A DNA stretch of 32,642 bases from Terriglobia bacterium (lineage in GTDB: Bacteria > Acidobacteriota > Terriglobia > Terriglobales > Acidobacteriaceae), in assembly GCA_020073185.1 (NCBI GenBank), contig JAIQFT010000049.1, positions 1-32,642 on the forward strand. Direction: 5' to 3'. This document shows, piece after piece, positions 1 to 32,642 of this stretch. The notes beneath the pieces were generated by a model. That model ran no database searches, had not been told where the DNA came from, and was given only the letters and a program-made list of their open reading frames with translations. Both the position numbers and the translations under genes were made by a program. Numbering within the stretch: position 1 is the first letter of the stretch; every line of letters starts with the position of its first letter.

Positions 1-2
1 TA

Positions 3-104
3 CGTCGTGGCCGCGGCTACCGCGACCTGAACTACCTGCTGCTCAAGGCGCAGCGGCTGGCCGCCACCAAGACCCAATTCCTGGTTCTTCAGAAAGCCGC
101 ATAG
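3..104 (+). pseudogene. C-terminal end of a transposase (cut by window edge)
   Basis: An open frame enters from the left edge and stops at 102-104. The 33 visible residues (RRGRGYRDLNYLLLKAQRLA and onward, ending KAA) resemble the C-terminal tail of DDE transposases, probably of the ISL3 type, where a basic GYRD-like stretch precedes a hydrophobic/basic helix. The family assignment is from memory of such tails. Whether the full gene is intact cannot be told because the rest lies outside the window. It sits where the gene following rplI would be expected, so the element probably marks a break in gene order. Confidence 0.5.
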
Positions 105-170
105 AATGCGCAGTTCACCAGATTCTTGTGCAGAACCCAGAATACAAACGGCATCAAGGAATCAGCTCGA

Positions 171-674
171 ATGATTCCGGCCGATATTCCAGATCGGCTA
201 CTCGTCACTAAAACACGAAGAAAACTCGACCCCGTCAAGCAACTGACCCAGGCTGGGTATCCCTTTAACCATATCGGCACTGAATTGGTGGAGATTCAAG
301 GCAAATTTGAAATCGTGTCCAAGGATGTTGCGTTACTCAAGTCGGAATTTAAGACGCTACAAGACAACATCGAAAAGAAGATCGATAAAGAAACAAGCAC
401 TATCTCCGAAGCTATTTCCGGCATTCCCGAAAAAATCGACAACAAAATGCGCAGTACATTCGCGGAACAGTTCGGCTTGCATTTCGACCAACGCATGTTG
501 CGCGTTTATGGGGGGGGCATCACGCTTGCAACCTTGGCTGCTGGTATGTACAAACTAATAGTTGCCTCGGCGCCTTCCTCAGTCCAAGGTTATTTGTTGA
601 TCGGCCTAGCAGCAATCTTCGCGCTCGTCACCTTGCTTTTAGCACGCAATCCGCGCTTACCCTCAGGTAAGTAG
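171..674 (+). CDS. Hypothetical coiled-coil protein with two C-terminal membrane segments
   Basis: The function is not recognised. The ATG at 171 has an AAGGA at 156-160; a longer TTG start at 126 is possible but lacks a good ribosome site. The 167-residue product has a basic N-terminus, then a charged stretch with heptad-like spacing (about residues 40-85, KDVALLKSEFKTL and onward) that looks like a coiled coil, then two hydrophobic segments (about residues 115-135 and 140-157) and a short basic tail. This suggests a membrane-anchored protein with its coiled coil on one side. Base composition is clearly less GC-rich than the ribosomal genes next door, and it sits beside a transposase remnant, so recent acquisition is likely. 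A run of eight G at 510-517 lies just before the first membrane segment. Confidence 0.65.
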   Translation: MIPADIPDRLLVTKTRRKLDPVKQLTQAGYPFNHIGTELVEIQGKFEIVSKDVALLKSEFKTLQDNIEKKIDKETSTISEAISGIPEKIDNKMRSTFAEQFGLHFDQRMLRVYGGGITLATLAAGMYKLIVASAPSSVQGYLLIGLAAIFALVTLLLARNPRLPSGK

Positions 675-692
675 TGTCCTACGGTAACTGAC

Positions 693-716
693 GAACTGGA
701 ACTGAAACTGAAACTA
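693..716. repeat. Hexamer repeat overlapping the rplI stop codon
   Basis: Four consecutive 6-base units, GAACTG GAACTG AAACTG AAACTA, fill exactly 693-716. The last unit contains the complement of the rplI stop codon (714-716). It is a single-arm member of the short-period repeat class found in the other gaps of this gene cluster. Confidence 0.75.
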
Positions 717-1172
717 CTCCTCCGGCTCGGCTTCCTTTTGCACTTCCACTTTCACCTGCGCGGTGACGTCCTTGAACAGCCGTACCGGTACCTTAAACTC
801 GCCCAACGTCTTGAGCGGCTCATCCAGTTGGATCTTGCGGCGATCGATGTTGAAGCCTTTCTTTTCCAGCTCCGCCGCCAGGTCGCTCGACGTTACCGAC
901 CCGAACAACTCGTCGCGCTCGCCAGACCGGCGCTGGAACAGGATGCTCACGCCGGCCAGTTGCGCGGCCAGCGCCTCGGCGTCGGCCTTGTCTCTCTGCG
1001 TACGCCGGACGGAGGCCGCCTTCATCTGTTCGATCACCGACTTGTTCGCCTTTGTCGCCTCGATGGCGAGTTTTTTCGGCAGCAGGTAGTTGCGCCCGTA
1101 TCCTTCCGCGACCTTCACCACGTCGCCGCGCGAGCCCAGCTTGGGCACGTCTTCTTTCAGTATGACTTCCAT
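714..1172 (-). CDS. rplI: 50S ribosomal protein L9
   Basis: L9 binds 23S rRNA near the L1 stalk and helps hold reading frame. The protein begins MEVILKEDVPKLGSRGDVV, the diagnostic L9 N-terminal rRNA-binding domain with its GYGRNYLLPKKLA helix (about residues 24-36), followed by the long connecting helix and the C-terminal domain ending in an acidic tail. The length of 152 residues is normal. The ATG at 1172 is chosen because GGAGA at 1181-1185 sits eight bases upstream; an alternative TTG at 1178 is too close to it. It is the last gene of the rpsF-rpsR-rplI group. The dnaB gene that often follows in related genomes is absent here; a transposon remnant is present instead. Confidence 0.97.
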   Translation of the reverse strand: MEVILKEDVPKLGSRGDVVKVAEGYGRNYLLPKKLAIEATKANKSVIEQMKAASVRRTQRDKADAEALAAQLAGVSILFQRRSGERDELFGSVTSSDLAAELEKKGFNIDRRKIQLDEPLKTLGEFKVPVRLFKDVTAQVKVEVQKEAEPEE

Positions 1173-1190
1173 TTGCAAAATCTCCAGTGT

Positions 1191-1273
1191 CGAGTTTCTG
1201 GTTTCTAGTTTCTAGCTGGTCGAGTCCGCCGCACCGGGCCACTAGAAACTCGAAACTAGAAACTAGCGACTCG
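1191..1273. repeat. Inverted heptamer-repeat element between rpsR and rplI
   Basis: The left arm (1191-1216) is made of 7-base units of the AGTTTCT/GGTTTCT type. The right arm (1241-1273) is the complementary CTAGAAA/CTCGAAA series. The arms are largely complementary around a GC-rich centre of about 25 bases, so the transcript can fold into a long imperfect hairpin. It starts two bases after the rpsR stop codon (minus-strand direction). Confidence 0.8.
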
Positions 1274-1275
1274 TT

Positions 1276-1626
1276 TTAGGCGCGGCCCGCAAACGGCAGC
1301 AGCGCGATGTTTCGCGCCTGCTTGATCGCCGTGGAAAGCCGCCGCTGGTGCGGCGTGCACACGCCGGTCAGGCGCCGCGGCACAATCTTGCCGCTCTCCG
1401 CCACGAACTGCCCCAGCAGCCGGACGTCTTTGTAGTTGATCGAGTCAATCTTCTCGACGCAGAACTTGCACACTTTCTTGCGCCGGAAATACTTGCGGCC
1501 GCCTTCACGAGGACCGCCGGAACGCTGCGGACGCGGGCCGCGCGTCGGCGCTGCCGCTACGGCTGCGCTTGGTTCTCCGCCATCGGCTCCTGCCGGAGCC
1601 TGGCTACGGTTTGTTTCGTCTGCCAT
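1276..1626 (-). CDS. rpsR: 30S ribosomal protein S18, zinc-ligand type
   Basis: S18 is a primary partner of S6 on the platform of the small subunit. The core (about residues 45-110) shows [20 protein letters not shown] and the conserved [14 protein letters not shown] segment. The CxxC pair together with the later C-x-x-H gives four potential zinc ligands, as in the cysteine-bearing S18 form. The ATG at 1626 is preceded by AGAGGAATC. The N-terminus carries about 45 extra residues rich in Ala, Pro, Gly and Arg, giving 116 residues where about 75-90 is usual. It lies between rpsF and rplI; no ssb gene separates rpsF and rpsR. Confidence 0.96.
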
Positions 1627-1642
1627 GATTCCTCTCTGAAAC

Positions 1643-1734
1643 AGTTTCAAGTTTCTGGTTTCTAGTTCTCCAGATTCGAGCTGCGGTCGCGCGGAGCGGC
1701 CACTAGAAACTCGAAACCAGAAACTAGGAACTGG
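1643..1734. repeat. Inverted heptamer-repeat element between rpsF and rpsR
   Basis: The left arm (1643-1674) contains AGTTTCT, GGTTTCT and AGTTCTC units. The right arm (1701-1734) contains the complementary CTAGAAA, CTCGAAA and CCAGAAA units. The centre (1675-1700) is GC-rich. A 13-base stretch, AGTTTCTGGTTTC, is matched exactly by the complement of the right arm. The element starts three bases beyond the rpsF stop codon, and its rpsR side reaches to about ten bases from the rpsR ribosome site. Confidence 0.8.
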
Positions 1735-1737
1735 CGG

Positions 1738-2133
1738 TTACGCCGTTGCCGGCGCCGCTTCGCTGCCCGCCTCTGCTTCCGGCGCGGGTTTCGCCTTCAC
1801 CTTCGCGTCGCGCAAGGCCTTGATCTTGGCCAGCCGCTTCTGCTCTTCGTCCACGCGCACGGTGATGAACTTGATCACCGGCTCGGCGACGCGCAGGCGG
1901 CGCTCCAACTCGCGGACCACTTGCCCGCTGCCTTCCATGGTAAACAGCACATACATGCCGTCCTGGAAGCCGCGCACCAGGTACGCCAGCCGCCGCTTGC
2001 CCATGCGTTCCACGTTCCTCAGCGTCCCGCCGGCGGTGCTCACCTGCGATTCCAGGGTGGAAATCAGTTTGTCCAGGTCTTCCTCGGCCATGTCGGACCG
2101 CACGATAAACATCAGTTCGTAGGTACGTTGCAT
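1738..2133 (-). CDS. rpsF: 30S ribosomal protein S6
   Basis: S6 binds S18 and 16S rRNA at the platform. The sequence opens MQRTYELMFIVRSDMAEEDL, the first strand and helix of the S6 ferredoxin-like fold, and contains MGKRRLAYLVRGFQDGMYVL and the final RVDEEQKR strand. The length of 131 residues exceeds the roughly 95-residue core because of a C-terminal Lys then Ala/Glu/Pro-rich tail. The start at 2133 is supported by GGAGAAGGCGA directly upstream; the open frame extends further back to 2205, but that part is repeat-derived sequence. First of the S6-S18-L9 trio. Confidence 0.97.
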   Translation of the reverse strand: MQRTYELMFIVRSDMAEEDLDKLISTLESQVSTAGGTLRNVERMGKRRLAYLVRGFQDGMYVLFTMEGSGQVVRELERRLRVAEPVIKFITVRVDEEQKRLAKIKALRDAKVKAKPAPEAEAGSEAAPATA

Positions 2134-2150
2134 TCGCCTTCTCCGCGATA

Positions 2151-2180
2151 GCTGCCAGCCATCAGCCTTCAGCCACCAGC
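2151..2180. repeat. Heptamer repeat upstream of rpsF
   Basis: Four 7-base units, GCTGCCA GCCATCA GCCTTCA GCCACCA, run from 2151 to 2178. On the coding strand they read as TGGTGGC/TGAAGGC-type units lying between the pth stop and the rpsF ribosome site. No convincing second arm is seen, although 2200-2223 carries related but degenerate sequence directly after the pth stop. Confidence 0.65.
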
Positions 2181-2223
2181 AAAAACTCTCTTGTTCGCAA
2201 TTCACCAGCTCGGAACTTGCAAC

Positions 2224-2814
2224 TCATTCGTCCGCAGCCGCGCCGCTTGCCTTTCGGTTAAACCGGTTCATCGCCGCCGCGGCGCCTTCGCTGAAGATCA
2301 CCTTCACTGCTTCGGCGGCGGCATCCAGTTCCTGGTCCACCACCTCGTACTGCGACTTCTTCAACTGCGACAGCACGTACTTGGCGCCGTCGTTCACCGG
2401 AAACTCCGGGCCGATTCCCAGCCGGATGCGCAGAAACTCCTGCGTCCCCAGCGCGTTCACCACCGACTCCAGCCCGTTGTGCCCCGCCGTCCCGCCGCGC
2501 TGCCGGACACGAATCGTGCCCCAGGGCAGATCGAGCTCGTCGTAAATCACCACCAGGTCGCGTGTCGGCTCCACTTCGAGCTCGCTAGCCAACTCTCGCA
2601 CTGCCAGCCCGCTCAGGTTCATGTACGTCTCGGGCTTGGCCAGCACCACTTCTTCCGGACCGATGCGCGTTTTCCCGGTCAGCGCCCGGCAGCGCCGGTT
2701 GTTGACCTCAGCCCCGTACTGCTCGGCCAGTCGGTCCACCGCCAGGAACCCGAGGTTGTGCGGCGTGAACTGGTACTCGATACCGGGATTTCCAAGTCCC
2801 ACGACCAGCTTCAT
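2224..2814 (-). CDS. pth: Peptidyl-tRNA hydrolase
   Basis: Cleaves the ester bond of peptidyl-tRNA released from stalled ribosomes, freeing tRNA and peptide. The start MKLVVGLGNPG carries the family Asn (residue 9), and TPHNLGF supplies the catalytic His (residue 19). KPETYMNLSG, YDELDLPWG and GGTAGHNGLESV follow in the usual order; RIRLGIG closes the substrate cleft. The 196 residues match the family. The ATG at 2814 is preferred over a TTG at 2832 because homologues begin here, although no strong ribosome site is visible for either. It lies between rplY and rpsF in one direction, consistent with a translation cluster. Confidence 0.96.
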   Translation of the reverse strand: MKLVVGLGNPGIEYQFTPHNLGFLAVDRLAEQYGAEVNNRRCRALTGKTRIGPEEVVLAKPETYMNLSGLAVRELASELEVEPTRDLVVIYDELDLPWGTIRVRQRGGTAGHNGLESVVNALGTQEFLRIRLGIGPEFPVNDGAKYVLSQLKKSQYEVVDQELDAAAEAVKVIFSEGAAAAMNRFNRKASGAAADE

Positions 2815-2820
2815 GCCGTC

Positions 2821-2881
2821 AGTCAGTTTCAAGCTTCAGTTTCAGTTTCAGTTCACCGACCTGAAACGCGAAACTGAAACT
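2821..2881. repeat. Inverted hexamer-repeat element between rplY and pth
   Basis: The left arm carries three successive 6-base units, CAGTTT CAGTTT CAGTTC (2837-2854), and the right arm CTGAAACGCGAAACTGAAAC (2861-2880) is its complement type. The right arm runs directly into the rplY stop codon (2880-2882), so the repeat supplies part of the stop. The loop is only about seven bases. Confidence 0.75.
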
Positions 2882-3617
2882 ATTTCTTCTCCTTCTTCTC
2901 GCCCTTTTCCGGCTTCTCGGCCTTTTCCGGAGCAACCTCGGCGCCTTCCTCGGCCGTTTCCTGCTTGCCTTTCTTGATAACCTCGGGCTCGGCCGGCGTG
3001 ACGGCAGCTTCGGCGGCCACGGCTTCCGGAGTCGGCGCAGCTTCTTCCTTCACCGACGTAACGTGAGCCACCACTTGGTCGGCCGGCGTGATCATACGCA
3101 CTTTGCCGCGGTCCACCGGCAGGTCGCTCACGCGCAGCACCTCGCCGAACACCAGGTGCGAAACGTCGGCGTCGACGTGGCTCGGAATATCGCCCGGCAG
3201 GCACTCCACTTCGACTTCGCGCAGCACCTGGTCTAGAATTCCGCCCTGCTGCTTCACGCCCGCCGCTTCGCCCTTCAGCGCGATCGGTACCTTCACCTTC
3301 AGGCGCTGGTCCATGGCAATGCGCTTCAGGTCCAGGTGCAGCAGCGCTCCCCGGATCGGCTCCCACTGCCACTCGACGATCATCGCCTTGCTGCGCTCGC
3401 CGTCCAGGTGCAAATCGAAAATCGTGTTGTATCCCGACTCCGAGTGCAGAATGCGCGTGATCTGCTTTGGATCCACGCTCACCGACACCGGCGGTTTGCC
3501 GGCGCCATACACCACGGCGGGCACCTTCCCGCTCTTGCGCACGCGGCGCGCGACGTTCTTCCCCTTCGCCTCCCGCACCTGTGCTTCCACTACGTTGGGT
3601 TCTGTTGTTGTAGCCAT
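2880..3617 (-). CDS. rplY: 50S ribosomal protein L25/CTC family
   Basis: Binds 5S rRNA in the large subunit. The N-terminal L25 domain (about residues 8-97) shows EAQVREAKGKNVARRVRKSG, the VPAVVYGAGKPP turn and IVEWQWEPIRGALLHLDLKRI. The C-terminal CTC/TL5 beta domain (about residues 98-190) contains GEAAGVKQQGGILDQVLREV and LPGDIPSHVDADVS. A Glu/Lys/Ala-rich tail of about 45 residues ends the protein. The ATG at 3617 has a GGAAATT just upstream. It lies between prs and pth; the prs-rplY-pth order is common in many bacteria and supports the call. Confidence 0.95.
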   Translation of the reverse strand: MATTTEPNVVEAQVREAKGKNVARRVRKSGKVPAVVYGAGKPPVSVSVDPKQITRILHSESGYNTIFDLHLDGERSKAMIVEWQWEPIRGALLHLDLKRIAMDQRLKVKVPIALKGEAAGVKQQGGILDQVLREVEVECLPGDIPSHVDADVSHLVFGEVLRVSDLPVDRGKVRMITPADQVVAHVTSVKEEAAPTPEAVAAEAAVTPAEPEVIKKGKQETAEEGAEVAPEKAEKPEKGEKKEKK

Positions 3618-3633
3618 AATTTCCAAGTCCTTC

Positions 3634-3647
3634 TCTGTGCTCTGTGC
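3634..3647. repeat. Two exact heptamers between prs and rplY
   Basis: TCTGTGC occurs twice in direct succession (3634-3640 and 3641-3647), in the 61-base gap between the prs stop and the rplY start. It is short, but has the same 7-base period and the same position in the gap as the longer elements nearby. Confidence 0.5.
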
Positions 3648-3678
3648 CCCCGGTCTCCAGCAATCCCCCACGGAATCT

Positions 3679-4773
3679 CTAGGTAAATAACCGGCTGACC
3701 GAGGTCTCCTCGTGGATGGACTGGATCGCCCGCGCGATCAGCCCCGCGATGGACAGCACCTTGATCTTCGGTTCGTTGCGCCCCGCCTCGCTCAGCGGGA
3801 TGGTATTCGTCACCACCACCTGCTCCAGCGGCGACTGCGAAATCCTCTCGATTGCCGGCCCCGACAGCACCGGATGCGTGGCGCATGCGACCACCTTTTT
3901 CGCGCCGCTTTCCAGCAGCGCGTTGGCCGTCTTCACCAGCGTGCCCGCAGTGTCAATGATGTCGTCGAGCAGCAAACACGTGCGGCCCTTCACGTCGCCG
4001 ATCACGTGCATCACCTCGGTCACATCCATCTCCACCCGCCGTTTGTCCACGATGGCCAACGCCGAATCCATCTTCTTGGCGAAGAACCGGGCGCGCTCCA
4101 CGCCACCCGCGTCCGGAGACACCACCGTCAGGTCCGGGTACGCCCGCTCCCGGTAGTAGCCCACCAGCACCGGCGAGGCGAACAAATGGTCCACCGGGAT
4201 GTTGAAAAACCCCTGGATTTGCGGTGCGTGCAGGTCCACGATCAGCGCGCGGTCGGCGCCCGCGGTGGTCAGCAGGTCCGCCACCAGCTTCGAACTGATC
4301 GGCGACCGCGGCTTGTCCTTGCGGTCCTGGCGCGCGTAGCCGTAATACGGGATCACCGGCGTGATGCGCCGCGCCGAGGCGCGTTTCAGCGCGTCAATCA
4401 TCAGCAGCAGCTCCATCAGGTGCGAATCCACCGGGTGGCACGTGGGCTGCAGCACGAAAACGTCCGCCCCGCGCACGTTCTCCAGGATCTGCACGTAGTG
4501 CTCCCCGTCGGAGAAGCGCGTGATCTGCGTCTGCCCGCGCGGAATGCCGAGGAACGCGCAGATTTCGTCTGCCAGCGCCGGGTTGGCCGTGCCGCAGAAA
4601 ATCTTCAGCCTGTCGTCGCTGCGCGCGCGCTCCGGTTTGCGCACCTTCGCCTGCGTCGCGGCGTCTTCTTTCCTTTGCGTGGTCGTTGCCACCGTTGTCG
4701 CCATCACGTTGCTCGCTGCTGTACGCATCTCAGTGGGATTGACTGCCTGGCTCGGCTTGTGTCCCGTCTGCAT
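3679..4773 (-). CDS. prs: Ribose-phosphate pyrophosphokinase (PRPP synthetase)
   Basis: Makes 5-phosphoribosyl diphosphate from ribose 5-phosphate and ATP, feeding purine, pyrimidine, His, Trp and NAD synthesis (nadC, a PRPP user, is also in this window). Visible motifs in order: [30 protein letters not shown], the [20 protein letters not shown] region of the ATP site, [12 protein letters not shown] with the metal-binding His, the VDKRR flexible loop, and the PRPP loop [13 protein letters not shown]. The protein is 364 residues from the first start at 4773, about 50 longer than the usual 315; alternative ATGs at 4728 and 4704 would trim the Ala/Thr-rich extension. None has a strong ribosome site, so the start is uncertain. 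Confidence 0.95.
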
Positions 4774-4805
4774 GAAAGCTCTTAGCCATTGGCGCTTACC
4801 AATTA

Positions 4806-4870
4806 GCTGGTTTCGACTGACTCCAAGCTTCTCGCCCTCTTACTCGAAACTCGCAACCAGACACTGGTTC
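4806..4870. repeat. Heptamer repeat and hairpin just 3' of tRNA-Gln
   Basis: Units CTCGAAA CTCGCAA CCAGACA CTGGTTC run 4843-4870, with a looser complementary arm at 4806-4816 (CTGGTTTCGA). Inside it, AACCAG (4855-4860) and CTGGTT (4864-4869) form a perfect 6-bp hairpin with a 3-base loop, two bases from the encoded CCA end of tRNA-Gln in the direction of transcription. Confidence 0.65.
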
Positions 4871-4871
4871 T

Positions 4872-4945
4872 TGGCTGGGCGGCCAGGATTCGAACCTGGA
4901 CAAAGTGCTCCAAAGGCACTTGACCTACCATTAGTCGACCGCCCA
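4872..4945 (-). tRNA. tRNA-Gln (anticodon TTG)
   Basis: On the minus strand the acceptor arm TGGGCGG (from 4945) pairs perfectly with CCGCCCA (4882-4876), followed by discriminator G and an encoded CCA at 4874-4872. The T arm is CCAGG-TTCGAAT-CCTGG. The anticodon stem AGTGC/GCACT encloses the loop CTTTGGA, giving anticodon TTG at 4913-4911. The U at position 1 is typical of bacterial tRNA-Gln. It lies between ispE and prs in the same orientation and is probably cotranscribed with them. Confidence 0.96.
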
Positions 4946-4953
4946 ACCCTACT

Positions 4954-5041
4954 TGCCGATTGGGTGAATTGGTGATTGGGCGATTGGCAAGCATTCCGGT
5001 TTCCCATCGCCAAATCAGCAAATCGGTAAATCAGCAAATCA
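4954..5041. repeat. Inverted octamer-repeat element between ispE and tRNA-Gln
   Basis: The left arm (4957-4988) reads in 8-base units CGATTGGG TGAATTGG TGATTGGG CGATTGGC. The right arm (5009-5041) reads AAATCAGC AAATCGGT AAATCAGC AAATC, the complementary type. On the minus strand the right arm begins with TGATTTGC, whose TGA is the stop codon of ispE (5041-5039). The period here is 8, not 7 or 6 as in the neighbouring gaps. Confidence 0.8.
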
Positions 5042-6019
5042 TTCAAACATCTGCCGCCAGTACTCTGTCCGGCCCAGCGTCCTTGCCGCCTTGGCCTCCA
5101 TTCCCCGTGCCTTCAGTGCCGGCGCTGTTCGCTCCGCCATTTCCGGCGATTCGAAGATCCCGTACACCGCCGACCCCGAACCCGACAGCGACGCGTACTT
5201 CGCGCCTTCGCGCTCTAAGACACGTTTCACCTCGCGCAGTTCGGGACACTGGGGAAAGACGACGCGCTCGAAGTCGTTTTCGATCCCGGCTCGGACAAGG
5301 TCGAGAAGCAGTGTCTCGCCACGGTCCCTGTCTTTGACAGGAACACCGGATAGGGAACCCGCCAGCCAGGCAAACAGCGCCCGGCTGAACAGATCCATTC
5401 TACTGGCCACGGACCCGGGCGTCAACGCCGCCTGCTCACTGTTCATCCGCGCATCCCAGTCGGCGAAAGCCTGGGGCGTGGACACTCCGACGTTCGGTGT
5501 GGCGATCACCAGCGCCAGCGGCGGCAGGTCCGGCAGCGGCGCCACCTGCTCGCCGCGTCCCATGCCCAAGACCGTGCCGCCGACCAGAAACAGCGGCACG
5601 TCGCTGCCAATCTCGGCCGCGATCGACCGCTTGTCTTCCGCCGCCAGCGGTATACCCAGCTCGCGCTCCAGCGCCAGCATGGCCGCCGCCGCGTCCGACG
5701 ACCCCGCGCCCAGCCCGCCCTGCACCGGCAAATTCTTTTCGATCTGGATCAACACCCGCCGCCGTTGCTTCAGCGTGCGCATCACCCGCTCTACCACGCG
5801 CCAGCAGGTGTTGTTTTCGTCCTGCGGCACTTGCGGATGTTGGCAGCAGATCTCGATGCCGGTGCCGGAACTTGCGCTTACCCGAATGACGTCGAAGACG
5901 TCGATCGTCTGGTACACCGTGCGCAGTTCGTGGAAGCCGTCGCCGCGCACCGGCCCGATGTACAGCCCGAGATTGATTTTGGCGTAAGCGCGCGCAGCGG
6001 TCGGCATGGGAGCGGCCAT
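5039..6019 (-). CDS. ispE: 4-diphosphocytidyl-2-C-methyl-D-erythritol kinase
   Basis: Phosphorylates the 2-hydroxyl of CDP-methylerythritol in the MEP route to isoprenoids. It is a GHMP kinase: AYAKINLGL near the N-terminus is motif 1, PVQGGLGAGSSDAAAAML (about residues 100-117) is the ATP-binding glycine loop, SDVPLFLVGG holds the region of the active site, and LSGSGSAVYGIF (about residues 279-290) is motif 3. The 326 residues are slightly longer than the usual 285-300. The ATG at 6019 is taken, with a second ATG at 6007 possible; neither has a clear ribosome site. It is the most upstream gene of the minus-strand cluster. Confidence 0.95.
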   Translation of the reverse strand: MAAPMPTAARAYAKINLGLYIGPVRGDGFHELRTVYQTIDVFDVIRVSASSGTGIEICCQHPQVPQDENNTCWRVVERVMRTLKQRRRVLIQIEKNLPVQGGLGAGSSDAAAAMLALERELGIPLAAEDKRSIAAEIGSDVPLFLVGGTVLGMGRGEQVAPLPDLPPLALVIATPNVGVSTPQAFADWDARMNSEQAALTPGSVASRMDLFSRALFAWLAGSLSGVPVKDRDRGETLLLDLVRAGIENDFERVVFPQCPELREVKRVLEREGAKYASLSGSGSAVYGIFESPEMAERTAPALKARGMEAKAARTLGRTEYWRQMFE

Positions 6020-6119
6020 TGTAATGCAGCGCTGTGGGGACGTGAGTTTTCGCGATTTAAGAGTTGGCGAATTTCAGAAGTGACGGGATTAAGGCAGGCG
6101 TAACAGGTCGGCAGTGTTG

Positions 6120-6303
6120 ACGGCATCGGCAGCCACGGCCAGCGCGCGTGCATTCCCGCCACCGTTGGATTCCAGACATTCAGAAATCCGGTGAGCGCTT
6201 CGTCCGTGACGTGCAGCGCCAGCGCCGTTACCAGTGCAAGCCACGCCCGCGCCAGGCCGCGGGTGCCATATGCGCGTTCAGGTGCGGTCGCGGTGGTCGC
6301 CAT
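6120..6303 (-). pseudogene. Truncated membrane-protein gene, N-terminal remnant (HXXEE-like)
   Basis: From an ATG at 6303, with AAGG about seven bases upstream, the first 60 or so codons encode a basic start, a hydrophobic segment and ALALHVTDEALTGFLNVWNP followed by a WPWLPMP motif. This looks like the N-terminal membrane segment with His/Glu motif of small HXXEE-type membrane proteins. After that the frame carries no recognisable continuation; it stays open only by running on into the start of ispE. I read it as a gene cut off by deletion between ruvB and ispE. The family assignment is from memory and uncertain; the truncation is inferred from the loss of hydrophobic character. Confidence 0.45.
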
Positions 6304-6349
6304 CGTAAAGCCTTGATTGGATTCCGCTCGAAAGCCTACCGCCGGCAGC

Positions 6350-7384
6350 CTAGAACAGAGTGTTCTGCCTCTGTCCCGGCTTCAGCCCGAAATGCTCGTA
6401 CGCCAGGTGCGTCACGGTGCGCCCGCGCGGCGTGCGGTTCAGAAACCCGATCTGAATCAGAAACGGCTCGTAGATCTCTTCGATCGCATCCGGCTCCTCG
6501 GCCAGCGCCGCCGCCAGCGTATTTACCCCCACCGGACCGCCCTCATACTTGTTGATGATCGTCAGCAGCAGCTTGCGGTCAATCTCGTCGAACCCGTGGC
6601 GGTCCACTTCGAGCATCTGCAGCGCCGCCTCGGCCGTCGCGCGATCAATGTGCCCTCCACCGCGCACTTGGGCATAGTCGCGCACCCGCCGCAGCAGCCG
6701 GTTGGCAATCCGCGGCGTCCCCCTTGCCCGCGACGCAATCTCCAGCGCGCCGTCATGGTCGATCTGCACTCCCAGAATCTCCGCCGAGCGCTTGACGATG
6801 ACCCGCAGATCCTCATGCGTGTAAAACTCCAGCCGCAGCACGATCCCGAACCGCGAGCGCAGCGGAGACGACAGCAGCCCCGCCCGCGTCGTCGCCCCGA
6901 CAAAGGTGAACGGCTGTACCTCGATGGTGTGCGTCCGCGCCGACGGTCCCTGCCCGATGATGATGTCCAGCTTGTAGTCTTCCAGCGCCGAGTACAGCAG
7001 TTCCTCCAGCACCGGTTGCAGCCGGTGCACCTCGTCAATGAACAGCACCTGTTTTTCGCGGACGTTGGTGAGGATGGCGGTCAGGTCGCCCTTGATTTGC
7101 AGCGCCGGCCCCGAAGTCTGTTGAAACTGCGCCCCCAACTCGTTGGCGATGATCGTGGCCAGCGTCGTCTTCCCCAGCCCCGGCGGCCCATACAGCAGCA
7201 CGTGATCCAGCGCCTCGGCGCGCGAGCGCGCCGCCTCGATCGCCACCGCCAGGTTTTCCTTGACCTTGGACTGGCCGATGAATTCCTGCAGCCGCCGCGG
7301 CCGCAGCTTCAGTTCGTACGACGCATCATCGTCCACCGGGGCGGCGGAAACAATGCGGTCTGGGTTTTCCTTGGATGTAGCCAC
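6350..7384 (-). CDS. ruvB: Holliday junction branch migration helicase RuvB
   Basis: The hexameric AAA+ motor that drives branch migration of Holliday junctions with RuvA. Motifs in order: [19 protein letters not shown], Walker [12 protein letters not shown], Walker [16 protein letters not shown], the sensor 1 and arginine-finger stretch [18 protein letters not shown], and the C-terminal winged helix with [22 protein letters not shown] start at 7384 gives 344 residues, the normal length, and an N-terminus ([16 protein letters not shown]) shaped like other RuvBs. The frame is open back to 7477, but that would overlap the pilin gene. ruvA and ruvC are not in the window. Confidence 0.96.
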
Positions 7385-7446
7385 TGTGCGGCGATAGTAA
7401 GACGAAACTAGCAGCCACGCAATCGCGCTGAAGGATCGAGGACCGT

Positions 7447-7929
7447 CTACTGGATCACGGTGCCCGACGCCAAACAAGTCGCGACCAGGCCGTCGCCGGA
7501 GAAATTGATCACACCCGGGGTGGCGGAGCAGAAAGCCCGGGTCCCAGTGCCGCCGATGTTGATCGGTGCTGCCGTGGAAGTGTAGTTGGCCCTAGGCGTT
7601 CCGGCGCAGTCTTGCAGGCCAAAGTTGTAACCCGCCTTCTGGCCGGTGGACAGCACACTGTCCAGGATACCGGCTCCGCTGGAACTGATGGGGCTACCCC
7701 CGGCGGGCGGACCCAGCTCGGTCAGCGAGCAAGTGTAGCCAATAGTGGGATAAGTCGACGCATACGTGGTCTCGGCGGTGGAGATGGTGCGCAGGGAAGC
7801 CACCGCCGACGCTTCGTTGGCGGCGATGCGCGCGCGCAAAAGGTTGGGAAGGGCGATCGCGGCGATGATCAGGATGATCGCCACCACGATCAGCAGCTCG
7901 ATCAGCGAGAATCCCTTTGCTTTCCTCAT
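7447..7929 (-). CDS. Type IV pilin-like major prepilin
   Basis: Encodes a subunit of a type IV pilus or related filament. The sequence [19 protein letters not shown] shows the short basic leader, Gly before the prepilin peptidase cut, N-methyl-Phe+1 and Glu+5, followed by a continuous hydrophobic helix to about residue 30. The C-terminal globular part (residues 50-160) is Gly/Ser/Thr-rich with four Cys (near TCSLTEL, LQDCAG, AFCSAT and ATCLAS), likely two disulfides. The ATG at 7929 has GGAGA about nine bases upstream. No pilus assembly genes are adjacent, so it is an orphan pilin, probably monocistronic. Confidence 0.9.
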
Positions 7930-8100
7930 ACCCGCACTCTCCGCCTCGCGGCGATATGCGCGCAAGGCACATCATAGGCCCATTTTGGCGGAGTATCGGG
8001 GAGGGTACTCTTAGAAGTAACGGGAGGAGGAAAGCATCCGCATTGTGCCGCACCCTCGCGGGCTTGGCAAGTTACTTTAGGCCGTGTACCGATCGCTTTC

Positions 8101-8307
8101 TCACGGCTCCTGCCGCGTTGCCCCGATGTCGGTCAGCACTTCCTGCCCGACCACCTTGCCGTCTTCGTACACTACGTGCATCAAGCGCACGCGATAGCTG
8201 CGTTTGCGCGCCATCGCGTGGGCGAGGTCGAAGTCCATGAACGACGCAATAAACTCCCACTTCCCGCCCTTGTTTTCCCAGATCTCGAACTGTGCGAACC
8301 TCGCCAT
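8101..8307 (-). CDS. Small conserved hypothetical protein
   Basis: The 68-residue product begins MARFAQFEIWENKGGKWEF and continues with FMDFDLAHAMARKRSYRVRL and HVVYEDGKVVGQEVLTDIG. It has normal globular composition with alternating strand-like and helix-like segments and no signal or membrane segment. I recall similar short proteins in acidobacterial genomes but know no function. It starts with ATG at 8307 with GCGGTAGTGC upstream, a weak ribosome site. A longer frame over the same bases (8072-8383) has poorer composition and was not chosen. Confidence 0.65.
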   Translation of the reverse strand: MARFAQFEIWENKGGKWEFIASFMDFDLAHAMARKRSYRVRLMHVVYEDGKVVGQEVLTDIGATRQEP

Positions 8308-8437
8308 GCACTACCGCGATGCCCTTGCCCTGCTGGCCAACATCCTCCGCCCCAGCTTCGGTCGCGGTGGATGTTCTCCGCAAACGATCGGGGCGGTCTC
8401 TCTCGGCCGCCCACTCGGTGCGCGTCGCGGCCCGCGA

Positions 8438-10543
8438 CTACTCCTCCTCCTCCGTCTCCTCGCCGCGCGACTTCTTGTAATTCTCGATGATCTTCTCCTG
8501 CTGCTGCGTCGGCACGATGTCGTAGTGGTCCATTTCCATGTTGAATGACCCGCGGCCCTGCGTCATGGAGGTGAGGTCCACGCCGTAGGTGAGCATCTCG
8601 GCCATCGGCACCTCAGCCTTGATCACCGTCTTGCCGGCCTTGTTGTCCATGCCCTGAATGCGCCCGCGCCGCCCGTTCAGGTCGCCCATGATGGCGCCCG
8701 CAAACTCGTCCGGAATCTCGATTTCCACCTTCATGATCGGCTCCAGCAGCGTTGGCTTGGCCTGCTCCATCGCCTTCTTGAACGCGATCCGCCCCGCCGT
8801 CTTGAACGACAATTCGTTGGAATCCACATCGTGATAGGACCCGTCGTACAGCACCACCTTGAAGTCCACCACCGGGTAGCCGGCCAGGAAGCCGCGCTGC
8901 GCCGCCTCCACGATGCCCTTCTCCACCGCCGGAATGAAGTTCCGCGGAATCGCGCCCCCGAATATCTCGTTCACAAACTCGAAATTCGCTCCCCGCGGCA
9001 GCGGCTCCATTTTGATCCGGCAGTCGCCGAACTGGCCGTGTCCGCCCGTCTGCTTCTTGTGACGTCCCTGCACATCCGCCCGTCCGCGGATCGTCTCCCG
9101 GTACGGCACCTTGGGCGCCTTCAGGTTTACCTCCGTGTGAAAGCGCTTCTTCAGTTTCGAGACTGTCACTTCGATGTGCTGCTGTCCCGTGCCCGCGATC
9201 AAAAACTCCTTCGTCTGCTCGTCGCGGAAGAAGCGCAGCATGGCGTCCTCCTCGCGCAGCTTGGCAATGCCGTTCGACAGCTTGTCTTCATCGGCTCTCG
9301 TCTTCGGCTCGATGGCGAACGTGATCGCCGGCTCCGGCAGCTTCACCTGCGCATACTGGATCGGCGACGCCTTATCGCCCAGCGTGTCGCCCGTCAGCGT
9401 GTCGCGCAGCTTGGCCACCGCGCCCAGGTCGCCGGCATGGAGTTCGTTCACCGGCACCATGTTCTTGCCCTGCATGACGGACACGTGCGCCAGCTTTTCC
9501 GGGCTCGACCGGGTGATGTTCTGCAGCGTCGCGTCGTTCTTCAACACGCCTGAATAGACCTTGAAATACGAAATGCGCCCCGCAAACGGATCGTTCAGCG
9601 TCTTGAACACGAGCGCCGACACCGGTTCCCTGTCCGCCACCTTGCGCGCCGGCGGCGCCCCATTGCCGCTGCTCGGCAGCGCTTCCACCGGCGGACGCTG
9701 CGTCGCCGCCGGCAAATAATCCGCGATGAACTGCAGCAATCGGTCCGCCCCGATATTCCCCAGACCCGAGGTGTACAGCACCGGGTAAATCCGCCGCGCC
9801 TCTACCGCCTTGCGTAGCCCCGCCAGCAGGTGCTCTTCGCTGATCGTGCTCTTGTCGAAAAATTCTTCCATCAGCGCGTCGTCGCCCTCGGCGATCAACT
9901 CCACCAGCCTTTCGTGCGCGCTGTTCGCTGCGTCCTTCAAATTCGCCGGGATTTCGCCGTCCTTGCCCTGCCCGTTGCCGCCCATCTCGTAGCTGAACGC
10001 CCTCATCCGCACCAGATCCACCACCCCGGTCAGGTTCTTCTCGCTGCCGATGGGAAGTTGCACCGCGATCGCCGTCCGCCCGAACGCGGCCACCGCCGAC
10101 CCCAGCATGCGCTCGGCGTCCGCGCGCTCGCGATCCATGCGCGACCCGACGATCACTCGCGGCAGGTTGTACTCCTCGGCGTACTGCCAGGTCTTCTCGG
10201 TGACCACCTCCACCCCGCCGACGCCGTCCACCGCCACCACCACGCCCTCGACCGCCGGCATCGCCATCTTGGCCTCGTGCACGAACATGTTGAACCCCGG
10301 CGTGTCGATGAAATTGATTTTCGTGCCCTTCCACTCGGCGTACGCCACCGCGCTGGAGATCGTCATCTGCCGCGCGATCGCTTCTTCGTCGAAATCGGTG
10401 GTGGTGCTGCCGTCGTCCACCCGTCCCAGCTTCGGCGTCGCGCCCGCGGTATACAGCATGGCGGAGATCATTTGCGTTTTGCCCGCGTGGCCGTGGCCCA
10501 CCACCGCCACATTGCGCACGTTTGCGCCTTCATAAACTTTCAC
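8438..10543 (-). CDS. Elongation factor G-like GTPase (EF-G paralogue)
   Basis: A five-domain translational GTPase of EF-G layout, 701 residues. G1 is GHGHAGKT (residues 16-23), G2 falls in EEAIARQMTIS, and G3 is DTPG (80-83). Domain IV carries HKKQTGGHGQFGDC, and domain V contains GRRGRIQGMDNKAGKTVI. The GTG start at 10543 follows AAAGGAG with eight bases spacing. The G4 motif, normally NKxD, reads SRMD (134-137). Together with the DDGSTTTDFDEE switch region this places it in the EF-G2/EF-G-like subgroup and not with the housekeeping fusA, which normally lies in the str operon. The precise role (translocation under stress, ribosome recycling or none) cannot be told. Confidence 0.9.
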   Translation of the reverse strand: MKVYEGANVRNVAVVGHGHAGKTQMISAMLYTAGATPKLGRVDDGSTTTDFDEEAIARQMTISSAVAYAEWKGTKINFIDTPGFNMFVHEAKMAMPAVEGVVVAVDGVGGVEVVTEKTWQYAEEYNLPRVIVGSRMDRERADAERMLGSAVAAFGRTAIAVQLPIGSEKNLTGVVDLVRMRAFSYEMGGNGQGKDGEIPANLKDAANSAHERLVELIAEGDDALMEEFFDKSTISEEHLLAGLRKAVEARRIYPVLYTSGLGNIGADRLLQFIADYLPAATQRPPVEALPSSGNGAPPARKVADREPVSALVFKTLNDPFAGRISYFKVYSGVLKNDATLQNITRSSPEKLAHVSVMQGKNMVPVNELHAGDLGAVAKLRDTLTGDTLGDKASPIQYAQVKLPEPAITFAIEPKTRADEDKLSNGIAKLREEDAMLRFFRDEQTKEFLIAGTGQQHIEVTVSKLKKRFHTEVNLKAPKVPYRETIRGRADVQGRHKKQTGGHGQFGDCRIKMEPLPRGANFEFVNEIFGGAIPRNFIPAVEKGIVEAAQRGFLAGYPVVDFKVVLYDGSYHDVDSNELSFKTAGRIAFKKAMEQAKPTLLEPIMKVEIEIPDEFAGAIMGDLNGRRGRIQGMDNKAGKTVIKAEVPMAEMLTYGVDLTSMTQGRGSFNMEMDHYDIVPTQQQEKIIENYKKSRGEETEEEE

Positions 10544-10628
10544 GATTGAAACTCCTTTAAGCCATTCCACTTCCCGGGTTGTACCGCCGACGGGATTAGG
10601 ACCCCTTGCGGAAGGGCGAACGGGAGAG

Positions 10629-10904
10629 TTAGGAAACCTGTGATTTTAGCAGACGCGAATTTTCCCCCTCAACTTGAACCCCAGCGGTGGTCAGACCTAC
10701 GACACCGCCGGAAACTCCGTCGCCGGAAAATGACGACACGTGCACCCATACTCCGTCGCGCGTCAATCCCATGAAACAGGGGTCCGGTTTCGAATCGTCG
10801 CCGCGTTTTGCGAATTCCCGCCGGAAGCCGAGCCGTTTGCAATAGAAATCCTCCGCTGCCGCCGAGTCCGATACGTGGACGAGAGGAATCGCGAGCTTGA
10901 TCAT
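10629..10904 (-). pseudogene. Truncated VOC/glyoxalase-family gene
   Basis: The N-terminal half of a vicinal-oxygen-chelate fold is clear: MIKLAIPLVHVSDSAAAEDF, then FYCKRLGFRREF, then FMGLTRDGVWVHVSSFSGDG. From about residue 70 the sequence no longer resembles the family and stops at 91 residues, whereas single-domain members have about 115-130 and need the second beta-alpha-beta-beta-beta module. The ATG at 10904 has GGTGGGG upstream. It looks like a fragment left by a deletion adjoining the EF-G gene, though a short expressed half-domain cannot be excluded. Confidence 0.55.
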
Positions 10905-11075
10905 GCGCCACCCCACCTTCGTAGGTAAGATCTTAGTCGGTCTTGGACCTGGGTCCCGAAGCCTGCAGGCCTTTCTTCTCCTTGCGCCCGCGCCTGCCCC
11001 ATCGCATACTTGTCCTACGCTGTGGGGTTCTTAATTTCGCGTATCCAAAGCCCCGGGTAGTAACTCTAATTGCCC

Positions 11076-11441
11076 ATGATTGGCGCGAAACGCCAAATCG
11101 CGCGCGCGACTGCCTCGCTCATCGTGCTCGCTCTATGCTGGCCGATGGCGACCGCCTTCGCCGCTGCCGCATCCGCGCCGGCTCAAAAAGCCTGCTGCAT
11201 GCGTGCCTCGCATGGCTGCCACCCGCACGATCGGTCCGGCGACCAGTTCGAATCCATCTGCCATGCCTGCGGATGGTGCCACGCTCTCCCCAACGCCCAG
11301 GCGCACTTGGTATCCGCCTCCGTCACGTTTTCATTCGCTGTCTATCACGCGCCCGAACTTTCCGAGTCAATGTCCCAGGCTGCTGCCGCTCCTTCCCGCC
11401 TGCACGCCTCCCGAGCCCCTCCGCGCCCCGCATCCGCGTGA
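11076..11441 (+). CDS. Exported Cys/His-rich small protein
   Basis: The 121-residue product from the ATG at 11076 has a basic start, a hydrophobic signal sequence (about residues 10-31, ending AFAAAASA), then a metal-binding-looking segment with KACCMRASHGCHPHD and CHACGWCHAL. The C-terminal part is Ala/Ser/Pro-rich. The pattern recalls DUF2946-like small periplasmic proteins encoded beside copper TonB receptors, but this is analogy. The signal peptide and Cys/His cluster make this frame more credible than two overlapping frames. No clear ribosome site is seen; GATTGGCG and CGCCAAATC around codons 2-8 could pair. It precedes a TonB-dependent receptor on the same strand. Confidence 0.6.
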   Translation: MIGAKRQIARATASLIVLALCWPMATAFAAAASAPAQKACCMRASHGCHPHDRSGDQFESICHACGWCHALPNAQAHLVSASVTFSFAVYHAPELSESMSQAAAAPSRLHASRAPPRPASA

Positions 11442-11531
11442 CCGATAGTTCGAGCAGATTCCGGGAGCCTCAATGCAGATAGCCTCAATGCTGACAGGCT
11501 CGATGCAACTGGGGTCGCTGAAATCGGGTGG

Positions 11532-11584
11532 AGCAGGCCTTCAGGCCTGCTGACCACGCCGGAAAGCAGTGCGGGCTTTAGCCC
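11532..11584. repeat. REP-like pair of short palindromes
   Basis: AGCAGGCCT-TC-AGGCCTGCT at 11532-11551 is a perfect 9-bp inverted repeat. GGGCT-TT-AGCCC follows at 11573-11584. A GGGCT-GAA-GCCC-type motif recurs at 16153-16164. Such GGGCTxxAGCCC palindromes look like dispersed intergenic repeats. They sit in the gap between the Cys-rich gene and the TonB receptor. Confidence 0.5.
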
Positions 11585-11621
11585 CTGCGGTACATCCCTC
11601 CGGACCTGCTCCGATGATCAA

Positions 11622-11650
11622 CTGCGCTCTGCGCCTTTGCGTCCTTGCGG
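11622..11650. repeat. Short-period repeat abutting the TonB receptor ribosome site
   Basis: CTCTGCG CCTTTGCG TCCTTGCG repeats a TTGCG/TGCG core at 7-8 base steps and runs straight into GGAAGGAA, the ribosome site of the next gene. It is degenerate and single-armed. Confidence 0.4.
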
Positions 11651-11662
11651 AAGGAACTCCCG

Positions 11663-13840
11663 ATGCGAAAGAGTTGGATTCTCGTCGTGCTGCTTGCTTA
11701 CGCTGCCGCCGCCCACGCCACCGTCTTTGGCGGTATTCGCGGCCTGGTTCACGACGCCCAGCACCGTCCCATTGTCGGTGCCCAAGTGGTCATCCACGCC
11801 GTCAACTCCGACTGGCGCAAGAGCGCCGATACCAACGACCTCGGCGAGTTTCGCCTCGGCGCCGTTCCCGCCGGCGCCTACGAGATCGATGTCTCCGCCC
11901 CCGGTTTCGCCAATTCGCGCCAGACCCTCACCGTCACCTCCGGCTACGTCCTGGAAGCTCATTTCCCGCTCGCCATCGCCCAGGTCCACCAGTCCATCGA
12001 AGTCAAAGCCGAGCCCGAATCCGTCGGTACCACCACGTCCACGACCATCGCCCTGGTCAGCCGCGAGCAGATTGCGCAGACCCCCGGCGCTGACCGTACC
12101 AACAGTCTCGCCATGATCACCGACTTCACTCCCGGCGCGGTCATCGTGCACGACCAGTTGCACCTCCGCGGCGGACACCAAGTCACCTGGCTGCTCGACG
12201 GCGTCCCGGTGCCCAACACCAACATTGCCAGCAACGTCGGCCCGCAGTTCGACCCCAAGGACATGGACTATCTCGAAATCCAGCGCGGGGGTTTCTCCTC
12301 CGAATACGGCGACCGCGCCTACGGAGTGCTCAACGTCGTCCCGCGCTCCGGCTTCGAGCGCGACCACCAGGCCGAGCTCGTCGCCAGCTACGGCAGCTTC
12401 AATCAGACCAACAACCAGTTCAACTTCGGCAACCACAATGAACGCCTCGCCTATTACGCCAGCATCTCCGGCAACCGCACCGACCTCGGCCTGGAGACCC
12501 CGGTGCCCCAAGTCATTCACGACCTCGGCAGCGGCCTCAGCGCTTTCACGTCTCTGATCTATAACAAGACGCCAAACGATCAGCTTCGCTCCGTCGTCTC
12601 GGTGCGCGGCGACCACTACCAGGTCCCCAACGATCCCGACCAGCAGGCCTTGGGTCTGCGCGACGTCGATAACGAGCGCGACGTCTTCGCCAACTTCTCC
12701 TGGGTGCACACCTCGCCGCAAGGGCTGATGTTCACCGTCTCGCCCTTCTTCCACTTCAATTCCGCGCACTATCAGGGCAGTGTCGATGACGACCGCGGCT
12801 CCAATTATGCCGGCGGGGTCGTCACCCTCGGCGCCAGCGGCGGGCGCCACAATGCCCGCGTCGGGGTCGAAGGCTTCGCACAGCGCGAATCCCGAGCCCT
12901 GGCCCTCACCAGCGACACCGGCGCGTTCAGCGCGTCACAGCACACGTGGGGCAACCTCGCCGCGCTGTTTGCCGAAGATCAGTTCAAGGCGGCGTCATGG
13001 CTGACTTTCAATGCCGGCGTGCGCCTTACCCATTTCAGCGGCGGGGTCAATGAAACGGTCGCCGACCCGCGCATCGGCGCCGCCCTCACCGTCCCTCGCC
13101 TGCGCTGGACCTTGCGCGCCTTCTACGGCCGCTACTACCAGGCGCCACCTCTGTTCAGTGTCGGCGGGCCCGAGCTCGCCCTCGCTGCCGACCAAGGCTT
13201 CGGATTCCTGCCGCTCAAAGGCGAACGCGACGAGCAGCATGAGTTCGGCCTGGCCATTCCTCTGCGCGGCTGGACGTTGGACTTCTCGCACTTCAAGACT
13301 GCCGCCAAGAACTTCTTCGATCACGACGTCCTCGGAAACTCCAACATCTTCTTCCCGCTCACCATTGACCGTGCCCGGATTCACGGCTACGAAGCCACCG
13401 TGCGTTCCCCGCAAATCGCCGGCCGCGCTACGCTTCATCTCGCCTTCTCGCGCCAGTGGGTGGAAGGCTTCGGCGGCGTCACCGGCGGTCTTACCGACTT
13501 CTCCCCGCCCGAGGATACCTGGTTCCTTCTCGATCACGACCAGCGCGACACCCTCAGCTTCGGCGGCAATGTCCGCCTGCCCTTGCACTCCTGGATGTCC
13601 GCCAACCTCAATTACGGTTCCGGCTTCCTCAACGGCGACGGCCCCTCTCACCTGCCGTCGCACACCACCTTTGATCTCTCTCTGGGCAAGACTTTCGGCG
13701 AGAGCTGGACTATCCAGGCCAGTGGCCTGAATTTGAATAACAACCAGTATTTGCTCGACAACAGCAACACCTTCGGCGGCACTCACTACGCCAATCCGCG
13801 CGAAGTCATCGTCGAGGTCCGCTACCGCTTCAAGTACTAG
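11663..13840 (+). CDS. TonB-dependent outer-membrane receptor with carboxypeptidase-regulatory domain
   Basis: The 725-residue outer-membrane protein starts with a signal peptide (MRKSWILVVLLAYAAAAHA), then a CarboxypepD_reg-like domain (about residues 22-100: GGIRGLVHDAQHRPIVGAQV, DLGEFRLGAVPAGAYEIDV), a plug domain (about 105-215, with LHLRGGHQVTWLLDGVPVPN), and a beta barrel ending in EVRYRFKY with a terminal aromatic residue. The ATG at 11663 has AAGGAA seven bases upstream. The substrate is unknown. Its length is close to classical metal/siderophore receptors and not to the roughly 1100-residue acidobacterial forms. It is flanked by a Cys-rich exported protein and a CxxC thioredoxin-fold protein on the same strand. 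Confidence 0.9.
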   Translation: MRKSWILVVLLAYAAAAHATVFGGIRGLVHDAQHRPIVGAQVVIHAVNSDWRKSADTNDLGEFRLGAVPAGAYEIDVSAPGFANSRQTLTVTSGYVLEAHFPLAIAQVHQSIEVKAEPESVGTTTSTTIALVSREQIAQTPGADRTNSLAMITDFTPGAVIVHDQLHLRGGHQVTWLLDGVPVPNTNIASNVGPQFDPKDMDYLEIQRGGFSSEYGDRAYGVLNVVPRSGFERDHQAELVASYGSFNQTNNQFNFGNHNERLAYYASISGNRTDLGLETPVPQVIHDLGSGLSAFTSLIYNKTPNDQLRSVVSVRGDHYQVPNDPDQQALGLRDVDNERDVFANFSWVHTSPQGLMFTVSPFFHFNSAHYQGSVDDDRGSNYAGGVVTLGASGGRHNARVGVEGFAQRESRALALTSDTGAFSASQHTWGNLAALFAEDQFKAASWLTFNAGVRLTHFSGGVNETVADPRIGAALTVPRLRWTLRAFYGRYYQAPPLFSVGGPELALAADQGFGFLPLKGERDEQHEFGLAIPLRGWTLDFSHFKTAAKNFFDHDVLGNSNIFFPLTIDRARIHGYEATVRSPQIAGRATLHLAFSRQWVEGFGGVTGGLTDFSPPEDTWFLLDHDQRDTLSFGGNVRLPLHSWMSANLNYGSGFLNGDGPSHLPSHTTFDLSLGKTFGESWTIQASGLNLNNNQYLLDNSNTFGGTHYANPREVIVEVRYRFKY

Positions 13841-13924
13841 CGTTCATGCGCTAAATTACCTGGTTCCACGCCAGCGCAACTATCTGTGCCCGGTCGCATC
13901 TATATGCAACGAGCAACTCTCACT

Positions 13925-14569
13925 ATGAAGACGAAGCAACCCAGCGTGGCCTGGCTGATCAGCTTGTTAGTTTTTGCCGCGTGCGGCGCCACCGCCTTGC
14001 GCGCGCAGAGCCCCAATGAGGTCCTGCGCCCGCCCAAGGGCGCTAAGGTGGCCATCGTGGTTTTCGAAGATCTCGAGTGCCCCGACTGCGCCCGCGCCGC
14101 CCCGCTCGTTCTGGAAGCCGCCAAGGCCTACAAGATCCCCGTAGTCCGCTACGACTTCCCCCTGCCCCAGCATCTGTGGTCCTTCGATGCCGCCGTATTG
14201 GCCCGCTTTTTCGGCAGCAAGTCGCCCGCGCTCGGCGTGGAATATCGCGAGTACATCTTCGAGCACCAGCAACAGATCACCGGCGCCAATCCCCTGGACG
14301 AAACCGGCCAGAAGCAGCGCCTGCGCGTCGCCACGGAAAAATTCGCCCAGGAACACAAGGTCGTGCTGCCCTTCGTCGTGGACCCACAGAACAAGTTCGC
14401 CAACGCCGTCCGCGCCGACCGCGACCTCGGCACCCGCATCGGCATCCAGCACACGCCGACGCTCTACGTCGTCAACAACAGCCGCACCGGACGCCCCTTC
14501 ATCGAAGTCGTCGATCGTTCGCAGCTATTTCAATTGATTGACCAGATGAAAAGCGAAGCCGGCTCCTGA
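13925..14569 (+). CDS. Exported DsbA-like thioredoxin-fold protein
   Basis: The 214-residue product from the ATG at 13925 has a signal sequence (residues 1-27, ending ALRAQ), then a thioredoxin-like fold: VAIVVFEDLECPDCARAAPL holds the CPDC redox pair (C52, C55), an inserted helical domain follows, and QHTPTLYVV gives the cis-Pro loop. This order matches the DsbA/DSBA-like thioredoxin_4 family. It probably acts in the periplasm as thiol oxidase, reductase or isomerase. It starts 84 bases after the TonB receptor and may be cotranscribed. Upstream ATG/GTG codons exist in frame (13886, 13904), but only this start gives a proper signal peptide. Confidence 0.85.
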   Translation: MKTKQPSVAWLISLLVFAACGATALRAQSPNEVLRPPKGAKVAIVVFEDLECPDCARAAPLVLEAAKAYKIPVVRYDFPLPQHLWSFDAAVLARFFGSKSPALGVEYREYIFEHQQQITGANPLDETGQKQRLRVATEKFAQEHKVVLPFVVDPQNKFANAVRADRDLGTRIGIQHTPTLYVVNNSRTGRPFIEVVDRSQLFQLIDQMKSEAGS

Positions 14570-14578
14570 ACGTTCTTA

Positions 14579-15400
14579 TTACTGACTTTGCGCCAGCTCC
14601 GGCGTCGCCGCCAGCAGCGACTGCGTGTACGGATGCGCCGCGCGCGTCGTCATCTGCTCCGTCGTTCCCAGTTCAACGATCTTGCCGCGATACATCACCG
14701 CGATCCGCGTCGCTAGGTAACGTACCACCGGCATGGAGTGCGAGATGAACAGGTAGGTGAGCTTGAACTCGCGCTGCAGTCGTGCCATCAGGTTGATGAT
14801 CTGCGCCCCCACGCTGACGTCCAGCGCCGACACCGGTTCGTCGGCCACGATAAACCGCGGGCGCAGCGCCAGCGCGCGCGCAATCCCGATCCGCTGCCGC
14901 TGTCCCCCGCTGAACTCGTGCGGATACCGCCCCAGGGCCGCTTCATCCATGCCGACGGCCCGCAGCAACTCCGACGGCGTGAGCGGCGCTGGCTCTTCGC
15001 GGCCCATCTGCGCCCGGTGAATCTGCGCCGGTTCGGCCAGGACTTCCCGCACCCTCATGCGCGGGTCGAGCGAGCCGAACGGGTCCTGGAAGATGATTTG
15101 CATGTCGCGCCGCAGCCGCCGCATCTGGGCCGCGCTCGCCGCAAGCACGTCCGCGCTTTCCGCGAAGCGCACTGTTCCCGACGTCGGCTCAATGAGCCGT
15201 AAAATCACCCTGCCCAGCGTAGTCTTGCCGCTGCCCGACTCGCCCACCAGGCCAAGCGTTTCTCCCGCGTGAATGTCGAGCGACACGTCGTCCAGCGCCC
15301 GCACCTCGCCCTTCGCGCCTCCGCCCCACGCGGATTCGCCGAGCAGAAAAACCTTGGTCACATTGCGCACTTCAACCAGCGGCATCGCGACTGAGCCCAT
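14579..15400 (-). CDS. Oligopeptide/dipeptide-type ABC transporter ATP-binding protein
   Basis: An ATPase subunit of the OppF/DppF type, 273 residues. Walker A is GESGSGKTT, the Q-loop is FQDPFGSLDPRM (a signature of this subfamily), the ABC signature is FSGGQRQR, Walker B is FIVADEP with SALDVS following, and the switch His is in FISHSM. The C-terminal oligopeptide motif HPYTQSLLAATPEL is present. The ATG at 15400 follows AAAGGG by about nine bases; an internal ATG at 15385 is possible. No permease, substrate-binding protein or partner ATPase is adjacent, so its transporter must be encoded elsewhere. It converges on the DsbA-like gene with a 9-base gap. Confidence 0.92.
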   Translation of the reverse strand: MGSVAMPLVEVRNVTKVFLLGESAWGGGAKGEVRALDDVSLDIHAGETLGLVGESGSGKTTLGRVILRLIEPTSGTVRFAESADVLAASAAQMRRLRRDMQIIFQDPFGSLDPRMRVREVLAEPAQIHRAQMGREEPAPLTPSELLRAVGMDEAALGRYPHEFSGGQRQRIGIARALALRPRFIVADEPVSALDVSVGAQIINLMARLQREFKLTYLFISHSMPVVRYLATRIAVMYRGKIVELGTTEQMTTRAAHPYTQSLLAATPELAQSQ

Positions 15401-15473
15401 GTCAAAATACCCTTTGAACTGCCACTCCTCGCTCTTTAAATTGCGCCAGCCGCATCAGCGTAGCCAGAACCGC

Positions 15474-15662
15474 CTAATTGAGCTGGCGTTTAGGGTCAAC
15501 CCAACTGAACACCAGCCATCGGGAACTGCAATGATTGCACCGTAACGGCCAGACCCGCACCAGCCACGACATGAGAACTTCCCGGTAATTGGCGCGATGC
15601 GAACGCACGATATCTACGTGGTCGCAGAAAGGGCAGTGCGCATTCGGATGGAAGTATTGCAC
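15474..15662 (-). CDS. Small zinc-ribbon-like protein
   Basis: The 62-residue product contains HCPFCDHVDIVRSHR and, about 30 residues on, PLRCNHCSSRW: two CxxC knuckles in the spacing of a zinc ribbon, with a basic/hydrophobic stretch between. Similar short proteins are common in acidobacteria; no function is known. It starts with GTG at 15662 (GTGCAATAC) with GGA seven bases upstream. It lies upstream of the ABC ATPase on the same strand, 73 bases away. Confidence 0.6.
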   Translation of the reverse strand: MQYFHPNAHCPFCDHVDIVRSHRANYREVLMSWLVRVWPLRCNHCSSRWLVFSWVDPKRQLN

Positions 15663-15840
15663 TCAGATTCCGCACTTGTTGTTTGCCAAATATTATAGCC
15701 ACACACCTCATAGCCACAAGGCGAGCTTCGACTCTCCGCGAGGCCGGCTGCGCGGGGCGCACGCTGGAGCGTGACGGCAGTCACTTACGCCGGCAGCGAG
15801 ATTCGCAAGAATTCAGACACTCCAGCTACCGGAGGGTCCT

Positions 15841-16071
15841 ATGTCTGCATCGATGCGATGTCCCTCGTGCGGGGCCACTCTGGCGACGGTCTTTCAGCCG
15901 CTGAATTCGTGGAAAGAAATTGCCGCTTACACGGGCCGCGGTGTGCGCACCGTGCAGCGCTGGGAACATCAGGGCCTGCCCGTGCATCGTCCCAAAGGCA
16001 AGGAGCGCAGCGCCGTGATCGCTTTTCCTGAAGAGATCAGTAAATGGCTGCATGGCACGCCGCATCGATGA
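15841..16071 (+). CDS. Small HTH protein with N-terminal CxxC
   Basis: A 76-residue DNA-binding-type protein. CPSCG at residues 7-11 is a single zinc-knuckle half. LNSWKEIAAYTGRGVRTVQR, WEHQGLPVHRPKGKERSAVI and FPEEISKWLH form the MerR/excisionase-like helix-turn-helix often found in acidobacteria as the N-terminal part of larger TPR or receptor proteins. Here the protein ends after the HTH, so it may be a stand-alone regulator or a detached domain. The start at 15841 is firm: GGAGGGTCCT lies immediately upstream. Confidence 0.8.
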   Translation: MSASMRCPSCGATLATVFQPLNSWKEIAAYTGRGVRTVQRWEHQGLPVHRPKGKERSAVIAFPEEISKWLHGTPHR

Positions 16072-16185
16072 TCGCCCATTTCTGACAGCGGCGGTTTCGC
16101 AGAGCTGAAGTCCTGCTCCACCCGGTCAAATGCAAAGGGTTGCCAGTTTCATGGGCTGAAGCCCTGCCACGCCATCGTGCGCTGC
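16072..16185. repeat. Short intergenic stretch with GGGCT-GAA-GCCC palindrome
   Basis: AGCTGAAGTCCTG (about 16103-16115) and GGGCTGAAGCCCTG (16153-16166) are related to the palindromes at 11532-11584. No gene is present. The sequence lies between the convergent HTH and DUF1003 genes. Confidence 0.4.
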
Positions 16186-17016
16186 TCACGCCTTCGAGCG
16201 CAGGAGTTCCTCCATGTCCCCGAGGCGGTCGCCGAGCAGGTTGAGCTTGTGGGCCAGGCCCTGGATTTCGGTGTGGGCGCGGCGGTTGACGTCGTAGTCA
16301 AGTTCGCCGCGCAGGCGGTCTTTCTTGTCCTGCCGGTTCTGGCTCATCATGATGACCGGCGCCTGGATGGCGGCCAGCATGGAGAGAAACAGGTTGAGCA
16401 GGATGAAGGGATACGGGTCCCAGGCGTGGTTGGCGAGGCGCACGTTGATCATGGTGTACATGGTGAGTAAGACGCCAAACAAGATGATGAACGACCAGGA
16501 GCCACCGAAGGAGGCCACCGAGTCGGCGATGCGCTCGCCGAGTGTGGCCTGCTCCTCGATGATCTCGTTGGGGTGGCGGCCGGCGCGGATGCGCACCAGT
16601 TGCTGGGCGGCGTGAAACTGGTGGCCAAGCACGGAGAGCATGTCCATGGCGGCGTGCGGCTTGCGCTGGATGAGGTGGAGAATGTCATTGCGGTCCACCT
16701 CGACGCAGACGGTTTCCTCGGCGGCCAGCGCCTCGGTCTGGTGCGGGGTCTGCTCCAGCATGGAAGCGAAGCCGAAAAATTCGCCCTGCCCGGGCTCATC
16801 GACGACGACTTCCTGGTGGTCTTCGTCGACCGTGGCGACGCGCACGCGGCCGGTGATGACGATGTAGGCGCGTCCAGAGGAGTCGCCGATTTTGTAAATG
16901 CGCTGCCGCGGCGCGAAGCTCTTGATCTCGGTCTGCGCGGCGAGGACGGCGGTCTCCTCGTCGTCGAGCTGGGCAAACAGCGGGACTTGCTTCAACACTT
17001 CGGGATCGCAGGGCAT
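16186..17016 (-). CDS. Cyclic-nucleotide-binding domain fused to DUF1003 membrane domain
   Basis: The 276-residue protein has two parts. Residues 1-135 form a cNMP-binding/Crp-type beta roll (FAPRQRIYKIGDSSGRAYIV, ITGRVRVATVDE, GEFFGFASMLEQ). Residues 150-260 form a DUF1003 domain with two membrane helices (about 174-191 and 203-226) around the family NVRLANHAWDPYPFILLNLF motif, then VIMMSQNRQDKKDRLRGELD and an amphipathic end. The phosphate-binding cassette lacks the usual Arg (TPHQTEA), so classical cAMP/cGMP binding is doubtful. The start at 17016 follows GAGGAG. It is a single-gene unit divergent from rpe; its function is unknown, perhaps ligand-gated membrane sensing. Confidence 0.85.
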   Translation of the reverse strand: MPCDPEVLKQVPLFAQLDDEETAVLAAQTEIKSFAPRQRIYKIGDSSGRAYIVITGRVRVATVDEDHQEVVVDEPGQGEFFGFASMLEQTPHQTEALAAEETVCVEVDRNDILHLIQRKPHAAMDMLSVLGHQFHAAQQLVRIRAGRHPNEIIEEQATLGERIADSVASFGGSWSFIILFGVLLTMYTMINVRLANHAWDPYPFILLNLFLSMLAAIQAPVIMMSQNRQDKKDRLRGELDYDVNRRAHTEIQGLAHKLNLLGDRLGDMEELLRSKA

Positions 17017-17197
17017 GCGGAATCTCCTCGCTGGGTTTGAGGGAGTGTAATCGAAATATTGACGTTTGCGGATTGGCGATTGATTCGGTGGCACTGATGC
17101 AAGTCTCGCGGGGAAGGCGGAATCCAGCCCGGCCCTGCCGGGCTATCCACTGATGTAGTAAACTGCGCGCAATCGTCTGGGGGAAAGCGAGAAAAAC

Positions 17198-17872
17198 GTG
17201 ATCGAGCTGGCGCCTTCGATATTGTCGGCTGATTTTGCCCACTTGGCGGACCAGGTGCACGCGGCGGGCCAGGGTGGCGGGTCGCTGCTGCACGTCGACG
17301 TGATGGACGGCCACTTCGTGCCCAACATCACCATCGGGCCGCCGGTGGTGAAGGCGTTGCGCAAAGTCACCCAGTTGCCGCTGGATTGTCACCTGATGAT
17401 CGAAAACCCGGACCTCTACATCGGCGCCTTTGCGGACGCCGGAGCGGACTGGATCTCGGTGCACCAGGAAGAGTGCGTGCACCTGAACCGGACTCTGACT
17501 TTGATCAAGTCGCACGGCTGCCGCGCCGGCGTGGTGATCAACCCCGCGACCCCGGTGGCCACCCTTTGCGAGGTGCTCGACCTCGTGGACTTCGTGCTGG
17601 TGATGTCGGTGAACCCCGGCTTCGGCGGGCAGAAGTTCATCCCGGCGTCGCTGCACAAGATCGCGCGCCTGGCAGCCATGCGGACCGAACGCAACCTGAA
17701 TTACCGCATCGAGGTGGATGGCGGAATCGCCTTGGACACGGTGCAGCAGGTGGTACGCGCCGGGGCGGAGATACTGGTGGCGGGCAGCGCCGTGTTCGGC
17801 TCCGGCGACATCAAGAGCAACGCGGCATCCCTGCTCAAGGCGGCGACCGAAGCGACCCTGCTGAAAGTGTAG
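17198..17872 (+). CDS. rpe: Ribulose-phosphate 3-epimerase
   Basis: Interconverts ribulose 5-phosphate and xylulose 5-phosphate in the pentose phosphate pathway; it is a TIM barrel with a divalent metal. The 224 residues match the family. Visible motifs are LAPSILSADFAHLADQV, HVDVMDGHFVPNITIGPPVV (metal ligands His and Asp), DCHLMIENP, VMSVNPGFGGQKFIP and YRIEVDGGIALDTV, then the phosphate-binding VAGSAVFG. The GTG start at 17198 is preceded by a purine-rich GGGGGAAAGCGAG. It is divergent from the DUF1003 gene and followed by a decayed remnant. Confidence 0.95.
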   Translation: MIELAPSILSADFAHLADQVHAAGQGGGSLLHVDVMDGHFVPNITIGPPVVKALRKVTQLPLDCHLMIENPDLYIGAFADAGADWISVHQEECVHLNRTLTLIKSHGCRAGVVINPATPVATLCEVLDLVDFVLVMSVNPGFGGQKFIPASLHKIARLAAMRTERNLNYRIEVDGGIALDTVQQVVRAGAEILVAGSAVFGSGDIKSNAASLLKAATEATLLKV

Positions 17873-17942
17873 AGAGGCGCGAATTTCGAGTTGTTCAGGC
17901 GAGTCGCGAAGCGACGCCAGTTCATAACCCGGGAACCTAAGT

Positions 17943-18158
17943 TCCGCGACAGCTCACTCCAGAATTCTCGCAGAGTCCCGCAGCGGCGCGGGACTACCTG
18001 ACGGGGGACTGTTCACCCAGGATCAGTTTCAGAAACTGCCTAAAGACGGACAACCGCTGCAGGGCCAAATTCCCGCCCGTGGCGCAATCGAGGTCAAGTC
18101 CACCAAGCATGACGCATGGCTCACGGCGGATAGCCGGGTGGGGGAGGGGGGAACCTAA
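17943..18158 (+). pseudogene. Remnant of a type ISP-like restriction-modification gene
   Basis: The frame 17943-18158 has no start but reads PDGGLFTQDQFQKLPKDGQP, then PARGAIEVKSTKHDAWLTAD, then a stop. This matches, from memory, the N-terminal region of large single-chain restriction/methyltransferase enzymes (type ISP/LlaGI-like, whose nuclease motif is of the E-V-K kind followed by DAWLTAD). Everything C-terminal is missing, where over 1000 residues would be expected. I read it as a leftover of an old defence gene between rpe and the BamD-like gene. The adjoining sequence to 18285 holds no gene; ACTGGGG-GTT-CCCCAGT in it is a small perfect hairpin. Confidence 0.55.
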
Positions 18159-18285
18159 CTGGGGGTTCCCCAGTGATGAACACGGCTCCTCACTCGATGT
18201 GCGCGTCAACTTCGGATCTCCTGTAAACTAGCAGGTACCGTTTTCCGCTCCAGAGTCTCGGTTCTCAGAGCTATTGAGGTAGGGC

Positions 18286-19710
18286 ATGTTGCGACGTTTT
18301 CTTTCCTTTCTCTTGCTGGCGCTGATGGTGGTCGCGCTGGCGGGCTGCCACAACAAGAAAGTCTCCAACCCGCTGGCCGATGTTGGGTCCAAGCAGCCGG
18401 ACAAGGTGTTGTTTGATCGGGCCATGGACCAGATGAAGCACAACCATATGGACCAGGCGCGGATCATTTTGCAGACGCTAATTAACACCTATCCGGATTC
18501 GGAGTACATCGCGCGTGCCAAGCTGGCGGTGGGCGATTCCTGGTACGCCGAAGGAGGCTCGGCGGCCTTGGCCCAGGCGGAGAACGAGTACAAGGACTTC
18601 GAAACCTTCTTTCCCAACCTGCCGGAAGCGGCCGAGGCGCAGTTGAAGGTGGCTAATATCCACTATCGGCAAATGGAGAAGCCCGACCGCGATTTCACTC
18701 ACGCCTTGCGCGCGGAAGAGGAGTACCGGTCGCTGATCCAGGAATTCCCCGACAGCAAGCTGGTGCCGGAGGCAAAAGAGCGGCTGCTGGAGGTGCAGGA
18801 GGTGCTGGCGGAGCGCGAGTTCCTCATCGGGCGGTTCTATCTGATGCGCGAGGCTTGGGCGGCAACCGTGGCTCGGCTGCAGACGGTGGTAGACGAGTAT
18901 CCCCTGTACAGCGGCGCCGACGAGGCTCTGTACCTATTGGGCAATGCCTACGAGCGGCAGATTGACGTGATCCGCGCGGCAAAATTCGATGAAGTGGCCA
19001 AGGGGAAGTTGCTCAAGGGATTTACCGACAAGGCCGCGGTCGCCTACGCGCGCATCATCACCCGTTACCCGATGACCAACCGCGCCGGCGATGCCCGCAA
19101 GCGTCTGGAGGCATTGCACCGGCCGGTTCCCACGCCCACCCCGGAGATGATCGCGCAGAACAAGAAGGAAGAAGAGAGCCGGCGCGAACTGGGACACTGG
19201 GGCAAGCTCAAGCTGAACCTGCATCGCAGCCCCGACACCTCGCTGGCAGCGCGGGTGGGCGAGCCGACCCTGGTGGATCCGACGCCGACCAACGCGCCCG
19301 ACATCGTCAAAGCAAATATGGCGGCGTATCACGCGGCCACCGGCAAGCCGCCGGCAGGAACGGGCAGCGTCAGCGTGGAAACAGTGAAGGGCGCCACCAC
19401 ACCGCTGCCCAATCAGCCTGTGCCGCGCAGCGACGCGGCGCCGGCGGAGAATGCGGGCGACACCGGGCCGCCGGAGCTGAGGCCCATCAAGCCGGCGGAC
19501 AGCGCGGATCCGGCGGCGAAGTCGTCCGCTCCAGCGACGCCTCCGGCGCAGATCAACGAAGCGGCCGCAGGCCAGGCCGTGCCGACGGCGGCGGATTCCA
19601 GTTCTTCAGCGGCTGCCTCTTCTGCTGGCAGTAGTGCCAATGATAAGAACTCGTCGTCGACCAGCAAGAAGAAAAAGAAGAAGGGGCTGGGGAAGCTGAT
19701 TCCGTTCTAG
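18286..19710 (+). CDS. bamD: BamD-like outer-membrane assembly lipoprotein
   Basis: Probable lipoprotein component of the beta-barrel assembly machine. The signal MLRRFLSFLLLALMVVALAG ends in a lipobox with Cys21. Residues 35-275 form five TPR-like repeats of the BamD type (FDRAMDQMKHNHMDQARIIL, LINTYPDSEYIARAKLAVGD, YRSLIQEFPDSKLVPEAKER, VVDEYPLYSGADEALYLLG). The remaining 200 or so residues are a Pro/Ala/Ser-rich tail ending KKKKKKGLGKLIPF; standard BamD has about 245-300 residues in all. The start at 18286 follows GAGGTAGGG. The tail is unusual, so it could be another TPR lipoprotein; BamD is the best reading. Confidence 0.8.
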   Translation: MLRRFLSFLLLALMVVALAGCHNKKVSNPLADVGSKQPDKVLFDRAMDQMKHNHMDQARIILQTLINTYPDSEYIARAKLAVGDSWYAEGGSAALAQAENEYKDFETFFPNLPEAAEAQLKVANIHYRQMEKPDRDFTHALRAEEEYRSLIQEFPDSKLVPEAKERLLEVQEVLAEREFLIGRFYLMREAWAATVARLQTVVDEYPLYSGADEALYLLGNAYERQIDVIRAAKFDEVAKGKLLKGFTDKAAVAYARIITRYPMTNRAGDARKRLEALHRPVPTPTPEMIAQNKKEEESRRELGHWGKLKLNLHRSPDTSLAARVGEPTLVDPTPTNAPDIVKANMAAYHAATGKPPAGTGSVSVETVKGATTPLPNQPVPRSDAAPAENAGDTGPPELRPIKPADSADPAAKSSAPATPPAQINEAAAGQAVPTAADSSSSAAASSAGSSANDKNSSSTSKKKKKKGLGKLIPF

Positions 19711-19734
19711 ACTGCAGGCTTCAGGCTGCGGGCA

Positions 19735-19766
19735 AGAAGGGCGGCCTCCCGTCGCCCTTCTGTTTT
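19735..19766 (+). terminator. Rho-independent terminator after the BamD-like gene
   Basis: AGAAGGGCG (19735-19743) and CGCCCTTCT (19753-19761) form a perfect 9-bp stem with a 9-base loop, followed by GTTTT. It lies 25 bases after the stop at 19710 and before the promoter of the response-regulator gene. Confidence 0.75.
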
Positions 19767-19859
19767 GGTGCAACCTGCTTGGGTGGAAGCCGAAAGCTTC
19801 GTGCCTGAAGGGACATGTCCGATGGTGGATGAGGGAGCTCCACCGGGTTGCTGTTTGGG

Positions 19860-19888
19860 TTGACTTGAAAGGGCAGAAACAGTAACTT
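19860..19888 (+). promoter_or_regulatory. Predicted sigma-70-type promoter of the receiver-domain gene
   Basis: TTGACT (19860-19865), a 17-base spacer and TAACTT (19883-19888) give a near-consensus -35/-10 pair. Transcription would begin near 19895, about 25 bases before the GTG start at 19920. Inferred from sequence match only. Confidence 0.5.
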
Positions 19889-19919
19889 CGGGGTTACGCT
19901 CCCCCTCAAGAGGCTCGTA

Positions 19920-21401
19920 GTGGCGCTAAAGGTACTTCTAGCGGACGACAATATCACTGCCCAGAAGATGGGCTGCAAGATCCTCAGCGACGCCGGCTAC
20001 ATTGTGGTCGCGGTCAGCAACGGCGCGGCCGCGATGAAGAAGATCGTGGCGGAAAAGCCGGAGCTCATCATCCTCGATGTTTACATGCCGGGCTATAGCG
20101 GCCTGGAAGTCTGCGAAAAGGTGAAAAACGCGGCCGAAACGGCGCAGGTGCCGGTGCTGCTGACGGTGGCCCCCATGGAGCCGTTCAACGCTGCGGACGG
20201 CAACCGGGTGAGGGCCGACGGGGTGCTGACCAAGCCGTTCTTGCCCACCGATCTGCTCGCCGTGGTGCGCAAATTCGAGGAGAAAATCCATCCTCCGGCG
20301 CCGCCGGAAGCGGGAAAGGCCGCCGGGATGCCGGCGCTGCAGGAATTCGAGGACGAAAGCTACGCCGAGTGGAAGGCGGGGGCCGCGCCCGAGGATGATG
20401 CCGCCGCCAAAGCGCCGGAGATGTCGCAGGAAGTGGCGTCTGCGCCTGCGCTGGGGATCGAACATTTGGAGGCCGTACCGGCAAGACCTGTGCCGGAGTT
20501 TGGGGTGGAAGCAGCGCCCGCCGCCTATGCGGCAGAGAGTCAACCGCAAACGTTTGATTTGAGTGCGCCCTCGCCGGTTTTCGACCTGGACCATACCGAA
20601 GCGGCAGTGCTTGCGCCGCCGGCGGAGTTGGAGTTTACCTCGGCGCCGCGAACTGCGGCGATGGACGTACCGCCCGCGGCGGAACTGGAAGTCACGGCGC
20701 AGGAATCGGCAGCACAGGTGCCGATTGTGCAGGACGCGGCGCTGGTCACCAATCCGTCGGACATCACGCAATTCGCCACCAAGTTCGGCCAGGAGCATCC
20801 GGAGGACGTACCGGTCGGAATCGTCATGGAGCAGCCGCCCGAAGAGATGGAACTGGAAGTTGAGTCGCGCGCCCCTGTCGACGATTCTCTGCCGGAAACA
20901 CCCAATCCGCATTGGGGCGATCCGGACGTGAGGGATGCTTTGGGGTTCTCCGGCGGGGCTCCCGCCGCAGCGCCCGCGCCTGAAGCCGAGCCGCAACCTG
21001 AGGTCGGGGTGAAAACGCAACGGCTGCAAGCCGTGCCGGAAGCGGAGGTCGGAATGGATACGCAACCGCTGGAGGTTTCGCCCGAGCCGGAAACAGGAAT
21101 CGCGGAAATGATGGCGCCGCACCCCGAAGCCGTGTCGGCGGAAAGCGCGGCGGCGGCCGCTGCTGCTGAGACCCACAACCTTACGCAACAACTCGTGGCT
21201 CAATTCGCGGCCGAATTGGAAGCGGCGCAGAAGCAAGCGCCGCCGGCGCCCGCGCCGCAGCCGGAGATGGAGCCTCCTGCACAAGCGGCGTTCGCGGTTG
21301 CGGTCCCGGACGAACAGCGTCTCGCGCAAGCGGTCAGCCGCGTGCTGGAGCGGTATCAAGGCGTACTGATCGCGGCGATCGTGAAGGAACTAAAATCGTA
21401 G
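19920..21401 (+). CDS. Receiver-domain response regulator with long disordered C-terminus
   Basis: Residues 1-118 form a CheY-like receiver: acidic pair D9/D10 in LLADDN, phosphoacceptor D53 in IILDVYMPG, T82 in LLTVAP and K105 in LTKPF. No DNA-binding or enzymatic output domain follows. Instead about 340 residues are rich in Glu, Pro, Ala and Val, with imperfect 15-18 residue repeats (EVGVKTQRLQAV, then EVGMDTQPLEVS, then ETGIAEMMA), ending in an amphipathic helix (RLAQAVSRVLERYQGVLIAA). The GTG start at 19920 has AGAGG eight bases upstream. It probably works through protein contacts; its kinase is not in the window. Length is 493 residues. Confidence 0.85.
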   Translation: MALKVLLADDNITAQKMGCKILSDAGYIVVAVSNGAAAMKKIVAEKPELIILDVYMPGYSGLEVCEKVKNAAETAQVPVLLTVAPMEPFNAADGNRVRADGVLTKPFLPTDLLAVVRKFEEKIHPPAPPEAGKAAGMPALQEFEDESYAEWKAGAAPEDDAAAKAPEMSQEVASAPALGIEHLEAVPARPVPEFGVEAAPAAYAAESQPQTFDLSAPSPVFDLDHTEAAVLAPPAELEFTSAPRTAAMDVPPAAELEVTAQESAAQVPIVQDAALVTNPSDITQFATKFGQEHPEDVPVGIVMEQPPEEMELEVESRAPVDDSLPETPNPHWGDPDVRDALGFSGGAPAAAPAPEAEPQPEVGVKTQRLQAVPEAEVGMDTQPLEVSPEPETGIAEMMAPHPEAVSAESAAAAAAAETHNLTQQLVAQFAAELEAAQKQAPPAPAPQPEMEPPAQAAFAVAVPDEQRLAQAVSRVLERYQGVLIAAIVKELKS

Positions 21402-21499
21402 CCGCTGATGGGCACCCGCCAATAGAAATCGGCGGTGCTGAAGCCACTGCGCAATAAAAAATACAAGCGTTCATCAGGCGCGGAGCCGGCCTAGTCCGT

Positions 21500-22426
21500 C
21501 TACCACCGGGCGGATGGACCGCGCAAGCTGAGCACCGGGCATTCGACCTGGCACGCCACCTTGTATGCGTGCATCCAGGGCAAGTGGTCCACAAAAGTGT
21601 CGGGCGCCTTCAGACCGAAGGCGACCAGGTCCACCCCAAGGCGTGCGGCCGTTCCGATAACCATATCGGCGACATTGCCGAAGGCCACATGAAGGTCAAC
21701 CCACGGCGGCATTGCCCCGGCGGCGGCCACCATTTCGATCATGCGCCGTTCCAGCGCGTTTATGATCCGCTGACGATCGTGGGCGGCTTCGCCGTCGAGG
21801 CGTTCGACCACGTGCAACAGGGTGAGCTGGGCGGCGAAATCTGCGGCGATGGCCATGGCCAACGGCAGGGCGCGCGCCGAGTCCGGGGAGAAGTCGGTGG
21901 GAAACAGAACGTGCTTCAAGCGCACCGTCTGCGGGTCGGACTGCCAGGAATGCGGACCGACGGTCAGCACCGGGCATGAGGCATAGCGGAAAACATCTTC
22001 AGCGACCGACCCCAGGACCAGCTTGCGTACCCCCGTCCTGCCATGCGTGCCGACCACGGCGAGATCGATGTGCTCGCGTTCCATGATGGCGCGCAGTACC
22101 TCGCCAACCGCGCCCGCCTGGATCCAGGCATGATGGGTCAGGTCCTGGCAATGCGTGCGGGCCAGAACACGATCGAGCAGGGCGCGGGTTTCGGTGCGGG
22201 CCAGGTCCATGGCGCGCGCGACCGCCTCGGTACTGCCTAGGTAAGCTTCGGGCGGGACAAAGGAAAAAAGTCCGGGTTGCACGACGTGTACCAGGTGCAG
22301 CGTGGAGCCGAAGTGATGGGCCGCGGCCACGGCGTGCAGTAAGGCTCGTTCCGAGCAGGGAGAAAAATCGGTTGCGACCAGCACGTTGCGGATGGCGAGC
22401 GCGACTTGTGGAGTTGTGGCAGTCAT
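21500..22426 (-). CDS. Tandem universal stress protein (two UspA domains)
   Basis: A 308-residue protein with two Usp folds. Domain 1 (about residues 11-155) starts IRNVLVATDFSPCSERALLH and ends with the ATP-binding motif GTHGRTGVRKLVLGSVAEDV, the classical G-2x-G-9x-G-S pattern. Domain 2 (about 165-305) starts LKHVLFPTDFSPDSARALPL but has VAFGLKAPDTFVDHLPWMHA where the glycine motif should be, so it probably cannot bind ATP. The ATG at 22426 follows GAGGAG. It is cytoplasmic, typically induced by starvation or respiratory stress. It is transcribed convergently with the response regulator gene. Confidence 0.9.
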   Translation of the reverse strand: MTATTPQVALAIRNVLVATDFSPCSERALLHAVAAAHHFGSTLHLVHVVQPGLFSFVPPEAYLGSTEAVARAMDLARTETRALLDRVLARTHCQDLTHHAWIQAGAVGEVLRAIMEREHIDLAVVGTHGRTGVRKLVLGSVAEDVFRYASCPVLTVGPHSWQSDPQTVRLKHVLFPTDFSPDSARALPLAMAIAADFAAQLTLLHVVERLDGEAAHDRQRIINALERRMIEMVAAAGAMPPWVDLHVAFGNVADMVIGTAARLGVDLVAFGLKAPDTFVDHLPWMHAYKVACQVECPVLSLRGPSARW

Positions 22427-23101
22427 GGCACATCTCCTCAAGCGTCGGGTCAGTCCTGCGGCTCGGCGCTCTCGATTGTCTAACTCAAGTCTACGCGTGC
22501 GCGTTTTTTGCCGCAGTGACGCAGGGCACATCGGCTCAGCACGATTTGTCGATTTGCAACGCGAGTATGGTGCGCGATCAACGGCCGCTCAGCATCGCCA
22601 CGCGGGGCGCAAAGGAGTTCATGGCCGGCTCGCGCAACCTTGCCCGTGCTCACGCTCCTGTACCGCCCGGCGCCGCCCCGCCTTGCTAACCGAGTGGTAA
22701 TCGCAGGGGAGGTTGCGTGCAGTCTGATTTCTTCCCGAAGGATAACGCCCCTGCCACCGTTCGACTCTGTTTACCACCCGCCAATTTCCGGTTGCAAGAA
22801 CCAATTGCCCGACCCCACCGCAGAGAGAAAGTCAAAGCCAGCCTGATCCGTCAGTAACCTTGCTCGATTACCTATTACTGGTCCATCTGGATACAGATCC
22901 GCTTCTATCGCCCTATCCTAGGGCCATGACAATACATGCCATTTCGATCCATCGCGGTGGCATTGGACGCTGTCGCCAGGCGGGAAGGACTTGCTGTCCA
23001 ATGTTTGCCACGAGGCGCGGCTGGACGCAGGTCGCGAATGAGAAATGGACTGTGACGTCAGTTGGCGGCGGAATCGCCGCTCATTTCTAAAGGACTAATG
23101 T
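22427..23101. other. 675-base gap without a convincing gene
   Basis: Several short frames exist on both strands (for example 22860-23090 plus, and 22619-22804 minus), but none has a ribosome site, a sensible domain or protein-like composition. The right end holds a structured leader: AGAAATG (23041-23047) can pair with CATTTCT (23082-23088), enclosing GCGGCG-GAAT-CGCCGC (23065-23080). The ribosome site AAAGGA of the next gene lies just beyond. The region also includes the divergent promoter space for the UspA gene. Confidence 0.5.
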
Positions 23102-23506
23102 ATGAAGCTTGGTTGCCGCATCGTCTTCGTTCTTGGGCTGGCCGTTCTTGTCCTGATTCTGGCATCCAGCTCAGAATCCTCCACCGTCGCAAAGAAATCC
23201 GGACCCGCATTTCCCGCCTATCAGGATAACCCGTACCAGTACCTGTACGGGAACGTGGTCAGAGCCCTGGTGTTTCGCCATGGAGACAAACTGTTCACCA
23301 ACGTTGAAGTCAAGCCCGTGCAGACGTATCCCATGTTTTCCCAGTTCGTCACGTTTTGTGACAATCAAGAAGATAAGCTCGACCTCACCACCTCGGAACC
23401 TGTGGTACTGGTCTACAGCCGCATTATGCACCGCCAGGACTGCTTCGACCTGTCGCGGGTAGATGTAGTGCAGAAAGCACGTCAGGCGGGGTCAAACGGT
23501 TACTAG
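23102..23506 (+). CDS. Hypothetical exported protein
   Basis: Not recognised. The 134-residue product has a basic start and a strong hydrophobic signal or anchor (residues 5-22), then a mature part beginning after SSSESSTVA with DNPYQYLYGNVVRALVFRHG, VEVKPVQTYPMFSQFVTFC and VVLVYSRIMHRQDCFDLSRV. Two Cys in the mature part could form a disulfide in the periplasm. The start at 23102 is well supported by AAAGGACTAATGT. A single gene; the next gene is on the other strand. Confidence 0.75.
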   Translation: MKLGCRIVFVLGLAVLVLILASSSESSTVAKKSGPAFPAYQDNPYQYLYGNVVRALVFRHGDKLFTNVEVKPVQTYPMFSQFVTFCDNQEDKLDLTTSEPVVLVYSRIMHRQDCFDLSRVDVVQKARQAGSNGY

Positions 23507-23523
23507 ACTATACGAAAATACGA

Positions 23524-24005
23524 TCAAGTAGCTTCAATCAATCGATCGCGAGGGTTGAGTCGGCTATTTTCCACCTTTCGAAAACCGCGAAAGGTGGGGC
23601 GCCCACAGTTCTCTGACGGCAGAAAGGTTAGCCACCCGCCATTGTAGGGCTTGTGAAGGATGCCAACGGGTGCTACATCATTGCGGCGGAAACTGAACTC
23701 AGTCGTGTCGGGCAGCATCAGGAAGAGCGCGCTACAGGCGGTGATCCGGTCCCGCGTAGCGTGATAATGCCCGCCCAGAATCGCTTCCTCGCTGACCCGC
23801 GGGTTGGAGAAGAAGCGGTACGCCGCTGTGATGCTAGCCCAATCCTGACCAGCCCACGGGATTCCCCACCGACCTGGTCTGAGAGTTGCCCCAGTAGCTT
23901 CCGCAGCCTCTTGCCGTGGCGTGCGTCGTTGAACTTGCACCTTGCCAGTTCGTCGTCGATCCAACGCTCTGGCTGCAAACCTGCCACAGTCTGCCGCTTC
24001 TTCAT
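23524..24005 (-). pseudogene. Frameshifted, truncated IS4-family (Tn5-like) transposase
   Basis: From the in-frame ATG at 24005 the sequence reads MKKRQTVAGLQPERWIDDEL then KFNDARHGKRLRKLLGQLSD, the N-terminal DNA-binding part of Tn5-type transposases. Near 23860 the reading moves by one base to the frame GIPWAGQDWASITAAYRFFS, NPRVSEEAILGGHYHATRDR, then LPDTTEFSFRRND and HKPYNG, which continues the same family through the first catalytic Asp (DTTEFSF). It then breaks off; the later catalytic Asp and Glu are missing. The frameshift and C-terminal loss make it inactive. The hairpin at 23571-23597 lies in the residual sequence at its end. Confidence 0.8.
23571..23597. repeat. Perfect 10-bp inverted repeat at the end of the transposase remnant
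   Basis: CCACCTTTCG (23571-23580), a 7-base loop, and CGAAAGGTGG (23588-23597). Neither strand has a T-run after the stem, so it is not a standard terminator. It may be an end structure of the degraded insertion element. Confidence 0.6.
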
Positions 24006-24569
24006 GACGGCAGTTCGCCACCCTGCCGCCCGATTCGGGAGAAATCGCGCAGCGATCTTTTCAACGATTGCTTTCGCGCTGTCCTCATCGACGGGGAGAA
24101 ACTCCTCCTTCAGTATCGCCCCCTTGTCTTCGAGCAGATGCTTGTGCCAAACGTAGCGGGCCGTGCCGTTGGCGTTGGCGGAAACCACCCACTGGTCAAT
24201 CTCATCCTGATGGAGGACGTTTACTCGCCACTGTTCCTGGATGAAGTCGATCCTTTCAATGGCTACAAAGCTTCCGAACAGCCCGAGGGCGAACGTCAGC
24301 GCAACGTACTGGCGTAATGCGCCGGACCTGAACTCCAAGACCAAGCTACCCTCGTGGCTGGGTCTTTCGCCCCGTTCAATGGCGACCTGGCAAAGCTTCT
24401 CGATGTCTTCCGGGGTCACCACCGAGAACCCCTCCCGGGGACGTGGGCCGCTGATCTCGTCGAGGTCTGCAGCATGGCCATTTCCCGGCGCGTAAGCTGC
24501 CGGAACAGCAACGCACAAGCAGAGAAGTAATGCGGTGAGTTTAAGTGTGCGATTCACTGTTGGCCCCAC
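23718..24569 (-). CDS. Exported hypothetical protein whose ORF runs into a transposase fragment
   Basis: The first 185 or so residues look like a real exported protein: a signal sequence (residues 5-25, LKLTALLLCLCVAVPAAYA), FSVVTPEDIEKLCQVAIERG, a hydrophobic stretch at about 88-105 (YVALTFALGLFGSFVAIE), and QWVVSANANGTARYVWHKHL. No family is recognised. From residue 189 the same frame becomes the N-terminus of an IS4-type transposase, then out-of-frame sequence to the stop. The native C-terminus therefore seems to have been replaced by the insertion. The GTG start at 24569 follows AAAAGGGG with six bases spacing. Whether the 283-residue hybrid is made or stable is unknown. Confidence 0.6.
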   Translation of the reverse strand: MGPTVNRTLKLTALLLCLCVAVPAAYAPGNGHAADLDEISGPRPREGFSVVTPEDIEKLCQVAIERGERPSHEGSLVLEFRSGALRQYVALTFALGLFGSFVAIERIDFIQEQWRVNVLHQDEIDQWVVSANANGTARYVWHKHLLEDKGAILKEEFLPVDEDSAKAIVEKIAARFLPNRAAGWRTAVMKKRQTVAGLQPERWIDDELARCKFNDARHGKRLRKLLGQLSDQVGGESRGLVRIGLASQRRTASSPTRGSARKRFWAGIITLRGTGSPPVARSS

Positions 24570-25170
24570 ACTGAGCCCCTTTTACTTGAGCCGCATCGCG
24601 CGTGCGATGTCATTGACTAATGTCTACAACTCATTTGGCTGTTGGACATCCACCCTAGGAATCCGCACTAGTCGGACTCCTTAGTTTGTGGGTTAAGTCC
24701 TGGGTGTTCGGACGTTCGCCTCGGTGGGTGTTGCATTCCGATGGTGGGAACTGCTCTTCGGGGAGGCGGAACAAACTCCGAGCACAGCATACTCTTGCAA
24801 GATCGAGACCGTTACAGGAAACAACAACCAGGAGGCAGGTGTTAATCGTCCAAAACGGGAATTGAACGTTGCGCTCCAAAACGGGCAGGCATGAGGCCGT
24901 TACGAAACGCGGCTCTGAGGCGGGATAAAATGAACGGTGCTCCGATGTTCGGAGCGCCGTTTGTCATTTAGGACGATGTTCGGTGCTGGCAAGGAGGCAA
25001 TGCAGTAAGTTACGCGTCCGCGCTCGCCCCCCGCGCCCCCGCCCAGGCCAGCTCCCGCCCCGCCCGCCCGCGCGCCAGCGCACGCGCTTCGCCAAATTGC
25101 ACACACCATGGTGCATAAAAGTGGAAAGAGGGCAGTTTTGGCGCGCGCTGTAGCCTATCCCCGCCTGCGT
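24570..25170. other. 600-base gap with structures but no gene
   Basis: No frame here has protein-like content. Visible items: CATCGC-GCGT-GCGATG (24594-24609), a small palindrome upstream of the exported-protein gene; a hairpin GGTGCTCCGA/TCGGAGCGCC (24936-24958, one G-U pair) followed by GTTTGTCATTT; and a strongly C-rich, G-poor tract at about 25019-25085. I looked for 6S, SRP, RNase P and tmRNA hallmarks and saw none. Confidence 0.5.
24936..24969 (+). terminator. Terminator-like hairpin with no gene in front
   Basis: GGTGCTCCGA (24936-24945), loop TGT, TCGGAGCGCC (24949-24958): a 10-bp stem with one G-U pair, then GTTTGTCATTT. The nearest plus-strand gene ends at 23506, so either an unrecognised transcript ends here or the hairpin has another role. 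Confidence 0.45.
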
Positions 25171-25200
25171 TTGACCCTGTTTTCCACCCGCCTGTAATAT
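25171..25200 (+). promoter_or_regulatory. Predicted sigma-70-type promoter of valS
   Basis: TTGACC (25171-25176), an 18-base spacer and TAATAT (25195-25200). Transcription would start near 25207, giving a leader of about 30 bases before the ATG at 25237. The leader is too short for a T-box. Confidence 0.6.
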
Positions 25201-25236
25201 CGAGGGTTACTTCGAATTCGATATTGTCTTAAGCGT

Positions 25237-28101
<2,865 letters not shown>

Positions 28102-28102
28102 C

Positions 28103-28186
28103 AGTCGCCAGTTTCTGGTTTCTAGTTTCTCGTTCACGCTTCGGCGGGTCGATCTGGAAACTTGAAACCGGAAACCGGAAACTTTT
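28103..28186. repeat. Inverted heptamer-repeat element between valS and nadC
   Basis: The left arm (28109-28131) consists of AGTTTCT, GGTTTCT and AGTTTCT units. The right arm (28154-28182) consists of GGAAACT, TGAAACC and GGAAACC units. Allowing G-U pairs, the arms can pair along about 20 bases in RNA. It starts two bases after the valS stop, and the right arm ends about 10 bases before the nadC ATG, so it supplies the purine-rich sequence upstream of nadC. Confidence 0.8.
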
Positions 28187-28194
28187 TGAACGAC

Positions 28195-29073
28195 ATGGAT
28201 TGGCAATCGCGGAGAATCACGGCGATCCTGGAAAACGCGCTGCTGGAAGATAGGGCGACGCGCGATGCGACGACCTATGCCTGCATCGAGCCGCAGCAGC
28301 AGGCGACGGCGACGGTGATGACGAAGCAGGATTGCGTGCTCGCCGGAGTGGGCGTGATCGCGCGCACGCTGGAAGTGTTTGCGCAACTGGACGGCACGGT
28401 GAGCGGCTATGCCGACGTCAGGAGCCATCCGGAAATTTTCGACGGCGTGCGCCTGAAGAAGGGCGACTTCGTGGCCGTGATCCAACACAACGCGCGCGTG
28501 ATTCTGTCGTGCGAGCGGGTGATCCTGAACCTGTTGCAGCGGCTCAGCGGGATCGCCACCATGACGCGCAAATTTGTCGACGCGGTCGAAGGCACGAAGG
28601 CGCGCATCCTCGACACGCGCAAGACCGCGCCCGGGTTGCGCTTGCTCGACAAGTACGGCGTGCGCTGCGGCGGCGGACATAATCACCGGCTCGATCTCAG
28701 CGATGGCGTGCTGATCAAGAACAATCACATCGCGCTGGCGGGCGGAATCGCGCCGGTGCTGGCACGGGCGCACCGCAATCGCCGCGGCGATCAGCCCATC
28801 GAGATCGAAGTGCGCACCCTGGAAGAGTTCGAGCAAGCCTTGCAGCACGGCGCGGAGGCGGTGCTGCTGGACAATATGTCGGTGGAGGACGTCAGGCGCG
28901 CGGTGGAGCGCCTGGAGAAGCACACGCGGCGCGTGCCGCTGGAAGTCTCGGGCGGCATCAACCTGCAAACGGTGCGCGCTTATGCGGAAACGGGCGTGGA
29001 GTACATTTCCATCGGCGCACTGACGCACTCGCCGGCCGCCGTGGACATGAATCTGCGGACCAAGACGACCTGA
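28195..29073 (+). CDS. nadC: Nicotinate-nucleotide pyrophosphorylase (carboxylating)
   Basis: Makes nicotinate mononucleotide from quinolinate and PRPP with release of CO2, in de novo NAD synthesis. The 292 residues match the family. Motifs: VILNLLQRLSGIATMTRKFV, the quinolinate/PRPP site LDTRKTAPGLRLLDKYGVRC, GGGHNHRLDLSDGVLIKNNH, EIEVRTLEEFEQAL, AVLLDNMS and LEVSGGINLQTVRAYAETGV, closing with ISIGALTHSPAAVDMNLR. The ATG at 28195 fits homologues; an in-frame ATG at 28162 lies in repeat sequence. The valS-nadC order is known in acidobacteria, and the 93-base gap suggests cotranscription. Confidence 0.95.
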   Translation: MDWQSRRITAILENALLEDRATRDATTYACIEPQQQATATVMTKQDCVLAGVGVIARTLEVFAQLDGTVSGYADVRSHPEIFDGVRLKKGDFVAVIQHNARVILSCERVILNLLQRLSGIATMTRKFVDAVEGTKARILDTRKTAPGLRLLDKYGVRCGGGHNHRLDLSDGVLIKNNHIALAGGIAPVLARAHRNRRGDQPIEIEVRTLEEFEQALQHGAEAVLLDNMSVEDVRRAVERLEKHTRRVPLEVSGGINLQTVRAYAETGVEYISIGALTHSPAAVDMNLRTKTT

Positions 29074-29166
29074 TCTCGCAACGGCGGTGGTTGGTGGGCC
29101 TCCGCCGGTGAGTTCCGTTTTTGGGACACGGCGGGTCCCTGCCGCCAGGCGAGTCAAATTCGGCGA

Positions 29167-29194
29167 TTGAATCAGGGTGTTTCCCGGGTAAAAA
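29167..29194 (+). promoter_or_regulatory. Possible promoter of the DUF3857/TPR gene
   Basis: TTGAAT (29167-29172), a 16-base spacer and TAAAAA (29189-29194), about 30 bases before the ATG at 29226. A moderate match, so tentative. Confidence 0.35.
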
Positions 29195-29225
29195 TGGGGA
29201 GCCAATCCATCAGGAAAGGGATTTC

Positions 29226-32200
29226 ATGCTTCCCGCATTTACCTTGGCGCGATTCGTGTCGGCGTGGACGCGCGCCCTGCTGATCGGCCTCCTGGCCTCA
29301 CTGCTGGTTGCGCCAGCGGTGGCGCAGGCCAAACCGGTCACACCCGATTATTCCCAGGAAGCCGTCGCCATCGAGAGCTTCGTCTCCAACCACGCCTTCC
29401 AGATCGACGGTACCGGAACGCAGGAGGTGACGGCCCGCATGCGCATCCAGACCGATGCCGGCGTTCAGCAATGGGGGCTGCTTACCTTTTCCTACCAGAA
29501 AGCCAACGAGACGGTTGAGATCGCCTACGTGCGCGTGCGCAAGGCGGACGGCACGGTGGTGATTACGCCGCCGGAAAACATCCAGGACATGGAGTCCGAA
29601 GTTTCTCGCGCGGCGCCGCTGTACAGCGACCTGCGCCAAAAACAGGTCGCCGTCAAGGGCCTCAGTCCGGGCGACGTGCTGGAGTACCGCGTCCACTGGC
29701 AAACGCATACTCCGCAGGTGGTGGGCCAGTTCTGGCTGAACTACAATTTCACGCGCGACGGCATCGTTCTCGACGAGCAGCTTGAAGTCAGCGTGCCACG
29801 CGAGCGCTCGCTGAAGGTGAAGAACAGCGATGTGCAACCGGCGATCCGCGAGGAGGGCACGCGCCGCATCTACATCTGGAAAACCAGCAACCTGCGGCGC
29901 AAGAGCGACGAGGAAAAGAGCAAGGAAAGCAAGAAAGAGCCGCCGCCGCCTTCGGTGCAAATGACCAGCTTCCGTTCCTGGGAGGAATTGGGGAAGTGGT
30001 ACGACGATCTGCAGCGCGCCCGCGTTGTGCCATCCGCGGAAGTGCGCGCCAAGGCCGCCGAGCTAACGCGCAATGCCGCCACCGACCTCGACAAGGTGCG
30101 CGCCATCTACCGGTACGTCTCCACCGAGTTCCGTTACATCGGGATTGACTTCGGCGCCGGGCGGTATCAGCCGCATGCTGCCGCCGACGTGCTCTCCAAT
30201 CAGTACGGCGACTGCAAGGACAAGCACACGCTGCTGGCGTCGCTGCTGCAGGCTGTCGGCATCACCGCCTACCCGGTGCTGGTGAGCTCGTCGCGAAAGA
30301 TTGACGAGGACGTACCCTCGCCGGCGCAGTTCGACCATGTCATCAGCCGGGTGACGCTGGGCAACGACACCATCTGGCTCGACACCACGCCCGAGGTCGT
30401 GCCCTTCGGCTTGCTGCTCTATGGCTTTCGCGACAAACAGTCGCTGCTCGTCTCCGATAAGCCGCAACTGGTCAAGACCCCGGCCGCGGGTGCCATTAGC
30501 AACTTGGAACAGTTCGACTTCGAAGGCAAGCTGGACGACGACGGCGTCTTGACCGGCGAGATTCGCCGTAGCACGCAGGGCGACGGCGAGGTACTGGTTC
30601 GCCTGGCCTTTCGCCACGTGGCACAGCCACAGTGGAAGCAACTGGTGCAGAACATCTCGTATGGCACCGGCTTCGCTGGAACCGTGGACGACGTCAAGGT
30701 TAGTTCGCCGGTGGCCATTGACCAGCCATTCGAATTCAGCTACTCGTACAACCGCAAGGATTATGCGGACTGGTCGAACCGGCGCATCCTGCCGGCCCTG
30801 CCGCCCTTTGCCCTGCCCACCGTGCGCCAGGAAGACGAGAAATCGGTGGACCCGGTTGAGCTGGGACCGCCTGCCCGGTTCACGTACACCTCAAAGATGC
30901 AGATGCCACCCAGCTACACGCCAGAAGTACCCGCCAATGTTGACCTGAGCAACGATTACGCCGAGTACCACGCGGACTACGAACTCAAGCAAGGGCTGTT
31001 GACCGCCCAACGGCGGCTGGTCATCAAGCAGCATGAGGTACCGGTTGCCAAGCAAGCGGAATGGAAGAAGTTCGTCAAGGCGACGGAGGACGACGCGGGA
31101 CGCTACATCGTCCTGACGGCCAAGGACCAGAAGCCTACGATCCGGCAGAACGACGCGTTGGCGTTCCTGGAGGGCCGCAATCCAGAAGCAGTGCGCATAT
31201 GGTTGGAGGCAGGGCAGGCTTTCCAGCGTGGGGATTTGCAGGGCGCCGTGGAAAGTTGCCGGCGGGTGCTGGTGATCGATCCCAAATTCCCGCGTGCGTG
31301 GGCCGGGATTGCCGGCGCGTATATGGCCATGCGCCGCACGGATGATGCAATCGATGCTTTCCGCAAGGAAATGGAAGTCAACCCCGGCGATGTGTTGGTT
31401 TTGCGCGGTGTGGCCCTCGCCATGACTTCGGCGGGCAAGCATAAGGATGCGATCGAGGCATGGCGCAAGCTCCTAAAGGTCGCACCAGAGGACGTTGACG
31501 CTGCCGATCGACTTAGCGGCCTGCTGATTTCGGACAGTCAGTATTCCGAGGCTATAGGCGTCCTCGAACCCGCCGTCGAACGCAACCCGCAGACCGCAAC
31601 TCTGCGACAAAATCTTGGCACCGCGTACATGCGCGCCGGTGAGCTGGAGAAGGGTATCGCCACTCTGCAGAAGGCTGTGGACCTTGAACCCACTCCCTTG
31701 ATGATGAACAACCTGGCGTACGAGTTGGCGGATAAAAATCTCAAGCTCGATTTGGCGGAACAATGGGCTTTGCGCGCGGTGAAAGCCGAGGCTGAGGAGA
31801 CACAGCTTACAAACCTAACGGACCTACGCCTTAATGATTTGCAGCACACCTCTTCTCTCGGCAGCTACTGGGATACGCTGGGCTGGGTTTATTTTCGCCG
31901 CGCTGACCTGGCTAAGGCAGAAGAGTTTCTTTATGCCGCCTGGGAACTTTTGCAGGCGCCCACGGTTGGCGACCACCTCGCCCAGTTATACGAGAAGCAG
32001 GGCAAGCGCACCGCTGCTGCGAAGATTTACGCTCAGGCTCTTAAATCATCCGTGCCATCGGGCTTCGGCGATCCTGCGGCAAAGAGCGAGATTCAGGGCC
32101 GACTCAAGCATGTTGCGGGCAGCGATGCCGCCGTTGCTCTTGCCATGAAGGATGCACCCGAAGCTCTCAGCCGCGCACGCACCATCCATTTGACCAAGAT

Positions 32201-32465
32201 CGTAACCGGCGGGGGAAGCGCCGAGTTCTTTGTGCTGGTCACCACAGGCGGCAAAATTGAAGAAGTAAAATTCATCTCCGGCTCTGAGCAGCTTCATGCA
32301 GCGGAAGGCGCGCTGCGCTCCGCTCTGGCCGGTAAGATGAACCCGCACGCTCCTCTGAATGCGCCCGTGAAAATAGTGCGGCGCGGTATCGTCTTCTGCT
32401 CTCCGGGTGGATCCGGGTGTGATATTGCGCTGATGACGCCCGACTCAGTCCACTCCGTGAACTAG
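29226..32465 (+). CDS. Exported DUF3857/transglutaminase-like/TPR protein
   Basis: The 1079-residue protein has four parts: a signal sequence (to about residue 34), a DUF3857 beta domain (about 40-230), a transglutaminase-like core (about 270-400), and a TPR array (about 680-990) followed by a small C-terminal domain. The core has a complete putative triad: C330 in NQYGDCKDKHTLLASLL, H371 in FDHVISRV and D386 in IWLDTTPE. A Lys/Glu then Pro-rich linker (225-243) precedes the core. TPR units include RGDLQGAVESCRRVLVIDPK, AWAGIAGAYMAMRRTDDAID and LRQNLGTAYMRAGELEKGIA. The ATG at 29226 follows GGAAAGGG. It probably acts in the periplasm; substrate unknown. Such proteins are frequent in acidobacteria and Bacteroidetes. 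Confidence 0.9.
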   Translation: MLPAFTLARFVSAWTRALLIGLLASLLVAPAVAQAKPVTPDYSQEAVAIESFVSNHAFQIDGTGTQEVTARMRIQTDAGVQQWGLLTFSYQKANETVEIAYVRVRKADGTVVITPPENIQDMESEVSRAAPLYSDLRQKQVAVKGLSPGDVLEYRVHWQTHTPQVVGQFWLNYNFTRDGIVLDEQLEVSVPRERSLKVKNSDVQPAIREEGTRRIYIWKTSNLRRKSDEEKSKESKKEPPPPSVQMTSFRSWEELGKWYDDLQRARVVPSAEVRAKAAELTRNAATDLDKVRAIYRYVSTEFRYIGIDFGAGRYQPHAAADVLSNQYGDCKDKHTLLASLLQAVGITAYPVLVSSSRKIDEDVPSPAQFDHVISRVTLGNDTIWLDTTPEVVPFGLLLYGFRDKQSLLVSDKPQLVKTPAAGAISNLEQFDFEGKLDDDGVLTGEIRRSTQGDGEVLVRLAFRHVAQPQWKQLVQNISYGTGFAGTVDDVKVSSPVAIDQPFEFSYSYNRKDYADWSNRRILPALPPFALPTVRQEDEKSVDPVELGPPARFTYTSKMQMPPSYTPEVPANVDLSNDYAEYHADYELKQGLLTAQRRLVIKQHEVPVAKQAEWKKFVKATEDDAGRYIVLTAKDQKPTIRQNDALAFLEGRNPEAVRIWLEAGQAFQRGDLQGAVESCRRVLVIDPKFPRAWAGIAGAYMAMRRTDDAIDAFRKEMEVNPGDVLVLRGVALAMTSAGKHKDAIEAWRKLLKVAPEDVDAADRLSGLLISDSQYSEAIGVLEPAVERNPQTATLRQNLGTAYMRAGELEKGIATLQKAVDLEPTPLMMNNLAYELADKNLKLDLAEQWALRAVKAEAEETQLTNLTDLRLNDLQHTSSLGSYWDTLGWVYFRRADLAKAEEFLYAAWELLQAPTVGDHLAQLYEKQGKRTAAAKIYAQALKSSVPSGFGDPAAKSEIQGRLKHVAGSDAAVALAMKDAPEALSRARTIHLTKIVTGGGSAEFFVLVTTGGKIEEVKFISGSEQLHAAEGALRSALAGKMNPHAPLNAPVKIVRRGIVFCSPGGSGCDIALMTPDSVHSVN

Positions 32466-32588
32466 CTGGGATACCGCCGATTAAATATCGCATCACGATC
32501 TAGTTAGAGCGGTTCCCGAGTAGATATACCCGCGAATGAGTGTTTGGACGTAAGCTGCTGGTGCTGGCGGTCTCTGCGAATACAGCTG

Positions 32589-32642
32589 ATGGCACGAGCC
32601 TTTTCCGACGATCTGCGGCGGAGGATTTTGGTGGCGTACGCG
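32589..32642 (+). CDS. N-terminus of an IS630-type transposase (cut by window edge)
   Basis: The last 18 codons read MARAFSDDLRRRILVAYA, the characteristic start of IS630-family transposases, whose first domain is a helix-turn-helix beginning SDDLRRR. The rest is outside the window. No ribosome site is evident before the ATG at 32589, which is common for these elements. The stretch 32466-32588 should contain the left end of the element, but no inverted repeat can be identified without the other end. Confidence 0.65.
   Translation, partial: MARAFSDDLRRRILVAYA

Follow-up and report, generated by a model that had tools for sequence, protein, structure and literature searches.

Introduction

Several bacteria are known to have tandem words of 6 to 8 bases between their genes, and tandem-armed palindromes are a known kind of repeat; for neither does the literature surveyed hold an accepted explanation. 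The short tandemly repeated repetitive (STRR) heptamers of heterocystous cyanobacteria form intergenic direct arrays, and we know of no inverted pairing among them. The arrays described here are likewise intergenic and largely heptameric.

The closest precedent is Geobacter metallireducens, which we compared by its published description (PMC2700814). The sites described there are paired on opposite strands at variable distance, each with three to five tandem hepta- or octanucleotides, and their three classes (24, 21 and 8 pairs) were named "predicted global regulator binding sites" and read as regulator sites. According to the same passages, class 1 has insertion sequences at a fixed distance, and in G. 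sulfurreducens a different repeated sequence reportedly occupies the proBA gap. In Beggiatoaceae, TAACTGA forms intergenic heptamer arrays, some of them in ribosomal operons and patchily distributed among lineages; they consist of one word, are nearly all direct (one inverted case) and mostly lie just before starts, not after stops (PMC4679880). Earlier work relayed by that paper found heptamers to outnumber the other repeat classes in most of the genomes that it covered, and 7 nt is possibly the length contacted by the polymerase.

Two further systems are relevant. REP/BIME sequences are dispersed intergenic palindromes, of which some lie near stops (within 15 nt for E. coli REPs, 446/4,072), and they are thought to act as RNA; REPs measure 20-40 bp and have a shared sequence with a GTAG or CGTC end (PMC3733652, PMC12306157). 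DRT10, a phage-defence system, copies an RNA template into tandem-repeat cDNA whose words vary in length (PMC12632851).

Materials and methods

The window, that is, the whole stretch of DNA analysed, was 32,642 nt long (contig JAIQFT010000049.1, positions 1 to 32,642, forward strand, assembly GCA_020073185.1) and came from the soil acidobacterium Terriglobia bacterium (Acidobacteriota; Terriglobales; Acidobacteriaceae). Period scores of window gaps were compared with 1000 dinucleotide shuffles of the same gap, and inverted arms with 100 shuffles. The period census covered 777 sampled gaps of the Terriglobia genome, also compared with shuffles. The inverted-pair set comprised 71 pairs with loops up to 120 nt and periods 6, 7 and 8. 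Gene calls behind the gap statistics came from a purpose-written caller, and the genome sample was partly picked around pattern matches. Slots were compared with three congeners, G001, G002 and G003.

Results

Elements in the window

The first-pass annotation had described a tandem array in each of eight gaps, several with inverted arms, and this observation was partly confirmed. Six of the arrays went beyond nearly all shuffles, and the prs-rplY and tRNA-Gln stretches were weak; inverted arms stood out in four gaps and were not significant in the other four (Table 1). A further element at 28.1 kb appeared among the 71 paired-arm elements. The unit had been thought to differ freely from gap to gap, but a GTTTC/GAAAC core was common to the rpsR-rplI, rpsF-rpsR, rplY-pth, post-rplI and 28.1 kb arrays, and the rpsR-rplI and rpsF-rpsR elements were 79.5% identical across 88 bases, loop included.

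Table 1 Array elements in the window; period and arm columns give the shuffles reaching the observed score (n.s., no significant inverted arm in 100 shuffles)
Gap	Position	Strand	Structure	Remarks	Period	Arms	RNA fold z
post-rplI	693..716	-	single hexamer arm (AGTTTC)	starts at rplI stop TAG; TRF 694-715	0/1000	n.s.	
rpsR-rplI	1186..1271	-	heptamer AGTTTCT; arms 1186-1215 and 1242-1271, loop 1216-1241		0/1000	0/100	-3.8
rpsF-rpsR	1642..1733	-	heptamer; arms 1642-1667 and 1702-1733, loop between		0/1000	0/100	-3.9
pth-rpsF	2153..2180	-	single heptamer arm (GCTGATG type)	upstream of rpsF	1/1000	n.s.	
rplY-pth	2821..2882	-	hexamer; arms about 2823-2853 and 2861-2881	overlaps rplY stop TAG	0/1000	1/100	-4.8
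prs-rplY	3633..3647	-	two CTCTGTG copies only	weak; doubtful class member	7/1000	n.s.	
tRNA-Gln/prs	4806..4870	-	degenerate inverted stretch	weak; doubtful in Terriglobia genome	24/1000	n.s.	
ispE-tRNA	4957..5041	-	octamer; arms 4957-4987 and 5011-5041	overlaps ispE stop TGA	0/1000	0/100	-2.9
28.1 kb	28110..28182	+	arms 28110-28134 and 28156-28182	beyond the first-pass list		72/100 (gap stretch 28102-28161, which cuts the second arm)	-1.3

Abundance and anatomy in the genome

A scan of the sampled genome for 6-8 base periodicity, of the kind proposed as a check, showed a class far beyond chance: in the 777 sampled gaps, arrays of period 7, 8 and 6 numbered 93, 29 and 10, compared with 0.2, 0 and 0 in shuffles, while period 5 gave no array and period 9 gave two. 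Across the whole genome, with overlapping windows counted, a 19-base pattern with at most three mismatches had 98 matches, and its reversed control had 2. The typical two-armed element consisted of inverted arms of one word flanking an individual loop of about 33 nt. Within 110 nt, 98 of 212 arrays had an inverted partner of two units that matched at 80% or better, compared with 1/212 when a unit of another family served as control, so a clear second arm was present in only about half of the arrays.

Dozens of words occurred in this one genome, and the same words were found again at many loci, which disagrees with the earlier idea of different seeds. In the AAACTAG family (98 units from the Terriglobia genome and G002), GAAAC was conserved at 0.98-1.00 and the spacers at 0.68 and 0.46; generally, 7- and 8-mers had one to three freer spacer bases beside the core, whereas the hexamer AAACTG had no free spacer, with every position at 0.91 or more. 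The loops were not the GC-rich centres that had been described, since their G+C was 0.59 compared with 0.61-0.62 for the sampled genome. A 9-mer was common to the inner loops of 2/56 same-family pairs (both orthologous slots by position) and 3/934 other pairs.

Location and arm orientation

Array starts lay within 15 nt of a stop codon in 69 of 165 arrays (42%), compared with 41.4 ± 5.0 for random placement in the same gaps, and 28 of them overlapped the stop, compared with 13.7 ± 3.5. Placement relative to stops was thus non-random, close to the upstream stop as in REPs, and the proposed tie to stop codons held for part of the class. The link to start codons was weak (75 vs 64.3 ± 5.6). Gaps between genes of the same direction, and ribosomal ones in particular, often held such elements: in the S10-spc-alpha region 20/24 co-directional gaps were occupied, compared with 118/520 elsewhere. 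As the first-pass annotation had proposed, the arrays formed a single class of shared architecture, linked to stop codons and to the ends of gaps.

The T/G-rich arm came first in 62 of 71 pairs, with five neutral and four reversed. For 17 recurring words, all 45 members agreed in orientation, some members being orthologues. In a set of 396 genomes from the phylum, 14 had the GTTTC element in one orientation (97 matches), a single further genome had it in the other (56 matches), and no genome had both. The core CTTTG occurred in both orientations in two genomes, though mostly with different full words. Each word thus nearly always had a fixed arm orientation, which argues against symmetric palindrome formation, as this would not give it.

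The same slots in congeners and relatives

Slot occupancy was tied between the Terriglobia genome and G001 with an odds ratio of 11.7, the slot statistics resting heavily on a single ribosomal region. The word was shared at 21/45 orthologous slots in G001, 13/35 in G002 and 2/16 in G003 (nulls 3.0, 3.3 and 1.0). Flank identity was 93.4 at same-word slots and 93.2 at swapped slots, so congeners kept the slot and often swapped the word, while the gene flanks at swapped slots were no more diverged. Both conditions that the first-pass annotation had named as refuting it failed: array positions were not random relative to stops, and sister gaps were periodic. Sister genomes retained the architecture through frequent changes of unit.

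The window slots gave examples of this. The rpsR-rplI slot held other words in G001 and G002, and the rpsF-rpsR slot held the same element in G001, a hexamer element in G002 and another heptamer in G003. At rplY-pth there were hexamers in G001 and G002 and heptamers in G003, and a related single arm was found at the same place of pth-rpsF in all three congeners. The tRNA-Gln/prs gap of G001 held CGGTTCT/AACCGAG arms. Whole-unit gains and losses occurred between species; in the alignment, the ispE-tRNA element of G001 had exactly one 8-mer fewer per arm. Several other genera had short gaps without an array, such as L078, L082, L083, L086 and L088 at rplY-pth. In nine filled/empty comparisons by eye, we saw no constant target-site duplication, at borders too diverged for a firm reading. 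Positions that were invariant within an array diverged about half as fast between species as variable ones (ratio 1.9-2.0 vs 1.1-1.6 in neutral simulation), so that the core constraint between species was only about two-fold.

Discussion

The 71 inverted pairs, of periods 6, 7 and 8 with loops up to 120 nt, correspond to the Geobacter arrangement of opposite-strand tandem arrays at variable distance, and the G. metallireducens class word TCTCCGTS resembles the TCTCCGTG arrays of the present analysis (L050, L068). The three Geobacter classes contrast with the dozens of words here, and the comparison of words slot by slot, like the treatment of orientation and of core and spacer, belongs to the present analysis, being absent from the passages surveyed on the Geobacter sites (PMC2700814). 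The ribosomal-operon sites and patchy distribution recall TAACTGA (PMC4679880), but the inverted partners set our arrays apart from direct arrays of the TAACTGA or STRR type. Unlike REPs, the elements have tandem-word arms, individual loops and no consistent Y1 neighbour; we found no hairpin sequence that was conserved among them and ended in GTAG or CGTC, as loops were hardly shared and many words were unrelated. The DRT10 product is cDNA and our arrays are chromosomal, and both are tandem short variable words (PMC12632851).

The reading that we tentatively prefer, and which may well be right, is a dispersed, REP-like intercistronic class that is built of words, not of one fixed body, and whose words are supplied in trans. 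A full element consists of two inverted arms, each with a short core repeated at 6, 7 or 8 nt spacing. Such elements settle between co-directional genes, from just behind the stop in the direction of the next start, with the highest density in those ribosomal operons that were examined; at their slots they are gained, lost and exchanged whole. The source of the word might be a template or a donor array, or else a factor specific to that word. The elements are probably passengers that permissive intercistronic sites tolerate, without being essential, and their mRNA copies would fold into interrupted hairpins, which could influence the upstream gene like E. coli REPs near stops. A single factor would have to serve dozens of words per genome, which counts against this reading, as do the lack of a trans agent in our searches, the second arm in only about half of the arrays, the stop proximity of 42% of arrays and the weak link to starts, some shared bodies, AAACTG without a free spacer, CTTTG in both orientations and the only two-fold core constraint. 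The Terriglobia group offers one class with clear anatomy and a usable test system, because the same congener gap is filled and often rewritten, by which local slippage can be separated from supply in trans and the agent can be found. If the elements act on mRNA, this soil bacterial group would have exchangeable hairpins in most joints of its ribosomal operons.

The arrays could instead be paired sites bound by word-specific DNA- or RNA-binding proteins, in line with the proposal for G. metallireducens; the cores would be the recognised words, kept by selection while spacers and loops drift. We consider this rather unlikely: the core/spacer pattern, the slower divergence of invariant positions, the orientation, the variable loops and the independent arms agree with it, but the number of words in one genome, the array-free short gaps of several relatives and the different words at one slot do not, since a regulator would then need exchange inside ribosomal operons. 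The first-pass annotation had proposed slippage plus template switching, or an enzyme-driven element, and was partly supported in its interpretation. That slippage expanded a local seed and hairpin template switching copied one arm into the other is, in our judgement, unlikely, despite unit lengths typical of long simple-sequence repeats, whole-unit gains and losses including those at ispE, and neighbours in lag-detected period-7 arrays that were more alike than shuffled ones (0.556 vs 0.447), a detection that itself favours likeness. Slippage should give identical neighbours, and in the pattern-detected GTTTC family such pairs numbered 11/108 with 16.5 expected (P of so few 0.08; triples overlap and are partly dependent), and 7/70 with 10.0 expected in a smaller sample. 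Arm copying should mirror the order of variant units, but best-register identity was 0.875 vs 0.871 shuffled (47/71 pairs with enough units), and arm lengths within pairs were uncorrelated (rho 0.12, p 0.33). Words common to many loci and their mostly fixed orientation also fit slippage poorly. Older slippage followed by decay may have been the source, and so may an enzyme-driven element, for which our searches found no enzyme.

None of the gene types searched for, Y1 transposase, Ku and reverse transcriptase, consistently accompanied the arrays. In another reading, a telomerase-like process would use an RNA template to add the same word to the two 3' ends at a break and would then join them, as a two-ended version of DRT10 (PMC12632851). 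It predicts what was seen, namely the same word in both arms with an orientation fixed per word, arms whose lengths and variants are independent, loops that are individual and outer borders that are sharp. We hold it to be improbable: the sole RVT_1 match in the genome carried a GIIM domain and was a group II intron protein, so no DRT10-type enzyme was seen by this profile; G004 had arrays and no RVT_1 match, though in both cases a divergent reverse transcriptase might have escaped the search; Ku was missing from 7/17 array-bearing genomes, including G387 and G310; and many words would need many templates. Very improbable, in our view, is a system of a new kind that writes a chosen 6-8-base word in tandem on both facing 3' ends within an intercistronic gap and then closes it, the site being rewritten with a new word over species time; if true, the products would be head-to-head word arrays like fused telomeres, each genome would have its own word stock, and each word an orientation of its own.

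Just as improbable to us is that the elements are ordinary REP or MITE copies whose bodies diverge fast and whose movement depends on a tyrosine (Y1) or DDE transposase. Intergenic palindromes near stop codons and 12 Y1_Tnp matches in the genome would suit them, but loops were hardly shared, and word arrays lay within about 1 kb of only 2/11 Y1_Tnp places examined, so that the elements did not generally flank RAYT genes. A match spanning arm-loop-arm was found for 21/41 own elements, and for 18 of these 21 the best match was below 80% over at least 57 bases, besides one of 81% over 43. We found no common body with terminal inverted repeats as in MITEs; the exceptions, which favour such copies, were the window neighbours rpsR-rplI and rpsF-rpsR and two element copies in one gap, 88% identical over 67 bases. 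A third Y1_Tnp place among the 11 had a G-rich run only.

Genome sample and gene calling

The genome containing the window comprises 4.66 Mb in 121 contigs, of which the window is contig 49, and the nearest named relative found was Terriglobia bacterium SRVP_22, a metagenome-assembled genome with 94% identical RpsF (95% for the congener G001, at the same coordinates). Assignment to the phylum Acidobacteriota rests on the titles of such related genome records. The sample, drawn from this genome, comprised the window and 60 further stretches (1.23 Mb in all), and it later grew to 1.43 Mb with ten stretches (L121-L130) that were picked by contig number and were the only ones of their batch to enter later counts. 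Genes were called with a simple codon-usage caller (989 in the first sample and 1,139 in the enlarged one). Absolute array densities lean high, because several stretches were chosen around matches to a 19-base pattern and some contigs of the congener G001 around repeat matches.

Extent of the short-period arrays

Tandem arrays with periods of 6 to 8 nt were found throughout the intergenic gaps of the sample. In a scan of 777 gaps (218,741 bases) by lag identity at a fixed threshold, we detected 93 period-7 arrays in 81 gaps (mean of five shuffles 0.2), 29 period-8 arrays in 26 gaps and 10 period-6 arrays in 10 gaps (shuffle mean 0 for both), and the shuffle comparison rules out a chance origin. 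No array of period 3-5 was seen in these gaps; periods 9-13 gave two to four each, period 14, the double of 7, gave 53, and period 15 gave 8. Coding sequence (967,850 bases) held 39 period-6, 12 period-7 and no period-8 arrays by lag identity. Since the class is present in several species and assemblies, an assembly artefact is also ruled out. Stretches of three other genomes of the phylum (G387, G233 and G167) likewise had arrays in gaps, several directly behind stop codons, and one of them sits in what, read by eye, is a ribosomal cluster.

The first-pass annotation had named eight such arrays in the ribosomal gene cluster of the window, and six of them were confirmed by TRF, inverted-repeat and shuffle tests, while those at prs-rplY and tRNA-Gln were weak. 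Inverted arms, which it had described for several of the arrays, were significant in four of the eight gaps and not in the other four. RNA-folding z-scores were -3.8 for rpsR-rplI, -3.9 for rpsF-rpsR, -4.8 for rplY-pth, -2.9 for ispE-tRNA and -1.3 for an element at 28.1 kb.

Position relative to genes

The proposed tie to stop codons was borne out in part. Of 165 arrays in co-directional gaps 30-400 nt long, 69 began within 15 nt of a stop codon vs. 41.4 ± 5.0 at random placement (1000 trials, maximum 57), and 28 overlapped the stop (13.7 ± 3.5 at random); nearness to start codons was weak (75 vs. 64.3 ± 5.6). Among gaps of 20-600 nt, 138 of 544 co-directional ones contained an array, as did 19 of 110 between convergent genes and 17 of 123 between divergent genes (co-directional vs. 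the rest, p = 0.0026). Filling was dense in L042, a stretch of the same genome that we take, from the protein starts, to be the S10-spc-alpha region: 20 of its 24 co-directional gaps were filled, compared with 118 of 520 elsewhere (p = 1.6 × 10−9). Because elements occur inside this region at such a frequency, a reading of them as intrinsic terminators is not favoured.

Anatomy of the paired arms

An inverted partner of two units, matching the array's own word at 80% or more and lying no farther than 110 nt away, was found for 98 of 212 arrays, and a control word from another family gave 1 of 212. We collected 71 inverted pairs with loops of up to 120 nt (41 from the genome of the window, 24 from the congener G002, 6 from G001 and none from the stretches of the third congener, G003), and the loops averaged 33 nt with 0.59 G+C. 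Heptamers and octamers consisted of a near-invariant core plus variable spacer bases. For example, in 98 units of the AAACTAG family the GAAAC core was conserved at 0.98-1.00 and the two spacer bases at 0.68 and 0.46; the last base of AACCGAT (0.37) and the third (0.53) and first (0.70) bases of AAGAGCT were variable, and the hexamer AAACTG had no free base, every position being at least 0.91.

The order of variant units was not mirrored between arms (0.875 vs. 0.871, z = 0.67, 47 pairs), and the lengths of paired arms were not correlated. Identical neighbouring spacers in the GTTTC family (GTTTC/GAAAC being a core common to several arrays of the window), whose units were found by a pattern not favouring identity, numbered 6 of 61 in the genome of the window (10.2 expected) and 5 of 47 in G002 (7.2 expected). 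Lag-detected period-7 arrays, which are selected for likeness, showed the opposite, with neighbours more alike (0.556 vs. 0.447). The spacer AC of the GTTTC family was common in G002 and rare in the genome of the window; each species possesses its own spacer stock in this family.

The rpsR-rplI gap of G001 and G002 (L070 and L071) held a hybrid element, with AGTGGCC heptamers in the first arm and GATCACCC octamers in the second; therefore, arms can be acquired separately. Inverted arrays with a period of about 10 bases (CACGGATTTR... / ...ATCCGTGGC) were seen in similar gaps of relatives (pth-rpsF of L074, L076 and L079, and rpsR-rplI of L074) and in L024 at about 2927-3000, so the class may extend to decamers.

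Slot conservation and exchange of words

The gene order rplY-pth-rpsF-rpsR-rplI was kept in all 30 relatives' loci examined (that of the window's genome included). The same gap, or slot, could hold different words in congeners; after position 16585 of L042, for instance, the genome of the window has AGTGATTT octamers, G001 AGTCGTT, G002 AATTTGT and G003 AAACGCG. With very short gaps and gaps above 700 bases with flanks excluded, 45, 35 and 16 slots were filled both in this genome and in G001, G002 and G003, respectively, and occupancy was linked across species (odds ratios 11.7, 11.3 and 13.1). The word was the same at 21 of 45 slots with G001 and 13 of 35 with G002 (shuffled slots 3.0 and 3.3); with G003 it was the same at 2 of 16 (shuffled 1.0), not above the null maximum of 4. 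The flanking genes were as similar where the word had been swapped as where it had not (93.2 vs. 93.4% with G001, 87.3 vs. 86.3% with G002), so acquisition of foreign alleles through homologous recombination is not supported.

A two-armed element was present in both genomes in 13 pairwise comparisons. These are not independent, and in one of them (window 4707) the two elements lie at different points within a long gap. The word was the same in 6 and different in 7, and where it differed, it did so in both arms together. At the ispE element (window 4957-5041), G001 lacks exactly one 8-mer per arm. Within aligned arrays, variable unit positions diverged between species about twofold more than invariant ones (0.238 vs. 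0.124 with G001, 0.304 vs. 0.152 with G002), exceeding the ratios of 1.1-1.6 obtained from a neutral simulation that was filtered identically; this supersedes an earlier test that required arrays in both species and gave a larger contrast (between 0.056 and 0.211). The rplY-pth gap was short and array-free in several other genera (e.g., L078, L082, L083, L086 and L088), some other relatives had longer gaps with no array, and the element is dispensable in genera whose gaps are array-free.

Orientation of the arms

The T/G-rich arm came first in 62 of the 71 pairs, 5 were neutral and 4 reversed, and each of the 17 recurrent words, with 45 members between them (some of which are orthologues), kept a single orientation. 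A search of 396 genomes of the phylum found GTTTC arms T-rich first in 14 genomes (97 matches including overlapping windows) and in reverse order in one genome (56 matches), and no genome had both orders. Matches also turned up when the reversed sequences were used as controls, 13 of them across 4 genomes in one search and 25 across 9 in the other; they were elements with the core CTTTG, which occurred in both orientations within G233 (10 and 6) and G193 (2 and 1). In these two genomes all A-rich-first places had GGACTTT-type arms, and T-rich-first places mostly had GGTCTTT (G233) or GATCTTT/GACCTTT (G193), several of them also containing some GGACTTT-type units. Orientation therefore tracks the word more closely than the genome. 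That the T/G-rich arm always comes first is ruled out by reversed words such as CACGGAG and by the reversed genome G167.

Spread of words and candidate agents

Of 56 same-family pairs, 2 had a 9-mer in common between their inner loops, both at slots that are orthologous by position; among other pairs, 3 of 934 did. For 21 of 41 elements of the window's genome, the third of that genome that was sampled contained a non-self match spanning arm, loop and arm; the best was 88% over 67 bases, followed by 81% over 43 and 79.5% over 88, and the rest were 70-79%. The 88% match joins two copies of a GTAGTCC-type element in one gap (L009 2503-2683), so an entire element has been duplicated locally, and the 79.5% match joins the rpsF-rpsR and rpsR-rplI elements of the window. 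These identities make copying of REP or MITE type slightly more probable, though it remains a very improbable explanation. Words are common to many loci and bodies mostly are not; the local whole-body exceptions resemble duplications or conversions of adjacent elements. This distribution is unlike that of an ordinary MITE or REP family, and for that reason we favour a supply of words in trans.

None of the candidate agents was a consistent partner. Y1 transposases gave 12 matches in the genome, with word arrays near 2 of the 11 places examined. Reverse transcriptase matches were found in 10 of 25 genomes searched, and RVT_1 gave one match in each of four congeners, the sole one in the genome of the window being a group II intron protein. 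Regarding Ku-dependent end joining, Ku was present in 10 of 17 array-bearing genomes (fifteen from the 396-genome pattern searches, G001 and G003 from separate array scans; one of the 17, G301, is 72% complete) vs. 6 of 19 others, which were defined solely by having no GTTTC-pattern match and include G045, a genome that matched the reversed control.

RVT_1 matches in the genome of the window (G000) and its congeners
Genome	Location	Remark
G000	G000:C92:10089-10709 (L195)	GIIM domain, so group II intron protein
G001	G001:C255:6905-7195	
G002	G002:C1:303800-304117	contig end, immediately downstream of the ribosomal cluster found in the window
G003	G003:C16:9-323	contig end

Relation to known and neighbouring repeats

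Going by titles and the opening of abstracts in the open-licence literature, we found no description of such elements in Acidobacteriota. The nearest published relatives found are the paired sites of Geobacter metallireducens (PMC2700814), and TAACTGA heptamers (PMC4679880) and REPs (PMC3733652, PMC12306157) have some features in common with the present elements. What is added to prior knowledge is the stock of multiple words, slot conservation with word exchange, per-word orientation and the core/spacer structure, together with tests against slippage and against mirror copying. An Rfam search of the window matched only the tRNA, and a plasmid search with two elements gave no match.

Other repeats were also seen in the sample. 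In the pth-rpsF and rpsR-rplI gaps of L072, G003 has another palindrome (GGCGGAATTSATTCCGCC type) where its congeners have word arrays. A dispersed GC-rich palindrome of GCGCCGGGCTTTAGCCCGGCG type lies in gaps beside arrays (L015 12524-12796, L021 10248-10382 and L042 11722-11924), and in the window itself a 45-base repeat occurs twice at 20983-21071, within an open frame at 19920-21401.
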